A DNA stretch of 64,000 nucleotides, from positions 186,001 through 250,000 of the forward strand of contig NZ_BMYQ01000002.1 in assembly GCF_014652355.1 (NCBI RefSeq). The letters are read 5' to 3'. Of the stretch, positions 1 to 64,000 are shown piece by piece. Source of the stretch: Gemmobacter lanyuensis. GTDB taxonomy: Bacteria; Pseudomonadota; Alphaproteobacteria; Rhodobacterales; Rhodobacteraceae. Both the position numbers and the translations under genes were made by a program. The stretch's first letter is position 1, and each line of letters starts with the position of its first letter. The notes beneath the pieces are model-generated. The model did no database searches, was not told the origin of the DNA, and was given only the letters and a program-made list of their open reading frames with translations.

Positions 1-1
1 T

Positions 2-214
2 GTCGCGGCGCAGATGGTTTCGGCCGCCACGCGGTTCTTGCCGCTGGGGCAGTCCGAGGCGCAGGCCCTGCTGATGCGGCTGGCACCCCTGATCGCAGAG
101 CTGGCGGAACAGGCGGAGCGCCGGTCGCTGGACGACATTTTCACCTTCACCCCCGGCGCCGATCTGGCCGGCATGCAGCACGAAACGCTGGAGATCAGGA
201 TATTCCGCACATGA
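2..214 (+). CDS. ureF: Urease accessory protein UreF, 3' end only
   Basis: Only the last 70 codons lie in the window; the gene starts upstream. The visible part is the helical C-terminus of UreF, including a segment reading [16 protein letters not shown], which matches the usual UreF ending (xLAGMRHExxxxRLFRS). UreF acts with UreD and UreG as the chaperone complex that loads nickel into apo-urease in the cytoplasm. The stop codon overlaps the ureG start in an ATGA arrangement, which indicates translational coupling. Identification rests on the C-terminal motif plus the adjacent ureG. Confidence 0.78.
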
Positions 215-831
215 ACAGCCCCAACGGCCCCCTGCGCGTCGGGATCGGCGGCCCCGTCGGCGCCGGCAAGACCACACTGACCGAGCAACTCTGCCGCGCC
301 CTGGCCCATCGCTGCTCGATGGCGGTGATCACGAATGACATCTACACGCGCGAGGATGCCGATTACCTGACACGGGCGCAGGTCCTGCCTTCGGAGCGTA
401 TCCGGGGGGTGGAGACCGGCGGCTGCCCCCATACCGCGATCCGCGAGGATGCGAGCATCAACCTCGCCGCGGTGGCCGACCTGCGCGGCCACTTCCCCGA
501 TCTGGACCTGATCCTGATCGAAAGCGGCGGCGACAATCTGGCGGCGACCTTCAGCCCCGAATTGGCCGATCTGTCGATCTATGTCATCGACACCGCCGCG
601 GGGCAGGATATCCCGCGCAAGAAGGGGCCCGGGTTGGCGCGGTCAGACCTTCTGGTGGTCAACAAGACCGACCTTGCCCCCCATGTGGGTGTCGATCTTG
701 ATCTGCTGCAGGCCGATACGCTGGCGGCCCGCGGCAAGCGGCCCTTTGTCATGGCCCGGTTGCGTCAGGCACAAGGCATTGATCGGATTGCGGAGTTTCT
801 GATGGAGGAGGGTGGCCTCCGGCTGCGATAG
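211..831 (+). CDS. ureG: Urease accessory GTPase UreG
   Basis: This 206-residue protein is a SIMIBI-class GTPase that uses GTP hydrolysis to deliver nickel to the urease active site with UreD and UreF. The P-loop GPVGAGKT is at residues 14-21, the nickel-binding CPH motif at 72-74 ([11 protein letters not shown]), and an NKTD guanine-specificity motif lies in the C-terminal third. Length is typical for the family. It overlaps ureF by four bases and appears to be the last gene of the urease cluster, since the next gene is unrelated and preceded by its own putative regulatory repeats. Confidence 0.97.
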
Positions 832-847
832 GCGGCGCAGCACCTAT

Positions 848-922
848 ACTTTAGGGTCATTGACCTAAAGTAACCCTTGCGAACCGAAAGGGGGGTGTCA
901 TGGTTCAGTCGTAAATATACGA
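848..922. promoter_or_regulatory. Two inverted repeats upstream of the 932 gene
   Basis: Between ureG and the next gene are two small palindromes. The first has arms ACTTTAGG (848-855) and CCTAAAGT (864-871) around eight bases, and the inner bases nearly continue the symmetry (GGTCA / TGACC) with one extra G. The second is TCGTA-AATA-TACGA at 909-922, just before the ribosome-binding region. Neither is followed by a T tract, so operators are more likely than terminators. The regulator is unknown. Confidence 0.4.
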
Positions 923-931
923 GGCTGAAAC

Positions 932-1246
932 ATGTTTCTCACCCCCTTTCGGGCTGCCGAACTGACGCTGGAAACCGGCGTCATGATTGCTGAAGCGCAG
1001 GCCGTCATCGCTATGCGGCTTTGGGGGATGGCCGGGTTATGGAACACCGCGCCGGAAGAAAGCCTGCGGATGGTGCAGGAAAAGGCCGAGGCGGCGCTGC
1101 AATCGACCCTTGCAGCCGGACGTGCGGTGATGAACGGCAAGGACAGCACCGCCGTGGCGCTGGCCGCGCTGAAACCGGTGCGCCATCATACCCGCGCCAA
1201 TATGAAGCGGCTCAGCGCGCGCGGGCCTGCGGTCTACAAGGGCTGA
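932..1246 (+). CDS. Small helical protein, possibly phasin-like
   Basis: A 104-residue protein with no membrane segment or signal peptide, predicted to be almost all amphipathic helix: an Ala/Glu-rich core with a Trp pair (RLWGMAGLW) at about residues 30-38 and a basic C-terminal tail rich in Arg, His and Lys. This composition and length recall short phasin-like granule or membrane-surface proteins in this bacterial family, but I cannot assign a domain from motifs alone. A GAGG motif precedes the ATG. It is convergent with the SCP2 gene, with the two stop codons directly adjacent. Confidence 0.7.
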   Translation: MFLTPFRAAELTLETGVMIAEAQAVIAMRLWGMAGLWNTAPEESLRMVQEKAEAALQSTLAAGRAVMNGKDSTAVALAALKPVRHHTRANMKRLSARGPAVYKG

Positions 1247-1528
1247 TCAGCCCAGCAGCTTTGCCAGGCCCATCGCCACGGCTGGATTTCCCGACAGCTT
1301 CAGCTTGCCGGTTGCAAGCGCCATCATCGGGTTCAGCTTGCCCTTCAGCAAGCTTACCAAGTTTTCCGGGCTGAGACGCAGGGTGCAATCGGTTTCGCGA
1401 TCGACGGTGCTTGCAGTGCCTTCGGCCAGCACGATCACGCCTGCCTCACCACAGTCGAACTTCAGGCTTCCGCTGAAGCTGCGGGTTTGCAGGGCTTTGC
1501 GGATATCGGCGGCGATCTCGTCCAGCAT
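1247..1528 (-). CDS. SCP2 sterol-binding domain protein
   Basis: A 93-residue stand-alone SCP2-type domain, a fold that holds lipids or acyl-CoA in a hydrophobic tunnel. The sequence ends with the characteristic stretch in which a small domain protein says LLKGKLNPMMALATGKLKLSGNPAVAMGL, matching the SCP2 signature (GKxxPxxAFMxGKLKIxGD) in spirit. I chose the ATG at 1526-1528, because an upstream in-frame ATG would add 18 residues with no family resemblance, while a GGAGA sequence lies just before the chosen start. The ligand is unknown. It is convergent with the helical protein gene at 932, which may point to a joint lipid-related role, but this is inference. Confidence 0.88.
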   Translation of the reverse strand: MLDEIAADIRKALQTRSFSGSLKFDCGEAGVIVLAEGTASTVDRETDCTLRLSPENLVSLLKGKLNPMMALATGKLKLSGNPAVAMGLAKLLG

Positions 1529-1597
1529 GGGGTTCTCCTCTGTTCGGGGCAGACTGACCAAGCAAAAGCAGCCGCGCAACAAGGCCGTTGCGTCACG

Positions 1598-1628
1598 AAA
1601 AAGGGCCGCATCCCGGATGCGACCCTTT
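1598..1628 (-). terminator. Rho-independent terminator of argG
   Basis: Stem AAAGGG-C-CGCATC with loop CCG and partner GATGCG-A-CCCTTT, with one C/A mismatch. Read on the minus strand it lies just beyond the argG stop codon and ends in a run of five T, the expected form of an intrinsic terminator. Confidence 0.75.
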
Positions 1629-1632
1629 CGAA

Positions 1633-1648
1633 TGTTTCACGTGAAACA
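1633..1648. other. parS: parS centromere site (ParB-binding palindrome)
   Basis: The sequence TGTTTCACGTGAAACA is a perfect 16-bp palindrome identical to the consensus parS element bound by chromosomal ParB. ParB nucleates here, spreads, and recruits ParA and SMC for origin segregation. It sits in the intergenic space between the argG terminator and the argG stop codon (1654), so it does not interrupt a gene. It is the only copy I noticed in the window. Chromosomal parS sites cluster near the replication origin, which fits the ubiE-mutM group at the other end of the window. Confidence 0.88.
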
Positions 1649-1653
1649 AAGGC

Positions 1654-2883
1654 TTACTTCTTGGCGACCCGCGCATTCCGCGTCGCGATCAGTTTGAGAC
1701 GCAGGGCATTCAGGCGGATGAATCCTGCCGCGTCCTTCTGATCATAGGCGCCGGCGTCTTCCTCAAACGTGACGTGCTTTTCGGAATAGAGCGAATGCTC
1801 CGACCAGCGACCCACGCAATGCACCGAACCCTTGTAGAGCTTCAGGCGCACCGTCCCGGTGACGTTTTCCTGGCTCTTGTCGATCAGCGCCTGCAGCATC
1901 TCGCGCTCGGGCGAGAACCAGAAGCCGTTGTAGATCAGTTCGGCATAGCGCGGCATCAGGCTGTCTTTCAGGTGGCCTGCGCCAGCGTCCAGCGTGATCT
2001 GCTCGATGCCACGATGCGCTTCCAGCAGCACGGTGCCGCCGGGGGTTTCGTAAATCCCGCGCGATTTCATGCCGACAAAGCGGTTTTCCACGAAATCGAG
2101 ACGGCCGATCCCATGCTTGCCGCCCAGTTCGTTCAGGCGGGTCAGGATCGTTGCGGGCGACAGCGCCTCACCATTGATGGCGACGGCATCGCCCTTTTCA
2201 AAGGTGATCTCGATGTATTCCGGGGTATCGGGCGCCTCTTCTGGCGAAACGGTGCGCTGATAGACGTAATCGGGCGCTTCCTCGGCCGGGTTTTCTAGCG
2301 CCTTGCCTTCCGACGAGGTGTGCAGCAGGTTCGCGTCCACGCTGAACGGGGCCTCCCCGCGCTTGTCCTTGGCGATTGGAATCTGGTTCGCCTCGGCGAA
2401 TTCGATCAGCTTGGTGCGCGAGGTCAGATCCCATTCCCGCCAAGGCGCGATCACCTTGATCGAGGGGTCAAGCGCATAAGCGCTCAGCTCGAACCGGACC
2501 TGATCGTTGCCCTTGCCGGTCGCGCCATGGGCCACGGCATCGGCGCCGTGCTGATGCGCGATATCGACCAAATGCTTGGAAATCAGTGGCCGCGCGATCG
2601 AGGTGCCCAGCAGATAGAGCCCTTCATAGACCGCATTGGCGCGGAACATCGGGAAGACGAAGTCGCGCACGAATTCTTCGCGCACATCGACGATATGGAT
2701 GTTCTCGGGCTTGATGCCCAGAAGCTCGGCCTTGGCACGGGCGGGTTCAAGTTCTTCGCCTTGGCCCAGGTCGGCGGTGAAGGTGATGACCTCGCAGCCG
2801 TATTCGGTCTGGAGCCATTTCAGGATGATCGAGGTATCAAGGCCGCCAGAATAGGCGAGCACGACTTTCTTCGGCTTCGACAT
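1654..2883 (-). CDS. argG: Argininosuccinate synthase
   Basis: A 409-residue enzyme that joins citrulline and aspartate using ATP, the penultimate step of arginine synthesis. The N-terminal PP-loop motif AYSGGLDTS is at residues 10-18, and the conserved [13 protein letters not shown] segment follows mid-protein. The start at 2881-2883 gives [14 protein letters not shown], the usual beginning; the reading frame stays open upstream, but that extension is not conserved. The gene stands alone, with a clear terminator after it. Length matches the family (about 400-410). Confidence 0.98.
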
Positions 2884-2951
2884 GGGGTGCTCCAATCGGT
2901 TTCGCCCGCGATTAAAGGGAAATTGTCGCGCGCGCAAGCATGCCGCCGTGG

Positions 2952-2980
2952 TTGACAGTCGCGCAGCGCTCTGACTTCTG
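2952..2980 (+). promoter_or_regulatory. Possible sigma-70 promoter for the 3007 gene
   Basis: A TTGACA hexamer at 2952-2957 lies 50 bases before the chosen start at 3007. The expected -10 position about 17 bases on (CTTCTG) matches poorly, so only the -35 element is convincing. A similar TTGACA at 3758-3763 precedes the second paralogue. Confidence 0.3.
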
Positions 2981-3006
2981 TGCTGGCATTGATTGAGGGG
3001 GCCGAC

Positions 3007-3756
3007 ATGAAGGCGTGGCAGATTTTCGTGCATTCGATCCGGCAGGTTTTCGGCAATCTGCCCGAGGCGCTGCAGATTTCCGGTCTGATCTATTTGGCCC
3101 AGATGGCAGCATCCATCGCTATGGGCGCGGCCCCGAACCTGATGGGCACCCCAGAGGCCGACCCGACCCCGGGGGCGGCGCTTGCCATCTTCGTCTCGGC
3201 ACTGATCTTTCTGCTTTCGACCCTCTGGATTGCCGTGGCCTGGCACCGCTTCGTGCTGACGGGAGAGCGCCCGGCAGGCTATGTGCCCGCGCTGCAAGGT
3301 GGGCGCGTGATGCGGTATGCGGGCCGGTCCATCCTGATCGCGCTGGTCGTCATTGCCATGGCGGGCGTTCTGGCGATTGCGTTTGGCGGCCTTTACTACG
3401 CGCTGGTGGCCTCACCCGAGGTGGCAAGTCTGCTCACCGTGCTGAGCGTCATGGTCCCCATCCTGACGGTGCTATACCGCCTCAGCGCCGTTCTGCCCGG
3501 CGTTGCGCTGGACCGGGCGGTGGGTTTTGCCGACGGCTGGGTTGCCACCACAGGGGAATCCGGAACGATTCTGACCCTCGCCTTTCTTTCTGGCGTGGCG
3601 AGCATCGTGATGGGCATTCCGCTGAGCCTGCTCGCCCCCGGGTCCCTCGCCGCCCTCTTGTGGGAGGTGGTCGCAGGCTGGATTCAGGTCATGGTCAGCG
3701 CCTCGATCCTGACCACGCTTTACGGGCATTATATCGAAAAGCGCCCGCTTGTCTGA
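3007..3756 (+). CDS. Multi-pass membrane protein, tandem paralogue 1
   Basis: A 249-residue integral membrane protein with about six hydrophobic segments and no recognised catalytic motif. It begins [18 protein letters not shown] and ends [15 protein letters not shown]; the adjacent gene at 3814 begins and ends almost the same way, and both share an internal WHRFVL motif and an RLSA-LPG segment. They are therefore a tandem duplication. I placed the start at 3007 because GAGGGGG precedes it at good spacing and because the paralogue starts at the same point. Function is unknown; such proteins are often annotated only as hypothetical membrane proteins. Confidence 0.82.
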
Positions 3757-3813
3757 ATTGACACCCGCCTGCGCGCCCCCCACCTTCGCCCGGTGATGTC
3801 ATCGGAGGTGGGT

Positions 3814-4551
3814 GTGAAAGGCTGGCTTATTTTCAAACATGCGCTGCGGCAGGTGACGGGCAACCTTGGGCCTGCACTGCGTGTGTCGCTGCTGCCATTT
3901 GTCGGGATGATCCTTCTCTCGGCCGTGGTGGTTCTGGCCCTGATGGCCATCGCCTATAGCGGAACCGAGCCGACCGCCCTGGCCGTCTTTGCCGCGGTCA
4001 TCGCGGTGCTGGCCTATATGCTGATGCTGGGCACCATTGCGGTGAACTGGCACCGCTTCGTCCTGTTGAATGAACCGATCGGCTGGCTGCCCAGTCTGCG
4101 GTTTAACCGGATCGGCGCGTATCTCTGGCGTTATGTGCTGGTTTTTCTTCTCTGCGCACTGGCCGGGGTGGGGCTGGCGATCCCGGCGGGGCTGCTGTCT
4201 TCGGCCGGGTCGGCCCTGGCGATCGGGCTTTTTGTCGTCCTGATGGTGGTGATCCTGATGCCGCTGTTCCTGCGCCTTTCGGCGAGCCTGCCGGGCGCGG
4301 CGGTGGACGGGGGGCAGGGCATTCAGGCCAGCTGGGCCGCCACTGCGGGCGAGACGGTGACCTTCCTGGCGTTGAGCCTGATTTTCTTGGTCTTTCTGTT
4401 GCTCACCGGGATTGCTGCCCAGGTGGTGGGGATGATCCCGGTGCTCGGCCTTTTGGCGCAAATCGCGTTCAACTGGTTCTCCACCATGCTTGGCCTTTCC
4501 GTTCTGACCACAATCTATGGTCATTATGTCGAGAAGCGTCCGCTTCTCTGA
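3814..4551 (+). CDS. Multi-pass membrane protein, tandem paralogue 2
   Basis: A 245-residue integral membrane protein paralogous to the product of the upstream gene, sharing the start (MKGWLIFKHALRQVTGNL), the WHRFVL motif near residue 80, the RLSASLPG segment and the ending LTTIYGHYVEKRPLL. About six transmembrane segments are visible. I chose the GTG at 3814, directly after GGAGGTGG and aligned with the paralogue's start, over an ATG 21 bases upstream. The gap to the first copy is 57 bases, so the two are probably cotranscribed. No function can be assigned; the paired arrangement suggests a heteromeric or redundant membrane complex. Confidence 0.82.
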   Translation: MKGWLIFKHALRQVTGNLGPALRVSLLPFVGMILLSAVVVLALMAIAYSGTEPTALAVFAAVIAVLAYMLMLGTIAVNWHRFVLLNEPIGWLPSLRFNRIGAYLWRYVLVFLLCALAGVGLAIPAGLLSSAGSALAIGLFVVLMVVILMPLFLRLSASLPGAAVDGGQGIQASWAATAGETVTFLALSLIFLVFLLLTGIAAQVVGMIPVLGLLAQIAFNWFSTMLGLSVLTTIYGHYVEKRPLL

Positions 4552-4588
4552 TCTTGCCAATGGCGCGGGGCGGGGGTCTAATCCGTGC

Positions 4589-5836
4589 ATGACCGATTTT
4601 GCCCGCGCCGCCCGCCAGACCACAGATGCCCTGCGCGATCTGTTTGAACCCACGCCGCTTCAGCGCAATGATCACCTGTCGCTGCGCTACGGGGCCGATA
4701 TCTGGCTCAAGCGCGAGGATCTGACCCCCGTCCGCAGCTACAAGTTGCGCGGGGCGTTCAACGCCATGCGCAAGGTGCGCGCCACCCATCCGACCCAGCA
4801 GCATTTCGTCTGCGCCAGCGCGGGAAATCACGCGCAGGGTGTGGCCTATGCCTGCCGTCATTTCGGCGTCCGCGGCACGATCTTCATGCCCGTCACCACG
4901 CCACAGCAGAAGATCGACAAGACCCGCACCTTCGGCGGCAGCGCCATTGAGATCGTGCTGACCGGCGATTATTTCGACCAGACGCTTGCGGCCTCGCAGG
5001 CCTATTGCCGCAATCATCAGGCGCATTTCCTGTCGCCCTTCGATGATGCGGATGTGATTGAGGGTCAGGCCAGTGTCGGGGTCGAACTTTTGGACCAACT
5101 TGGCGCCGCACCGGATTTGGTGATCTTGCCGGTCGGGGGCGGGGGGCTGTCTTCCGGGGTGACGCGCTATCTGCGCGAGGTCGCGCCGACCGTCGATTAC
5201 CGCTTTGTCGAGCCGCTGGGGGGCGCAAGCCTGACGGCAGCGCTGCACGCGGGCGCGCCCGTGACCCTGCCGCGCGTCAACAGCTTTGTTGACGGTGCCG
5301 CGGTGGCGCGGTTGGGCGAACAGACCTTTGCCTGCCTCAGCTGGGCCGATCCTGCGCAGGTTCTGCTGGCCCCAGAAGATCGAATCTGCATCACCATGCT
5401 CGAAATGCTGAATATTGAGGGCATCGTGCTGGAACCCGCCGGGGCGCTGTCCGTCGATGTTCTGCCGGTGCTGGCTGACCAGATTCGCGGCAAGACCGTG
5501 GTCTGCGTCACTTCGGGGGGCAATTTCGATTTCGAACGCCTGCCCGAAGTGAAAGAGCGGGCGCAGCGCTATTCGGGCCTCAAGAAGTATTTCATCCTGC
5601 GTATGCCCCAACGCCCGGGCGCGCTGCGGGAATTCCTGATGATGCTGGGCCCCGATGACGATATCGCGCGGTTTGAATACCTCAAGAAATCGGCGCGGAA
5701 CTTCGGCTCGGTGCTGATCGGGATCGAGACGCGCAAGGCCTCGAACTTTGCCGAATTCACCGGGCGGATGGATGCCGCCGGGTTCGCATATCGAGACATC
5801 ACCGGGGATGAGGCGCTGGCCGAATTCCTGATCTGA
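4589..5836 (+). CDS. ilvA: Threonine ammonia-lyase (threonine dehydratase)
   Basis: A 415-residue PLP enzyme converting threonine to 2-oxobutanoate, the first step of isoleucine synthesis. The PLP lysine is K52 in VRSYKLRGAFN, the phosphate-binding loop GGGGLSSG lies near residue 190, and a C-terminal ACT-like regulatory region begins near residue 335 with KKYFILRMPQRPGALREF. This is the short form with one regulatory domain. The chosen ATG gives MTDFARAAR; an upstream in-frame ATG would overlap the preceding gene and add unconserved residues. It stands on the same strand as the membrane pair, 37 bases downstream, and may share their transcript. Confidence 0.93.
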   Translation: MTDFARAARQTTDALRDLFEPTPLQRNDHLSLRYGADIWLKREDLTPVRSYKLRGAFNAMRKVRATHPTQQHFVCASAGNHAQGVAYACRHFGVRGTIFMPVTTPQQKIDKTRTFGGSAIEIVLTGDYFDQTLAASQAYCRNHQAHFLSPFDDADVIEGQASVGVELLDQLGAAPDLVILPVGGGGLSSGVTRYLREVAPTVDYRFVEPLGGASLTAALHAGAPVTLPRVNSFVDGAAVARLGEQTFACLSWADPAQVLLAPEDRICITMLEMLNIEGIVLEPAGALSVDVLPVLADQIRGKTVVCVTSGGNFDFERLPEVKERAQRYSGLKKYFILRMPQRPGALREFLMMLGPDDDIARFEYLKKSARNFGSVLIGIETRKASNFAEFTGRMDAAGFAYRDITGDEALAEFLI

Positions 5837-6169
5837 TCACGCGGCCGGGCGGTTGGCCTGACCCGCCCGCAGCGCGGTCTTCGACTCCTCATACAGGTGG
5901 CGCAGCAGGGGCAGGTTGATCCGCCCTGCGCCCCCAGAATCGCAGAGCCGCTCTCCCTCCTGGCACAGTTGTGCAAGTGCCCGCAGGCCAAGGTTGAGCG
6001 CACTTCCCTTCAGGAAATGCAGGTCGCGGCCCAGCTGTTGTGGCGCTGCGTCGGTTGACAGGCGGGCCATCACCTCATCGGTTTCTTCCAGAAACAGGGT
6101 GATGACTTCACACAGGCCGTCTTGCCCCACCTCCTCTTCAAGCTCTGCAACGCGTTGCCAGTCAATCAT
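5837..6169 (-). CDS. Histidine phosphotransfer (Hpt) domain protein
   Basis: A 110-residue single-domain phosphotransfer protein. The motif HFLKGSALNLG carries the phosphorylatable histidine H51 and matches the HxxKGxxxxxG signature; the rest is the expected four-helix bundle pattern. I chose the ATG at 6167-6169, preceded by AGGGA on the minus strand. It is divergent from the receiver/SpoIIE-phosphatase gene at 6300, with 130 bases between, and convergent with ilvA with no spacer between stop codons. The likely role is passing phosphate to that receiver in a phosphorelay; the upstream kinase is not in the window. Confidence 0.93.
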   Translation of the reverse strand: MIDWQRVAELEEEVGQDGLCEVITLFLEETDEVMARLSTDAAPQQLGRDLHFLKGSALNLGLRALAQLCQEGERLCDSGGAGRINLPLLRHLYEESKTALRAGQANRPAA

Positions 6170-6299
6170 CGACGGTCCCTTCCTGTTCGCCCTCACAATC
6201 CTGAATGCCGCTGCTTGCCATTCTGTTAATCCGCGCCCGCCAGACCCTGAAAATTTGAACATTCACCCTCTCTTAAAGTCCTGCGGCGAAACCTGACCC

Positions 6300-7589
6300 A
6301 TGTCCTCGGTGCGGAGAAGTTTGGTGAAGCAGGTGAGTCGCCCCCTGTCCTTGGTATCGCGCAGCCCCGATCTGTCGCGGCGGGTGCTGGTGGTTGATGA
6401 CAGCCGCGCCCAGCGTAAAATCCTTTGTCTTTTGTTGCAGCGCTGGGGCTATCAGGTGACGGAAGCCGCCTCGGGCGAAGAGGCGCTGCGCCTGTGTGAG
6501 GCACAGACCTTCGACATCATCCTGTCGGACTGGGTCATGCCGGGCCTGTCAGGCCTGGATTTCTGCAAATCTTTCCGGGCCTTGCCGCGTGATGGATATG
6601 GGTATTTCATCCTGCTCACCTCAAAATCCGAAAAGACGGAAATTGCCGATGGTCTGGACGGCGGCGCCGATGATTTTCTAATCAAACCCGTTAGCCCTGA
6701 CGAATTGCACGCCCGTCTGCGCGCGGGAGAGCGTTTGTTGGGCATGCAGCGCGAGCTCATCGACAAGAACCGCCTCATCGGTGCCACGCTGGATGAACTG
6801 CAAAAGTTGTATGATTCGCTGGACCGCGACCTTATCGAGGCGCGTAAGCTGCAACAGACCCTGGTTCGCGAACGCCACCGCGACTTCGGGCGGGGCACCG
6901 CGTCGATCCTGCTGCGGCCCTCGGGGCATGTGGGGGGGGATCTGGCCGGTTTTTTCGACATCAGCGTCCGGCGTCGGATTGCGCTTTATTCCGTGGATGT
7001 GTCCGGGCATGGCGTCGCTTCGGCCATGATGACCGCGCGCTTGGCCGGGATGCTTTCAAGCGCAGCCCCCGATCAGAACATTGCGCTGGCTGGCGGGGTC
7101 GACGGGAACCGCGGCGCCTGGCCGCCCGAAATGGTAGCTTGGCGCTTCAACCGCATGATGCTGGATGACATGCAGGTCGATCAGTATTTTACCATGGCCT
7201 ATGCAGAAATTGACCTGCACACCGGGAAGGTGATGCTGGTTCAGGCCGGGCATCCCCATCCCTTGCTGATCCGCGCCAATGGGGGGGTAGAGCTTTTGGG
7301 AAACGGTGGCATGCCCATCGGCCTGCTGCCCAATGTCGGGTTTGAACGGATTGAGGCGCAGCTCTTGCCCGGTGATCGTCTGTTCCTGGTGTCGGATGGC
7401 GTGACGGAATGTCCTGATCCGCAAGGGGTGGAACTGGGAGTCGAAGGCTTGACCCAGTTCCTGCTGGATCATGCAACCCTGGATGCGCCTGGGCTTCTGG
7501 ATGCGCTGGTCTGGTCGTTGAACGCCTATGCCGGGGACGCGGACTTTCCGGATGATGTTTCGGGTGTCCTGTTCCACTACCGTGGATGA
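6300..7589 (+). CDS. Response regulator with SpoIIE/PP2C-type phosphatase output
   Basis: A 429-residue cytoplasmic two-component regulator. Residues about 28-145 form a receiver domain with acidic pocket D33/D34, phospho-acceptor D77 (FDIILSDWVMPG), T107 and K129. A short coiled-coil linker (about 150-190) leads to a PP2C-like SpoIIE/RsbU phosphatase domain (about 195-428) with the metal-binding motifs GGDLAGFF, VDVSGHGVASAM and SDGVTE. Such proteins dephosphorylate an anti-sigma-factor antagonist in partner-switching general stress or biofilm control. The divergent Hpt gene is its probable phosphate donor. No antagonist or anti-sigma gene is nearby. Confidence 0.95.
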   Translation: MSSVRRSLVKQVSRPLSLVSRSPDLSRRVLVVDDSRAQRKILCLLLQRWGYQVTEAASGEEALRLCEAQTFDIILSDWVMPGLSGLDFCKSFRALPRDGYGYFILLTSKSEKTEIADGLDGGADDFLIKPVSPDELHARLRAGERLLGMQRELIDKNRLIGATLDELQKLYDSLDRDLIEARKLQQTLVRERHRDFGRGTASILLRPSGHVGGDLAGFFDISVRRRIALYSVDVSGHGVASAMMTARLAGMLSSAAPDQNIALAGGVDGNRGAWPPEMVAWRFNRMMLDDMQVDQYFTMAYAEIDLHTGKVMLVQAGHPHPLLIRANGGVELLGNGGMPIGLLPNVGFERIEAQLLPGDRLFLVSDGVTECPDPQGVELGVEGLTQFLLDHATLDAPGLLDALVWSLNAYAGDADFPDDVSGVLFHYRG

Positions 7590-8023
7590 CGCATCGCCTG
7601 TGCCAGAAACGCCCGGTCCCCGGCATTGCCCAAAAGCGTCAGCGCCTCTGCCGCAGGCAGCCACACCGCGCTATGACCTGCTTCAGTTGGCGGTCCGATC
7701 GGGCGCACCGGCCGGGCCAGATAGATGCTGCACAACTTTTCTGCCCAAAGGTCATAATCGGGCATGTAACAGAACCGTCGAAACGCCCCGAGACGCCGTT
7801 CGATGCGGATGGTCCAGCCGGTTTCCTCCATCACCTCGCGGTGCAGGGCAGCGATCGGGTGTTCGCCCGCGTCAATCCCGCCCCCCGGAAGTTGAAACTC
7901 AGGCTTTGGGTTTTGCTGAAACGTGGTCAGGATGTGATCCCCGTCCCGCAGCACGGCATAGACACCCGGCCGCCGCCGATAGTGTTGCCCGGGCTTCACT
8001 GCTTCGCCATATCGCCTGATCAT
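7577..8023 (-). CDS. NUDIX hydrolase
   Basis: A 148-residue Nudix hydrolase. The Nudix box runs GGGIDAGEHPIAALHREVMEETG near residues 50-73, with all catalytic Glu residues. The protein begins MIRRYGEAVKPGQHYRRRPGVYAVL, a start I take at 8021-8023. Substrate is unknown; the family hydrolyses nucleoside diphosphates linked to another moiety, and this subgroup with an N-terminal YxxRxGxYA is often annotated as ADP-ribose or (d)NTP type without proof. The 3' end overlaps the end of the SpoIIE-phosphatase gene by 13 bases in a tail-to-tail arrangement. Confidence 0.93.
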   Translation of the reverse strand: MIRRYGEAVKPGQHYRRRPGVYAVLRDGDHILTTFQQNPKPEFQLPGGGIDAGEHPIAALHREVMEETGWTIRIERRLGAFRRFCYMPDYDLWAEKLCSIYLARPVRPIGPPTEAGHSAVWLPAAEALTLLGNAGDRAFLAQAMRHPR

Positions 8024-8095
8024 CTCTTGGGCCTCGAACTTGCCGCGCCTATATGATCGCGGTATGCCAAGACTGGCTCGTTCAGGAAACCCCCC

Positions 8096-9094
8096 ATGAC
8101 CATTGGATCGCAGATCGCTTGGGACGATACCGTCCTGCCGTTTCAACTTGACCACTCCGACATCCGCGGCCGCGTTGCGCGTCTGGACGGGGTGCTGGAT
8201 CAGGTGCTCAAACAACATGCCTACCCGCCGCAGATCGAAGCTCTGGTCTGCGAAGCCACGCTGCTGACCGCGCTTATCGGGCAGACGATCAAGCTGCGCT
8301 GGCGGCTGTCGTTGCAGATCCGTGGCACTGGTGCGGTGAAAATGGTCGCGACCGATTACTACGGTCCGACCGAGGATGGCCAACCTGCGCGGCTGCGCGC
8401 CTATGCCAATTTCGAACCCGATCAACTCGATCCGAATGCCAAGCCCTTTGATCTTCTGGGCGAGGGCTATTTCGTGATCGTGATCGATCAGGGGCAGGGC
8501 ATGGTGCCCTATCAGGGGATTACGCCGCTGACCGGCGGCACCCTTGCTGCCTGTGCGCAAACCTATTTTGCCCAGTCGGAACAGCTGCCCACGAATTTTG
8601 CCCTGTCCTATGGGCGGTCGCAGGTGCCGGGTGGGCAGCCGCATTGGCGCGCGGGGGGCGTAATGATCCAGCACATGCCGAAAGCCTCGCCCTTTGCCAA
8701 GGATGGTGGCTCGGGCGAAGGTGGGCTGCTGCAGGCGGCGGACATTGTGCATGGCGAGGATGGCGAAAACTGGAACCGTGTGAACCTTCTGCTCGAAACT
8801 GTCGAAGAGATGGAGCTGATCGGCCCGTCCATTCCGCCGACAGATCTTCTCGTGCGCCTGTTCCATGAAGAAGGCCCGCGCGTTTTTGACGCCCAGCCTG
8901 TGCGTTTTGGCTGTTCCTGCTCGGCCGAGAAGGTGCGGTCCTCGATGTCGATCTATTCGCAAAAGGACCTGCGTCATATGACGACGCCCGAAGGGATCGT
9001 GACGGCGGACTGCCAGTTCTGCGGTGCGCATTACGAATTTGACCCCCTGACCCTGGGGTTCGATGCGCCCAAGGCTGCGCCGGATGCAAACTGA
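8096..9094 (+). CDS. hslO: Redox-regulated chaperone Hsp33
   Basis: A 332-residue cytosolic holdase chaperone activated by oxidation. The zinc-binding redox switch is at the C-terminus: C273 and C275 (CxC) with C306 and C309 (CxxC, in CQFCGAHYEFD). The N-terminal domain contains the typical segment with GTGAVKMVATDYYGP. Length is slightly above the E. coli form (about 290), as usual in alphaproteobacteria. The 3' end overlaps the next gene (CoA-type Nudix), and the run hslO-nudix-cca is closely spaced and cotranscribed in appearance. Confidence 0.97.
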   Translation: MTIGSQIAWDDTVLPFQLDHSDIRGRVARLDGVLDQVLKQHAYPPQIEALVCEATLLTALIGQTIKLRWRLSLQIRGTGAVKMVATDYYGPTEDGQPARLRAYANFEPDQLDPNAKPFDLLGEGYFVIVIDQGQGMVPYQGITPLTGGTLAACAQTYFAQSEQLPTNFALSYGRSQVPGGQPHWRAGGVMIQHMPKASPFAKDGGSGEGGLLQAADIVHGEDGENWNRVNLLLETVEEMELIGPSIPPTDLLVRLFHEEGPRVFDAQPVRFGCSCSAEKVRSSMSIYSQKDLRHMTTPEGIVTADCQFCGAHYEFDPLTLGFDAPKAAPDAN

Positions 9095-9671
9095 AGCCTT
9101 GATCCGGGCTTTGTCACGCAATGGCGTGGCAAGCTCGGATTTCGATCTCAATCCTGAACTGGTCCTGCCGCCCGGGCGCAAGCTGCGGGCGGCGGCCGTT
9201 CTGGTAGCGGTCTGTACCGGGGGCGATGGCCCTTCCGTCCTGCTGACCAAGCGGGCCTCGGGGTTGCAGCACCATCCGGGCCAGATCGCCTTTCCCGGCG
9301 GCAAGATCGACGCCACGGACGCTTCGGCCGAGGCTGCCGCTCTGCGTGAGGCGCAGGAAGAGGTCGGCCTCGACCCGTCGCTTGTAACGGTTCTGGGGCG
9401 TTTGGCGCCCCATGAAACCGTCACGGGCTATACCGTCACCCCTATTTTGGGCCTGATTAGAGCCGATTTCACCACGCAGCCCGAAGCGGGCGAGGTGGAT
9501 GAAGTGTTCCAAGTGCCCCTGTCGCATCTGGCCGATCTGTCGCGCTTTCGGATCGAACGTCGGCGTTGGCTGGGCCAATGGCGCTACTACTATACGGTTC
9601 CCTATGGCCCCTATTACATCTGGGGCGCAACGGCCCGCATGTTGCGTGGCCTGGCAGAGCGGTTGCAATGA
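9084..9671 (+). CDS. CoA pyrophosphatase-type NUDIX hydrolase
   Basis: A 195-residue Nudix enzyme of the NudL/UPF0035 type, which cleaves CoA and its derivatives to 4'-phosphopantetheine and 3',5'-ADP. The UPF0035 hallmark LLTKRASGLQHHPGQIAFPGG immediately precedes and merges with the Nudix box, which continues through REAQEEVGL. I chose the ATG at 9084, which overlaps the end of hslO by 11 bases; an earlier in-frame ATG is buried further in hslO. The stop overlaps the cca start in ATGA form. Confidence 0.93.
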   Translation: MQTEALIRALSRNGVASSDFDLNPELVLPPGRKLRAAAVLVAVCTGGDGPSVLLTKRASGLQHHPGQIAFPGGKIDATDASAEAAALREAQEEVGLDPSLVTVLGRLAPHETVTGYTVTPILGLIRADFTTQPEAGEVDEVFQVPLSHLADLSRFRIERRRWLGQWRYYYTVPYGPYYIWGATARMLRGLAERLQ

Positions 9672-10810
9672 AGATTACCGGCGCCTGGATCGACAATCCT
9701 GTGACACAGGCGGTCTGCGCCGCGCTGACGGGGGCGGGGGTGCAGGCGCTCTTTGTCGGGGGCTGCGTGCGGAATGCGCTGCTGGGGGTGCCGGTTTCGG
9801 ATATCGACATCGCCACGGACGCGCGGCCAGAAATCGTCTCTGACATTGCCAAAAACGCCGGTTTCAAGGTGGTGCCAACAGGCATTGACCATGGCACGGT
9901 GACGGTGATTGCGGATGGCCTGCCGCATGAAATCACCACCTTCCGCACCGATGTGAAAACGGACGGGCGGCGCGCGGTCGTGGCCTTTTCCACCCGGATT
10001 GAGGAGGACGCGGCCCGCCGCGACTTTACCATGAACGCGCTCTATGCCGCGCCCGATGGCACGGTGATCGATCCGCTGGGCGGGCTGCCCGATCTGCTGG
10101 CGCGGCGGCTGCGGTTTGTGGGCCTGGCCGAGCAGCGCATCCAGGAAGATTACCTGCGGATCCTGCGCTTCTTCCGGTTTCACGCGATTTACGGCGACCC
10201 CGATCAGGGCATTGATGCCGAAGGTCTTGCGGCCTGTGCCGCATTTTCTGCAGGAATAGAGACGCTTTCGGCCGAACGCATCGGAGCCGAGATGCGGAAG
10301 CTTCTGGCCGCGGCGGACCCGGCCCCGTCTTTGGCGGCGATGGCGCAATCCGGCGTCTTGGCGCAGGTGCTGCCGGGGGGTGATCCGCGCGCCGTGGCGC
10401 CGCTGGTTCATCTTGAGGCCGGTCGCCCGCCGCGTTGGCAGCGCCGGCTGGCTGCGCTGGGCGGCCCGGATATAACCGACCGCTGGCGGCTGTCGCGGCA
10501 GGAAAGCCGCAATATCAGCCATATCAGAGACGCTTTGGAACATCTGCAATCGCCAGCGGTTCTGGGCTATCGGCTGGGGCCAGAGCTGGCGGTGGACGTG
10601 ATCCTGCTGCGCGCCGCGCTGTTTGAAAGCCCCTTGCCGCCCCATTGGGCGGCCGAGGTTGCACGGGGTGCGGCGGCGGAATGCCCAGTGCGATCTGCCG
10701 ATCTGATGCCGGGGCTTAAAGGGGCGGCGCTTGGCGCCCGGTTGAAAGAGCTGGAGGGCCGGTGGCTCGCCTCGGACCTGCGGCTCGGCCGCGCCGATCT
10801 TCTGGGGTGA
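9668..10810 (+). CDS. cca: CCA tRNA nucleotidyltransferase / poly(A)-polymerase family
   Basis: A 380-residue class II nucleotidyltransferase that adds or repairs the CCA end of tRNA. The head domain shows the glycine motif FVGGCVRNALLG at about residues 30-41 and the metal-binding SDIDIATDA just after, followed by the RRDFTMNALYA motif B and EDYLRILRFFRF motif D. One variation is RN where many homologues have RD in the GGxVRD motif. The start overlaps the stop of the upstream Nudix gene by four bases. Members of this family can be CCA-adding or poly(A)-adding; as the probable only copy, CCA addition is likeliest. Confidence 0.93.
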   Translation: MKITGAWIDNPVTQAVCAALTGAGVQALFVGGCVRNALLGVPVSDIDIATDARPEIVSDIAKNAGFKVVPTGIDHGTVTVIADGLPHEITTFRTDVKTDGRRAVVAFSTRIEEDAARRDFTMNALYAAPDGTVIDPLGGLPDLLARRLRFVGLAEQRIQEDYLRILRFFRFHAIYGDPDQGIDAEGLAACAAFSAGIETLSAERIGAEMRKLLAAADPAPSLAAMAQSGVLAQVLPGGDPRAVAPLVHLEAGRPPRWQRRLAALGGPDITDRWRLSRQESRNISHIRDALEHLQSPAVLGYRLGPELAVDVILLRAALFESPLPPHWAAEVARGAAAECPVRSADLMPGLKGAALGARLKELEGRWLASDLRLGRADLLG

Positions 10811-10943
10811 TCGGTTTTCCTTTTGGTCAAAACGGATTATATCCGGCGTCAGGCCATGGGCATTTGCCGGGCCAAGGGCGCCCTTCATGGACCGCCACCA
10901 AAGGCCGCGCGCCCCTTTGCGCCGCCGGAACGGAGACAGTGGA

Positions 10944-12788
10944 ATGAAGATGCTGCGCGCCCTTGGCGGGTTCATTGATGCCTTTCGGCCAGCGGATGGC
11001 GCCCCACCGCAAAAGCTGGGCGCTTTCTTCAACTGGTGCCTGAAGGGATCCTGGGGGCCGCTGACGGTGGCGGGGGGGATCTCATCCCTCGCCGGGACAA
11101 CCGAGGTCGTCTCGGCCCTGATCCTTGGCTGGGTGGTCGATGCGGCGGTGGCCGAAGGTCCGGCCGGGTTTTTCACCCGAAATATGTCTCTGTTATTGCT
11201 GTTTCTGGCGTTTTATCTGGCGCTCCGACCGCTGGCTTTTGCGGCCTCGGCGGCGTCGAACTCGGTCATCGTGGGGCCGAACGTCTTTCCTTTGGTGCTG
11301 AGCCGTCTGCACCGCTGGACGCTGGGGCAGAGCGTCACCTTCTTTGACAACGATTTCGCGGGGCGCATCGCGCAAAAGCAGATGCAAGCCGCGCGTGCCG
11401 TCACCGATGTGGCGACCGAGGTGATCAATACCGTCTGTTTCGCGCTGGCCTCGGTCATCGGGTCGGCGCTGTTCCTGATCGCGATCGATGCCCGCATAGC
11501 GTTGGCGCTTTTGGTGTGGATGGTGGTCTATCTGGCGCTGGTGCGGTTCTTCCTGCCCAAGGTGAAGGGCAATTCCGCTGCGCGGGCGGCCGCGCGGGCG
11601 ATGGTATCGGGCCAAGTGGTTGATACCATCACCAATATCAAGACGGTCAAACTCTTTGCCCATTCCGCCTTTGAGGACCGCGTCGCCCTGAAAAGCATGG
11701 AGGTGTTCCGCGAGCGTAGTATCGAATTCGGCCAGATCTCCACCTGGTTCCGGTTTTCGCTGATGACGCTGGCGGGGGTGCTGCCGGTCTTGCTGATCGG
11801 GGGCACCGTGATCCTATGGCAGGATGGTAGCGCCACGGCCGGTGATATTGCCGCCGCCGGCGCCGTTGCCATGCGGATCGCGCAGATGACGGGCTGGGTG
11901 AGCTTCACGCTCATGTCGATCTACACCAGCATCGGTGAGGTCGAAGATGGCATGCGGACGCTGACCGTGCCGCATCAGCTTGCCGATGCGCCGGGGGCGG
12001 TGGACCTGCCCGCGATCCGGGGCGAGGTGCTGTTCGACCACGCAGGCTTTGCCTATGGGCGCAAGCGCGGTGGTGTGGATGATGTGACGCTGAATATCCA
12101 GCCGGGCGAAAAGATCGGCATCGTGGGCGCCTCGGGTGCGGGGAAATCGACCCTCGTTTCGCTGCTTTTGCGTCTCTATGACTGCGAAAAAGGCCGTGTT
12201 CTGGTGGATGGCGAGGATTTGCGGCAGGTGACGCAGGAAAGCCTGCGCCGCCAGATCGGCATGGTCACGCAGGAAACCGCGATGTTCAACCGCTCGGCGC
12301 GGGACAATATCGCCTATGGCCGCCCCGACGCGACCGAGGAAGAGATCATCGCCGCCGCCCGTCAGGCCGAGGCGCATGATTTCATCATCGCGATGGAGGA
12401 TCATCAGGGCCGCAAGGGCTATGACGCCTATCTGGGGGAGCGGGGCGTCAAGCTTTCGGGCGGGCAGCGGCAGCGCATCGCGCTGGCGCGGGCTTTCCTG
12501 AAAGATGCACCCATCCTGGTGCTGGATGAGGCGACCTCGGCCCTCGACAGTGAGGTCGAGGCCAGCATCCAGGAGGCGCTGGACCGTGTGATGGTGGGCA
12601 AGACCGTGCTGGCCATCGCCCACCGCCTGTCCACCATCGCCGCAATGGACCGGATCATCGTGCTGGATCAGGGCCGGATCGTCGAGGAAGGCAGTCATGA
12701 GGCACTTCTTGCAAAAGGGGGGCTTTACGCGCGCTACTGGAATCGGCAATCGGGGGGCTTCATCGTCACCGAAGAGGCAGCGGAATGA
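10944..12788 (+). CDS. ABC transporter, fused permease and ATPase (exporter type)
   Basis: A 614-residue half-transporter of the MsbA/LmrA/ATM1 exporter type, working as a homodimer in the inner membrane. Six transmembrane helices fill about residues 40-330; the ATPase domain from about 365 has Walker A GASGAGKST, signature LSGGQRQRIALARA, Walker B LVLDEATSALD and the switch histidine in AIAHRLSTI. Substrate is unknown; no lipid A or heme gene is adjacent. I use the ATG at 10944 (GGAGACAGTGGA before it). Its stop overlaps the next start by four bases, so it is translationally coupled to the RNA methyltransferase. Confidence 0.93.
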   Translation: MKMLRALGGFIDAFRPADGAPPQKLGAFFNWCLKGSWGPLTVAGGISSLAGTTEVVSALILGWVVDAAVAEGPAGFFTRNMSLLLLFLAFYLALRPLAFAASAASNSVIVGPNVFPLVLSRLHRWTLGQSVTFFDNDFAGRIAQKQMQAARAVTDVATEVINTVCFALASVIGSALFLIAIDARIALALLVWMVVYLALVRFFLPKVKGNSAARAAARAMVSGQVVDTITNIKTVKLFAHSAFEDRVALKSMEVFRERSIEFGQISTWFRFSLMTLAGVLPVLLIGGTVILWQDGSATAGDIAAAGAVAMRIAQMTGWVSFTLMSIYTSIGEVEDGMRTLTVPHQLADAPGAVDLPAIRGEVLFDHAGFAYGRKRGGVDDVTLNIQPGEKIGIVGASGAGKSTLVSLLLRLYDCEKGRVLVDGEDLRQVTQESLRRQIGMVTQETAMFNRSARDNIAYGRPDATEEEIIAAARQAEAHDFIIAMEDHQGRKGYDAYLGERGVKLSGGQRQRIALARAFLKDAPILVLDEATSALDSEVEASIQEALDRVMVGKTVLAIAHRLSTIAAMDRIIVLDQGRIVEEGSHEALLAKGGLYARYWNRQSGGFIVTEEAAE

Positions 12789-14005
12789 AGTTGACCATCG
12801 AACGTCTGGGGCATCTGGGCGACGGCATCGCGCAGGGGCCGGACGGGCCGGTCTATGTGCCGGGCATGCTGCCGGGCGAAGAGATCGAGGGCGAGCTGCG
12901 GGGCGACAGCCTGCAAGGGGCCAAGATCGTCACCCCTTCGGCGGACCGGGTCAAACCGCCGTGCAGCCATGCGCGGACCTGCGGGGGCTGCCTGATGCAA
13001 CATGCCCGCGACAGTCTGGTTGCGGACTGGAAGCTGGGCATCGTGCGGGGCGCGCTGTCCGGGCAGGGGCTTGAGGCGGTGCTGCGGCCCATCGTGACCT
13101 CGCCGCCGAAATCGCGGCGCCGCGCCACGCTGGCCGCGCGCCGCACCAAGGGCGGGACGATGATCGGCTTCCACGCGCGCGGGTCGGATCTGCTGATCCC
13201 GGTGCCGAATTGCCAGCTGCTGCACCCCGATCTGATGGCGGCGATGCCCGCGTTGGAGGCGCTGGTTCTGGCGGGCGGGTCCCGCACGGCCGAGCTGGAC
13301 CTGACGGTGACGCGCAGCCTTGCCGGGCCGGATGTGCTGGTGAAGGGGGGCAAGCCGCTGGATGCCGACCTGCGCCTGAACCTGGCCCGAATTGCCGAGG
13401 CGCATGGCCTGTCGCGCGTCACCTGGGAGGATGAGGTCGTGGCCCTGCGCGCCGCGCCCATGCAGCGTTTCGGCAAGGCGCTGGTTGCCCCGCCGCCCGG
13501 CGCCTTCCTGCAGGCCACCGCCGAGGGCGAGGCCGCGCTTCTGACCGCCGTGCGTGAGGCCGTGGGCAACGCCAGCCGCATCACCGATCTTTTCGCCGGC
13601 GCGGGGACCTTTACCCTGCCACTGGCAGATCAGGCCGATATCCATGCGCTGGAGGGCGATGCCGCCATGATCGCGGCGCTGGACAAGGGCTGGCGTCAGG
13701 CGGGCGGGCTGCATCGTGTGACAGCCGAAACCCGCGATCTTTTCCGCCGCCCGCTGGAACCTGATGAATTCAAGGGCGTGCAGGCCGCGGTCATCGACCC
13801 ACCCCGCGCGGGGGCGGAGGCGCAGGTGGCAACGCTGGCGCGGTCGAAGGTGCCGGTCATTGCGATGGTGTCCTGCAACCCCGTCACCTTTGCGCGCGAT
13901 GCGCGGGTTCTGGTGGCGGCGGGCTATCGCATCGACTGGGTGCAGGTGGTCGATCAGTTCCGCTGGTCGGCGCATGTCGAGCTTGTGGCACGCTTCTCTC
14001 TTTGA
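12785..14005 (+). CDS. Class I SAM-dependent RNA methyltransferase (RlmD/TrmA-like)
   Basis: A 406-residue enzyme of the RumA/TrmA family that makes 5-methyluridine in rRNA or tRNA. An N-terminal TRAM-like domain (about 1-55) is followed by an iron-sulfur cysteine cluster (PPCSHARTCGGC with a further Cys in VPNCQLLHP), the SAM loop LFAGAGTF, the DPPRAG motif and the catalytic SCNP near residue 360. These are the features of the [4Fe-4S]-containing 23S rRNA U1939/U747 branch, though the exact target cannot be read from sequence. It overlaps the ABC transporter gene by four bases. Confidence 0.93.
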   Translation: MKLTIERLGHLGDGIAQGPDGPVYVPGMLPGEEIEGELRGDSLQGAKIVTPSADRVKPPCSHARTCGGCLMQHARDSLVADWKLGIVRGALSGQGLEAVLRPIVTSPPKSRRRATLAARRTKGGTMIGFHARGSDLLIPVPNCQLLHPDLMAAMPALEALVLAGGSRTAELDLTVTRSLAGPDVLVKGGKPLDADLRLNLARIAEAHGLSRVTWEDEVVALRAAPMQRFGKALVAPPPGAFLQATAEGEAALLTAVREAVGNASRITDLFAGAGTFTLPLADQADIHALEGDAAMIAALDKGWRQAGGLHRVTAETRDLFRRPLEPDEFKGVQAAVIDPPRAGAEAQVATLARSKVPVIAMVSCNPVTFARDARVLVAAGYRIDWVQVVDQFRWSAHVELVARFSL

Positions 14006-14113
14006 TCCGTGCACCAATCCGTGAACGCCTTGTGCTGCCCTGCACCTTTGCAGACTAGGCAGGTCATGAGAAAATGGGTATGGGCAAACAAAAAAGCAGA
14101 ATACAGGCGTTCG

Positions 14114-14611
14114 ATGTCTTTCACCCGCATGCTCTTGGTGGTGGCGCTGGCCTTTGGCCTTGCGGCCTGTGGCCATAACAAGTTCCGCACCTACAACGGG
14201 CCATCCGTGACCTCGATCCAGGTCCATAAGGGCGCCCGCAAGATGTATCTTCTGCACGGCTCGGACGTGCTGGAGGAATATGACATCTCGCTGGGGTTCC
14301 AGCCGCTTGGGCACAAGCAATTCGAGGGGGATGGCAAGACGCCCGAGGGCGCCTATTTCATTTCCCACCACAACCCGAAAAGTCGCTATCACCTGTCGGT
14401 TGGGGTGTCCTATCCCAATGAAAAGGATGTGGCTTTTGCGCAGGCGCAGGGCAAGTCTCCGGGCGGGGATATCATGATCCACGGGCGGTCGAATTACAAA
14501 GGCACGAACATCGGGGATTGGACCGCGGGCTGCATCGCCGTCACCGATAGCGAGATGGAAGAAATCTACGCCATGGTCCGGCGCAATACGCCAATCTTCA
14601 TCCTGCCGTAA
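14114..14611 (+). CDS. L,D-transpeptidase (YkuD), lipoprotein form
   Basis: A 165-residue YkuD-fold L,D-transpeptidase. A lipoprotein signal ends in LAAC, with C19 as the lipidation site, so it is anchored in the periplasm. The catalytic histidine is in IMIHG (H123-G124) and the catalytic cysteine is C140 in TAGCIAV. Such enzymes make 3-3 peptidoglycan cross-links, attach lipoproteins to the wall, or cleave such links. I chose the ATG at 14114; an alternative 48 bases upstream would add a basic leader. A strong terminator follows. Confidence 0.92.
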   Translation: MSFTRMLLVVALAFGLAACGHNKFRTYNGPSVTSIQVHKGARKMYLLHGSDVLEEYDISLGFQPLGHKQFEGDGKTPEGAYFISHHNPKSRYHLSVGVSYPNEKDVAFAQAQGKSPGGDIMIHGRSNYKGTNIGDWTAGCIAVTDSEMEEIYAMVRRNTPIFILP

Positions 14612-14619
14612 GGCAAGAC

Positions 14620-14644
14620 AAAGGGGCCCGCGGGCCCCTTTTTC
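14620..14644. terminator. Intrinsic terminator between L,D-transpeptidase and CAP genes
   Basis: AAGGGGCCCG followed by CGGGCCCCTT is a perfect 20-bp palindrome (14621-14640) leading into TTTTT on the plus strand. On the minus strand it ends in TTTG. It can stop both the convergent L,D-transpeptidase and CAP-lipoprotein transcripts. Confidence 0.85.
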
Positions 14645-14668
14645 ATATTCTGCCGGATCTGCCTGCCA

Positions 14669-15265
14669 TTACTGGCTGGGCAGGTTGTCCATTTCCGAGG
14701 TGACAGTGCGGCCCAGGGCCGTTGCGCTGACATTGGCGACCGGGCCGCGCGTCGCATCACCGGTGAGCAGGGTCCACCAGATCTTGCCGCTGGGTTCCTG
14801 ATACCAGCCGAAACCCAGTTCATTGGCCTGCGGGTCCATCAGGATCTGACGGGTATCGGTCTGTGCGCTCCAGTCTGCGAGCGTTTCCAGCTCGGAGACA
14901 TAGGTCTCGGAAATCAGCTCGCCCTGCATATGGCCCATATAGCCTGCGCGTTGCGCCCGCAGCAGCGGGGATGAACCGTCGGACCCGAAATGCCAGGGGC
15001 GGTTCTGTGCGGACATGTCGCGGGCATGGGACACTGCGGCAGAGGTCAGCTGCGCATTCAGCTGCAGCGGCACCAGACCCCGGGCCGAGCGCAGCGTATT
15101 GACCGAATCAAGCATGCGATACGGAATTTCGGCCTCGTCCGACTTTCCGATCTTGTAGATCCGCGGCAACGGACGGCCATCCGGGCCCAACTGAGGCTCG
15201 GACGTCGATGCGCAGGCAGACAGGATGGCTGCGGCACAGACTGCCAGAACGGAGAATCTCGTCAT
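14669..15265 (-). CDS. CAP-domain (SCP-like) lipoprotein
   Basis: A 198-residue lipoprotein with signal MTRFSVLAVCAAAILSAC, so C18 is the probable lipidated residue. The body is a CAP/SCP domain: LDSVNTLRSARGLVPLQLNAQLTSAA followed by SHARDMSAQNRPWHFG and later AGYMGHMQGELISE. Bacterial CAP proteins are extracytoplasmic and often linked to the envelope, but their activity is largely unknown. It lies between two L,D-transpeptidase genes: convergent with one, divergent from the other, which suggests an envelope role. Confidence 0.9.
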   Translation of the reverse strand: MTRFSVLAVCAAAILSACASTSEPQLGPDGRPLPRIYKIGKSDEAEIPYRMLDSVNTLRSARGLVPLQLNAQLTSAAVSHARDMSAQNRPWHFGSDGSSPLLRAQRAGYMGHMQGELISETYVSELETLADWSAQTDTRQILMDPQANELGFGWYQEPSGKIWWTLLTGDATRGPVANVSATALGRTVTSEMDNLPSQ

Positions 15266-15425
15266 CTTGCTTTACCTAAGGCTTGGATTGCATGTCCTTA
15301 GCCAATACCTTGCGCAGGATCAAACCCAACTCTGCGTGAATCCGCCGGATGACACGGCTTTGAATTGCGATATTGCATCGCAGCGGCTAAAAACCGCGCA
15401 AAATACCTCAGAAGGAGTTCAGTGG

Positions 15426-15998
15426 ATGTCTGCTGACACGTTCAAACCCACCCGTCGGGCAGTTCTGGGCGGGGCTGCGGCTGTCCTTGGGGCTTCGATG
15501 GCGGCCCCGGTGCTGGCGCAAAGCGAAGGGGCCGTGCGCTCCAACGTCTCCAGCTTCCGGATGCTGGATTGGCAACCCTATTTCGCGAACCTGGCCAAGG
15601 GCGCGGTGCTGGTCGATACCACGTCGCGCGCGTTGCATTATTGGTCGGAAGATCAGGCGATCTACAAGCTTTACCCGACTTCGGTCCCGGTTTCGACCGA
15701 ACTGACCCGTCTGGGCCGCACGCAGATCATCAAGAAAGACCCGGCCCCGTCCTGGCGTCCGACCCCCTCGATGAAAGAGCGCAACCCCGACTGGCCGGAC
15801 TTCATTCCGCCGGGTCCGGATTGTCCGCTGGGCACCCGCGCCATGTGGCTGTCGTGGGAATATTACCGTATCCACGGCACGCATGACACGCGCAAGATCG
15901 GGCGCAAATCGTCGAACGGCTGCATCGGGATGTTCAATGAACATGTCGAAGAGCTTTACGAGCTGTGCAACATCGGGACGCAAGTGTTGCTAATTTGA
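15426..15998 (+). CDS. L,D-transpeptidase with Tat signal
   Basis: A 190-residue YkuD-family protein. The leader TRRAVLGGAAAVLG with R10-R11 and the cleavage region APVLAQ around residue 31 indicate Tat export. Catalytic residues are H150-G151 (YRIHGTH) and C166 in the SSNGCIGMF motif. AGAAGGAG lies seven bases before the ATG, which fixes the start. It differs from the lipoprotein L,D-transpeptidase at 14114 both in export route and in a long insertion before the active site, so the two probably have different substrates. The YjbE-like peptide gene follows on the same strand. Confidence 0.93.
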   Translation: MSADTFKPTRRAVLGGAAAVLGASMAAPVLAQSEGAVRSNVSSFRMLDWQPYFANLAKGAVLVDTTSRALHYWSEDQAIYKLYPTSVPVSTELTRLGRTQIIKKDPAPSWRPTPSMKERNPDWPDFIPPGPDCPLGTRAMWLSWEYYRIHGTHDTRKIGRKSSNGCIGMFNEHVEELYELCNIGTQVLLI

Positions 15999-16142
15999 CG
16001 CCATTTTTTTGCCGCGATTTCCGGTTGTGCGCCAAAAGTTGCGCGATTGGGAATTGGGGCCTAAACAGCAGATCACGAGGTAATAGCTTGGACCCGGTGT
16101 CGCCTCTGCAAAATTCGGCATCGGTATGATCTGGAGGTCAAA

Positions 16143-16322
16143 ATGAAGAAACTCGCTCTTGCAGCCGCCCTGTCGGTCGCCGCTTCGACCGCTTTCGCTG
16201 GCGGCCTGACCGAGCCGGTGATGGAAGAAGAAGTTGTGAAAGCTGGCGCTTCGTCGTCGGCTGGCGGCGTCGTCGTTCCGCTGCTGCTTCTGCTGGTCGT
16301 GGCTGCTGCTGCTGCCAACTGA
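16143..16322 (+). CDS. Small secreted YjbE/GfcA-like protein, 59 residues
   Basis: A short gene with GGAGG at about seven bases before its ATG. The product has a Sec signal (MKKLALAAALSVAASTAFA, cleavage near residue 19), an acidic patch (EPVMEEEVV), a Ser/Gly stretch and a hydrophobic tail of Leu, Val and Ala. It closely parallels the 70-residue protein at 28501 in the same order of segments, and both resemble YjbE/GfcA, small secreted proteins of polysaccharide operons. It sits 144 bases after a Tat L,D-transpeptidase and before its own terminator. Function is unknown. Confidence 0.8.
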   Translation: MKKLALAAALSVAASTAFAGGLTEPVMEEEVVKAGASSSAGGVVVPLLLLLVVAAAAAN

Positions 16323-16344
16323 TCCAAAATCACAGGCGTGATGG

Positions 16345-16375
16345 AAAAGGCGTCAGGGTTTCCTGACGCCTTTTT
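16345..16375. terminator. Bidirectional intrinsic terminator
   Basis: AAAAGGCGTCAGG pairs with CCTGACGCCTTTTT around a short loop (GTTT). T runs occur on both strands, so it can terminate both the small secreted-protein gene (plus) and hemH (minus). Confidence 0.88.
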
Positions 16376-16400
16376 CAGTTTCAGACCCTGCTGCCGGATT

Positions 16401-17486
16401 TCAGATCCAGCCTGCCAGGTTTTCGCGGATCAAGGCATCCAGCGCGGTGATATGCGCCTCTTCGGCATTGAGGCAGGGGATATAGGTGAACACCTCGCCC
16501 CCGGCATGTTCAAAGCTTTCGCGGATTTCGCCGTTGATCTCTTCCAGCGTCTCGATGCAATCGGCGCTGAAGGCCGGCGCCATGACGGCGATGCGCTTTT
16601 TGCCCTGTTTCGCCAGCTCTGCCACATGTTCGACGGTATAGGGGCGCAGCCATTCCTCGCGGCCAAAGACCGACTGGAAGGTCACGTCGATGCTTCCTTT
16701 CTCCCAGCCCAGCCGTTCGCGCAGCAGGCGCGAGGTCTTGGCGCATTGGCAGTGGTAGGGGTCGCCCTCCATCAGATAGCGTTTGGGCATGCCGTGATAG
16801 CTGGTGACCAGCACGTCGGGCTTGTGGTCCAGCGTGGCATAGACCCGCTCGACCGATTGGGCCAGCGCCTCGATATACAGCGGATGGTCGAAGTATTCCG
16901 CCACGGTTCGGGCCGCGGGCTGACGCTTTTCCTTCATCAGCGCGCGGAAGAACTGATCATTCGCCGTGGCCGAGGTTGCGCCCGCGTAATGGGGGTAGAG
17001 CGGGAAGAACAGAATCTTTTCGCAGCCCGCATCCACCATGGCGCGCACCTTTGAATCGGTCGAGGGGTTGCCATAGCGCATGCAGAAATCGACCATCACC
17101 TTGTCGCCAAAGGCCGCCTGCATCCGCGCGGCAATGGCCGCGGTCTGCTCTTTGGTGATGGTCATCAGCGGGCTTTCGTTCTTCTCCTCATTCCAGATCA
17201 GCTTGTAATTCGCGCCGCTGGTGAAGGGCCGCTTGGTCAGGATGATCAGTTGCAACAGCGGCTGCCATTTCCAGGCTGGAAAATCGATCACGCGCTTGTC
17301 TGACAGAAACTCGTTCAGATAGCGCCGCATCGACCAGTAGTCGTAATTGTCGGGCGTCCCCAGATTGGCCAGCAGCACGCCGATCTTGGCCGCCCGCACC
17401 GGGGGATGGTTGGCCGGGGCATGGGTAAGGCGCCCCTCACCGGGCTTGATCCAGCCATTCACCGCATCACGCAGCACATCGAGCAT
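16401..17486 (-). CDS. hemH: Ferrochelatase
   Basis: A 361-residue enzyme that inserts ferrous iron into protoporphyrin IX, the last step of heme synthesis. Conserved features are VLLANLGTPD near the N-terminus, the catalytic histidine in TSYHGMPKRY, the conserved DPYHCQCAKTS and the acidic pocket in FSADCIETLEEI. I chose the ATG at 17484-17486, with AGGAG six bases before it, in preference to an ATG five codons upstream. The gene is single, with a shared terminator after it. Confidence 0.97.
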   Translation of the reverse strand: MLDVLRDAVNGWIKPGEGRLTHAPANHPPVRAAKIGVLLANLGTPDNYDYWSMRRYLNEFLSDKRVIDFPAWKWQPLLQLIILTKRPFTSGANYKLIWNEEKNESPLMTITKEQTAAIAARMQAAFGDKVMVDFCMRYGNPSTDSKVRAMVDAGCEKILFFPLYPHYAGATSATANDQFFRALMKEKRQPAARTVAEYFDHPLYIEALAQSVERVYATLDHKPDVLVTSYHGMPKRYLMEGDPYHCQCAKTSRLLRERLGWEKGSIDVTFQSVFGREEWLRPYTVEHVAELAKQGKKRIAVMAPAFSADCIETLEEINGEIRESFEHAGGEVFTYIPCLNAEEAHITALDALIRENLAGWI

Positions 17487-17537
17487 CGTCGTCTCCTGCA
17501 ATCGTTCCGCCCCGAGATAGCCTTGGCAGGCCCGGGG

Positions 17538-18365
17538 TCAACCGTCCTTTTTTGTCATAGGGGTTTGCGCCGCCCGCAAGGCATCTTCCAGCCGCTGCAC
17601 CGCCGATCCGGGCCGCAGGGGCTTTTGCTGGCTTTCATGGGGGGCCCATCCGGTCAGGCAGATCACCTCGAAGGTGGCGGGGATGCGCCCGTCCGGCTGA
17701 CCAAAGGCCGCGGCATAGCGTTCGGCGGCGGCAATCATCACGGCGCGGCGGGTGAAATGGCGGGGGCGATCCATCAGGGCGCTGGCCTCGCCCATGGCGC
17801 GCAGATCGGCCATGAGGTGAAAGAGGTCGCGGTAACTGGCGGTGCGTGTGAAATTGTCGGCCACCGGCAGATTCAGACCAGCGCGTTGCAGCAGCGCGCC
17901 CAGATCGCGGATTTCGGCCATCGGCAGCACACGGGGCGACAGGCCGCCCGTTACCGCCGCCTCGGCCTCGGCAAGGCTTGCCCGCAATTCATGCAGCGTT
18001 TGGCCCCCCAGCGTGAATGCCAGAAGCAACCCATCCGGGCGCAGCGCGCGGCGGCATTGCACCAGCTGCCCCACCGGGTCATTTGCCCAATGCAGGCCCA
18101 TCGCGTGGATGATCAGGTCATGCGCCTCGGGCTGCAGATCCAGCACCTCATCATCCGGCAGGAGGCGCGCGCCGGGCAGCACATCGGCCCAGATTTCCGG
18201 AAAGGGCGTGATGATGGCGGGCGCCGTAAACTGCCTGTTAACCGCGCTGAGTCTTTCCTGAACTTCGAAGACGGCTTCGTCATGCAGGAACAGCGCATCG
18301 CGCGTGGCGCGGTGGCGGTTGCGGGTCAGGGCGGCGCGGTCAGTCAGCTGGGGCGGGGTCTGCAT
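17538..18365 (-). CDS. NDUFAF5-like methyltransferase-fold protein lacking the glycine-rich loop
   Basis: A 275-residue protein of the family of human NDUFAF5, recognisable from the block HAMGLHWANDP, RALRPDGLLLAFTLGGQTLHELR. NDUFAF5 uses a methyltransferase fold to hydroxylate an arginine of complex I subunit NDUFS7. In this homologue the usual SAM-binding motif I (LDxGxGxG) is not present in the expected place; the region reads TAPAIITPFPEIWADVLPG instead. It may thus not bind SAM conventionally. I use the ATG at 18363-18365, preceded by AGAGAGG. It is divergent from comF, with 35 bases between. Confidence 0.82.
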   Translation of the reverse strand: MQTPPQLTDRAALTRNRHRATRDALFLHDEAVFEVQERLSAVNRQFTAPAIITPFPEIWADVLPGARLLPDDEVLDLQPEAHDLIIHAMGLHWANDPVGQLVQCRRALRPDGLLLAFTLGGQTLHELRASLAEAEAAVTGGLSPRVLPMAEIRDLGALLQRAGLNLPVADNFTRTASYRDLFHLMADLRAMGEASALMDRPRHFTRRAVMIAAAERYAAAFGQPDGRIPATFEVICLTGWAPHESQQKPLRPGSAVQRLEDALRAAQTPMTKKDG

Positions 18366-18400
18366 GGGGCCTCTCTTTTGGCGGACCATAGGAGGGATGG

Positions 18401-19123
18401 ATGAGAATGCAAGCCGCGGTGCAACTGGTGTATCCGCCCCAGTGCCTGACCTGTGATGCGCTGGTGACCACGGATTTCGGTCTTTGTGCCGCCTGCTGGC
18501 GCGAGACGCCCTTTGTCTCGGGTCTGGTCTGTGATTGCTGCGGTGTGCCCCTGCCGGGCGAGGAGACGGGCGGCCCGGTGCAATGCGACGATTGTCTGGC
18601 CGTTGCGCGGCCCTGGTCGAGGGGGCGGGCGGCGCTGCTTTATTGGGATAACGCGCGCAAGATGGTCATGGCGCTGAAACATGGCGACAGGGTTGATCTG
18701 GCCCGCCCGGCCGCGGGCTGGCTGCACCGGGCGGCGCGGCCGCTGCTTGCGCCCGATACGCTGATCGCGCCGGTGCCGCTGCATTGGACGCGGCTGATCC
18801 GGCGGCGCTACAACCAGTCGGCCTTGCTGGCGGCGGCGCTGGGGCGGCTTGCCGATCTGCCGCATTGTCCCGATCTGCTGATCCGCCGCCGCAATACCCG
18901 CAGCCAAGAGGGGCGCGACCGCTCGGCCCGCTTTGTCAATGTGCATGAGGCATTCCGCGTGAACCGCAAACGCGACTGGATGATGCAGGGCCGCCCCGTG
19001 CTGCTGGTGGATGATGTGATGACCTCGGGCGCGACGCTGGCCGCCTGTGCCGAGGCCTGTCTGGCCGAAGGCGCCGCCCGTGTTGACGTGATTGTGCTGT
19101 GCCGCGTTGCGAAGGATGCTTAA
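18401..19123 (+). CDS. ComF family phosphoribosyltransferase-like protein
   Basis: A 240-residue protein with an N-terminal zinc-ribbon region rich in paired cysteines (CLTCDAL, LCAACW, CDCCG, CDDC) and a C-terminal phosphoribosyltransferase domain with the PRPP-binding loop VLLVDDVMTSGATL. ComF proteins support DNA uptake in naturally competent species; in others their role is undefined. GGAGGG precedes the ATG. It leads a set of four genes on this strand (comF, grxC, nitrilase, marR) that are closely spaced. Confidence 0.93.
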   Translation: MRMQAAVQLVYPPQCLTCDALVTTDFGLCAACWRETPFVSGLVCDCCGVPLPGEETGGPVQCDDCLAVARPWSRGRAALLYWDNARKMVMALKHGDRVDLARPAAGWLHRAARPLLAPDTLIAPVPLHWTRLIRRRYNQSALLAAALGRLADLPHCPDLLIRRRNTRSQEGRDRSARFVNVHEAFRVNRKRDWMMQGRPVLLVDDVMTSGATLAACAEACLAEGAARVDVIVLCRVAKDA

Positions 19124-19181
19124 ATCCTTATAATTTCTGCAACTGCAAGCATCGGCCCGGCCCAGGGCCACAGAGAGCACC

Positions 19182-19439
19182 ATGAAATCCGTCGAAATCT
19201 ACACGACCCCGACCTGCCCCTATTGCCTGGCCGCCAAGCGCCTGCTGCAAAAGAAGGGCGTGGACTATGCCGAAACCGATGTCAGCGCCGATCCCGCCCT
19301 GCGCGTGGCGATGACGGAACGCGCCAATGGCCGCCGCACCGTGCCGCAGATATTCATCGGCGGGGTGCATGTCGGCGGCTGCGATGATCTGCATGCGCTG
19401 GAAGACGCGGGCAAGCTCGACCCCTTGCTGGCGGACTGA
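19182..19439 (+). CDS. grxC: Glutaredoxin 3
   Basis: An 85-residue dithiol glutaredoxin with active site CPYC at residues 12-15 (TPTCPYCLAAKRLL), the TVPQIFI cis-proline motif and the GGCDD glutathione-binding segment. It reduces disulfides and glutathione mixed disulfides with glutathione. It lies 58 bases after comF and three bases before the nitrilase-family gene. Confidence 0.97.
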   Translation: MKSVEIYTTPTCPYCLAAKRLLQKKGVDYAETDVSADPALRVAMTERANGRRTVPQIFIGGVHVGGCDDLHALEDAGKLDPLLAD

Positions 19440-19442
19440 CCC

Positions 19443-20273
19443 ATGCGGATCGCGCTTGTGCAATTGACCGTCGGGGATGATCCGGCGGCCAACCTGCCGG
19501 AAACGCTGGCCTTTGTGCGCGCCGCCGCCGAAGGGGGGGCGCAGCTTGTGCTGACGCCGGAATGCACCAACCTGCTCAGCTCGAACCGTGACCATCAGCG
19601 CCGCACCCTGCGGTCCGAGGCCGAGGACCCCACCCTCGCAGCCCTGCGGGCCGAGGCCAAGGCGCTGGGGATCTGGCTGCTGATCGGCTCCCTTGGCGTG
19701 CTGACGCAGGATGCGGACGGGCGCTTTGCCAACCGGTCTTTCCTGATTGACCCGCAGGGTGAGATTGCCGCGCGCTATGACAAGATCCACATGTTTGACG
19801 TGAACGTGTCAGAGACGGAAATCTACCGCGAAAGCGCCGCCTATCGGCCGGGTCATCAGGCGGTGGTCGCCGATACTCCCTTGGCGCGGATCGGCATGGC
19901 GGTCTGCTATGACCTGCGGTTCCCGCATCTTTTCCGCCGTCTGGCGCAGGCCGGGGCGCAGATCCTGACCGTGCCCGCCGCCTTCAACCACCTGACGGGA
20001 GAGGCGCATTGGGAAACCCTGCTGCGCGCCCGCGCGATCGAGACCGGCTGCTTCGTGCTGGCCCCGGCCCAGACCGGCTTTCACCCCGAAGCTGAAGGCA
20101 AGGGCCGCCAAACCCATGGTCACAGCCTTGCCATCGCGCCCTGGGGCGAGGTTCTGGTCGATGCCGGCACCGACCCCGGCGTCACGATCATCGATCTTGA
20201 TCTGGCCGAGGTGGAGCGCGCGCGGTCTCGCGTGCCTTCGCTGGTCCATGACCGCGCCTTTGACGGTCCGTGA
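19443..20273 (+). CDS. Carbon-nitrogen hydrolase, Nit1/Nit2-type
   Basis: A 276-residue nitrilase-superfamily amidase with catalytic triad E40 (LTPECTNL), K114 (RYDKIHMFD) and C155 (AVCYDLRFP). The YDKIHMFDV and CYDLRFPHLFR motifs are typical of the Nit1/Nit2 branch, which repairs deaminated glutathione or acts as omega-amidase. The position directly after grxC fits a glutathione-related repair role, though this is inference. The stop overlaps the marR start. Confidence 0.92.
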   Translation: MRIALVQLTVGDDPAANLPETLAFVRAAAEGGAQLVLTPECTNLLSSNRDHQRRTLRSEAEDPTLAALRAEAKALGIWLLIGSLGVLTQDADGRFANRSFLIDPQGEIAARYDKIHMFDVNVSETEIYRESAAYRPGHQAVVADTPLARIGMAVCYDLRFPHLFRRLAQAGAQILTVPAAFNHLTGEAHWETLLRARAIETGCFVLAPAQTGFHPEAEGKGRQTHGHSLAIAPWGEVLVDAGTDPGVTIIDLDLAEVERARSRVPSLVHDRAFDGP

Positions 20274-20716
20274 TGGCGGAAAAGACCGAAGATCTGGCCA
20301 TTGCCCTGTTTGGCGAGCTGTTCATGGCGGATCAGCTGGCCCGGAACCGCATCTCTAAAGTGCTGCCCAAGGGGATGGAGCTGTCGCATTTCGGGGTGCT
20401 GAACCATCTGGGGCGCATCAATGAGGAACGCACCCCGGCCCAGCTGGCCCGCAGCTTCCACGTCACCCGTGGGGCAATGACCAATACGCTGACCAAGCTG
20501 GAAATCGCGGGCCATATCCACATCCGGCCTGATTGGGATGATGCCCGGCGCAAATTCGTGGCGATCAGCCCGGCGGGCCGGGCCGCGCGCGACCATGCGG
20601 TGCAGTCCATCGCCCCGCTGATCGCCGAGGTCGTGCAGGCGCTGGGCGCTGACCGCGTCCGCGCCATTCTGCCTGTGCTGCGTGAATTGCGCACCCGGAT
20701 GGAGGGCGAGGTCTGA
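20273..20716 (+). CDS. MarR family transcriptional regulator
   Basis: A 147-residue winged-helix regulator. The DNA-binding region includes LSHFGVLNHLGRI, TPAQLARSFHVTRGAMTNTLTKLE and the wing DDARRKFVAISPAGR. A GTG immediately before the ATG could equally be the start. The start overlaps the stop of the nitrilase-family gene (TGATG), so it is coupled to the upstream operon. The target and ligand are unknown. Its 3' end is six bases from the convergent polysaccharide export gene. Confidence 0.92.
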   Translation: MAEKTEDLAIALFGELFMADQLARNRISKVLPKGMELSHFGVLNHLGRINEERTPAQLARSFHVTRGAMTNTLTKLEIAGHIHIRPDWDDARRKFVAISPAGRAARDHAVQSIAPLIAEVVQALGADRVRAILPVLRELRTRMEGEV

Positions 20717-20722
20717 CGCGCG

Positions 20723-21847
20723 TCAGTTCCGCAGCGACCGCGCCCGCAGGCCGATGCCCAAGGCATCATACATCACAGAGATCACCGTGCCATTCTGCAC
20801 GACCGAGCTTTCGGTCACAAGAACAAGGTCCTTGTTTGCAATCTGGAATTCGCCCGCGCTGAACAGCCCGTCGGCCGAGGTCAGGTCAAAGCTGAAGATC
20901 GTGCGCTCTTTGCTGGGGCCGGTGCCATCGCTCCGCACGTCCGAGCCATCATAATTGCGCAGGACCAGCACCCCTTTCGGATTGGCCCGGTTGTCGGCAA
21001 AGCCCCCGATGAGCGAGGCCGCGTCCAGCGCCGTGACCTGATCGTCCGGGAAGGGGATCTGGGCTTCTTTCGATGCGGCGCCCAGCGACAGGAAATAACG
21101 CTCATCGCTTTCGACATAGACTTTGTCCCCGCCGCGCAGGGTGGTGTCGAGCGCGGGCGATTTCAGCAGCCGGTCCAAAGAGATCCCGTAAAGCTTGCTC
21201 CCCCGCATCAGCCGTACTTGCGGGTTGGTCAGGTGCGCTTCGACACCGCCGCCAAGGGCAATCAGGCTCAGAACCGAAACATTCCGGTCCGGCAGCGGGA
21301 AATTCCCGGGCTTGCTGACACCGCTGATCAGATCGACCGAGCTTTCGCGGCCGGGCTGGTGGTTCAGCTGCACCTGGGCCGTCGTGCTGATTTCGGCAAA
21401 GCGTTTCTGGATCGTCTCGCGCGCGGCGTCGGGGGTCATCTTCGCGACATAGACCTGGTCGACATAGGGCAGGAACACGTCGCCGGCGGAGGAAACGCGG
21501 ATGCTGCGCAGTTCGACCGCCTTCTGGCCCTTTTGGGCCAGAAGCGAGGATTCGCCGTTATCCCAGATCGAAAGATCGAGCATGTCGCCCGCCTGAATGA
21601 TCTGCGAGGCTGGCCCACTGCTTTTTTCAAGCCATCCCGACACGGGTTGTGACGAACTCTGCGGCCATTTCGACAGCTGTGGCAGCGTGGCCCGTGTCAC
21701 CGGAACCACTGCAAAATCCGCGTCTTCGGCCTGAGCGCCGCGCAGGATCTCTTTGGCCTGGGGGGCGCCACCGGGGGCATCACCACATGCGGCAAGGGCA
21801 AAAAGGCTCACGGTAAGCAAAAGAACCTTGCCGGAAAAAAGACGCAT
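20723..21847 (-). CDS. Polysaccharide export lipoprotein, Wza/KpsD-like
   Basis: A 374-residue outer-membrane exporter. The lipoprotein signal ends LFALAACG, putting the lipidated Cys near residue 20. A polysaccharide export (PES) domain follows (IIQAGDMLDLSIWDN ... LPYVDQVYVAKMTPDAARETIQKRF), then two SLBB-like domains (SVDLISGVSKPGNFPL and later). Such proteins form the outer-membrane channel for capsule or exopolysaccharide. It is divergent from the epimerase gene across 124 bases, which marks the left edge of the polysaccharide locus. The expected inner-membrane partner (Wzc-like kinase) is not nearby. Confidence 0.93.
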   Translation of the reverse strand: MRLFSGKVLLLTVSLFALAACGDAPGGAPQAKEILRGAQAEDADFAVVPVTRATLPQLSKWPQSSSQPVSGWLEKSSGPASQIIQAGDMLDLSIWDNGESSLLAQKGQKAVELRSIRVSSAGDVFLPYVDQVYVAKMTPDAARETIQKRFAEISTTAQVQLNHQPGRESSVDLISGVSKPGNFPLPDRNVSVLSLIALGGGVEAHLTNPQVRLMRGSKLYGISLDRLLKSPALDTTLRGGDKVYVESDERYFLSLGAASKEAQIPFPDDQVTALDAASLIGGFADNRANPKGVLVLRNYDGSDVRSDGTGPSKERTIFSFDLTSADGLFSAGEFQIANKDLVLVTESSVVQNGTVISVMYDALGIGLRARSLRN

Positions 21848-21971
21848 CTGTGACCCCGCTGAGACCACCCCGGTACGAGGGGTGGACTTGACTGTGCCGT
21901 GCAAGATACAGGGGAGCCGTTCAGGGTTCAACATCCCATTCTGTGATGGGCAATCCCATGCCGGGGGTCAC

Positions 21972-22823
21972 ATGATCTGTATCTTGGGGGCTGCGGGCCG
22001 AATTGGCCATATGTTGTATGCGACATGGCCCGCGAATCGCACTCAACCTGTGATCCGCCAAGGCCGTGGCGCGGCACCTGTCGGGGGACTTCGCTGGGAC
22101 ATGCTGGTTGAACCGGTCCCGCCCGAAATGCCGCGCGGCTCGGTCATCCTGAACCTTGCGGGGGTCACGCGGGGTGATGAAACTGCCCTGACGGCGAATG
22201 TGACGCTGGCCCTCGCGGCCCTGGACGCGGCGCAAGAGACTGCGGCGCGGCATGTGTTTCTGTGTTCCTCTGCCGCTGTGTACGGGGCCGGTCACGGGCA
22301 AGACCTTGGGGAAGAGGATCCCACTGATCCAGTGAATCCATACGGCCGCGCCAAACTGGCGATGGAGGTGGCCGCCGAACGCTGGGCCGCAGAACACCCC
22401 GCCATCGGCGTGACGGTCTTGCGGATCGGCAATGTCGCGGGGGCGGATGCGCTTTTGGGGGGCGCCGTTGCGGGGCGGCCTGTGACCCTCGACCCGGTTC
22501 CGGGGCATGATCGCGGCCCCGAGCGGTCTTATATCGGACCCTGGGCTTTGGGGCGGGTGCTGGCGGGGCTGGCGGATCTTGCCTGCACTGACCAGCCTCT
22601 GCCCTTCCGGCTCAATATCGCGGCGCCCGGCGTGGTGGGGATGGCCGATCTGCTTCGGACCGCCGATCTGCCTTGGGGTTGGGGTCCCCCCAATCCGTCG
22701 GCGGTGGCGCGTGTCGGGCTGAACACCGCGCGGCTTGAGGCGCTTTTGCCCGGCGCTGCCGGGGCGGGGAATGCCGAGGCTCTCATCGCCGATTGGCGCC
22801 GTTGGAAAGAGGCCACCGCATGA
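21972..22823 (+). CDS. NAD-dependent epimerase/dehydratase (SDR)
   Basis: A 283-residue extended SDR sugar-nucleotide enzyme. The NAD loop GAAGRIG is at residues 6-12, the catalytic SSAAVYG segment follows mid-protein and the YxxxK pair is in NPYGRAKLAME. GGGGG precedes the ATG at a workable distance. It is likely to modify the sugar nucleotide used by the following transferase, to which it is coupled by an ATGA overlap. Substrate cannot be read from sequence. Confidence 0.9.
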   Translation: MICILGAAGRIGHMLYATWPANRTQPVIRQGRGAAPVGGLRWDMLVEPVPPEMPRGSVILNLAGVTRGDETALTANVTLALAALDAAQETAARHVFLCSSAAVYGAGHGQDLGEEDPTDPVNPYGRAKLAMEVAAERWAAEHPAIGVTVLRIGNVAGADALLGGAVAGRPVTLDPVPGHDRGPERSYIGPWALGRVLAGLADLACTDQPLPFRLNIAAPGVVGMADLLRTADLPWGWGPPNPSAVARVGLNTARLEALLPGAAGAGNAEALIADWRRWKEATA

Positions 22824-23440
22824 CCCCGCAGAAACGCATTTTCGATTTGGCCCTCGCCAGTCTGCTTGCGGCGGTTCTGGCGCTGCCCTTCGCGCTGCTG
22901 CTGCTGGTGCTGCTGTTGAGAGAGGGGCGGCCAATTTTCTACGTCGCGGAACGCATGAAAGCCCCCGGTCAGCCTTTCCGCCTGTGGAAGTTGCGGACCA
23001 TGACCCTCGCAAAGGCTGATAGCGGGGTTTCCGGCGGTGACAAGGCCGCCCGCATTACGCCGGTCGGGCGGTTCCTCCGCAAGACCCGCCTTGATGAGGT
23101 GCCCCAGCTGTGGAATGTGCTGCGCGGCGACATGAGTTTTGTCGGCCCCCGCCCGCCACTCCGGCTTTATGTTGAACGTTTTCCAGAGCTTTATGCCCAA
23201 GTTCTGCAAAGCCGCCCGGGGATTACCGGCCTTGCGTCACTACATTACCACGCCCATGAAGAGCGCCTTTTGGCCCGCTGTGCCAGTGCCGAGGAAACGG
23301 ATGCCGTCTACAGTCGGCGCTGCGTACCGTGGAAGGCGCGGCTGGATCTGATCTATCAGCGCCACCAGACACTTTGCTTTGATCTGGCGCTGATCTACGA
23401 AACCGGTCGCCGCGTTCTGGTGCGTCGGCTGTTCAAGTGA
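22820..23440 (+). CDS. Initiating sugar transferase (undecaprenyl-phosphate)
   Basis: A 206-residue bacterial sugar transferase of the short type, with one N-terminal membrane helix (about 13-37) and the catalytic domain with LWKLRTM, RKTRLDEVPQLWNVLRGDMSFVGPRPP and RPGITGL. It transfers a sugar phosphate to undecaprenyl phosphate and starts assembly of a lipid-linked polysaccharide unit. The start overlaps the epimerase stop by four bases. Confidence 0.95.
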   Translation: MTPQKRIFDLALASLLAAVLALPFALLLLVLLLREGRPIFYVAERMKAPGQPFRLWKLRTMTLAKADSGVSGGDKAARITPVGRFLRKTRLDEVPQLWNVLRGDMSFVGPRPPLRLYVERFPELYAQVLQSRPGITGLASLHYHAHEERLLARCASAEETDAVYSRRCVPWKARLDLIYQRHQTLCFDLALIYETGRRVLVRRLFK

Positions 23441-23483
23441 GCGCCAGCTGCCCGCAGAATAGGCGCGTTTCAGCCGCTCTGCC

Positions 23484-23519
23484 TTGTTGCACATGCGAAT
23501 GTGAGGTAGATTGCAACAA
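23484..23519. promoter_or_regulatory. Nested inverted repeats upstream of the FlaA1/CapD gene
   Basis: TTGTTGCA (23484-23491) and TGCAACAA (23512-23519) are perfect 8-bp arms 20 bases apart, and inside them CACAT-GCGA-ATGTG forms a second palindrome. They lie about 55 bases before the gene at 23575, where a regulator could bind. There is no T tract, so a terminator for the transferase gene is less likely. Confidence 0.45.
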
Positions 23520-23574
23520 TTATTTGCGCTAATCGGGCCCTTTAAAGGGGGCCAGGTGCAGTTTGGCGGTATCC

Positions 23575-25497
23575 ATGAACATGATGATGCGGCATTTCCG
23601 ACACGTGCTTTTTGCCGTCCAGTCGAATTTGTCGCGGCGCAACAAACAGTTCGTGCTTCTTTGCCTCGACATCGTGCTTCCGCCGGTGATCCTGCTGTTG
23701 ACGCTTGCGCTTTTGGGGCGAGGGATCCTCGCGACGGTCAGCTTCTATGAACTGGCCTATCTGCTGCCGATGGTTGCAGTTCTGGGGGCGCTGATTTCCA
23801 GCTGGCTGGGCCTGCCGCGCGTTCAGCTGAAATCCTACGACACCATGGCGATGATGCGAACCGGCATCTACGCCGCCGGAATGACCGTGATCGGAACCGT
23901 CCTGGTCGAGGCCGTGGTGCCGAATTTTCCGGCAGCGGGGTCAGTGATCTTCGGAATGACACTGTTTCTGACTTCGGTCGGGTTGCGGCTGGCGCTGTTT
24001 TACATGCTTCTTTGGGTCTTGCGGCATGACAAACCCAAGCAGCGCGTGATGATCTATGGTGCGGGCACGACCGGGGTGCAGCTGGTGGCAGCCCTTCGGT
24101 CGCATGAACGGATCGTGCCTGTCGCCTTTATTGATGACAATGACTCGCTCCATTCCACCACTGTATCGGGGCTGCGGGTGCTGCCGCCTTCCCGCATCGA
24201 AGAGCTGGCCGAGCAATATGATGTGAAGCGTGTCATCCTTGCCATGCCTTCGGTTTCGCCGCCCAAGATTGCCCGGCTGTCACGGCAGCTGCGTGGCATG
24301 GGGCTCAAGGTTCAGTCGCTGCCTTCCTTCGCGCAGCTGCTGGGCGAGGAAGAGCTGATCGACCAGCTGAGTTCGGTGGCGGCCGGACAGTTTCTGGGGC
24401 GCGACCAGATCAGCCACCATCTGCAAAGGGCGGATGAGGCTTATCGTGGCAAGTCTATTCTGGTGTCGGGCGCGGGGGGATCGATCGGATCCGAACTGTG
24501 CCGTCAGCTTCTGAACTATGCCCCTGGCCGTCTGGTGCTTTATGAGGTGAGCGAGGTCGCCCTCTACAACATCGACCGGGAACTGCGCGAAAAGGCCGAG
24601 GCCTGTGGCGTCGAGATTGTGCCGGTGCTGGGCTCGGTGACGGATTCCCGTCTGACGCGGATGGTCATCACGGCAAACCGGATCGACGTGGTGTTCCATG
24701 CGGCGGCCTACAAGCATGTCCCGCTGGTCGAGATCAATCCGCTGGCCGGGCTGGCCAACAATGTCCTCGGAACCCGTACCCTTGCCGAAGTGTCGCATGA
24801 GGCAGGCGTCGGCCGGTTCATCCTTGTCTCATCGGACAAGGCGGTGCGGCCGACGAATGTGATGGGCGCGTCGAAACGTCTTGCTGAACTTGTCGTGCAG
24901 GACATGGCCAAGCGTTCGCGGGGGACGGTGTTCTCCATGGTGCGCTTCGGCAATGTGCTCGGGTCGTCCGGGTCGGTCATTCCGCTGTTCAAGGAGCAGA
25001 TCGCCCGGGGTGGCCCTGTCACGCTGACGCATGAAGATATCACGCGTTACTTCATGACCATCGCCGAGGCGGCGCAACTGGTGCTGCTCGCCGGGTCGTT
25101 TTCAGATGCCGAAACCTCGCGCGGGGGGGATGTCTTCGTGCTGGACATGGGCCAGCCGGTCCGCATCCGCGACGTGGCGGTGCAGATGATCCAGGCCGCG
25201 GGCTATTCCGTGCGCGATGAGGCCCATCCCGACGGCGATATCGAGATCGTGGTGACGGGTCTGCGCCCGGGCGAAAAACTGCATGAGGAACTGCTGATCG
25301 GGGAAGGCCAGCTGACCACCCCGCATAGCAAGATCATGCGCGCCCGCGAGGAAAGCTTGTCGGAGCTGGAGATGGCCTCGGCCCTGCGCGCGCTGCGGGA
25401 AGCCGTGGCTCTGGGTCAGGAAGAGGCCGCCCGTGCGGTCATCATCCGCTGGGTGAACGGATATAGACCCGCTGCCCATGCAACAGCGGCGCAATGA
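23575..25497 (+). CDS. FlaA1/CapD/WbpM-type nucleotide-sugar dehydratase-epimerase
   Basis: A 640-residue membrane enzyme. Four N-terminal helices (about 20-130) lead to a first Rossmann-like domain (YGAGTTGVQLVAAL) and then a second NAD-binding domain (SGAGGSIGSELCRQL) with VSSDKAVRPTNVMGASKRLAE and the FGNVLGSSGSVIPLF signature. Such enzymes convert UDP-GlcNAc to 4-keto-6-deoxy sugars at the inner membrane. Start is uncertain: several ATGs cluster at 23575-23589 and a TTG lies at 23563. It supplies sugars for the polysaccharide made by this locus. Confidence 0.94.
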   Translation: MNMMMRHFRHVLFAVQSNLSRRNKQFVLLCLDIVLPPVILLLTLALLGRGILATVSFYELAYLLPMVAVLGALISSWLGLPRVQLKSYDTMAMMRTGIYAAGMTVIGTVLVEAVVPNFPAAGSVIFGMTLFLTSVGLRLALFYMLLWVLRHDKPKQRVMIYGAGTTGVQLVAALRSHERIVPVAFIDDNDSLHSTTVSGLRVLPPSRIEELAEQYDVKRVILAMPSVSPPKIARLSRQLRGMGLKVQSLPSFAQLLGEEELIDQLSSVAAGQFLGRDQISHHLQRADEAYRGKSILVSGAGGSIGSELCRQLLNYAPGRLVLYEVSEVALYNIDRELREKAEACGVEIVPVLGSVTDSRLTRMVITANRIDVVFHAAAYKHVPLVEINPLAGLANNVLGTRTLAEVSHEAGVGRFILVSSDKAVRPTNVMGASKRLAELVVQDMAKRSRGTVFSMVRFGNVLGSSGSVIPLFKEQIARGGPVTLTHEDITRYFMTIAEAAQLVLLAGSFSDAETSRGGDVFVLDMGQPVRIRDVAVQMIQAAGYSVRDEAHPDGDIEIVVTGLRPGEKLHEELLIGEGQLTTPHSKIMRAREESLSELEMASALRALREAVALGQEEAARAVIIRWVNGYRPAAHATAAQ

Positions 25498-25586
25498 TGT
25501 GCTGAACGCTGCCCGGATGGATTGTTGATCTGGGTGATTTCCCCTAGACTGGACGGAAGTATGTTCAGCTTCAGGGCGTAATCAGC

Positions 25587-27764
25587 ATGGCATCAAATCC
25601 GGCCCGTCGCGCACGGCTTCTTGTCGCGACATCATTTTTGGCGCTGATCGCGCCAACGCTGATTGTCGCCCAATCTTCGGACCGCAATTCGCTGAACTTC
25701 AACGGCGCAACCGGGCTGATCGATATGCCTTCGGGCGAACAGCAGCCCGATGCCTATCTGACGATCACCTCGGGCCATTTTGGCCCCGTCAGCCGCACCA
25801 CGCTCAGCTTCCAGATCACGCCGCGCATGTCGGCAAGCTTTCGGTTCATGGGCATCCGGCAATGGAATGCGCAATCCGCCTGTCAGCCCGATTGCTCGGG
25901 CGAGCCGGACAGTGATGGCTACCCCACTTACTACGACCGCTCTTTCGACTTCCGCTACCAGCTGTTGAAAGAAAGCAAATATGTACCGGCCTTCACCATT
26001 GGCCTGCAGGATCTGGCGGGGACAGGGGTCCTTTCGGGGGAATTTGTCGCAGCGACCAAGCATATTACCCCCGATCTGAAGGTGACGGCGGGTCTGGGCT
26101 GGGGTCGTTTGGGCAGCTACGGGTCCATCGGGGCGCCCTTCGGGGACCGCGATCCGATCGATATTGGCGAAGGCGGCAATTTCAACGCGGGCCAGTGGTT
26201 CCGTGGTGATGCGGCGCCCTTTGCCGGGGTGGAGTGGCGCGCGAACGATCGCCTGACGCTGAAGGCCGAATATTCCTCGGACGCCTATTATGTCGAATCC
26301 GAGCGTCGCGGCACCTTTGACCGCAAGAGCCCGTTCAACTTTGGCGCAGAATACACCGTCAACGAATGGTTCCAGATTGGCGGCTACTACATGTATGGCA
26401 GCGAACTGGGTATCGCTGCACATTTCACCATGAACCCCAAGAACCGCCCGATGGGCGGGATCAAGGATGGGGCGCCTGATCCGGTAAAGGTGCGTCCGAC
26501 CCGCGCCGCCGACCCCGAGGCCTATTCGACCGATTGGGTCACCCAGGCAGATGCGGCCTCGATCCTGATCATCAACCTCAACAAGCGCCTGAAAGGCGAC
26601 GGGGTCGAGGTCGAGGCGATCAGCTACACCAAAGACCGGGCGCAGGTCCGTATCCGCAACATCCGCTATGATGCCGAGGCTCAGGCCATCGGTCGCGTCG
26701 CGCGGGCCATGTCCTATGTCATGCCCGAATCGGTCGAAGTGTTTGAAATCGTGCCGATGGTTGCAGGGATGCCCGCCTCGAAGGTCGAACTGCGCCGCAG
26801 CGATCTGGAGCGTCTGGAACACAGCCCCACTGCGTCTGATCAGATGCGCGCGGCGGTGACCGTCTCGAACCCCGGGGCCCGTCCGCAACTGACCTATGAC
26901 GCCGAGAAATTCCCGGATTTCCGTTGGTCGCTCAGCCCCTACAACCGTATTCGCCTGTTTGATCAGCGCGGGTCTCCGTTCAAGATGGACGTGGGCGCGC
27001 GGCTGTCGGCGCGCTATGAATTCAGCCCCGGCTGGGTGCTGGAAGGTGCCGCCGTCAAGCGCGTCGTTGGCAACCTCGCGAATGTGCCGCCCACCATCGA
27101 CACCGGGCTTCAGCCTGTGCGTTCGGACGTGGAACGCTATGATGCCAACGGTGATCCGGCGATCGAGCGCATCACCCTGTCGAAATACATGTATTTCGGT
27201 GGCGACGTGTATGGTCGACTCTCTCTGGGCTATCTGGAACGCATGTTCGGCGGCGTCTCGGGCGAGGTGCTGTACAAGCCGGTGGATCGCAAATGGGCCC
27301 TGGGCGCCGAGCTGAACTACGTCGCGCAGCGCGATTCCGACGGGATGCTGGGCTTCAGCGAATATGATTACCAGACCGTCTCGGGGCATGTGTCGGCCTA
27401 TTATGCCTTTGCAGAAGGGTATCATGCGCAGCTGGATGTCGGTCGTTATCTAGCCGGTGACATCGGCGCCACGCTCAGCCTTGATCGCGAATTTGCCAAC
27501 GGCTGGCGCGTCGGGGCCTTTGCGACCAAGACCAATGTTTCGGCCGATGACTTCGGGTCGGGCTCTTTCGACAAGGGGATTCGTCTGGAAGTGCCGCTGG
27601 CTTGGGGCCTGGGCACGCCCGGCCGCAAAACCTATGAAACCGTTATCCGTCCCTTCGGGCGGGATGGCGGAGCCCGCCTGAACATTGAAGGGCGGCTCTA
27701 TGACACGGTCCGGGATTACCACACCTCGGGAATTGACGATCAGTGGGGGAGATTCTGGAAATGA
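25587..27764 (+). CDS. YjbH family outer-membrane protein
   Basis: A 725-residue protein with a signal peptide (VATSFLALIAPTLIVAQ) and repeated beta-strand patterns ending in aromatic residues, as expected of an outer-membrane barrel. The N-terminal SLNFNGATGLIDMPSGEQQPDAYLTITSGHFG matches the YjbH family. In E. coli yjbEFGH is a polysaccharide-production operon. It follows the FlaA1/CapD gene by 89 bases and overlaps the YjbF gene by four bases. Confidence 0.92.
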   Translation: MASNPARRARLLVATSFLALIAPTLIVAQSSDRNSLNFNGATGLIDMPSGEQQPDAYLTITSGHFGPVSRTTLSFQITPRMSASFRFMGIRQWNAQSACQPDCSGEPDSDGYPTYYDRSFDFRYQLLKESKYVPAFTIGLQDLAGTGVLSGEFVAATKHITPDLKVTAGLGWGRLGSYGSIGAPFGDRDPIDIGEGGNFNAGQWFRGDAAPFAGVEWRANDRLTLKAEYSSDAYYVESERRGTFDRKSPFNFGAEYTVNEWFQIGGYYMYGSELGIAAHFTMNPKNRPMGGIKDGAPDPVKVRPTRAADPEAYSTDWVTQADAASILIINLNKRLKGDGVEVEAISYTKDRAQVRIRNIRYDAEAQAIGRVARAMSYVMPESVEVFEIVPMVAGMPASKVELRRSDLERLEHSPTASDQMRAAVTVSNPGARPQLTYDAEKFPDFRWSLSPYNRIRLFDQRGSPFKMDVGARLSARYEFSPGWVLEGAAVKRVVGNLANVPPTIDTGLQPVRSDVERYDANGDPAIERITLSKYMYFGGDVYGRLSLGYLERMFGGVSGEVLYKPVDRKWALGAELNYVAQRDSDGMLGFSEYDYQTVSGHVSAYYAFAEGYHAQLDVGRYLAGDIGATLSLDREFANGWRVGAFATKTNVSADDFGSGSFDKGIRLEVPLAWGLGTPGRKTYETVIRPFGRDGGARLNIEGRLYDTVRDYHTSGIDDQWGRFWK

Positions 27765-28423
27765 CCCGCGTTTCGCTGCTGGGCGCCTGCGGCGCCGTGG
27801 CGCTGGCTCTGGCCGGCTGCGGCAACCAGTCTGATACCTCGCCCGTGCTGCGGGCGATGAAGGGGGTGGCCACCGCCATGGTGAAGACGGGCGATGCCCC
27901 CCCGCCCGCTCCGATCACGCGCGCCGATCTTGCCGCGCTGAAGGTGCCGGTGATTCAGGGTGAGATGAAGAGCGGCAACTCCACCTTCTATCTCGTCCCG
28001 ATCGCGCGCCAGGGCGCAGCTGAAACCTGGGGCACGTCGGATGACCTGACGGTAACCTTCCGCAATGGTGTGCTGGCCGAAACCCGCGGATTCGGCCCTG
28101 ATATCATGGAATCGACGGTGCCAAGCCTGTCGCAGCTGCAATCCGGTCAGGGAACGCACCGCCGCAGCTATGTTTACCTCGACGGAGGCGACCAGCTGCG
28201 CCGCTTCGATTACGACTGCAGCATTCAGAATGCAGGTGCAGAAACCATCACTGTGGTAGGGCAGCAACATTCCACGCGTCATGTTGTCGAGAATTGCACC
28301 GGAAAATGGGCCAGTTTTACCAACGAATACTGGTTCGAAAGTAGTGGAAAACTTAGGAAATCCAAGGAGTTGCTTGTTCCTGAGTGGGGCTATCTCGACC
28401 TATCCAGGGTCATTGACAGCTGA
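27761..28423 (+). CDS. YjbF family lipoprotein
   Basis: A 220-residue lipoprotein; the signal ends LALAGCG with the lipidated Cys near residue 21. The body fits the YjbF/GfcB family: TRADLAALKVPVIQGEM, ETWGTSDDLTVTFRNGVLAETRGFG and the C-terminal YWFESSGKLRKSKELLVPEWGYLDL. GfcB-type proteins are periplasmic lipoproteins of group 4 capsule and Yjb loci. The ATG overlaps the yjbH stop (ATGA), the same operon. Confidence 0.92.
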   Translation: MTRVSLLGACGAVALALAGCGNQSDTSPVLRAMKGVATAMVKTGDAPPPAPITRADLAALKVPVIQGEMKSGNSTFYLVPIARQGAAETWGTSDDLTVTFRNGVLAETRGFGPDIMESTVPSLSQLQSGQGTHRRSYVYLDGGDQLRRFDYDCSIQNAGAETITVVGQQHSTRHVVENCTGKWASFTNEYWFESSGKLRKSKELLVPEWGYLDLSRVIDS

Positions 28424-28500
28424 CCCAAGTTTAGTCTTACTAACCGCGACGCGTTGTGGTATCGCGTAACTAATCGCCAAACTAAGTTATGGAGACAAAT

Positions 28501-28713
28501 ATGAAAAAGCTCGCCGCTCTCGTTGCCGTTGCTTCGCTCGCTTCGACCGCTGCTTTCGCTGGTGGCCCGGTTGTCGTCGCTGAAGAGCCGGCTCCGGCTG
28601 TTGCCGTTGCCCCGGCTTCGTCGGGCTCGCTCGGCGGTGGCGCCGTCCTCGCTGGCCTGGCTGGCCTGGCGCTGGTCGCTGCTCTGGTTGCCAACGACTC
28701 GGGCGACCACTAA
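28501..28713 (+). CDS. YjbE/GfcA-like small secreted protein
   Basis: A 70-residue protein with a Sec signal (MKKLAALVAVASLASTAAFA, cleavage near residue 20), then a Pro/Val/Glu-rich stretch, a Ser/Gly linker and a hydrophobic glycine/leucine-rich segment ending VANDSGDH. TTATGGAGAC provides the ribosome-binding site. YjbE and GfcA in enteric bacteria are small secreted proteins in the same operons as YjbF/YjbH homologues, which fits its position 77 bases after the YjbF gene. It has a paralogue at 16143. A terminator follows directly. Confidence 0.87.
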   Translation: MKKLAALVAVASLASTAAFAGGPVVVAEEPAPAVAVAPASSGSLGGGAVLAGLAGLALVAALVANDSGDH

Positions 28714-28750
28714 TCGGTTCACGTCGACCCAACCGGTCGGCTGACTTAGA

Positions 28751-28775
28751 GGGGCCCGCATCTTGCGGGCCCTTT
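28751..28775 (+). terminator. Intrinsic terminator after the Yjb genes
   Basis: GGGCCCGC pairs with GCGGGCCC around ATCTT, followed by TTTCTATTTT. It closes the polysaccharide locus ahead of the YihY gene at 28800. Confidence 0.85.
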
Positions 28776-28799
28776 CTATTTTCGCGATAAGCTTGGCCC

Positions 28800-29657
28800 A
28801 TGTTCAACCGCTGGAAATTGCGCATTGCGCGGGTGCTGGCCCGTGCTTCCCGTGCCAATCTGGGCATGGTTGCGGCGGCGGTGTCCTTCTTCGGGTTTCT
28901 GGCCATCTTTCCCGGCATCGCGCTGGTGATCGCGCTCTGGAGCTATGCGGCCAAGCCAGATGCTATCCGGCAAGAGCTTGCCCTGCTGGCCGATTTCCTG
29001 CCGCCCGATGCCTTCTCGCTGTTGCTGACGCAGGTCGAGGCACTGCTTGCCGCCAATTCGACCGAACTGGGCTGGACGACCGCCCTCTCGCTGCTGGTGG
29101 CGCTCTGGTCGGCCCGTGCGGGTGTGGCGGGGATGATTTCAGGGCTGAACGCGGTGCATCACCGCCCCGACCACGGTAGTGTCCACGGCACATTGCTGGC
29201 TTTGGCGCTGACGGTGGTGCTGACCTTCATCGCCCTGACGGCACTTGTGGCGGCGGTTCTGGTGCCGCTGGCGCTGGCGCTGCTGCCCCTTGGCAAACTT
29301 GCCACGTTGACGCTCGAGCTGGCCAATACGGCCTTCACGCTGGGGCTGGTGGTGCTGGGGCTGGCGGTGACTTATCGCTTTGGTCCGAACCGGCTGGATC
29401 ATCACCGACCACGGCTTTTCACGCTGGGTCTTCTGGTGGCGGTGGTGCTGTGGTTCATCGTTTCGCGGGGGTTCGTGCTCTATCTCGCGAATTTCAACAC
29501 CTATAACAAGGTCTATGGCTCCATCGGGGCCGTGGTGATCCTGCAGATGTGGCTTTATCTCAGCGCCTATGCGGTGCTGTTTGGCGCGGCTGTCGATGCC
29601 GAACGCGCCCACGTTCCGGAAGAGGGGCTGCCGCCAGCCCCTCTGCCCGGTCAATAG
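28800..29657 (+). CDS. YihY/BrkB family inner-membrane protein
   Basis: A 285-residue protein with about six membrane segments, matching the YihY/virulence-factor BrkB family: the N-terminal ANLGMVAAAVSFFGFLAIFPGIALVIALW, the central LSLLVALWSARAGVAGMISGLN and the C-terminal YGSIGAVVILQMWLYLSAYAVLFGAAVDAE. Function is not established; it was once called RNase BN in error. Its end overlaps the convergent tamB stop by seven bases. Confidence 0.93.
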   Translation: MFNRWKLRIARVLARASRANLGMVAAAVSFFGFLAIFPGIALVIALWSYAAKPDAIRQELALLADFLPPDAFSLLLTQVEALLAANSTELGWTTALSLLVALWSARAGVAGMISGLNAVHHRPDHGSVHGTLLALALTVVLTFIALTALVAAVLVPLALALLPLGKLATLTLELANTAFTLGLVVLGLAVTYRFGPNRLDHHRPRLFTLGLLVAVVLWFIVSRGFVLYLANFNTYNKVYGSIGAVVILQMWLYLSAYAVLFGAAVDAERAHVPEEGLPPAPLPGQ

Positions 29658-32600
29658 TCCTTTTCCTTGAAGATGCCGATGCTCGTCTCGCCCTCGGCTC
29701 CGACAGATCCGCGCACCGTCAGGCTGTCGGTCACGTCAAGGTTCAGGTTGATCTGCGCCTTCCCGCTCTGATCGACCTCGACCTCGGTATAGGCATTGCG
29801 CGAGATGTATTTGCCTGCTTTCAGCGTGGTGTCGCCTTCCGCATTGGTCGTCACGTCCAGATCGTCCAGCCCAAAGCCCTGCCGTAGCTTCCCGACGATC
29901 CCGTCCCCGCCCTTGCCTGCAAGCGTGGCAACCGCACTGGCCAGTTGGGCCGCCTGGAAGGCCGAGAGCGAGGAGAGATCCTGGCCGAACAGCAGCTGTG
30001 CCAGCACCTCTTCCTGCGGTAGCTCGGGCGCAGATTCAAAGCGCACCTCGGGCGCGCTGGCGCGACCCTCGATCACGACCGAGCTGACGACGCCATCATT
30101 TTCGGTTGATGCCTTGACCGAGAGGTAGGGATCAAGATCCCCCTGCAGGTTCACATCGGCCTCGGAAATGGTCAGCCGCTTGCCCAGAATGTCGAGCCGC
30201 CCCCGGACAAGTTTGAACGACCCCGCAGGGACTACCGCCTGCGTGCTGCCGCCCACCTGAAGGGTGCCGCCCACCTCCATGTCGAGCCCGCGGCCCCGCA
30301 CGAAGATGCGCTGCGGCGCGGTGATCTGCAGATCAAGCGCATAGGGCCGTGATGTGGCGTTTTCACCGGTCGCCTCGACCGCAATCAACCCGGCACGGGC
30401 GCGCGTTGCACGCACATCGGCGGGCTCGGCGCGATGTTCAAGGTCATCCAGCCCGCTGGCGGCACCGAAACTGGCCGATGGAATCCGAAGCTCGGTTTCA
30501 TTCAGCAAGATGTCCCCGGCGATCGTGGCCCCGCCCGCAAGCGGGCCGCGCGCCCGCAGCTGGCCATTCAGGCGCGTTTCATAAAGCTGGGGGTCCTTCA
30601 GATGCACCTGGCGCAGTTCGACCGCCAGATCCCCATTGAATGGCGCCTGCAGGCCCGAGGTGCCCAGCAGCGTAAAGCTGCCGCCGGTCGAGACATTGCC
30701 GCGCAGGTCAACCCGCGCCTGCCCGGACCCCAGCGTGACGGTCCCGTTCAGCGCGTCAATCGCCGCAGGCGCTTCGGGCGCTGCGATCCGCAGCCCGCCC
30801 AAGGTGATCGGCCCGCTGAGAGAGGTAAGCGCCAATGGCCCCTTCAGCCGCAGGTCATAGCGCAGGCGGCCCGAGATGGTGGTGGGGCTGATGAAGACAT
30901 TGGCAAGGCCCGCCTCGGCGCCGCCGATGATCGCAAGATCGGCGTTGCCGAAGCCGGGCGCAACGCGGCCCTTCACGGTGGTGTCAATGCCGCCAGGACC
31001 GCGCAGGCCAAGGTCAAGCGCATAGCCCTGGCCATTGTCGACCGCCTTGCCGTTGATGGCGAGACGCCCGGGGAAAGGCGGCAGAAGCGTCGCGAGATTG
31101 ACGATTTCCGCGGTCAGGTCGATCTGGCGTTGGTTGCCCGCGACAGTGCCTTTTGCATCGGCGCGCAGTTGCGGATTGCTGATCTGGGCAGATTTGATGC
31201 GGATTTGCCCGTCCGCAAGGTCCAGATCGGCCGAAAGCTGCGTTTCGCCAGCCAGAAGACGGTCCGCTTCGGTTTGCCCGATGGCCAGACGGCTGCCAGT
31301 GGCCTTGGCCGTCAGCCGGCCCGCATCCGCCGTTCCGGTGAACGAGGTTTCGGCAGTCAGCGCGCCACGATAGCCTGCGCCCAATGCGGAAAGATCAGCA
31401 ACAGAAAGCGTGGCCTTCACGTCGCTGCCCGCAGTCGCCAGCTTGCCTTGCATGGCCGCCGACAGACTTGCCGCATTGACCGTCGCCTTCTGCAGCGTCA
31501 CCACCTGATCGGCGTAATCTGCCATAAGCGCGATGGTCGATTGACCGCGAAGCAAACCATCCACCTCGGCGATGCCCATGCCGAGGCCATTGCCTGTGGC
31601 ATCAAAGCTGATCGTTCCGGTTTCGGCGGTGCCGATAATATGGGCGAGCCCCGTCACCCCCCCGCGCCAGGCGCCGCCAAGGGCGGACAGATCGGTGAAA
31701 TCCACCTGGGCCGTCAGATCGCTGCCCGCTGTCGCCAGCGTGCCTGCGGCACGGGCGGTCAGGCTGGCGGCGCGCAGGTCCAGCTGGCGCAATGTGGTGC
31801 CGGTTTCATCGCGGCGCAGGGCAAAGTCGATCTTGGCACTGCCCGAAAGCAGGTTGTCCACCTCGGGTTGGCCGATCTTCATGCCCTCACCTTGGACGCG
31901 GCCAGTCGCATCGAAGGTGCCTGCCAGAAGGGCGGTTTCGCCGCTGATCGTCAGAAACGCCCGGCCCGCAAGGGGGCGCCCTGCCAGATCCGCATAACGC
32001 GCAAGATCATCGGCGCGCAGCGTGGCATCCCCCGTTACGGTGATCCCGGTGCTCAGCCCCGCAAGCGCAATGGCGGCACGGGCGCTGTAATCGGCGCCCT
32101 CAACCCGCAGCATGGGCAGGGCTAGGGCATCCTGCCCGTCCTGCCAGCGGAATTGCAGCGCGCCGGTGATTGCATCCCCGACCGCCTTGGCCAGCGCTGC
32201 ATCCTGCGGTGCAAGGCCTGTGGCGGTAAAGTCAAAGCTGCCTTCGGCCATCGCGCGGCCTTCGGGGCGGCCAATGGTGCCGCTGCCGGTCAGCGTCGCC
32301 TCGCGCGCCGTGAAATCGGCGCGTTCCAGCCCGGTCAGGCGCAGATCGGCGGTCCAGCCTTCGCCCTTGGCGGCGTCAAAGCCCAGCGTCAGGTCCGCAT
32401 GGGTTACCGCCGTGCGCTGTTCGGTGGTCAGGGGCAGCACCACGGGGGTGCCGTCAATCCCCAGCGCCCCGGTCAGGTCGAACCGCTCCGGCAGGCCATC
32501 CGGGGCAAGTTGCAGCGACCCGTTCAATTGCAGCGCCTGCGTTTCGACGGTCAGCCGCGACAGATTCAGGCGCCCGTCGGCGGCCTTGGTGCCTTCGGAC

Positions 32601-33472
32601 TGCAGACGCACGTCATCGCCGAAGAAGGCCGCATATTCGGGCAGGAAAAGGGGGGCTGGATCGCCACCCAGATCGGCGGTGAAGCGGGTTGCACCCTCTG
32701 GGCTGGCGGCAAGCGTGACACGGCCTACCAGCCGCTCAACCCCGTCCGAGGCGAGCCGCAGGTCCGCCGCATAATTCGCCAGCGGCCCCTCACCCTTGAT
32801 GGTCAGATCCACCGCAGGCGCCCCCGGCAGGCCCATCAGCGTGGTTGCGATGCCTTCGGCCCCTTCGGTCGCGGTCAGATCCAGCGTCAGAACCCCGGTT
32901 TCATTGGCAAATCCCGCTTTCAGCACGAACTTGCCCCTGGGGCCGGTATCGGTGCGTTCCAACGTCAGATCGGTATGGCCTTCGCCGCCGCTCAGATCCG
33001 CGCTGGCCTGCAGGCGGGCCTGCACCGGTTGGCCCAGTACGGTTTCCCCCAGCGTGATCTTTTCGGCGGCCAGCTGGCCCACCTGCACCGATACCGGAAG
33101 CTCGGGCAGGGCAAAGCCGCGTGCCTCGGGGGTGGGCAGGCTGTCATCGCTGCCCGTTTCGGGCAGGCGGTCCAGAATGATCTCGGAGGCGCTGAGCGTA
33201 TTCACCGACACCCGCCCCGCCAGCAGCGCGGCGCGGTTCCAATCCAGCACCACCCGGCGCAGCGTCAGCCAGGTGCCGCGGTCATCGGCGATCGTCAGCT
33301 CGTCAATCGTGGCCTGAGAGGACAGCGCCCCCTGAAAGCCGGTGATCGTCACCTTCCGCCCGGCGTCCGAGAGGTTGTCCTCCAGCAGTGCTGTCAGATA
33401 GCCGCGGTCGTCGGCCAGGACGGGCGTGGCAAGCGGAAGGGCGCAAAGCGCAAGCGCAAGAAGAGGTTTCAT
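29651..33472 (-). CDS. tamB: Translocation and assembly module protein TamB
   Basis: A 1273-residue AsmA-like/DUF490 protein. A short N-terminal signal or anchor (MKPLLALALCALPLATPVLA) is followed by more than 1100 residues of repetitive beta structure typical of the long hydrophobic groove of TamB. The C-terminal DUF490 region includes VRGRLDILGKRLTISEADVNLQGDLDPYL and the very end KAGKYISRNAYTEVEVDQSGKAQINLNLDVTDSLTVRGS. TamB bridges the inner and outer membranes and works with TamA in outer-membrane assembly and phospholipid transport. The start overlaps the tamA stop by one base (TGATG), so the two are coupled. Confidence 0.96.
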   Translation of the reverse strand: MKPLLALALCALPLATPVLADDRGYLTALLEDNLSDAGRKVTITGFQGALSSQATIDELTIADDRGTWLTLRRVVLDWNRAALLAGRVSVNTLSASEIILDRLPETGSDDSLPTPEARGFALPELPVSVQVGQLAAEKITLGETVLGQPVQARLQASADLSGGEGHTDLTLERTDTGPRGKFVLKAGFANETGVLTLDLTATEGAEGIATTLMGLPGAPAVDLTIKGEGPLANYAADLRLASDGVERLVGRVTLAASPEGATRFTADLGGDPAPLFLPEYAAFFGDDVRLQSEGTKAADGRLNLSRLTVETQALQLNGSLQLAPDGLPERFDLTGALGIDGTPVVLPLTTEQRTAVTHADLTLGFDAAKGEGWTADLRLTGLERADFTAREATLTGSGTIGRPEGRAMAEGSFDFTATGLAPQDAALAKAVGDAITGALQFRWQDGQDALALPMLRVEGADYSARAAIALAGLSTGITVTGDATLRADDLARYADLAGRPLAGRAFLTISGETALLAGTFDATGRVQGEGMKIGQPEVDNLLSGSAKIDFALRRDETGTTLRQLDLRAASLTARAAGTLATAGSDLTAQVDFTDLSALGGAWRGGVTGLAHIIGTAETGTISFDATGNGLGMGIAEVDGLLRGQSTIALMADYADQVVTLQKATVNAASLSAAMQGKLATAGSDVKATLSVADLSALGAGYRGALTAETSFTGTADAGRLTAKATGSRLAIGQTEADRLLAGETQLSADLDLADGQIRIKSAQISNPQLRADAKGTVAGNQRQIDLTAEIVNLATLLPPFPGRLAINGKAVDNGQGYALDLGLRGPGGIDTTVKGRVAPGFGNADLAIIGGAEAGLANVFISPTTISGRLRYDLRLKGPLALTSLSGPITLGGLRIAAPEAPAAIDALNGTVTLGSGQARVDLRGNVSTGGSFTLLGTSGLQAPFNGDLAVELRQVHLKDPQLYETRLNGQLRARGPLAGGATIAGDILLNETELRIPSASFGAASGLDDLEHRAEPADVRATRARAGLIAVEATGENATSRPYALDLQITAPQRIFVRGRGLDMEVGGTLQVGGSTQAVVPAGSFKLVRGRLDILGKRLTISEADVNLQGDLDPYLSVKASTENDGVVSSVVIEGRASAPEVRFESAPELPQEEVLAQLLFGQDLSSLSAFQAAQLASAVATLAGKGGDGIVGKLRQGFGLDDLDVTTNAEGDTTLKAGKYISRNAYTEVEVDQSGKAQINLNLDVTDSLTVRGSVGAEGETSIGIFKEKDY

Positions 33473-35295
33473 CAGAAGGCCTGCCCGATCCCGACATAGA
33501 ACTGCACTCCGTCCCCGGTATCGCGGCTGCCCCCGACGGGGGCGGCAATATCAAGACGGATCGGGCCAAAGCCCGTGTTATAGCGTAGGCCCAAGCCCGC
33601 GCCGGCATGCCAGTCACCCAGCGAATCGCCAAACTCCATGCCGCCGACATAGCCTGCGTCGGCAAAGCCCACGACGCCGATCTTTTCGCTGACGCGGGCG
33701 CGAATCTCGCCCGAAACCGCCGCAAAGGCCATGCCGCCGATCCCGGCGCCCAGGCTGCGCGGCCCGGCGATCACGCCCAGCGATTGATAGGGTTGGCCCC
33801 GCACCGATCCGCCGCCGCCGGAATAGAACAGATAATCGCGCGGGGTCTGCAGCAGGTCCGATCCGAAGACCGCACCGATCTGCGCCCGCCCGGCCAGCGT
33901 TACGCCGCGCGCATCGCCGAAGGTCTTGTAGGCGCGGCCGTCCGCCTTGATCTGGGCGCCGCTGTCGGTAAAGCCGAAGCCGAGGAAGGGGCGGAATTCC
34001 GCATCCAGATAGGTGCCCTTGCGCGCATCAAGCTTGTCGTCGCGGTTGTCCCAGGTCACGCCGATCGGCAGGGCCAGATGCTTGTAGGTATAGACATCCA
34101 CCACATCCTCGACCTTGGCATAGCTGTATTCCAGCCCCAACCGCCCGGTCAGCCTGTCGGAAAAGTAGTGCGACAGGTTGGTGCCCAGGGTCGCCACATC
34201 GGCGGTGTAATCTTCTTCGTTCAGATGGCCGATCTCGGTGGTGAAGCCCAGTGTCGTATCGGGGGTGATCGTCGCGGGCCGGTCGAGCGAAAGACCCAGC
34301 GAGTAATCGACCCCGCTGGCCTGCGCGCCGATATTGGAAATTTCGCCCTCGATCTTCAGCCGCTCGCCCCCGCCCATCAGGTTGCGGTGCAGCCAATAGC
34401 CGGTGAGGTCGAGGCCATCAAAGCTCGCCACCTCGGCGCCGATGGAATAGCGGTGCAGCTTTTCCTCGACCACGGTGGCGGTGATGTCGAGAAGGTCCGG
34501 CGCGCGGATGGTTTCGGCCTCGGTCAGCGTGACCGAGCTGAACACCCCGGTGCGGCGCAGGCGGTCGGCGCTCCGTTCCAGGTCTTCGGGGCTGTAGGTG
34601 CTGCCTTCGGGCAGGCCGGCGATCTTGTGGATGCGGCGCGGGCGCATCCGTTCTTCGCCCTTGATGATGAGGCTGCCGAAACGCAGCCTGGGACCGGGGT
34701 CCAATGTTACCTCTGCCGAGAGGCGCTGCGTGGCGTGATCGGCCACCACCTGCTGCCCGGCCACCTTGGCCTTGGCATGCCCGACCTCTCGCCAGCCGTC
34801 GATTCCGCTTTGCACCGCTTCGCGCACAAGTCCGCTTTCGGCTACCTTCCCGGGGGCAAAGCCTTCGGGCAGGCGCGTGTCGCGTGTCAGTGGGGAAACC
34901 GTGGCCGTGCTGAAGCGGAAGCGGGGGCCGGGGTCGACCGTCACGGTGATCTTGCCGATACTGTCGGGGGCGTCCAGCGGCGGGATCTCGGCCGCCTCGC
35001 GCCCGTCGATAAGAACATGGATCACCGGGCTGTAATGACCCATCGCATAAAGCGTATTCACCAAAGGCCCATATTCCGCGCGGGCGGCGGCAAACAGGTC
35101 TTCGGCTGCGCTTTTCTTTTCGCGCCGGGCCGAAAGAACCGCCGACGCGCTGCGAAGGTTGTCTTCGATCTTGCCGGATTGCCCAAGAACGCGAAATTCG
35201 ATGCGGCTCTCGGCGGCGACCGGGCCGAAGCTGGTGACAGTGGCAGTCAATAGGATGGAGAGCCCCAGAACGGGCCGGAAAATGGATTGAGACAC
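33472..35295 (-). CDS. tamA: Outer-membrane assembly protein TamA (Omp85 family)
   Basis: A 607-residue Omp85 protein with a signal peptide (LGLSILLTATVTSFGPVAA), three POTRA domains in the first half (for example PRFRFSTATVSPLTRDTRLPEGF and PRLRFGSLIIKGEERMRPRRIHKIAGLPEG) and a 16-strand barrel with the conserved GGGGSVRGQPYQSLG. I chose a GTG start at 35293-35295, preceded by GGGGGAAA, because the reading frame upstream of it lacks a signal sequence and the GTG gives a clean one. The end couples to tamB. Confidence 0.95.
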   Translation of the reverse strand: MSQSIFRPVLGLSILLTATVTSFGPVAAESRIEFRVLGQSGKIEDNLRSASAVLSARREKKSAAEDLFAAARAEYGPLVNTLYAMGHYSPVIHVLIDGREAAEIPPLDAPDSIGKITVTVDPGPRFRFSTATVSPLTRDTRLPEGFAPGKVAESGLVREAVQSGIDGWREVGHAKAKVAGQQVVADHATQRLSAEVTLDPGPRLRFGSLIIKGEERMRPRRIHKIAGLPEGSTYSPEDLERSADRLRRTGVFSSVTLTEAETIRAPDLLDITATVVEEKLHRYSIGAEVASFDGLDLTGYWLHRNLMGGGERLKIEGEISNIGAQASGVDYSLGLSLDRPATITPDTTLGFTTEIGHLNEEDYTADVATLGTNLSHYFSDRLTGRLGLEYSYAKVEDVVDVYTYKHLALPIGVTWDNRDDKLDARKGTYLDAEFRPFLGFGFTDSGAQIKADGRAYKTFGDARGVTLAGRAQIGAVFGSDLLQTPRDYLFYSGGGGSVRGQPYQSLGVIAGPRSLGAGIGGMAFAAVSGEIRARVSEKIGVVGFADAGYVGGMEFGDSLGDWHAGAGLGLRYNTGFGPIRLDIAAPVGGSRDTGDGVQFYVGIGQAF

Positions 35296-35405
35296 GCGTT
35301 TCCCCCGAAGCAGCGTGGGGCGAGTATTGCAGCTTGCCCCTGCAACCACAATGAAAGACCGCCCCGGCAGCGGGTTTTGGCGCAGGGTCAAGCAGCCCGA
35401 AGTGC

Positions 35406-36677
35406 CTATTGTGCCGCGATGTCGCGCCCTGCGGTCAGCAGGCCATCGCTGACCTCGGACAGCGCGAGCGCCGCCGCGCCATGCGCCCAGAGCAGGTCCC
35501 CCCAGGCATGGATCTTGACCGGGGGTTTCGGGCGGCCCGTGGAAATCGCCAACTGCTCCATCTCGGCCAGCGTTTCCGAGGCATAGAGATAGTCATAGCG
35601 CATCCGTTCGCCCGACAGGATGATAAGCGAAGGGTCGAACAGGTTGATGACATTGGACAGCCCCACCGCCAGATAGCGCCCCGCCCGGCGAAAGATCGAC
35701 CGCGCGGCGGTGTTCCCGGCCTTGGCGTGGTCATAGAGGCTTTCCAGCAGGACGTTGATCGTCTGGCCTTCCTTGTGGCTCCAGTTCAGGGCGGTGGTCG
35801 CCTCGCGCGCGAGGGCATAATCGGCGACATAGGCCTCAAGACAGCCGCGTTGCCCGCAACGGCAGAGCGCCCCGTCGAGTTGCACCTTGGTGTGGCCCAG
35901 CTCCATCCCCAGCCCCTTGGCCCCGCGATAGATGCGGTGGTTGATGACGCAGCCCATGCCCACGCCATGTTCGATGGTGACCACGGCGAAATCGGCCAGC
36001 GTGCGCCCCGCGCCGAACCACAGCTCGGCCAGCGTCACCAGATTGGCGTCATTGTCCACATGGACGGGCAGGCCCAGATGTTCGCTTGCGGCCTTTCGCA
36101 GGGCGACGCCCCGCTCCATCAGCACCGAAGACCACATGACCATGCCGGTTTCGGAATCCACAAACCCCGGCACCCCCAGACCCAGCGCCGAAAGATCGCG
36201 CGGCGTGACGCCCGCCTTGGCGCAGACACGGGCCAGCAGCGTTTCCATCGCCGAGAGGAGTTCCGGAAGATTCAGCGCGCCGGGACGGCGCGGGATCACA
36301 TCACCCGCAATCAGGTTCCCGGCAAAATCCACCACAACGGCGGTATGTTCGCGGTCCGACAGCTTCATCCCGGCCACCAGATGCGCGCCCGGCCGCACGC
36401 CCAGCGATACCGCGGGTCGCCCCCGGCCCTGATCGCCATCGCGCGGGGCCGCGACCTCTTCGATCAGCCCGGCCTCGATCAGTTCCTGCGTGATCGTCGT
36501 GACCGAGGCGGGAGAGACACCAAGCTCTTTCGCCACCTGCACCCGCGGGATGAGCCCTGCGGCGCGCACGCGATCAAAGACCTGCTGGCGCAGCGGGCGG
36601 GTCGTTTCCGAAAGCGGCGCGATCAGCGGGCCGCAGCCCTTGCGCTCTTCCGCGCTGGGCGGCGCTTGCGGCTTCAT
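35406..36677 (-). CDS. xylR: ROK family repressor, probable XylR
   Basis: A 423-residue ROK protein: an N-terminal winged helix (about 20-85, with AAGLIPRVQVAKELGVSPASVTTITQELIEAGLI) and a sugar-kinase-like domain with the zinc motif CRCGQRGCLE near residue 270. It is divergent from the xylose operon across a 213-base control region, so repression of xylF-xylH-xylG-xylB-xylA relieved by xylose is the likely role. The sugar specificity is inferred from position. GGAGGGAAA precedes the ATG. Confidence 0.92.
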   Translation of the reverse strand: MKPQAPPSAEERKGCGPLIAPLSETTRPLRQQVFDRVRAAGLIPRVQVAKELGVSPASVTTITQELIEAGLIEEVAAPRDGDQGRGRPAVSLGVRPGAHLVAGMKLSDREHTAVVVDFAGNLIAGDVIPRRPGALNLPELLSAMETLLARVCAKAGVTPRDLSALGLGVPGFVDSETGMVMWSSVLMERGVALRKAASEHLGLPVHVDNDANLVTLAELWFGAGRTLADFAVVTIEHGVGMGCVINHRIYRGAKGLGMELGHTKVQLDGALCRCGQRGCLEAYVADYALAREATTALNWSHKEGQTINVLLESLYDHAKAGNTAARSIFRRAGRYLAVGLSNVINLFDPSLIILSGERMRYDYLYASETLAEMEQLAISTGRPKPPVKIHAWGDLLWAHGAAALALSEVSDGLLTAGRDIAAQ

Positions 36678-36890
36678 TTATTTTCCCTCCGAACAAAAAT
36701 CTGGGCGCGTTACCAGATTTCCGCTGCGGCAATGCTGTATCGCAGCATGAAAGCGCCGAATTTCTGGACGTATACAGATTCCATCATTATTTTTATTTTG
36801 ACAACTGAAATTATTGCGGGCAGTTTCTCGGTAAGCTGACGAATCTGTCGGCTCGGCCATGCGCTGGCCGCATCCATAGGGAGGATACAT
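36678..36890. promoter_or_regulatory. xylR-xylF divergent control region
   Basis: The 213-base space holds a clear operator candidate: AAATCTGG (36697-36704), eight bases, then CCAGATTT (36713-36720), placed 20 bases upstream of the xylR start. A weaker TTCTG-GACGTATA-CAGAT at 36762-36779 may be a second site. A TTGACA -35 hexamer is at 36798-36803 toward xylF, without a good -10 match. AGGGAGGA precedes the xylF ATG. The arrangement suits autoregulated repression of both transcripts, by inference. Confidence 0.6.
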
Positions 36891-37916
36891 ATGCGTAATG
36901 CTCTGATCGCCGCGGTCATCGCGGCTGCCGGATTTTCGTCGGCGGCACTGGCCGAGGGCCTGACTGTCGGCGTGAGCTGGTCGAACTTCCAGGAAGAACG
37001 GTGGAAAACCGATGAAGCCGCCATCAAGGGCGCACTGGAAGCCGCCGGAAACAGCTATATCTCGGCCGACGCCCAGGCTTCGGAAGCCAAGCAGCTGACC
37101 GACATCGAGGCGCTGATCGCACAGGGCGCCGATGCGCTCATCGTGCTGGCCTACAACAAGGACGCCATCGGCCCGGCCATTGAAAAAGCCGCCGCCGAAG
37201 GGATTCCGGTCGTGGCCTATGACCGCCTGATCGAAGATCCGCGCGCCTTCTACCTGACCTTCGACAACAAGGGCGTGGGCAAGATCATCGCGGAATCGGT
37301 GACTGCCGCGCAGCCGAAAGGCAACTATGCCATCATCAAGGGCGACCCCGGTGATGCCAACGCGGGCTTCCTGCTGGAAGGCATGATGGAAGTGCTGCAG
37401 CCGAAAGTGGACGCTGGCGACATCAAGATCGTGGGCGAGCAGTTCACCCAGGGCTGGAAGCCGGAAGGCGCCCAGGAGAACATGGAACAGATCCTGACCG
37501 CCAACAACAACGCCGTGGACGCCGTTCTGGCGCAGAACGACGGCATGGCGGGTGGCGCGATTGCCGCGCTGTCGGCGCAGGGCCTGAACATTCCGATCGG
37601 TGGGCAGGACGGCGACCTTGCCGCGCTGAACCGCGTTGCCCGCGGCACCCAGACCGTGTCGGTCTGGAAAGACAGCCGTCAGCTGGGCGCGAAAGCGGCC
37701 GAGATCGCTTCGGCCCTGGCCGGTGGCACCGCGGTTGACGCCGTGGAAGGCGCGGTGAAGTTCTCGGGCGGTGAAAAGGGCGTGGAAATGAATGCCATCT
37801 TCCTGCAGCCGACCCCGATCACCAAAGAAAACCTGAACCTTGTGATCGATGCGGGCCACATCTCGAAAGAGCAGGCCTGTGAAGGTGCGGCCGCCGACGT
37901 GGCAGCCTGCAAGTAA
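36891..37916 (+). CDS. xylF: D-xylose ABC transporter substrate-binding protein
   Basis: A 341-residue periplasmic sugar-binding protein with signal MRNALIAAVIAAAGFSSAALA. The mature part begins EGLTVGVSWSNFQEERWKTDE, as in xylose-binding XylF, followed by IEALIAQGADALIVLAYNKDAIGPAIEKAAAEGIPVVAYDRLI and the FDNKGVGKI segment. GGGAGGA precedes the ATG. It is the first gene of the xylose operon, and a hairpin after it probably lowers expression of the downstream permease and ATPase genes. Confidence 0.95.
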   Translation: MRNALIAAVIAAAGFSSAALAEGLTVGVSWSNFQEERWKTDEAAIKGALEAAGNSYISADAQASEAKQLTDIEALIAQGADALIVLAYNKDAIGPAIEKAAAEGIPVVAYDRLIEDPRAFYLTFDNKGVGKIIAESVTAAQPKGNYAIIKGDPGDANAGFLLEGMMEVLQPKVDAGDIKIVGEQFTQGWKPEGAQENMEQILTANNNAVDAVLAQNDGMAGGAIAALSAQGLNIPIGGQDGDLAALNRVARGTQTVSVWKDSRQLGAKAAEIASALAGGTAVDAVEGAVKFSGGEKGVEMNAIFLQPTPITKENLNLVIDAGHISKEQACEGAAADVAACK

Positions 37917-37923
37917 CCCGTTC

Positions 37924-37963
37924 CGCCCGGCGGTGGCCGTTTTCGGTCGCTGCCGGGCGTTTT
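37924..37963 (+). terminator. Attenuating hairpin between xylF and xylH
   Basis: CGCCCGGC (37924-37931) pairs with GCCGGGCG (37952-37959), followed by TTTT. In binding-protein transport operons such partial terminators let the binding protein be made in excess. The loop is long (20 bases), so efficiency is uncertain. Confidence 0.6.
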
Positions 37964-38066
37964 CCTTGGGGCGTATGTCCCCCTTCCTTGCGACACTGGC
38001 CCCGCGGGACATGGCCCTTCCGCAGGTCCGTCTGCACCCCTCACCCCTGTAGTGCTGGACGACCCG

Positions 38067-39386
38067 ATGACCTCATCCTCGAATTCCTCAAACGGGACTG
38101 ATGCGACCCTCAGCCCCGTGGCGCGCTTTCTGAAAGCGACCGAAATTGACACCCGCCTGCTGGGCATGGTTGGTGCCCTGTTGCTGATATGGCTGGGCTT
38201 CCACATGTTCGGCGTGATGTTCAAGGGTGGCGGCGCCTTCCTGACCCCCCGCAACCTGTGGAACCTTTCGGTGCAGACCGCCTCGATCGGGATCATGGCC
38301 ACCGGGATGGTTCTGGTCATCGTGACCCGCCATATTGACCTGTCGGTCGGGTCGGTCCTGGGCTTCTGCGCCATGGTCATGGGTATTCTTCAGGCCCGTA
38401 TCCTGCCTGATATGCTTGGCCTCGGCAGCCCGATGATCTGGGTGGTCACCGCTCTGGCGGGCATGGTGGTCGGGATGCTGATCGGCGCTTTCCACGGCTG
38501 GCTGATCGCCTATCGCGGTATCCCGTCCTTCATCGTCACGCTGGGGGGCCTTCTGGTCTGGCGCGGCGCGGCCTTCCTTCTGGCACGGGGCGAGACGATT
38601 TCGCCGCTGGACAGCACCTTTTCGCTGCTGGGCGGCGGGCCTTACGGGTCGGTCGGGGCCGTCGGCAGCTGGATCGTGGCGCTGCTTGCCTGCGCGGCGA
38701 TCCTGTGGATGATCTTCAGCGGCCGCAAAAGCCGTGCGACCCACGGCTTTGCACAGCGCCCCATGTGGGCCGAATATTTCCTGTCGGTGCTGGGCTGCGG
38801 TCTGGTTCTGGGCGCGACCCTGCTGGTCAATTCCTACCCCTGGCCAAAGGGCATCGTGAAGCAATATGCCGAGGCCAATGGCCTTGAGGTTCCGGCCGAG
38901 GGCCTGTTCATCGCACATGGCTGGGCCATTCCGGTGCTGATCCTGATCGGGGTGGGCGTGGTGATGACGGTTCTGTCGACCCGCACCCGCTTTGGCCGCT
39001 ATGTCTTTGCCATCGGTGGTAACCCCGACGCGGCCGAGCTTTCGGGCATCAACACCCGCTGGATGACGGTCAAGATCTTCGCGCTGATGGGCTTTCTGAC
39101 GGGGCTGTCCTCGGTCGTGGCCTCGGCCCGTCTGAATTCGGCCACCAACGCACTGGGCACGCTGGACGAACTCTATGTCATCGCCGCGGCGGTCATTGGC
39201 GGCACCTCGCTCGCCGGGGGGGTGGGCACCATCTACGGCGCCATCATTGGCGCGCTGGTCATGCAATCGCTGCAGACGGGCATGGTGCTGATCGGCTTTG
39301 ACGCGGCGCTGCAGAACATCGTCGTCGGCACGGTCCTCGTTCTCGCCGTCTATCTCGACATCATCTACCGCAAGCGCACGAAATAA
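38067..39386 (+). CDS. xylH: Xylose ABC transporter permease
   Basis: A 439-residue inner-membrane permease with about ten hydrophobic segments, of the XylH/RbsC family: IGIMATGMVLVIVTRHIDLSVGSVLGF, GLLVWRGAAFLLARGETISPLDSTF and AELSGINTRWMTVKIFALMGFLTGLSS. The start is uncertain: ATG 38067 gives MTSSSNSS, while a GTG five codons earlier is also in frame, and neither has a strong ribosome-binding site. It follows the attenuating hairpin and precedes xylG by 12 bases. Confidence 0.93.
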   Translation: MTSSSNSSNGTDATLSPVARFLKATEIDTRLLGMVGALLLIWLGFHMFGVMFKGGGAFLTPRNLWNLSVQTASIGIMATGMVLVIVTRHIDLSVGSVLGFCAMVMGILQARILPDMLGLGSPMIWVVTALAGMVVGMLIGAFHGWLIAYRGIPSFIVTLGGLLVWRGAAFLLARGETISPLDSTFSLLGGGPYGSVGAVGSWIVALLACAAILWMIFSGRKSRATHGFAQRPMWAEYFLSVLGCGLVLGATLLVNSYPWPKGIVKQYAEANGLEVPAEGLFIAHGWAIPVLILIGVGVVMTVLSTRTRFGRYVFAIGGNPDAAELSGINTRWMTVKIFALMGFLTGLSSVVASARLNSATNALGTLDELYVIAAAVIGGTSLAGGVGTIYGAIIGALVMQSLQTGMVLIGFDAALQNIVVGTVLVLAVYLDIIYRKRTK

Positions 39387-39398
39387 GGGGGCGAAGCC

Positions 39399-40157
39399 AT
39401 GACGAACAACGTGACCCCTCTGGTCGAACTGCGTGACATCTCGATCTCGTTCGGCGGGATCAAGGCGGTGGACCATGTGTCCGTCGACCTGCGCCCCGGC
39501 GAGGTGGTGGGCCTGCTGGGCCATAATGGCGCGGGCAAATCCACGCTGATCAAATGCCTCTCGGGCGCCTACAAGGCGGATTCGGGCGAGATCTGGATCA
39601 ACGGCCAGAAGGCCGAGATCAACAACCCCCGCGATGCCCGCAGCTACAACATCGAGACGATCTACCAGACGCTGGCGCTGGCGGATAACCTAGATGCGGC
39701 CTCGAACCTGTTTCTGGGCCGGGAAATCGTGGGGGCGGGCGGCTTTCTGAACGAAGCCGCGATGGAGGCCGAAACCCGCAAGATCATGGGCCGGCTGAAC
39801 CCCAACTTCCGCAAGTTCAATGTGCCGGTTTCGGCGCTGTCGGGCGGGCAGCGGCAGTCGGTGGCCATCGCGCGGGCGGTCTATTTCAACGCCAAGATCC
39901 TGATCATGGACGAACCCACCGCTGCGCTGGGGCCGCATGAGACCCAGATGGTGGCCGAACTGATCCAGGAGCTGAAGAAGCAGGGCCTGGGCATCTTCCT
40001 GATCGAACACGACATCCATGCCGTGATGGAGCTTTGTGACCGCGCCGTGGTCATGAAGAACGGCCAAAGGGTCGGCACGGTCAACGTCAATGAAGTCACC
40101 GATGATGACATTCTGGGAATGATCATCATGGGCAAGAAACCTCCACAGGCATACTGA
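39399..40157 (+). CDS. xylG: Xylose ABC transporter ATPase, single-domain form
   Basis: A 252-residue ATPase with Walker [10 protein letters not shown] (41-49), the Q-loop in [10 protein letters not shown], the signature [14 protein letters not shown], Walker [11 protein letters not shown] and the switch region [11 protein letters not shown]. Classical XylG (E. coli) has two fused ATPase domains and about 510 residues; this is a one-domain version, which must act as a homodimer, as in FrcA-type fructose transporters of related bacteria. AAGGGGGCGAAGCC precedes the ATG. The xylB gene starts two bases after its end. Confidence 0.93.
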
Positions 40158-40158
40158 C

Positions 40159-41601
40159 ATGTATATCGGACTCGATCTCGGAACCTCGGGATTAAAGGGC
40201 ATCGTGATCGACGACGCTCAGGGGGTGGTGGCGGAAGCCACCGCCCCCTTGGGCGTTTCGAGACCGGCAGAAGGCTGGAGCGAGCAATCCCCCGCAGACT
40301 GGATTGCCGCCGCTGAAGCGGTGATGGATGCGCTGAGCCGTCAGGTCAGCTTGGGCGCTGTGCGCGGCATCGGCCTGTCGGGGCAGATGCATGGCGCGAC
40401 GCTGCTGGACGCCGCCGATGAGGTGCTACGCCCCTGCATCCTGTGGAACGATACCCGCAGCCATGCCGAAGCCGCGACCCTGGACGGCGACCCGATCTTC
40501 CGCCGCATCAGCGGCAATATCGTGTTCCCCGGCTTCACCGCGCCCAAGCTTGACTGGGTGCGCCAGCATGAACGCGCCCTGTGGGACAAGGTGGCCCGGG
40601 TGCTGCTGCCCAAGGATTACCTGCGCCTATGGCTGACGGGCGAGCATGTGGCCGAGATGTCGGACGCCGCCGGGACAAGCTGGCTTGATACCGGGCGGCG
40701 CGACTGGTCGGATGATCTGCTGGCGGCCACGGGTCTGACGCGGGCGCATATGCCCCGGCTGGTCGAAGGGTCCGAGGTTTCGGGCCAGTTGCGCGCGGCC
40801 CTGGCGCAACGCTGGGGGCTGGCCGCGGGCGTGGTGGTTGCGGGGGGCGGCGGCGACAATGCGGCCTCGGGCGTGGGTGTCGGCGTGGTGCGGGCGGGCG
40901 ATGCCTTTGTCAGCCTCGGTACCTCGGGCGTGCTCTTTGCGGCCAATGACGGGTATCAGCCCGCGCCGGAAACCGCTGTGCATACCTTCTGCCATGCGCT
41001 GCCCGATACCTGGCACCAGATGGGTGTGATCCTGGCCGCGACCGATGCGCTGAACTGGTATGGCCGTTTCGTGGACCGCGATGCCGCCACCCTGACGGGT
41101 GAGCTGGGCGGCGCGTTGCAGGCGCCGGGCAAGGCCGTCTTCCTGCCCTACCTGGGCGGAGAGCGCACGCCGCTGAACGATGCCGCCATCCGCGGCGCCT
41201 TCACCGGGCTGGAACATGCGACCGACCGGGCCGCCGGAACCCGCGCCGTGCTGGAAGGCGTGACCTTTGCCATCCGCGATTGCCGCGATGCGCTGGCTGC
41301 CACCGGCACGCGGCTGGAACGGCTGATCGCGGTCGGCGGCGGCTCGCGGTCGGACTATTGGCTGCAGGCCATCGCCACGGCGCTGAACGTGCCGGTGATG
41401 CTGCCGCAGGCGGGCGATTTCGGTGGCGCCTTTGGCGCGGCGCGGCTGGCCCTTATGGCTGCAACCGGCGCGGGGGCCGAGATCGCAAGCCTTCCCCCCA
41501 TTGCGCGCACGGTGGAACCCGTGGCCGCGCTGACTGATGCGTTCGACGCGGGCCATGCCCGCTACCGGGCCGCACAAACTGCAATCCGAGGACTGAAATG
41601 A
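40159..41601 (+). CDS. xylB: Xylulokinase
   Basis: A 480-residue FGGY kinase that phosphorylates D-xylulose to xylulose 5-phosphate, feeding the pentose phosphate pathway. Motifs include the N-terminal [17 protein letters not shown] phosphate loop, [12 protein letters not shown] for substrate binding and the C-terminal [11 protein letters not shown]. Length is typical. It follows xylG by two bases and overlaps xylA by four (ATGA). Confidence 0.96.
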
Positions 41602-42899
41602 CCGAGTTTTTCAAAGGCATCCCCCAGATCAAATACGAGGGGCCGGCCAGCACCAATGAATTTGCCTTCCGGCATTACAACCCGGACGAGGTCATTCTGG
41701 GCAAGCGCATGGAAGATCACATGCGCTTTGCCGTCGCCTACTGGCACAGCTTTGCCTGGCCGGGCGGCGATCCCTTCGGCGGCCAGACCTTCGACCGCCC
41801 GTGGTTCGGCGATACCATGGCGCTGGCCAAGCTGAAGGCCGATGTCGCGTTCGAGATGTTCGACATCCTCGGCGCGCCCTTCTACTGCTTCCACGATGCC
41901 GACGCCCGCCCCGAAGGCGCAACCTTCGCCGAAAGCCTGCGGAACCTTCAGGAAATCGTCGATTACCTTGGCGAAAAGCAGGCGAGCCACAAGACCCAGC
42001 TCCTGTGGGGCACCGCCAATATGTTCAGTCACAAACGCTGGATGAGCGGCGCGGCCACCAACCCCGATCCCGATGTCTATGCCTATGCCGCCGCCAATGT
42101 GAAAGCGAACATGGACGCGACGCACAAGCTCGGCGGGGCGAACTACGTTCTGTGGGGCGGGCGTGAGGGCTATGAGACGCTGCTCAACACCGATCTTAAG
42201 GCCGAACGCGAACATGCCGGCCGCTTCCTGCAGCAGGTGGTCGAATACAAGCACAAGATCGGCTTCAAGGGCGCGATCCTGATCGAACCCAAGCCGCAGG
42301 AACCGTCCAAGCACCAGTATGACTATGACGTGGCCACGGTGTACGGCTTCCTCGTGCAGTTCGGTCTGGAAAAGGAAGTGAAGGTCAATATCGAGCAGGG
42401 CCATGCCATTCTGGCCGGTCACAGCTTTGAACACGAAATCGCGCTGGCCTCGGCGTTGGGGATTTTCGGGTCGATCGACATGAACCGCAACGACTATCAG
42501 TCGGGCTGGGATACCGATCAATTCCCGAACAACCATGCGGAAAAGGCGCTGGCCTTCTACGAAATCCTGCGTGCGGGCGGCTACACCACCGGCGGCACGA
42601 ACTTTGACGCCAAGGTGCGCCGTCAGAGCCTCGACCCCGAGGATCTGATCCTCGCCCATGTCGGCGGTATGGATACCTGCGCCCGCGCGCTCAAGGCCGC
42701 TGCGGCCCTACTGGAAAGCGATGAGCTTGAGGCCAACCGCCGCGCCCGTTACGCGGGGTGGGACGCGCCGGCCGCGCAGGCGATGCTGCAAGGCTCGCTG
42801 GAGCAGGCCGCCGACCGCGTGCTGACCGAGGGGCTGGAGCCCCAGCCGCGTTCGGGCCGGCAAGAGCGTCTGGAGAACCTCTGGAACCGCTATATCTGA
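41598..42899 (+). CDS. xylA: Xylose isomerase
   Basis: A 433-residue TIM-barrel enzyme, class II length, that converts D-xylose to D-xylulose. The catalytic histidine and metal-site motifs are visible: [50 protein letters not shown] and the late [15 protein letters not shown]. The ATG overlaps the xylB stop. It is the last gene of the operon and has a hairpin terminator after it. Confidence 0.98.
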
Positions 42900-42907
42900 G
42901 CAAGCTT

Positions 42908-42940
42908 CTGCAAGGCGCGAACCCCGCGCCTTGCAGCTTT
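42908..42940 (+). terminator. Terminator of the xylose operon
   Basis: CTGCAAGGCGCG pairs with CGCGCCTTGCAG across a five-base loop, directly after xylA. The T tract is short (CTTT), so the stem rather than the U run provides most of the signal. Confidence 0.65.
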
Positions 42941-42990
42941 GGCCAAGGGGGCCTAATCAGCCGGCATCACTTTCATCCGGATCTGGCCCC

Positions 42991-43416
42991 ATGAATTTTT
43001 CCGATTCCCTGCTGATCGCCGCGCCCGTCGATGCCGTCTGGCAGCGCCTGATGGATGACAAGGCCCTGCACGGTGCCATCCCCGGCTGCCGCAGCCTACG
43101 AAAACGGAAGGATGGCTGCCTTGAGGCGCAGATCCGCGTGTCTCTGGCCTGGATGAAGCGTGACGTGAAGGTTGCGGTGCGCCGCGATGTCAAAGAAGCA
43201 GGCAAGGCCTTGGTCATGATCGGCACGCGGGGCGATGCGCAGACCGGGGCGCTGGCCGTTTCCCTGACGCCAGAGGGTGACGGGTGCCGTCTGGGCTATA
43301 CGTTCAGCGCCAATCTGGGCGGCAAGGCCGCTGTGCTGGGCGGGGCGCTTCTTGGGCGCACGGCCCGCCGCATGGTGCAGGAAACCCTTCTGCGGCTGGC
43401 GCAGCCTACGGTCTGA
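42991..43416 (+). CDS. SRPBCC/CoxG-type protein
   Basis: A 141-residue SRPBCC-fold protein. The beginning FSDSLLIAAPVDAVWQRLMDDKALHGAIPGCRSLRK matches CoxG-like family members, which pair with molybdenum carbon monoxide dehydrogenase or xanthine-dehydrogenase-type enzymes. No such enzyme gene is in the window, so the role is unclear. The ribosome-binding site before the chosen ATG is weak, and the C-terminal part is basic. It lies between the xylose operon and the flagellar genes. Confidence 0.85.
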   Translation: MNFSDSLLIAAPVDAVWQRLMDDKALHGAIPGCRSLRKRKDGCLEAQIRVSLAWMKRDVKVAVRRDVKEAGKALVMIGTRGDAQTGALAVSLTPEGDGCRLGYTFSANLGGKAAVLGGALLGRTARRMVQETLLRLAQPTV

Positions 43417-43487
43417 GTTTCGCTAACGGTTCCGAAAGATTCGGCCCCTAACTTCGGCAGGAGTCCCCTGTCGGAGAATCCGAATCC

Positions 43488-44153
43488 ATGTTGCTGCGCC
43501 TTTTGCCGGTCCTGTCTGCGCTGATCCTGCCGGGATTGTCCCATGCGCGCCCTGCGTCATCTTGCGATCAGGCCGCAGCGGTTGTCGCGCAGGAAACGGG
43601 GGTGCCGCTGGATGTTCTGCTGGCGCTGACCCGCGCTGAAACCGGGCGGGCCGGTGAACAGGGGCTGACACCCTGGCCCTGGGCCGTCAACCAGGCGGGG
43701 CAGGGCTATTGGTTTGATACCCAGGCCGAGGCGGAACAATTCGTCGAGGCGCAGCTGGCTTTTGGCTATTCCAACCTTGATGTCGGGTGCTTTCAGCTCA
43801 ATCACCGCTGGCACGGTGCCGCCTTCCCCGATCTGCAGACCATGTTTGATCCGGTGGAAAATGCCCGTTACGCCGCGGGCTTCCTGTCAGAAAAATATCA
43901 GCAGACTGGTGACTGGGTGGCTGCTGCGGGTGCGTATCACTCGGGGACCGAGGAATATGCCGCGCGCTACATCGACAGGTTTTCAGAAATCCTTTCCGGC
44001 CTGTCGGCGGTCCAGATGGCCGGGCTGCCGGAGGCAGGTCCCGTGATGCGGATCAACAGCTATCCGCTTTTGCAACCCGGTGCGGCGGGGTCTGGGGCTT
44101 CGCTTGTGCCGCGGGTTGCAGGCATCGGGTCCCTTTTCCTTCAGGTGCCGTAA
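43488..44153 (+). CDS. Lytic transglycosylase, probable flagellar SltF-type
   Basis: A 221-residue exported protein with signal MLLRLLPVLSALILPGLSHA and an SLT-like domain. The catalytic glutamate is probably E51 in ALTRAETG, followed by GCFQLNHRWHG and AYHSG, which fits lysozyme-like transglycosylases. It is coupled to flhA (stop and start share one base). In Rhodobacter sphaeroides a flagellum-dedicated transglycosylase, SltF, opens the wall for the rod and cooperates with a muramidase-free FlgJ; the short FlgJ in this cluster supports the same role here. Confidence 0.88.
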   Translation: MLLRLLPVLSALILPGLSHARPASSCDQAAAVVAQETGVPLDVLLALTRAETGRAGEQGLTPWPWAVNQAGQGYWFDTQAEAEQFVEAQLAFGYSNLDVGCFQLNHRWHGAAFPDLQTMFDPVENARYAAGFLSEKYQQTGDWVAAAGAYHSGTEEYAARYIDRFSEILSGLSAVQMAGLPEAGPVMRINSYPLLQPGAAGSGASLVPRVAGIGSLFLQVP

Positions 44154-46222
44154 TGCAGCTTCCCGCGACTCGCACCCTGTTCCAGCCCACGATCCTTCTG
44201 GCATTGGCGCTGATGTCGGTCATCGCGATGATGATCCTGCCAGTGCCCACCTGGCTTCTTGATTTCGGGTTGGCGCTCTCGTTCGGGCTGGCGATCCTGA
44301 TGTTCACCGTGACGCTGTTCGTCGAACGTCCGCTGGATTTTTCGGCCTTCCCGACCATTCTGCTTGCTTCGCTTTTGCTGCGCCTGTCGCTCAATGTCAG
44401 TTCAACCAAGCTGATCATCGGGCAGGGCCATACCGGCACCGATGCCGCGGGCCATGTGATTGAGGGTTTTGCCAATTTCATCATGGGCGGCAATCTGTTG
44501 CTTGGCCTCGTCATCTTTTGCGTCTTGCTGATCGTCAACTTCATGGTGATCACCAAGGGGGCGGGCCGTATGGCCGAAGTCGGCGCCCGTTTCGCGCTGG
44601 ATGGGATGCCGGGCAAACAGCTGGCCATCGACGCCGACATGGCAGCCGGCGCAATCACCCATGCCGAGGCCAAGATGCGGCGCGAGCGTGAATTGGCCGA
44701 AACCAATTTCTTCGGCTCGCTCGATGGTGCCTCGAAGTTCGTCAAGGGCGATGCCGTGGCGGGCCTGCTGATCACCGGGCTGAACATCGTCATGGGCCTG
44801 ATCATGGGGATTGCCGTGCATGGGATGCCTGCCGGGCAAGCCCTTGAAACCTATGTGATCCTGACCGTCGGTGACGGTCTGGTCACGCAGATCCCGGCCG
44901 TTGTGATCTCGGTTGCATCGGCGCTTCTGCTTGCAAGGGGCGGCGCGCAGGGCTCTGTCGATGGCGCTTTTTTCCGCCAATTGGGCCAGTATCCGGGGGC
45001 GGTGGGCACGGTTGCAGTTCTGCTTGGTCTTTTTGCCCTGGTTCCGGGGTTGCCCTTTCTGCCCTTCGTGATTGGGGCTGCCGTTCTTGCCTTTATCGCC
45101 TGGCGCGGCGGCAAAGGTCCGGCCATCGCCCCGGTCGAGCTGGCCGAGCCCCCGGTCGCCGCCCGCAAATCCATGGGCGATGTTCTTGATTTTGATGAAA
45201 TTCATGTCGAGTTTGCGCCCGATCTGGTGCCCATGGCGCTTGATCCCGCGACAGGGCTCGACGCCCGGATCAACAACATGCGCACCCATATTGCGGGCAA
45301 TTATGGCCTGATCCTGCCGGAAATCCGCCTGACTGACGACGCGGCGCTGCCCCCCGGGGCTTATCGCATTCGGTTGCAGGGGGTGGAGCGGGTGCGTGAT
45401 CGCCTTATGCCCGATCGAGTTCTCGTGCTCTTGGCCGATGGGCTGGAGGCGCCCGAGGGCATTGACGTGCGTGAGCCGGTCTATGCGGCCCCTGCCCGCT
45501 GGATCGTGCCCGATCTTCAGGAAGAGGCTGCCCTGGCGGGCCTGACCGTTGTCTCCCCGCCCGAGGTTCTGGCCACCCATATGCTGGAGCTGCTGAAGGC
45601 CAATCTCGCCCGGCTTCTGACGCTCAAGGGCCTGCGCCGTCTGCTGGACGAATTCACCAATGTTTCCGATCCGGCACGGGCCGAGGCGAACAAGCGCTTG
45701 CTGGACGAACTCGTGCCGGATCGCGTTCCCGTGGACCTGCTGCTCGGGGTGCTGCGGCTGCTTCTGGAAGAGCGGGTGTCGATCCGCAATCTTCCTCTCA
45801 TCCTTGAATCCGTCGCCGAAGCGCGCGCCCTTGGCGCGGTCGAGCTTGTCTGTGAACATGTCCGACAAAGGCTCGGCTTCCAGATCGTGGCCGAACTGAA
45901 GCGCGAAGATGGGACGATTCCGCTGCTTCAACTCGCGCCGGACTGGGAAAAGACCTTTGTCATGTATCAGATGGAGGGGGATCGCGGGTTGCGCGACATT
46001 GCCCTGCCGCCCGAGCAATTCAGCCGCCTTGCCAATGCCATGGCAGACAAGCTCAACCGCGCCGCAGAAAACGGGGTTCATGCCGCCCTCGTCACATCAA
46101 CCCTCCGCCGGCGGTTCCTTCGCACCGTTTTGGGGGCGAAGGGACTGACCAATCCCGTCCTCTCTTATGAGGAAATTGGTCTGGAGGCCCGCCCCGCCAT
46201 GATCGGCGTCGTGTCCGCATGA
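44153..46222 (+). CDS. flhA: Flagellar export gate protein FlhA
   Basis: A 689-residue component of the flagellar type III export gate. About eight N-terminal membrane helices include the FHIPEP-type signature region GLDGMPGKQLAIDADMAAG and the RRERELAETNFFGSLDGASKFVKGDA loop. The C-terminal cytoplasmic domain (about 345-689) binds chaperone-substrate complexes. It begins inside the stop codon of the transglycosylase gene and overlaps fliR by four bases. Confidence 0.98.
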   Translation: MQLPATRTLFQPTILLALALMSVIAMMILPVPTWLLDFGLALSFGLAILMFTVTLFVERPLDFSAFPTILLASLLLRLSLNVSSTKLIIGQGHTGTDAAGHVIEGFANFIMGGNLLLGLVIFCVLLIVNFMVITKGAGRMAEVGARFALDGMPGKQLAIDADMAAGAITHAEAKMRRERELAETNFFGSLDGASKFVKGDAVAGLLITGLNIVMGLIMGIAVHGMPAGQALETYVILTVGDGLVTQIPAVVISVASALLLARGGAQGSVDGAFFRQLGQYPGAVGTVAVLLGLFALVPGLPFLPFVIGAAVLAFIAWRGGKGPAIAPVELAEPPVAARKSMGDVLDFDEIHVEFAPDLVPMALDPATGLDARINNMRTHIAGNYGLILPEIRLTDDAALPPGAYRIRLQGVERVRDRLMPDRVLVLLADGLEAPEGIDVREPVYAAPARWIVPDLQEEAALAGLTVVSPPEVLATHMLELLKANLARLLTLKGLRRLLDEFTNVSDPARAEANKRLLDELVPDRVPVDLLLGVLRLLLEERVSIRNLPLILESVAEARALGAVELVCEHVRQRLGFQIVAELKREDGTIPLLQLAPDWEKTFVMYQMEGDRGLRDIALPPEQFSRLANAMADKLNRAAENGVHAALVTSTLRRRFLRTVLGAKGLTNPVLSYEEIGLEARPAMIGVVSA

Positions 46223-46986
46223 CGGCGGCCCTGGCACGCCTGACCGAAGTTTCCGGATGGGGGCAACCTGTCATTCTGGGATGGTTCTTGGTGTTCATCC
46301 GTGTCGGCGGCCTCATGGCGGTGCTTCCCGCCTTTGGTGACCAGATCATCCCGGCGCGTGTCAGGCTGGTCGTGACCCTCGCCTTTGCGACGATCCTTGC
46401 GCCGATGGTCATGGTCCCCCAAAGTGATCTTTCCTTTGGCCCGATCCTGGCAGAGGCCGGGGTGGGTCTGCTGTTTGGCCTGTCCGTTCGGTTTCTGATC
46501 TTCGCCTTGCAGACCGCCGGAATGATGATTGCCCAAGCGATTTCGCTGGCGCAGCTTTTCGGGGCTGTGGGTGAACCCCAACCCGTTCTGGGCAGTCTGC
46601 TCACGTTGGGTGCACTGGCGGTCGCAGTGGCGTCCGGCCTGCATTTGCGTGTCATTGAGCTTTTGGTGTTGTCCTATGATCTGTTTCCCCCCGGTGTACC
46701 GCCCCATCCGGGGGATGTTGCACAATGGGGCACGGGGCGGGCCGCGCATTGTCTGGCGCTCGCGGTATCGCTGGCCGCACCGTTCCTTGCGGCGTCGCTG
46801 CTTTACAACATCGCCCTCGGCATCATCAATCGGGCGATGCCGCAGCTTATGGTCTCGTTCATCGGCGCGCCGGCCATGACCTTGGGCGGGCTTGCTCTCT
46901 TTGCCGTTGCTGCACCGCTCTTGCTCAATCTCTGGCAAACGGCCTTGGCCGAAGCCTTGTCCAACCCGTTGGCGGTGCCACCATGA
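46219..46986 (+). CDS. fliR: Flagellar export gate protein FliR
   Basis: A 255-residue inner-membrane protein with five or six hydrophobic segments. The family pattern is visible in FIRVGGLMAVLPAFGDQIIPARVRLVVTLAFA and AAPFLAASLLYNIALGIINRAMPQLMVSFIGAPA. With FliP and FliQ it forms the export channel. Overlaps flhA and flhB by four bases each. Confidence 0.96.
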   Translation: MTAALARLTEVSGWGQPVILGWFLVFIRVGGLMAVLPAFGDQIIPARVRLVVTLAFATILAPMVMVPQSDLSFGPILAEAGVGLLFGLSVRFLIFALQTAGMMIAQAISLAQLFGAVGEPQPVLGSLLTLGALAVAVASGLHLRVIELLVLSYDLFPPGVPPHPGDVAQWGTGRAAHCLALAVSLAAPFLAASLLYNIALGIINRAMPQLMVSFIGAPAMTLGGLALFAVAAPLLLNLWQTALAEALSNPLAVPP

Positions 46987-48047
46987 GCGCCTCGGTGGAT
47001 GACGAAGACAAACCGCATGAGGCCAGCGCCAAACGCCTCGAAGACATGCGCAAGCAAGGACAGATTCCGCGTTCCCAGGATCTGTTCGGTGCGGCCGCAT
47101 TCGCAGGTCTGGTCGGCGCGCTTTTCGGGCCCGCCGCGAAGGCGCCCGAACATCTGGGTGCTTCATTGGCGATACTTTTGGCAAGTCCGGACAGGATCGA
47201 GCTCGAGAGGCCTGCGCTTGCCGGCCTATTGCTTGAGGTCTTGACGGCTCTTGCCCCAATTTTCCTTTTGCCAATGGTTGCGGTGATCCTGATGATCACG
47301 CTCCAACGCGCCTGGCTTTTCACACCGGGCAATTTCGCATTTCGGTTCTCACGGATATCACCCTTTGCAGCTGCGGCGCAGCGGTTCGGGCCACAAGGGC
47401 TTGTGGCTTTCGGCAAGAGCGCAGCAAAGCTTATTGTGATCAGCCTGGTCCTCGGGCTGTTCCTTCAGTCGCGGGAAAAGGTGGTTCTGGGTGTGATGTT
47501 CCTTGCCCCGGCCCCGGCCATGGCGGTGACCCTTGGGCTTTTGCGCGATTTTTTGACGGTGGTTCTGGGGATCGTGATCGCGTTTGGCTTGGGCGATTAC
47601 TTCTGGCAATGGCTGCAACACCGCAAACGTGCGATGATGTCGCGGCAAGACATGATCGAAGAGCACAAGGAGAGCGAGGGCGATCCCCATCTCAAGGCGC
47701 ATCGTAAACAGCGGGGACAGGACATTGCCATGAACCGCATGTTGCTCGATGTTCCGGGTGCGGATGTCGTGATCGTCAACCCGACCCATTATGCCGTAGC
47801 GCTGAAATGGGACCGGGCGGCGCGCCGGCCGCCCGTCTGTGTTGCCAAGGGTGTGGATGAAATCGCAGCCCGCATCCGCGAGCAGGCCCAAAAAGCGGGC
47901 GTCCCCATCCACAGTGATCCGCCCACCGCGCGTGCCCTCCACGCGGCCCTGAAGATTGGCGATGAGATCGCGCCCGAACATTACAAAGTTGTGGCCGCCG
48001 CCATCCGATTTGCCGAAGCCATGCGCCGCCGGGCAAGAAAGTACTGA
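46983..48047 (+). CDS. flhB: Flagellar export switch protein FlhB
   Basis: A 354-residue protein with four membrane helices and a C-terminal cytoplasmic domain. The self-cleaving NPTH motif is at residues 266-269 (VNPTHYAVALKW). Autocleavage switches export from rod/hook to filament substrates, triggered through FliK, whose gene is 10 kb downstream. Start overlaps the fliR stop (ATGA). Confidence 0.97.
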   Translation: MSASVDDEDKPHEASAKRLEDMRKQGQIPRSQDLFGAAAFAGLVGALFGPAAKAPEHLGASLAILLASPDRIELERPALAGLLLEVLTALAPIFLLPMVAVILMITLQRAWLFTPGNFAFRFSRISPFAAAAQRFGPQGLVAFGKSAAKLIVISLVLGLFLQSREKVVLGVMFLAPAPAMAVTLGLLRDFLTVVLGIVIAFGLGDYFWQWLQHRKRAMMSRQDMIEEHKESEGDPHLKAHRKQRGQDIAMNRMLLDVPGADVVIVNPTHYAVALKWDRAARRPPVCVAKGVDEIAARIREQAQKAGVPIHSDPPTARALHAALKIGDEIAPEHYKVVAAAIRFAEAMRRRARKY

Positions 48048-48049
48048 GG

Positions 48050-48376
48050 ATGGACAAGCACCAGCTCGCAACGATCACCATGCTCGCGCAGCTTCTCAAG
48101 GACCGTCAGCTCGAGGCTCTGCGTCGTTCGGCAGCGCAACAGGCGCAGACCCGTGCGCTGATCGCGGGTCTTGAGGCTGCGCCCGCGTTGGACTTGCCTC
48201 CGGTGCCTGCGGCGCAGACAGCCTTGACCTATTCGGTCTGGGCGGATCGTCGGCGATCAGAACTTAACCGCCAGCTGGCAGCCCAGCTCGTCGAGCTTGA
48301 AGAACGTCGTTCCGAGGCCTCGCTTGCCTTCGGCCGTGTTCAGGCGCTCGGTCGGGTTGCAGCGAAGCGTAAATGA
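48050..48376 (+). CDS. Small coiled-coil protein in the flagellar operon, FliJ-like candidate
   Basis: A 108-residue, Ala/Gln/Arg/Leu-rich helical protein with no signal or membrane segment. Helices at about 5-45 and 70-108 are separated by a Pro-rich hinge (APALDLPPVPAAQ). It directly follows flhB (two-base gap), and its composition and layout fit a FliJ-like export stalk or chaperone, although no diagnostic motif exists. No other FliJ candidate adjoins fliI here. The assignment is by position only. Confidence 0.75.
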   Translation: MDKHQLATITMLAQLLKDRQLEALRRSAAQQAQTRALIAGLEAAPALDLPPVPAAQTALTYSVWADRRRSELNRQLAAQLVELEERRSEASLAFGRVQALGRVAAKRK

Positions 48377-48380
48377 AAAG

Positions 48381-48403
48381 GCCCCGGCGGTGCCGGGGCG
48401 TTT
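48381..48403 (+). terminator. Hairpin after the flhA-fliR-flhB operon
   Basis: GCCCCGGC pairs with GCCGGGGC around GGT, followed by GTTTCTATTT. It separates this operon from the convergent fliL gene. Confidence 0.7.
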
Positions 48404-48877
48404 CTATTTGTCCTCTCGACCGATCTCAGTGATGACCACGTCAAAGACCATGTCGGGAAGGATGTCCCGGGCGGCTGTCAACAGCCGCCGCCTCAGCCGC
48501 TCAAGCGGAAGTGATTTCGTGAAGGCTCCCTCAAAGCCGCCTTCATTCGCAAAGGTGAAAAGAACGCGCAGAAAGGCGTTTCTGAGGCGTGGTTCCTTGG
48601 CAAAAACCGCCTCGCTGCCACCTGGCACAACCTCGAGGCTTAGCGACACGACGACAAGCGCCGCGATGTTCTGGCGCGCGATCACTGGAACGACGAACTG
48701 GCTCGGCATTCGCGCATATTCGGCTTCCTGGCCGGGTTCCAAGGGCAGAGGCGCATTGGTGATGCGCGGTTTGGGTGTTTCGGCTTCGGTCGGCACGGGG
48801 CGTAGGTAAAGACCCGCCCCTGCGCCCCCGCCCGCGCCAACCACCGTCAGGATGAGAGGAATGAGGATCTTCTTCAT
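48404..48877 (-). CDS. fliL: Flagellar basal body-associated protein FliL
   Basis: A 157-residue protein with one N-terminal membrane helix (MKKILIPLILTVVGAGGGAGAGLYL) and a periplasmic domain ending in LLTAARDILPDMVFDVVITEIGRE, as in FliL. It associates with stators and stabilises the motor. Last gene of the nine-gene operon flgB-flgC-fliE-fliQ-flgF-flgG-flgA-flgH-fliL. Confidence 0.88.
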   Translation of the reverse strand: MKKILIPLILTVVGAGGGAGAGLYLRPVPTEAETPKPRITNAPLPLEPGQEAEYARMPSQFVVPVIARQNIAALVVVSLSLEVVPGGSEAVFAKEPRLRNAFLRVLFTFANEGGFEGAFTKSLPLERLRRRLLTAARDILPDMVFDVVITEIGREDK

Positions 48878-48883
48878 GACAGG

Positions 48884-49615
48884 TCAGAATGGCAGGATGA
48901 CATCAGCGATTTGCTGACCGTAACGCGGCTGCTGCACGTCGGAGATCTGACCGCGCCCGCCATATGAGATACGTGCGCCCGCGATCTTGTCATAGGTGAT
49001 CTCGTTTTGGCGCGAAATGTCGGTCGGTCGGACATAGCCGGTCACAATCAGCTCGCGCAGCTCGAAATTCACGCGGACTTCCTGTTGTCCCTCGAGACGC
49101 AGAACGCCATTCGGCAATTCCTCCACGATGGTCGCTGCGATGCGCAGGGTCATCTGTTCGTTCCGCGTGACCGAGCCGTCACCTTTGTAGCTTGAGGCGG
49201 ATGAGGTCTGCACGGCATCAGCCATGCTTGCGCCATCTGGTAGCCGTTCGTCGAGCCGCTGCGGGATGCCGAACAGGTCCGGCAGAGCCATCGTGTCGCT
49301 TCCTGACCTGCTGCGCCCCGAGCTGTTGGAAATCTTGGCGCGATCATCAATTTCGATGACGACAGTCAGGATGTCTCCACGCCGCTGGGCCCTGCGTTCG
49401 CCGAACAACGACTCGCGGTTGGCCGACCACAGCGAAGATGCATCGGCCGGGCCTGCGGGTGGAATGTCTCTGGGCAGAGGGGAAGAATACATGGCGTGGT
49501 GCTGGTAGCTTCCTTCCAGCGGCGAGAATCCGGGTGATTTTCCGACCTCTTCCAATCGGCTGCAGGCAGCGAGGCACAGGCAGAGCAAAAGTAACCGACG
49601 CATCACTGTCCTCAT
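48884..49615 (-). CDS. flgH: Flagellar L-ring protein FlgH
   Basis: A 243-residue outer-membrane lipoprotein; the signal ends LCLCLAACS, with the lipidated Cys near residue 18. FlgH hallmarks are SLFGERRAQRRGDILTVVIEIDDRAKISNSS, GVLRLEGQQEVRVNFELRELIVTGYVRPTDIS and GRGQISDVQQPRYGQQIADVILPF. It forms the outer-membrane bushing. The P-ring partner flgI is not in the window. It overlaps flgA by four bases. Confidence 0.97.
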   Translation of the reverse strand: MRTVMRRLLLLCLCLAACSRLEEVGKSPGFSPLEGSYQHHAMYSSPLPRDIPPAGPADASSLWSANRESLFGERRAQRRGDILTVVIEIDDRAKISNSSGRSRSGSDTMALPDLFGIPQRLDERLPDGASMADAVQTSSASSYKGDGSVTRNEQMTLRIAATIVEELPNGVLRLEGQQEVRVNFELRELIVTGYVRPTDISRQNEITYDKIAGARISYGGRGQISDVQQPRYGQQIADVILPF

Positions 49616-50046
49616 GGGCTCAGGTTCGGGTTCGGGCCGACCGCGACGCTGCCGTCCGGTCGAATTTGCCCGCTGACGCTGGTTTTCGATGCAAGATTCA
49701 TCACTCGGATCACGTCACCGATCCCGCCTCGCGACAGCGCGCGGCCTTCAGCCGCGATCTGCAAGGAGCCCTTCGCATAGCGCAGCAGGACAAAGGCGTT
49801 CCGATCAATGATGGACGCAGGCCCCAGATCGTCTGGCCGCAACGGCCTGTTGGCGTAAAGTGTCACGCGCGCTTCAAGGCCAATGGCCTCATCCGGTCGG
49901 GTGAGTGCGCCGGGGGTATCGCGGGCGGCGATCGCCAGATCCTCGGCGGTGATGATACTTTGGGCCCGGATCGTCCGTTTCGGGACAAGAGTTTCTGCTC
50001 CGGCCAGGGCAGGTAACAGGCACAGCAGACAGACACGCCACATCAT
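49612..50046 (-). CDS. flgA: Flagellar P-ring assembly chaperone FlgA
   Basis: A 144-residue periplasmic protein with a short signal (MMWRVCLLCLLPALAGA) and an SAF-like domain: LVPKRTIRAQSIITAEDLA, ANRPLRPDDLG and VRQ-type end with VMNLASKTSVSGQIRPDGSVAVGP. It assists FlgI assembly. It overlaps flgH and flgG by four bases each. Confidence 0.92.
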   Translation of the reverse strand: MMWRVCLLCLLPALAGAETLVPKRTIRAQSIITAEDLAIAARDTPGALTRPDEAIGLEARVTLYANRPLRPDDLGPASIIDRNAFVLLRYAKGSLQIAAEGRALSRGGIGDVIRVMNLASKTSVSGQIRPDGSVAVGPNPNLSP

Positions 50047-50828
50047 CGCACCTGTGTCGTTGCAGACAGCATCTGATCCGCCGCCGTTATGACCTTGGCA
50101 TTCAATTCATAACCACGTTGCGCCTTGATCAGTTCGGTGATTTCCCGCACCGAATCGACCGAACTTTCCTCAAGAAAACCTTGCCGCAAGATGCCCAGCC
50201 CATCTTCGCCAGGCGCGCCGATGAGTGCCGGGCCGGAAGCTGGACTTTCCAGAAACAGGTTGCCGCCTGTCGCCTCGAGGCCTTTTTCATTGGCAAACCC
50301 TGCAAGCGTCAATTGTCCGAGGAGTTGTGGCTCTACCGCGTCGGGAAAATGCGCATAGACCTCGCCTGCCGCATTGATGCTGATCTCGCGGGCATCGCTG
50401 GGTATGGTCAGGCCGGGTGCCAGCGCATAGCCTTCGGAGGTGACGATCAACCCGTCGGCGCTGCGCTTCAATGCCCCGTCGCGCGTATAGGCAGCCCCCC
50501 CCGATGGCAGCGTCACCTCAAGGTAGCCCCGGCCCTCAATCGCCAGATCAAGGTCGCCCCCCGTCGCCATCAAAGAGCCTTGCGCCAGAATGACCGAAAC
50601 CGAGGCTGGCCGCACCCCCAGACCAAGCTGGATCCCAGTCGGCAGCATGCTTCCATCGGTGGCCGAGATTGCGCCGGGCTTGGCCAATTGTTCATAATGG
50701 AGATCCGCGAATTCGGCCCGCCGCGCATTGTAGCCGGTGGTCGACATGTTCGCGAGGTTGTTGGAGACGACATCGACCCGCATCTGTTGGGCCGCCATGC
50801 CGCTTGCCGCGATTTGAAGTGCCTTCAT
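50043..50828 (-). CDS. flgG: Flagellar distal rod protein FlgG
   Basis: A 261-residue rod protein. The N-terminal MKALQIAASGMAAQQMRVDVVSNNLANMSTTGYNARRAEF and C-terminal SVREITELIKAQRGYELNAKVITAADQML are the conserved axial-protein helices. It makes up the distal rod beneath the hook. One base separates it from flgF. Confidence 0.97.
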   Translation of the reverse strand: MKALQIAASGMAAQQMRVDVVSNNLANMSTTGYNARRAEFADLHYEQLAKPGAISATDGSMLPTGIQLGLGVRPASVSVILAQGSLMATGGDLDLAIEGRGYLEVTLPSGGAAYTRDGALKRSADGLIVTSEGYALAPGLTIPSDAREISINAAGEVYAHFPDAVEPQLLGQLTLAGFANEKGLEATGGNLFLESPASGPALIGAPGEDGLGILRQGFLEESSVDSVREITELIKAQRGYELNAKVITAADQMLSATTQVR

Positions 50829-50829
50829 C

Positions 50830-51543
50830 TTAACGCCCCAATGTCTGTATCACGGTGCGAAGGCGGTCATCCTCACGATCGAGGAAGCTCTGCCCCATTT
50901 CATAGGCGCGCTGCACCTCAATCAGGCGGGATACCTCGGTCAGCGGGCTGACATTGCTGCCTTCGAGGTGCCCCTGCAGGATCACGGCCCCCGAAACCGG
51001 TTCTTCGCCAGCCGAGGTGGCAAACAACGTTCCGGCCTCATGCCGCAGGTCGCCGGGCTCGATCGGCTGCCAAAGCCCGATGCGCGCAAGGGGCGCCCCA
51101 TCGGCCGAGAGGGTTCCGTCCGGTGCGAGCTGGACGTCACGCGCATTCGGCGGGACGAAAATCGGCCCACCTCCTTCATCCAAAAGCCTGTGGCCCGTGG
51201 CGGTCACCAGATCCCCGGTATCCGAGGGGGTGAAACTGCCGGCCCGCGTCAGCCGGTTCCCTTCCGGAGTTTCCACCAGAAAGAACCCTTCCCCCTCGAT
51301 TGCAAAATCGAAGGATCCGCCCGTGACAGAAATCTCGCCCTGTGTCAGGTCGATGTTTCGCGCGGAGGCACGTGCCATTGAAAGTGACGGTGCATCGGCA
51401 AGTCTTTGGACATATTCGGAAAAAACAACGCCTTCACGTCGGAATCCAGTTGTGGAGGCGTTGGCGATATTGTTCGCGAGGGTTTGGACCTCGCGCATCA
51501 ACCCAGTCTGACGGGTCAATGTGGTATAGCCGGATACATCCAT
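50830..51543 (-). CDS. flgF: Flagellar proximal rod protein FlgF
   Basis: A 237-residue rod protein. The start MDVSGYTTLTRQTGLMREVQTLANNIANASTTGFRREG and end LTEVSRLIEVQRAYEMGQSFLDREDDRLR are typical of the FlgF/FlgG family; position next to flgG and the lack of the FlgG-type length separate the two. It follows fliQ by one base. Confidence 0.94.
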   Translation of the reverse strand: MDVSGYTTLTRQTGLMREVQTLANNIANASTTGFRREGVVFSEYVQRLADAPSLSMARASARNIDLTQGEISVTGGSFDFAIEGEGFFLVETPEGNRLTRAGSFTPSDTGDLVTATGHRLLDEGGGPIFVPPNARDVQLAPDGTLSADGAPLARIGLWQPIEPGDLRHEAGTLFATSAGEEPVSGAVILQGHLEGSNVSPLTEVSRLIEVQRAYEMGQSFLDREDDRLRTVIQTLGR

Positions 51544-51544
51544 C

Positions 51545-51811
51545 TCAGCCTCCTGCGATCTGGGGAACCAGCTGGTCCCGGAAAAAATCGACCAAGCCGG
51601 TTGTCATGAAGTTCATGGAAACCCAGAAGACAATCAGCATCATCCCCACCTTGGGTACGAAGGTCAGAGTCGCCTCCTGGATCGAGGTGAGCGCCTGAAA
51701 CAGCCCGATCACCACCCCCGCGACCAGCGCGACAAGCAGCAAGGGTGCTGAAATCTTGACGGCCAGCCACAACCCTTGCCGGAGCGTGTCATAGATCAGC
51801 TGTTCGGTCAT
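51545..51811 (-). CDS. fliQ: Flagellar export gate protein FliQ
   Basis: An 88-residue protein with two membrane helices, matching FliQ: LRQGLWLAVKISAPLLLVALVAGVVIGLFQALTSIQEATLTFVPK. It forms part of the export channel with FliP and FliR. It overlaps fliE by four bases. FliP is missing from the window. Confidence 0.97.
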   Translation of the reverse strand: MTEQLIYDTLRQGLWLAVKISAPLLLVALVAGVVIGLFQALTSIQEATLTFVPKVGMMLIVFWVSMNFMTTGLVDFFRDQLVPQIAGG

Positions 51812-52101
51812 ATCGGCATCCTCAGGATCTCCTGATAGGCCTCGACCACCTTGTCGCGCACGGCGACAACCGTTTCGACGGCCATTTCACTGGCTGCAAG
51901 GGCTTCGACCAAGGCATGCGGATCCGCGCCCCCGATCATGGCAGACCGGGCCGTCGCTTCGCCGGTTGCGAGAACCTGCTCGAATTCGTTGGCGACATCT
52001 GACGGACCGGGCGCCGCCTTGTCCGGGCCAAGCGCCTGCGGTGCGGCCGCACTTCGCGCGGTTGCATAGGATTGTGTGGCGAGACTGGTGCGCAAATCCA
52101 T
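51808..52101 (-). CDS. fliE: Flagellar hook-basal body protein FliE
   Basis: A 97-residue protein linking the MS ring and the rod. The ending ALVEALAASEMAVETVVAVRDKVVEAYQEILRMPI carries the conserved FliE C-terminal helix (xVRxKxxxAYQEIMxMxI). It lies 11 bases after flgC. Confidence 0.95.
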   Translation of the reverse strand: MDLRTSLATQSYATARSAAAPQALGPDKAAPGPSDVANEFEQVLATGEATARSAMIGGADPHALVEALAASEMAVETVVAVRDKVVEAYQEILRMPI

Positions 52102-52112
52102 TCTGGATCTCC

Positions 52113-52493
52113 TTATCTGCGGAGGAGCTCGAGCAGGCTTTGCGCCATCTGCCGCGCCTGATCGAACATCTTGAGGTTGGCCTCGTAGCTGCGCTGCGCT
52201 TGGCGGGCGTCCGCGATTTCAGTGACGAGGTTCACATTGGACCCGAAATAATTGCCGCTTTCGTCAGCGAGCGGATGACTCGGATCATGGATCTGGGGCA
52301 GGGGTGCCGGATCCAGGCGCAGCTTCCCCAATTCCACGCCAGCCGCGTTGGCCGCCTCTTCGAACGAGACAGTCTTGCGACGGTATCCGGGCGTATCGGC
52401 ATTGGCGATGTTTTCCGAGACGTGACGCAGGCGACCCGATTGCGCCTGCATGCCGGAAGCTGCGAAACTGAGTGAGGTGAGCAGATCGGACAT
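52113..52493 (-). CDS. flgC: Flagellar proximal rod protein FlgC
   Basis: A 126-residue rod protein. Conserved N-terminus FAASGMQAQSGRLRHVSENIANADTPGYRRKTVSF and C-terminus VTEIADARQAQRSYEANLKMFDQARQMAQSLLELL. It follows flgB by three bases. Confidence 0.96.
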   Translation of the reverse strand: MSDLLTSLSFAASGMQAQSGRLRHVSENIANADTPGYRRKTVSFEEAANAAGVELGKLRLDPAPLPQIHDPSHPLADESGNYFGSNVNLVTEIADARQAQRSYEANLKMFDQARQMAQSLLELLRR

Positions 52494-52496
52494 GGC

Positions 52497-52880
52497 TCAA
52501 CCCTGCCTGCCAAGAGACAGGCGAAGAATGCGAGAGGTGCTGCGATAGATGGCTAGGGCCATATCGTGCTGCTGACGAACCTCCGCTGCCTTGAGCATCT
52601 CCGTCTCCAGAGAGACTGTGTTGCCATCTGGTGAGGCGGCTCCTTTCGTCACGCAGATTTCGGCCGCGCCCCGATAGGTGGAACCGCTTTCCAGATGCCC
52701 GGGCCGCGACTGCCGCAGCCCCCCACCGTCAGCATAAGCGGCCGCAAAATCCGGCATGTCGCGCGCCCGATATCCGGGTGTATCCGCATTGGCGATGTTG
52801 CGCGCAATTTCGCCCTGCCTTGCGCCGGCATGACCGGCAAGAGCCTGTGCCATTCTGACAATCTGCAATTTTTCAAACAT
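52497..52880 (-). CDS. flgB: Flagellar proximal rod protein FlgB
   Basis: A 127-residue rod protein with MAQALAGHAGARQGEIARNIANADTPGYRARDMPDF at the start. I chose the ATG at 52878-52880 (GGGAGAAG before it) over one ten codons upstream. It is the first gene of the nine-gene minus-strand operon and is divergent from fliI with 84 bases between, so both promoters must lie in that gap. Confidence 0.95.
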   Translation of the reverse strand: MFEKLQIVRMAQALAGHAGARQGEIARNIANADTPGYRARDMPDFAAAYADGGGLRQSRPGHLESGSTYRGAAEICVTKGAASPDGNTVSLETEMLKAAEVRQQHDMALAIYRSTSRILRLSLGRQG

Positions 52881-52964
52881 CGGGGCTTCTCCCTCGATCA
52901 CCTTCACCAAGGCTTAAGGGTGATTCCTTTAGAAAGGGTAAGCAGCGAACGAAGGGAGAACCCG
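52881..52964. promoter_or_regulatory. flgB-fliI divergent promoter region
   Basis: The 84-base space serves both the flgB operon and fliI. It holds an imperfect inverted pair ATCACC (52897-52902) / GGTGAT (52919-52924) and a TTAA at 52914-52917. I see no clear sigma-28, sigma-54 or CtrA consensus. Confidence 0.45.
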
Positions 52965-54272
52965 ATGGCCGGAATTTTTGATGGGCTTTGCGCCGAAATC
53001 GCCGCCATTCCGGTCCTGACACGAATTGGCCGTGTGCAAGAGCTTGCGCGCGGAACGCTCCGTGTAGCGGGCCTCAGTGCCGTTGCGGCCTTGGGGGACC
53101 GGGTCGCAGTCCGAACAGCTGTCGGCGTGATTGGGGGGGAAATCGTGCGGCTTGCACGTGACGGTGTCACCGTCTTGCCGGATCAATCACCCGAGGGCGC
53201 GCGGATCGGTGATCTTGTTGAAATGCTGGGAGAAACCCGGATTGCACCTGATGACAGCTGGGTCGGACGGATCCTGGATCCCTACGGCCAGCCGCTTGAC
53301 GGTCGCCCGCTTTTCCGTGGCACGCAGCCCCGGCCTCTGAGGGCGCCAGCGCCCGCTGCCGCCGAACGCAGGCGTCTCGGCGCCCGCCTGGCAACGGGAT
53401 CGGCTGTTTTCGATACGTTCTTGCCATTGGTGCGCGGCCAGAGGATCGGCCTCTTTGCGGGGTCGGGCGTCGGAAAGTCCACGCTGCTGGCGCGATTTGC
53501 CCAGCATGTGGAAGCGGATGTCGTCGTGATCGCCCTGATTGGCGAACGCGGGCGCGAACTGCGTGAATTTACCGAACGTACGCTGGGGCCGCACGGCATG
53601 GCGCGGAGTGTGATTGTGACAGCAACGTCAGATCAGTCTGCGCTCACCCGGCGGCGATGCGCCTGGACCGCCATGGCGGTCGCCGAGCATTTTCGCGACC
53701 AAGGTTTGCATGTGCTGCTTCTGGCCGATTCGATCACGCGCTTTGCGGAAGCGCACCGCGAGGTGGCCCTGGCGGCGGGGGAGGAGGGCAACCTGCGTGG
53801 GTTCCCGCCCTCTACCTCGCATACGATCATGGCCTTGGCGGAACGAGCCGGCCCCGGCCCGGAGGGTGCGGGTGACATCACGGCGATCTTCACCGTTCTT
53901 GTGGCAGGTTCAGACATGGAGGAGCCTGTTGCCGATATTCTGCGAGGTGTTCTCGACGGTCATGTGGTCATGGACCGCCGCATTGCGGAGCGTGGTCGGT
54001 TTCCGGCTGTAGATGTGTTGCGATCCGTCTCGCGAAGCTTGCCCGAGGCAGCAAGCGACGCGGAGAACAATCTTCTTGCGGACGCGCGACGTTTGCTGGG
54101 GGCATATGATCGTGTTGAGCCGATGGTCCAGGCGGGGCTTTATGCAACAGGGTCAGATCCAGTGGTTGATCGCGCGATCCGTGTTTGGCCCTTGTTGGAC
54201 CGCTTTCTGGCTGAACTTTCACCCGAGGGTATTCATAATAGCTTTGCGCGCCTGGCGCAGAGCCTTGAGTAA
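52965..54272 (+). CDS. fliI: Flagellar export ATPase FliI
   Basis: A 435-residue F1-beta-like ATPase that powers substrate unloading at the export gate. The P-loop AGSGVGKS is at residues 165-172; VVVIALIGERGRELREFTE, LLLADSITRFAEAHREVALAAGE and SRSLPEAAS follow. AAGGGAGAA precedes the ATG. It stands alone on the plus strand, divergent from flgB; the usual partners FliH and FliJ are not adjacent. Confidence 0.97.
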   Translation: MAGIFDGLCAEIAAIPVLTRIGRVQELARGTLRVAGLSAVAALGDRVAVRTAVGVIGGEIVRLARDGVTVLPDQSPEGARIGDLVEMLGETRIAPDDSWVGRILDPYGQPLDGRPLFRGTQPRPLRAPAPAAAERRRLGARLATGSAVFDTFLPLVRGQRIGLFAGSGVGKSTLLARFAQHVEADVVVIALIGERGRELREFTERTLGPHGMARSVIVTATSDQSALTRRRCAWTAMAVAEHFRDQGLHVLLLADSITRFAEAHREVALAAGEEGNLRGFPPSTSHTIMALAERAGPGPEGAGDITAIFTVLVAGSDMEEPVADILRGVLDGHVVMDRRIAERGRFPAVDVLRSVSRSLPEAASDAENNLLADARRLLGAYDRVEPMVQAGLYATGSDPVVDRAIRVWPLLDRFLAELSPEGIHNSFARLAQSLE

Positions 54273-54393
54273 TCGTCCAAAGCAGTGTCTCCGACCGGGT
54301 GGCCGTCGATCTCCTGCTTTCGCGGCCGACTTGCGCGCTACAGCTCTACCCACCGTGGCAACTCGTCCATGCAGAATGCGCGCCTGGATCGTT

Positions 54394-55128
54394 TTATCGA
54401 ATGTCTTTTTTCAATAGAAACAGTTTGATCAACTTGTCGATTTTCTCGGGTTCGCCCAATTGAGAGGGCGAACCAACGCCAAGGACCTGTCGGGATTTTC
54501 GCTCAAGCATTGAGACTTGCATGTCGATGTCCAGGGCGCCGAATGACGATGGGAGGCCAAGTGCGCCTTGGAAAACTTTGCTGAGCGCGGAGGACCCGAG
54601 AATGGTGTACCATTTCGCAGCGTCGGACGCCGTTTTTCCTGCCAATTCCGGCAATTGGTCTTGTGCGAAGAGCGCGAGGCGCATGTTCTCGTCAACTGCG
54701 CCGACGGCCTCCTGAAATCTCTGTGACCGATAGGAACTGATGATCGTGTCAGCAAAACCCTGTGCCTGGGTGGCCGGCTTTGACTTGTCAAACTGGAAAG
54801 TCTTCGCAAGCTCGGCATAGCGCTTGTCGGGCAATCGGTTCGCGAGGTCTGTCTTGTCGTCTGTTCCATCTGCAAGGACTTTGCGAATGAAATAGGATTT
54901 CCCGATCTCCTCGGACAGGCCGAAGGCCCCGAGAGCGACCTGTAGCAGCCTGCGATCCTTGACAAGCTGGTCGGCTGTTTCAACCTTCGCGATACGCGCA
55001 CGAAAGTAAGTTTCCGCCCTTTGTTGTGCCGCATCAGCAACCAGGGCGGCTTCCTGCCGGGCTTGGGTACGCTTCAGGAACGACCAGCCTGCGTAGCCCG
55101 ACAGGGGGAGCGTGATGGTAAAGCTCAT
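54394..55128 (-). CDS. DUF1217 flagellum-associated protein
   Basis: A 244-residue protein made of helices, with no signal or membrane segment. The sequence (GYAGWSFLKRTQARQEAALVADAAQQRAETYFRARIA; later RLALFAQDQLPEL and MERKSRQVLG) fits the DUF1217 family, which is found in alphaproteobacterial flagellar clusters but has no established function. It overlaps flbT by four bases, so it belongs to the flagellin-control group fliC-flaF-flbT-DUF1217. Confidence 0.9.
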   Translation of the reverse strand: MSFTITLPLSGYAGWSFLKRTQARQEAALVADAAQQRAETYFRARIAKVETADQLVKDRRLLQVALGAFGLSEEIGKSYFIRKVLADGTDDKTDLANRLPDKRYAELAKTFQFDKSKPATQAQGFADTIISSYRSQRFQEAVGAVDENMRLALFAQDQLPELAGKTASDAAKWYTILGSSALSKVFQGALGLPSSFGALDIDMQVSMLERKSRQVLGVGSPSQLGEPEKIDKLIKLFLLKKDIR

Positions 55129-55529
55129 CGCGGACAGGCGGCGAAAAGCTGATTTTCGCGCGGCAGCAAGGCGCGCAGATGTTTCAACACCTGATAGGGC
55201 TCGCCTTCACCAACCGCCATCGCCGCTTGTGCAAGATGGCTGCGACTATCAGCGTCCAGCAAGACCTGGCCAAGCTGTTCGATGCCGCGCAGCAACTGCA
55301 ACCGCGCTTCTTGCGCGTCGGCATCACCAGAGAGCACCAGCTGCGCGATATAGCAGACCCGCCGGACCGGGGTATTGACCTGCTCAGGATGAAGCGCATC
55401 CTTCAGCCTCAGGATATTTGCGTTCGGGGTCATCACCGCAAGTCGCGACCGCCGGTCTCCGTTTTCGATGACCGCGCCGTTGATCAGCACCCTCTCATGC
55501 GGGCCGAGTTTCAAGACAAGCCCGGTCAT
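55125..55529 (-). CDS. flbT: Flagellin mRNA regulator FlbT
   Basis: A 134-residue protein beginning MTGLVLKLGPHERVLINGAVIENGDRRSRLAVMTPNANILRLKDALHPE, the conserved FlbT N-terminus. In Caulobacter FlbT binds the flagellin mRNA leader and promotes its decay until the hook is complete. It overlaps flaF and the DUF1217 gene by four bases each. Confidence 0.95.
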   Translation of the reverse strand: MTGLVLKLGPHERVLINGAVIENGDRRSRLAVMTPNANILRLKDALHPEQVNTPVRRVCYIAQLVLSGDADAQEARLQLLRGIEQLGQVLLDADSRSHLAQAAMAVGEGEPYQVLKHLRALLPRENQLFAACPR

Positions 55530-55903
55530 CTGACTTCCCCTTCCCCGCGCAGTCCACGCATGATGGATGTATTGATGTCGATCAGAACTGAAACTTCCGC
55601 CTCGGCGGAAATCACCTTTCTGCCATGCTGCAAGGAAAACTCTGCGAGATAGCAGAGCTTTTTGCGCAAGGGGTCTGGCAATCCATTTCCTGGGTTTGCC
55701 AGATCACGGGCCAGAGTGCGCCAGAGGCGCGCATTGTCGTTCAGGGCCTGAACGAAGGCAGGATAATCTTGCTGCCGATTTTGATATGTCGAGGTGAGGC
55801 GCTGGGTGATCCGCGCAAAGAGATCATATTCGATCTGCCGTGGCGATCGGACAGGGGTTTCCGGTCGGCCATAGGCCGTCCGGGCATGGAAGGGGACATT
55901 CAC
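55526..55903 (-). CDS. flaF: Flagellin synthesis/secretion regulator FlaF
   Basis: A 125-residue helical protein containing TPVRSPRQIEYDLFARITQRL and LWRTLARDLANPGNGLPDPLRKKLCYLAEFSLQHGRKVISAEAEVSVLIDINTSIMRGL, typical of FlaF. It acts opposite to FlbT and supports flagellin production or secretion. Located 73 bases after the flagellin gene. Confidence 0.95.
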   Translation of the reverse strand: MNVPFHARTAYGRPETPVRSPRQIEYDLFARITQRLTSTYQNRQQDYPAFVQALNDNARLWRTLARDLANPGNGLPDPLRKKLCYLAEFSLQHGRKVISAEAEVSVLIDINTSIMRGLRGEGEVR

Positions 55904-55939
55904 GGATAAACCTTTCTCATCAACGGAAGGTGGAAATGA

Positions 55940-55966
55940 CCCGCGGCACCGGCACAGCGCCGCGGG
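55940..55966 (-). terminator. Hairpin between fliC and flaF
   Basis: CCCGCGGC (55940-55947) pairs with GCCGCGGG (55959-55966). On the minus strand it follows the fliC stop by ten bases and leads into TCATTTCC. It may limit read-through from the strongly expressed flagellin gene into flaF-flbT, or protect the 3' end. Confidence 0.5.
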
Positions 55967-55976
55967 CGGTCATCCG

Positions 55977-57236
55977 TTAGCGGAACAGGGACAGGATGCT
56001 CTGCGGCGCCTGATTCGCGATCGACAGGGCCTGCACCCCGAGCTGTTGCTGGGTTTGCAGGGCCTGCAGACGGGCCGAGGCTTCCTCCATATCCGCATCG
56101 ACCAGAGAGCTGATACCGGTCGTCAGCGCATCCGACATTTTAGATACGAAGTCTTGCTGGGTGTTCAGGCGCGACTCGGACGAGCCGAAGGCTGCCGAGG
56201 CATCCGTGGCGGCCTGGATCATGGTTTCAATTGAGGCGAGCGCCGCAGCGGCGCCCGCATCGCTTTGCACATCCATCGATTCGAGACCCGACAGGGCGCC
56301 GTTGCCACGGGCCGCGCTGAACTCAACCGCGGTGCCTGCGACGTTGGATTCGTTTGTGACGGTCAGCGAACCCGAGGTGGTGATGTCGAGCGAGAACTTC
56401 GAGGAATCGAAGCCATTCGAGGTCAGTGAATTCTTCAGCCCCGCGAGGATCGAATCTGCCGTATCGCCTGCCTTGACGGTGTAGGCCCCTTCCACGGATC
56501 CGATTCGAAGTTTCAGCGCATCGCCTTCGATCAGGCCCGAACTGTCTGCCGGATCAGCCGCCGCATCGGTTTTCGCCAGGGCCCCACCCCCCCCTTGCAG
56601 GGTAAGGCCGGTGAGCGTGCTGGTGTCCGATGCCCCGCCCGATGCAGTGAGGGTAGCAGCCGAAACGCTTGCCCCGATGGTGGCCGACAGGTCGGTACCC
56701 GCCCGTGTCGACAGGTTTTGGGCATCAACGCCGATGTAGCTGGCTGTCACTGACCCGTTCGACGCACGGTCGAGCGAGGACAAGACATTGATCCCGGTGT
56801 TGCCGTTGGTGTTGGTATTCGACGCCGAACCATTGACGAGGTTCAGCCCGTTGAACTGCGCGGCGCCGACGACCGATTTGACCTGTTCGGTCAGGGCTTC
56901 GATGTCGGTCTGCAGTTTGGCGCGGTCGGCGGTCTGTTCTTGCGACGCCACGATCTTGCCTTTCATGTCGGTCAAGAGCTTGGTGACGGTTTCCGAAGCC
57001 TGCCGCGCGACGGATACGGTCGAGGTGCCCAGTTCAAGGCTGTCCGAGATCGAATCGAAGCCTTTCACATCCGATTCCATCACTTTGGAAATCGCCCAGA
57101 CCGCCGCATTGTCTTTGGCCGAGGCGACGCTTTTGCCGGTGGAGATCTCGCTCTGGACCTTCTCGAGGTTGCCGTTGATGCCCTTCAGGGTTTGAAGGGC
57201 AACCATCGCGCTGGTGTTGGTGAGAATGGACGACAT
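55977..57236 (-). CDS. fliC: Flagellin
   Basis: A 419-residue filament protein. The conserved N-terminus (MSSILTNTSAMVALQTLKGINGNLEKVQSEISTGKSVASAKDNAAVWAISKVMESDVKGF) and C-terminus (SRLNTQQDFVSKMSDALTTGISSLVDADMEEASARLQALQTQQQLGVQALSIANQAPQSILSLFR) flank a variable Ser/Thr/Ala/Gly-rich centre (about 160-350). I chose the ATG at 57234-57236, preceded by AAGGA; the frame upstream has an extra ATG but no flagellin resemblance. FlbT and FlaF genes follow. Only one flagellin gene is in the window. Confidence 0.97.
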   Translation of the reverse strand: MSSILTNTSAMVALQTLKGINGNLEKVQSEISTGKSVASAKDNAAVWAISKVMESDVKGFDSISDSLELGTSTVSVARQASETVTKLLTDMKGKIVASQEQTADRAKLQTDIEALTEQVKSVVGAAQFNGLNLVNGSASNTNTNGNTGINVLSSLDRASNGSVTASYIGVDAQNLSTRAGTDLSATIGASVSAATLTASGGASDTSTLTGLTLQGGGGALAKTDAAADPADSSGLIEGDALKLRIGSVEGAYTVKAGDTADSILAGLKNSLTSNGFDSSKFSLDITTSGSLTVTNESNVAGTAVEFSAARGNGALSGLESMDVQSDAGAAAALASIETMIQAATDASAAFGSSESRLNTQQDFVSKMSDALTTGISSLVDADMEEASARLQALQTQQQLGVQALSIANQAPQSILSLFR

Positions 57237-57437
57237 GTCCTGATCCTTTTCAAAGGGCCGTCGCTTTGCGTCCGGCCTTGGGCTGCCTTTCGGCGGTTTC
57301 GGCATTCTCGCCCTGCGTTGGCCTTTGGCCCCGCGCCACCCCGTCTGGGATGCCCCTTGATTGATGGGGGCGAACCTCTAACAGTTTGCTAAGGCGGGGC
57401 TGATCCTGACCCTCATATTCCGCGCATTTGAATCACT
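57237..57437 (-). promoter_or_regulatory. Flagellin promoter and structured leader
   Basis: The 200-base space upstream of fliC holds a CtrA-like pair CTAA-N7-CTAA at 57378-57392 (TTAG-N7-TTAG on the coding strand; consensus TTAA-N7-TTAA) and two possible hairpins in the leader, GGCC-TTT-GGCC at 57320-57330 and GCCCC / GGGGC at 57352-57371. FlbT is known to act on flagellin leaders, so this structure may be its target. Confidence 0.45.
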
Positions 57438-57752
57438 TCAGAAACGTTTGTGCAGGCCCTTGGTGCGCCTGGGCGGGTCGGTACGGCCGCGCGGGTCGTA
57501 AGTGGCAAGCCCTTGTTCGGCGCGCGCGATCTCTGCCAGACGCCGCTGGGTGGCCCGCAGCCCGCGTCCTGCTGCCCGCAGAAGCGACTGATTGCCTTCG
57601 GCGAGGCGCCGCAATTCAGCACTTTCATAGGGGTCCGTGGGCGCGGTGGATTGGATCGCTGTGAAAGCCTGTTCCAGCCGCGCCAAGGCAGCCAAATCCC
57701 CTGAAAGCAGGGCCTGGCGGAGGTCGTGCATAAGGTTCAAGGCTTCAGACAT
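57438..57752 (-). CDS. Small flagellar-cluster protein, FlgN-like candidate
   Basis: A 104-residue, highly helical protein: MSEALNLMHDLRQALLSGDLAALARLEQAFTAIQ and QSLLRAAGRGLRATQRRLAEIARAEQGLATYDPRG. A charged, basic tail follows. Size, helical composition and the neighbouring flgJ suggest a FlgN-type chaperone for hook-associated proteins, but no decisive motif exists. It overlaps flgJ by eight bases. Confidence 0.72.
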   Translation of the reverse strand: MSEALNLMHDLRQALLSGDLAALARLEQAFTAIQSTAPTDPYESAELRRLAEGNQSLLRAAGRGLRATQRRLAEIARAEQGLATYDPRGRTDPPRRTKGLHKRF

Positions 57753-58023
57753 GGGCGGTCTCGGCCTTCAGCATGGCCTTGAACAGCGATTCGGCAAGGC
57801 CAATGCCCCCGGCGCGCGCCATGGCTGTCGCTTGCTCCTGCCGGAGGAAAGACACGAATTGCTCTTCCCCGGATCCGCCCGAAAATGGCCCCGCGGAGTC
57901 TCCGAGCCCGGCATGTGCCAGCATTTCCGATAGAAAGGCCGCCTCCAATTCCTGCGCTTTCGCACGGAGGGCTGTCTGCCGTTCGGCAGAAATAGGGGGC
58001 GCTGTGGGGGGGATAGGGGTCAT
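57745..58023 (-). CDS. flgJ: FlgJ rod-binding domain protein (no muramidase domain)
   Basis: A 92-residue protein equivalent to the N-terminal half of enteric FlgJ: AQELEAAFLSEMLAHAGLGDSAGPFSGGSGEEQFVSFLRQEQATAMARAGGIGLAESLFKAM. It caps and guides rod assembly. The C-terminal peptidoglycan hydrolase of long FlgJ is missing, so the transglycosylase at 43488 probably supplies that activity. It is divergent from fliK across 105 bases. Confidence 0.93.
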   Translation of the reverse strand: MTPIPPTAPPISAERQTALRAKAQELEAAFLSEMLAHAGLGDSAGPFSGGSGEEQFVSFLRQEQATAMARAGGIGLAESLFKAMLKAETAHV

Positions 58024-58068
58024 GCTTGGTTCCTTTCCTGAAGATTTTCCAAGAATGGCCCTGTTGCG

Positions 58069-58083
58069 GTAAACAAGCGGTAA
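58069..58083. promoter_or_regulatory. CtrA-like site between flgJ and fliK
   Basis: GTAA-N7-GTAA has the half-site spacing of a CtrA box (TTAA-N7-TTAA) and resembles the CTAA-N7-CTAA found upstream of fliC. It lies in the 105-base space between the divergent flgJ and fliK genes. Matches are imperfect. Confidence 0.35.
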
Positions 58084-58128
58084 CCCGTTTGCGAAATAAC
58101 GACAGGATCAACCGGGTCCGAGGCCGAA

Positions 58129-59166
58129 ATGATTCCGCTGCCTGTCGCGCAATTTCCGATGCTCTTGCTGCCTGTTGCCCTTCCAAGCGGCGCCGAGTCG
58201 GCGCCGATGGACGCGTTTTCGAAAGTCATGGCCGAGGGGAAAGAGAGCCCCGATGAGATGGAGCTGGAGGACGCCCCCCCTGACCAAGCGCCCTTGAGCA
58301 ACTTGCCTGTCGTATTGCCCCTGACGGTGGAGATTGGCACCGCACGACAGAGCCCGACTGGAAGCTCTTTGGATTTGGTGGAGTCAAAGGTCGAAGAGGC
58401 CCCCGCCGAGATTGCAGCACCGATGCAGCGTATTGAAAAACCTGTTTTTCTTTCGGAGGCTGCCAGTGATCCCGCCAACCCGCCACCGCCAGTTGATGTG
58501 CCAGAGAAAGATGTTGTCGTGGTGGCTGCCATCCCCGAAAAACCTGTTTTGCGGCGAACGGTTGCGGAAGCGGTGGTGACCTTTCAGGCCGGGTCTGTGA
58601 TCGTGGCTGAGGCGGAAACGGCCGAACCCGAGACGCCGCCCCTAGAACCTGCGTCGGTGGAGGCGGCGGTTTCCTCCCGGATTGACGCTGCCACCGGACC
58701 TTTGCCCGAGGCCGATCCTCTCGGTACCGATGACGGTGGTGCGGTCGTGCGGCAGGTGCGGGCCGCAATTTCGCCCGACACCCCTTTGCCCCAGATGCCG
58801 GAGGTAGCCGAAAAGGGCCGTGTCATCGAGCTTCGCCTTGATCCTGAAGAGCTTGGGCGCCTGTCCATCATCCTCTCCCATGACGGTGATCGGGTCGCCG
58901 TTCATATCGTGGCCGAACGCCCGGAAACGATGGATCTTCTCCGACGGCATGTCGACCAGCTGCAGCAAGAGTTTCGGTCGGTCGGCTATCGTGAAACTCA
59001 GATGAGTTTTGGCCAGATGGATCAGGGGGGGAACGGTCCACCGCCGCGCCCGACGATCCTGCCTCTGGCTGAACCGCAAGATTTGCCGGGCGATTCGCTT
59101 TTGACGCCCGTCGGATCTGCCCCGATTTTGTCGCCCGCGGCAGGCGGGCTCAACCTTCGACTGTGA
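58129..59166 (+). CDS. fliK: Flagellar hook-length control protein FliK
   Basis: A 345-residue secreted ruler protein with a low-complexity, Pro/Glu/Val-rich N-terminal part (about 1-225) and the conserved C-terminal domain with GRVIELRLDPEELGRLSIILSHDGDRVAVHIVAERPETMDLLRRHVDQLQQEFRSVGY. It measures the hook and switches FlhB specificity. Six bases precede flgD. Confidence 0.93.
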   Translation: MIPLPVAQFPMLLLPVALPSGAESAPMDAFSKVMAEGKESPDEMELEDAPPDQAPLSNLPVVLPLTVEIGTARQSPTGSSLDLVESKVEEAPAEIAAPMQRIEKPVFLSEAASDPANPPPPVDVPEKDVVVVAAIPEKPVLRRTVAEAVVTFQAGSVIVAEAETAEPETPPLEPASVEAAVSSRIDAATGPLPEADPLGTDDGGAVVRQVRAAISPDTPLPQMPEVAEKGRVIELRLDPEELGRLSIILSHDGDRVAVHIVAERPETMDLLRRHVDQLQQEFRSVGYRETQMSFGQMDQGGNGPPPRPTILPLAEPQDLPGDSLLTPVGSAPILSPAAGGLNLRL

Positions 59167-59172
59167 GGCTCC

Positions 59173-59820
59173 ATGGATATCCCCGCCACCGCTGCCACGC
59201 CGCAGGCTGCCGCCACCAGATCGCGCGGTTCGCTCACCTCTGATTTTGATACATTCCTGACCCTGATGACGACCCAGCTGCAGCATCAAGATCCGTTGAA
59301 ACCGGTCGACAGCACGGAATACCTGTCGCAATTGGCCAGTTTTTCCACGGTCGAGCAGCAATCTTACACCAATAACCTGCTGGAAACCCTCATCGCCAGT
59401 TTTGGCGGCATGGGGCTCAGCCAGGCCGCTGCTTGGGTTGGGCGCGAGGCGCGGGGTATCATGCCCGCCCATGTTGCGGGGCCTGAGGCGATTCCGATCT
59501 TCCCTTCGATCTCTCCCTCGGCGGACCGGGCGGTGTTGGTCGTCCGCAATGAGGCGGGCGATGTCGTCAACCGAATCGATCTGGCTGTGGGTAAGACTGA
59601 ATTTTCCTGGCTCCCGCAGGACATGACCGGGGCTGAACTGCCAGAGGGGCTCTATTCTTTCGAAGTCGAGAATTATCAGGGTGATATGCAGCAGACCAGC
59701 AGCGCCGTTGAACTGTATGGGCGCGTGACCGAGGTCAGGGCCCTGCCGGGTGGCATGGTTCTGATGGTTGACGGGGGACGAGAGCTGGCGGCTGGATCCC
59801 TGACCGCGATCCGGGGATGA
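59173..59820 (+). CDS. flgD: Flagellar hook capping protein FlgD
   Basis: A 215-residue hook scaffold. The N-terminal FDTFLTLMTTQLQHQDPLKPVDSTEYLSQLASFSTVEQQSYTNNLLETL is the FlgD signature; Ig-like and Tudor-like domains follow. The hook protein gene flgE, which usually lies next to it, is absent here. Last flagellar gene of the island. Confidence 0.96.
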   Translation: MDIPATAATPQAAATRSRGSLTSDFDTFLTLMTTQLQHQDPLKPVDSTEYLSQLASFSTVEQQSYTNNLLETLIASFGGMGLSQAAAWVGREARGIMPAHVAGPEAIPIFPSISPSADRAVLVVRNEAGDVVNRIDLAVGKTEFSWLPQDMTGAELPEGLYSFEVENYQGDMQQTSSAVELYGRVTEVRALPGGMVLMVDGGRELAAGSLTAIRG

Positions 59821-59832
59821 GGGCCTTGCCTC

Positions 59833-60678
59833 ATGGCCCGCCCGGCCCTAGCTTGCGCGCCCATGACCATCGCGCCCCCGATCCTTCCTGTGGATGCCCC
59901 CCCTCCTTGGCTTGTCCAGGCGGTAGGCGCCACTGTTCCAATCGAAGGGCCCTGGCTGCCGTTGGAAGGGGGGCGCAGCAACCGCGTCTGGCGTGCCGGC
60001 GATCTTGCCGTCAAGCTGTACGACCCGACCAGCGCGACACCGCTTTTCCCCAACGATCCTGCCGCCGAGGCGTTCGCGCTGCAAAGCCTGACCTCGCTCC
60101 CCCTCGCGCCCAGTTTCGTGTCGTCAGGCGCGGGGTGGCTGGCCTACCGATATCAGCCCGGTGCGAGCTGGCGGCAGGATCCGGCGGCGGTGGCACGGCT
60201 TTTGGGCGAATTGCACGGGCTTGGTCCGCTGCCGGGACTGCGCAGCCTGCCTGTCGGACCGCAGCAGATTGGTCAGCAGGCGCGCAGTTTTGCGATCGCA
60301 GGCCTGCCGCCCATGCCGAAACTGTCCGACCCTGGTCCGGTTCGCCCCACCATCGTTCACGGGGATGCGGTGCCGGGAAACATCGTTGTGACCCCGCAGG
60401 GGCTACGGCTGATCGATTGGCAGTGCCCCGGAAACGGCGATCCCGTCGACGATCTGGCTCTGTTTTTGTCCCCAGCGATGCAGCTTCTCTATCGCGGGGC
60501 ACCGCTCAGCCTGGCCGAGCGCGAGGCATTTCTGGCTGCCTATCCCTGCCGCGCGACGGTTGCACGGTATGTTTTGCTGGCGCCTTTGCTGCATTGGCGT
60601 ATTGCGGCCCATTGTGCCTTTCGCGCGGCGCGGGGCGATGCCGGCTATGGCGCGGCGATCCAGCTGGAACTGGGTTAG
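59833..60678 (+). CDS. Phosphotransferase of the APH family
   Basis: A 281-residue kinase-like protein with the Brenner motif IVHGDAVPGNIVV and metal-binding IDWQCPGNGDP. These place it in the aminoglycoside phosphotransferase/choline-kinase superfamily; the substrate is unknown and there is no evidence it confers resistance. The start at 59833 has GAGGG before it; an in-frame ATG at 59863 is an alternative. Its stop overlaps the convergent ubiB stop by four bases. Confidence 0.87.
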   Translation: MARPALACAPMTIAPPILPVDAPPPWLVQAVGATVPIEGPWLPLEGGRSNRVWRAGDLAVKLYDPTSATPLFPNDPAAEAFALQSLTSLPLAPSFVSSGAGWLAYRYQPGASWRQDPAAVARLLGELHGLGPLPGLRSLPVGPQQIGQQARSFAIAGLPPMPKLSDPGPVRPTIVHGDAVPGNIVVTPQGLRLIDWQCPGNGDPVDDLALFLSPAMQLLYRGAPLSLAEREAFLAAYPCRATVARYVLLAPLLHWRIAAHCAFRAARGDAGYGAAIQLELG

Positions 60679-62198
60679 AGCAAGGCCCCAAGCCCGACCC
60701 CAAGTGCCACAAGCGCACCACCGACGAGCATCCAGACAGCCGGATGGGCCTGGCGCTGCGCGGGCTGCGGCAGTTCACTTTGGCGGATCAGCTGCGCTTC
60801 GACCAGCGCGGGCAGCTTCGGCCCGAACCGGCCCAGCACGCGGGCGGTTTGCACCAGATCCCGCAGCAAGGCGCGCGGTCCCACATTGGTCTTGATGTAA
60901 TCTTCGACCACCGGGCGGGCGACCTGCCAGATATTGATATGCGGGTCGAGGCTGCGGGCAACGCCTTCGACCACCACCATGGTGCGCTGCAGAAGGATCA
61001 GCTCGGTCCGGGTTTCCATCCCAAATCTCTCTGTCACTTCAAAGAGATAGGCGAGAAGTCGGGCCATCGAGATGCGGCTTGCATCCATGCCGAAGATCGG
61101 TTCTCCCACCACGCGCAGCGCGCGGGCGAATTCGTCGATGTCGCGGTCGGCGGGCACATAACCGGCCTCGAAATGCACCTCGGCCACGCGGCGGTAATCC
61201 TTGCGGATGAAGCCGAACAGGATTTCGGCATAGACGCGGCGGGTGTAATCATCCAGCCGCCCCATGATGCCAAAGTCATAGGCGATGATGGCACCATCCG
61301 GCCCGACCTTCAGGTTGCCGTGATGCATGTCGGCATGGAAAAAGCCGTCGCGCAGCGCGTGCCGCAGGAACAGCTGCAGCACCCGCGCGCCCAGCGCCAC
61401 GCGGTCATGCCCGGCGGCATCGATGGCGGCGGTGTCGGCCAGTGCAATCCCCTCGGCCCAGCCCAGCGTCATCACCTGTCGGCCCGAAAGGCCCCAATTG
61501 GGCTTGGGCACACGGAAACCTTCATCACCTTCGGTATTGGCGGCGAATTCGGCGGCGGCCGCGGCTTCAAGCCGCAGGTCCAGCTCTCCCATCACCACGC
61601 CTTCGAAATGCCGGATCACATCCATCGGCCGCAGGCGGCGCGACGCGGGCGAGAGTGTTTCGATCACGCGGGCGGCGAAATAGAAGGCGTCGATATCCTT
61701 GCGGAAGGCGCGCTCAATGCCGGGGCGCAGCACCTTGACGGCGACATCCTCGCCCGTTTCGGCCAGCCGCGCGCGATGCACCTGCGCGATCGAGGCGGCG
61801 GCCACAGGCTCGGAAAACTCGGAAAACACCTGGTCCACCGGCAGCGCCAGTTCGGCTTCGATGGTCTGTTTCGCGATTCCGACCGGGAAGGGGGGCAGTT
61901 TGTCCTGCAGGTATTTCAGCTGCTCGGCCATGTCTTCGCCCACGATATCGGGGCGCGTCGAAAGGATCTGGCCGAATTTGATATAGGCCGGGCCAAGTGC
62001 GGTCAGCGCACGGGTCGCAGGCGGCAGGGCCGGATCCCCCTTGAGGCCCAACCATTTGAACGGCCAGCCCAGCACCCGCGCGGCGGCGCGGATGCGCGGC
62101 GGCGCCTGCATCGCCTCAAGCACCACGCCGATGGCGCCGGTACGCTCCATCGTGGCAAGGGTGCGGACGAGGCGGATGATATTGTGGGGGCCACGCAT
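60675..62198 (-). CDS. ubiB: Ubiquinone biosynthesis kinase-like protein UbiB
   Basis: A 507-residue ABC1/ADCK-family atypical kinase required for ubiquinone synthesis. The family-specific KxGQ motif is in AYIKFGQILSTRPDIV, followed by ALPVDQVFSEFSEPVAAASIAQVHRA and HADMHHGNLKVGPDGAIIAYDFGIMG. A C-terminal membrane segment (WMLVGGALVALGVGLGALL) anchors it. It follows ubiE by one base. Confidence 0.97.
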   Translation of the reverse strand: MRGPHNIIRLVRTLATMERTGAIGVVLEAMQAPPRIRAAARVLGWPFKWLGLKGDPALPPATRALTALGPAYIKFGQILSTRPDIVGEDMAEQLKYLQDKLPPFPVGIAKQTIEAELALPVDQVFSEFSEPVAAASIAQVHRARLAETGEDVAVKVLRPGIERAFRKDIDAFYFAARVIETLSPASRRLRPMDVIRHFEGVVMGELDLRLEAAAAAEFAANTEGDEGFRVPKPNWGLSGRQVMTLGWAEGIALADTAAIDAAGHDRVALGARVLQLFLRHALRDGFFHADMHHGNLKVGPDGAIIAYDFGIMGRLDDYTRRVYAEILFGFIRKDYRRVAEVHFEAGYVPADRDIDEFARALRVVGEPIFGMDASRISMARLLAYLFEVTERFGMETRTELILLQRTMVVVEGVARSLDPHINIWQVARPVVEDYIKTNVGPRALLRDLVQTARVLGRFGPKLPALVEAQLIRQSELPQPAQRQAHPAVWMLVGGALVALGVGLGALL

Positions 62199-62199
62199 C

Positions 62200-62949
62200 T
62201 CAGATCTTCCAGCCGGAATGCAGTGCCGCGATACCGAGCGAGAGGTTGCGGTATTTCACCTGCCCGAAGCCCGCCTTGCGGATCATGCCGGCAAAGGTAT
62301 CCTGATCCGGGAATTTACGAATGCTTTCAACAAGATACTGATAGCTGTCACGATCATTGGCGATGATCTGCCCCATGACCGGGATCACATTGAAACTGTA
62401 GAGGTCATAGAGCTTTTGCATCATTTCGTTCGGCAACTGGCTGAATTCCAGCACCATGAGGCGCCCGCCGGGACGCAGCACGCGGTAGGCCTCATTCAGG
62501 GCGTCCTGCACCCGGGTCACGTTCCGGATGCCGAAGCTGATGGTATAAACGTCAAAGCTGTTGGCGGCGAAGGGCAGGGCCATGGCGTCGCCCACCACCC
62601 AATCAAGACTTTCGGCCATGCGGTCGGCCTCGGCCCGCTGGCGCCCCTCGATCAGCATGGATTCGGTCATGTCGCAGACCGTGGCATGGGCGCCCGGCGC
62701 GCGCTTCAGATAGCGGAACGACACATCCCCCGTGCCGCCCGCCACATCGAGCAGCCGGGTGCCGGGGCGCGGGGCCAGCCAGTCCATCATCGCATCCTTC
62801 CAGACGCGGTGGATGCCCATGCTCATGACATCGTTCATGATGTCGTACTTGCTGGCGACGCGGGTAAAGACGCCATGCACCATTCCGGCCTTTTCGGCCT
62901 CGTTCACGGTCTGAAAGCCGAAATGCGTCGTTTGCTGGTCGTCGGTCAT
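62200..62949 (-). CDS. ubiE: Ubiquinone/menaquinone C-methyltransferase UbiE
   Basis: A 249-residue methyltransferase. Motifs: [46 protein letters not shown] at the start, [13 protein letters not shown] for SAM and [18 protein letters not shown]. It methylates the quinone ring. I chose the ATG at 62947-62949. It is divergent from mutM across 94 bases. Confidence 0.98.
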
Positions 62950-63043
62950 GGGATACTCGCCGGGGCTTGCCTTGTGGGCCTCGGCACTCCTTATAGGGCG
63001 ATGTGCGCGCGCTGCAATGCGCGGAACTGTCCGAAGGTGTGCG

Positions 63044-63895
63044 ATGCCCGAACTGCCAGAGGTGGAAACCGTCCGACGCGGCCTGTTGCCGGTGATGGAG
63101 GGGCGCGTGATTTTGCAGGCGCAGGTGAACCGCCCGGATCTGCGCTGGCCGCTGCCGCCGGGCATGGCCGAGCGGCTGACCGGCGCGCGGGTCGAGACGC
63201 TGCGGCGGCGGTCGAAATACATCCTCGCCGATCTCTCCACCGGCGAGACGCTGCTCGTGCATCTGGGCATGTCTGGGCGGATGCTGATTTCCGGCGCCAT
63301 GCTGGGCGATTTCCACCATGACCATCCGGCGCCCGCGAAACATGATCATGTCGTGCTGGATATGGAGGGGGGCGCCCGTGTCACCTTCAACGATGCGCGG
63401 CGGTTTGGCGCGATGGACCTGCTGCCCACGGCCACGGCGGCGGCGCATCCGCTTTTGGCCGTCATCGGGCCAGAGCCTTTGGGGAATGATTTCCACGAAG
63501 ATTACCTTGCCGGACGTCTGGCGGGGCGGAACACGCCGATCAAGGCCGCGCTGCTGGATCAGCATCTGGTGGCGGGTCTGGGCAATATCTACGTCTGTGA
63601 GGTGCTGTTCCGGGCGGGTATCCACCCTGCCCGCAAGGCGCGCGATGTGACCGGGTCCGAGGTCGCGCGGCTTGTCCCCCTGATCCGCGAGGTGCTGGCC
63701 GAGGCGATCGAGGCCGGGGGATCATCCTTGCGCGACTATCGGCAGGCCGATGGCGAGCTGGGCTATTTCCAGCACACCTTCCGCGTCTATGACCGCGAGG
63801 GGGCTGCCTGCCATCGTGCCGATTGTGCAGGCAGCATTGCCCGGATCGTGCAATCAGGGCGGTCGAGCTATTTCTGTCCGCAGTGTCAGCGGTAA
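63044..63895 (+). CDS. mutM: Formamidopyrimidine-DNA glycosylase
   Basis: A 283-residue bifunctional glycosylase/AP lyase removing oxidised purines. It begins [14 protein letters not shown], so the catalytic proline is exposed after methionine removal, and ends with the zinc finger ([27 protein letters not shown]). The ATG at 63044 is fixed by that catalytic proline; the open frame upstream is spurious. Confidence 0.98.
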
Positions 63896-63967
63896 CGCGG
63901 GCCCCATGCCCTTGCGCTGTGCGGCAAGGCTGCTAGGACTCTGCCCAGACCAAAGGGGAGCCTCCGC

Positions 63968-64000
63968 ATGGCCTATGAGACGCTGATCGTCGAGATCGAG
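63968..64000 (+). CDS. Enoyl-CoA hydratase, 5' end only
   Basis: The last 33 bases encode MAYETLIVEIE, which matches the start of the enoyl-CoA hydratase gene often found after mutM in this family. GGGGAG lies six bases before the ATG. The gene runs past the window. Identification rests on eleven residues and gene order. Confidence 0.65.
   Translation, partial: MAYETLIVEIE

Follow-up and report, generated by a model that had tools for sequence, protein, structure and literature searches.

A parS-type palindrome after argG as a predicted far-side outlier of an origin-proximal ParB-binding array in Gemmobacter

The argG locus of Gemmobacter lanyuensis (genome G000) raises the question of why a sequence resembling a chromosomal centromere should lie directly after argG, and whether it belongs to the segregation machinery of the chromosome. 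The window, i.e., the whole 64-kb stretch that was analysed (G000:C2:186001–250000, within a 4.03-Mb assembly of 51 contigs), contains TGTTTCACGTGAAACA, a perfect self-complementary palindrome of 16 bp (G000:C2:187633–187648; Table 1) that agrees at 16 of 16 positions with what we take to be the ParB-binding parS consensus. The first-pass annotation had reported such a perfect match and placed it past the argG stop codon, ahead of the terminator; both the match and its setting were confirmed. Along the minus strand, the argG TAA (1654–1656) is followed after 5 bp by the palindrome, then by a strong terminator hairpin on its other side and by a gene of the SCP-2 family. Since it lies upstream of the terminator, the palindrome is inside the predicted argG transcript. 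It was the sole match in the window at up to 3 mismatches, a threshold at which shuffled windows yielded a mean of 0.09 matches (9 of 100 shuffles contained one). A tRNA scan of C2:120001–190000 and the window found none, and an Rfam search of C2:140001–190000 returned one match, unrelated to the argG palindrome. This match, to RF02514 (5' ureB sRNA; G000:C2:183538–183825, i.e., L017 3538–3825, minus strand, 82.9 bits), sits 2.2 kb to the left of the window, near a ureG-like gene at the window start, and may simply reflect ureB coding sequence.

Table 1 Features of the argG locus (window positions) and copies of the 16-mer in G000 (positions on contig C2).
Feature	Position	Strand	Evidence or location
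parS-type palindrome TGTTTCACGTGAAACA	1633..1648	none	16/16; one of 7 genome copies
argG (argininosuccinate synthase, 409 aa)	1654..2883	-	PF20979 E 1.9e-81, PF00764 E 6.6e-65
argG terminator hairpin, 14-bp stem in predicted fold	1599..1629	-	RNA fold of 1583–1656, z-score -4.6
SCP-2 sterol-transfer family gene after argG	1247..1528	-	PF02036 E 1.6e-15
parS copy	C2:131940		in addA
parS copy	C2:140877		between mutS and grpE ends
parS copy	C2:143962		rdgB end / hemW start
parS copy	C2:147486		in rsmG
parS copy	C2:149379		mnmG start
parS copy	C2:154606		in coaE
parS copy	C2:187633		after argG

A search of the whole G000 genome at up to 2 mismatches revealed seven perfect copies of the 16-mer and none with 1–2 mismatches, while the backwards sequence used as a control gave no match; the chance expectation, given the G+C content of the part of C2 examined, was about 0.00016 perfect copies per genome. 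All seven copies are on one contig within 56 kb (C2:131940–187648). Six of them flank parA-parB and a cluster of DnaA boxes, 33–56 kb to the left of the argG site, as anticipated by the suggestion that the palindrome belongs to a set of origin-region centromeres and lies apart from the par genes. All of these six except the coaE site, which is 1.6 kb to the right of the likely oriC, lie to its left, on the same side as parAB. The argG site is the outermost of the seven, separated by 33,027 bp from its nearest neighbour (coaE) and by 38 kb from the copy at the mnmG start, and is alone on the side of the likely oriC away from parAB. Genes of the array, as well as hemJ, maf, rho and parA, were named by eye from ORF sequences, whereas argG and its window neighbours were named by Pfam, and dnaA and parB by searches. 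The copies inside genes encode fixed peptides (MFHVKH at the mnmG and hemW starts; VSRET within rsmG, addA and coaE); thus centromere sequence constrains protein sequence at these positions.

The position of the array was then related to candidate origin markers. The hemJ–maf interval (C2:152591–152984), which is presumably where the Caulobacter origin would point, contains six 9-mers within 2 mismatches of a DnaA box, and the 400-bp segment beginning at 152601 was the richest in the 310 kb of C2 examined (6 boxes; the next elsewhere had 5, at ~178 kb). The matching interval was box-rich in all eight relatives compared (5–9 such 9-mers), where at most 2 of the 198–298 segments sampled per stretch reached the count of the origin interval, and TTTCCACAG was conserved within it across all nine genomes (G000 and the eight relatives). 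In the relatives, the boundary on the maf side is only approximate, and in three of them the interval extends into maf. This cluster, which precedes the argG site by 34,649 bp on C2, is likely to be oriC, judging from its box content. The cumulative GC-skew minimum, also left of the argG site, falls at ~164 kb on C2, 11 kb off the cluster. An AT-rich stretch at ~164.4 kb, near the skew minimum, is a possible, less favoured alternative origin; it has fewer DnaA boxes than the hemJ–maf interval, and we gave the box cluster more weight than the skew minimum. The dnaA gene itself (C2:251724) is 64 kb beyond argG and 1.7 kb past the window end, and was rejected as an origin marker, being ~99 kb from the box cluster with the skew minimum elsewhere. 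The ubiB-like (ABC1 domain), ubiE and mutM genes, which had been proposed as a dnaA-proximal block, are indeed present at 60675–63895 of the window (Pfam-confirmed) and do lie next to dnaA, but as evidence of origin proximity they carry little weight because of that distance. On the whole-genome map, all seven sites are near the likely origin and dnaA is away from it; the opposite outcome, a site far from the origin with the motif scattered at random over the genome, was not what we found.

A ParB that probably reads these sites is encoded among them, in a gene at C2:145480 adjoining parA. Its best PDB match was 6t1f (E 1.5e-77), which we take to be Caulobacter ParB. Among the residues described for ParB, R173 and G201 read parS and Q162, K171, S172, N178 and R204 make further contacts (PMC7383237); all seven were identical in the alignment of G000 ParB with 6t1f, with residue numbers assigned from the motif, and position 170 is Ser in G000 and Gly in Caulobacter. 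Judged by these residues, the chromosomal ParB of G000 is of the parS-reading type. Another contig encodes SMC (810 bits) and a protein that matches the MipZ family strongly (417 bits). Further ParB-family genes are present on other contigs, which contained no 16-mer at up to 2 mismatches.

Comparison within the genus revealed unequal retention among the sites. At up to 2 mismatches, the 16-mer was found in 10 of 11 Gemmobacter genomes, the fragmented assembly G009 having none. Sites were compared together with their flanks in eight relatives of G000 (G004 and G009 were left out). The hemW and rsmG sites were perfect in 8/8, in surrounding alignments only 63–73% identical; the rsmG site of G002 fell outside its flank alignment, and its perfect copy was identified from the listed match positions. 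The mnmG site was perfect in five relatives and had one mismatch in three. The remaining sites were more variable: coaE had one mismatch in four and was absent in four; the mutS–grpE site was perfect in two, had one mismatch in two and was not found in four; and addA had one mismatch in four, two in two and three in one, and was not found in G005. Only G000, among the nine genomes, had all six non-argG sites perfect. In these alignments, the hemW and rsmG sites are clearly retained against diverged flanks, and the mnmG site largely so.

The argG site is patchily distributed. The argG gene is present in 10 of 11 Gemmobacter genomes (G008, 82% complete, is without it), and only two of these ten have the site, which was absent in the other eight: it is perfect in G000, and the G007 copy (TGTTTCACATGAAACA) differs at a single central position and likewise begins 5 bp past the stop codon. 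Outside the 16-mer, the argG–SCP2 intervals of these two genomes could be aligned only with many gaps. SCP2 adjoins argG in six of the nine other argG-bearing Gemmobacter genomes, including five without the site (G010, G006, G005, G004 and G009), and was not found within the 1.5 kb read after argG in G001, G002 and G003.

In the wider family (198 genomes, one per genus), 180 contained a perfect 16-mer. G000 had the highest number of perfect copies (7), followed by G224 (5) and G088 (4), with at most three in the rest; seven copies are no record for the class, since G041 has nine and G046 has seven. Among the matches listed, most pairs of 16-mers were ~1.9 kb apart, which fits rsmG–mnmG. Two lone perfect copies were observed off the core pair, at L192 10629 (G218:C1:610629) and L191 10303 (G024:C12:46303). 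The former is ~1.2 Mb from its core pair if the 4.01-Mb contig is a closed chromosome, and the latter is on a different contig from its core pair. There were 21 other genomes with at least three copies; sites were placed in 16 of them, of which 14 had their first site inspected, and the positions in the other five came from the family-wide search.

A second genus, represented by G155, has a perfect 16-mer 15 nt past the argG stop codon, the same place as in G000, and the order there is argG, 16-mer, an inverted repeat rich in G+C (recognised by eye) and the SCP2 gene. The parAB region of G155 grouped with other genera (support 1.0), and its argG protein was 87% identical to that of G000, compared with 90–99% for the Gemmobacter species. 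Its argG site is at a distance of 17.4 kb from the mnmG copy, on the parAB side of the hemJ–aroE interval, whereas those of G000 and G007 lie opposite parAB. In Gemmobacter, 17.4–17.8 kb separate the addA parS from mnmG, on the side where G155 has its argG site and in different genes; this matching spacing of ~17.4 kb is either coincidence or a spacing preference.

In the other genomes read, argG was not accompanied by the motif. The gene was found in 193 of the 198 family genomes, and the argG 3' side was read in 131 of these, two of which, G000 and G155, had a perfect site. The other 129, consisting of 29 whole loci and 100 stretches of 250 nt ordered by argG similarity, had no site at up to 3 mismatches (G189 offered only 508 nt on this side); the nearest matches, in G111 and G131, had 4 mismatches. 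A further 80 argG loci from genome contigs lacked any site at up to 5 mismatches within 250 nt downstream of argG, or within the 42 and 119 nt available in L088 and L118, respectively, although 16-mers at up to 2 mismatches were present 5–9 kb from argG in four of them (L051, L067, L069 and L086).

The recurrence of an argG–parS link across two genera seems more than coincidental, with three genomes behind it, one of which (G155) came to notice through its three copies of the 16-mer. It is also the only mildly surprising part of the finding, the site being otherwise of a known type. In the open-access literature, we found no report linking parS sites to argG, nor parS to Gemmobacter. Recent transfer of argG between G155 and Gemmobacter is not favoured, given the protein identities above, and neither is recent exchange between G000 and G007, whose argG DNA is 86.8% identical, within the range of the other Gemmobacter genomes to G000 (82.1–88.4%). 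In trees, G000 and G007 fell in different subclades, with weakly supported basal branches (0.38 and 0.63). The deeper history could be inheritance from a shared ancestor followed by many losses, separate gains at one spot, or exchange of the short interval. A more specific scenario, which we regard as rather improbable, is that an old, portable distal parS stayed with argG through rearrangement of the origin region, such that the side differs and a second ParB/SMC zone has been swapped between arms.

What, then, does the palindrome do? It is highly likely, on the strength of the motif and its genomic context, to be a genuine chromosomal parS, a predicted ParB nucleation site in an origin-proximal array of seven. 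Very probably it is an origin-region parS like the others and unusual only as a lone outlier on the far side. Three other explanations were weighed. That ParB bound here regulates argG or its downstream neighbour, as a 3' roadblock or by promoter silencing, and that the site is retained for this reason, we consider very unlikely: ParB at parS does lower transcription of adjacent genes in Pseudomonas aeruginosa, as described in PMC5521831, and argG is paired with parS in two genera, but the site is at the argG 3' end rather than at a promoter, most relatives are without it, and seven sites in or beside unrelated genes make the usual picture of a centromere array. We give scant credence to the idea that the repeat is an RNA element whose resemblance to parS is incidental, namely a hairpin in the 3' UTR of the argG transcript (stem UGUUUC/GAAACA) that protects the 3' end or aids termination ahead of the terminator. 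The repeat is within the predicted transcript, and in G007 the substitution falls in the would-be loop and the small hairpin appears in the predicted fold; yet this hairpin is missing from the predicted fold of G000, the palindrome continues through its centre where a hairpin would not need it, and the sequence is identical at 16/16 positions to the six copies around parAB, several of which lie within coding frames. Absence of the repeat from the other eight Gemmobacter genomes and recurrence of the exact 16-mer in G155 also argue against an RNA element. Least credible is a palindrome that arose by chance or is a relic no longer in use, because, despite patchy conservation and a central mismatch already present in G007, seven perfect copies without near-matches, all near the likely origin, far exceed the chance expectation, and a relic should have decayed whereas the G000 argG copy is perfect.

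If the argG palindrome is a parS, the mechanism in Caulobacter and Bacillus suggests that ParB would bind the 16-mer as a dimer, form a closed CTP clamp and then slide away along the DNA. This would create a second ParB zone ~33 kb from the coaE site, across the likely oriC from parAB, which ParA would pick up together with the main cluster and which could load SMC. In segregation, the site would probably be redundant and dispensable; its absence after argG in most relatives indicates that those seen can mostly do without it. Rhodobacter sphaeroides is a related alphaproteobacterium. Like G000, it combines chromosomal ParAB–parS with MipZ, the system there being described as ParB1–parS/OriC1 (PMC6315104). 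G000 also resembles Caulobacter crescentus in having ParB of the same type and several sites close to the origin; in that species, at least five sites are clustered ~8 kb from ori, ParB covers ~10 kb on the left arm, and the chromosome tolerates a second parS cluster placed up to ~500 kb around ori (PMC5815017). The position of the argG site should therefore be harmless. Unlike C. crescentus, G000 has one natural site alone across the likely oriC. With Bacillus subtilis it shares multiple sites, some of them distant from the main cluster, but the eight sites there extend over ~0.75 Mb, in contrast to seven within 56 kb in G000; distal parS sites in B. subtilis load Smc and can often give rise to Smc collisions (PMC8357415). 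Head-on transcription is reported to hamper SMC leaving parS (PMC5583512). Because transcription of argG is directed toward the likely oriC, with the site at the 3' end of the gene, SMC that leaves the site away from the origin would, by deduction, run head-on into it.

The argG site offers a natural way to ask what distance from the main cluster, and which side of the origin, a parS can occupy, and genomes with the argG site (G000 and G007) and without it (G010 and G006) would allow a natural comparison without engineering. In the genus as a whole, gain and loss within a parS array can be seen, with a conserved core and outer sites that vary between species.
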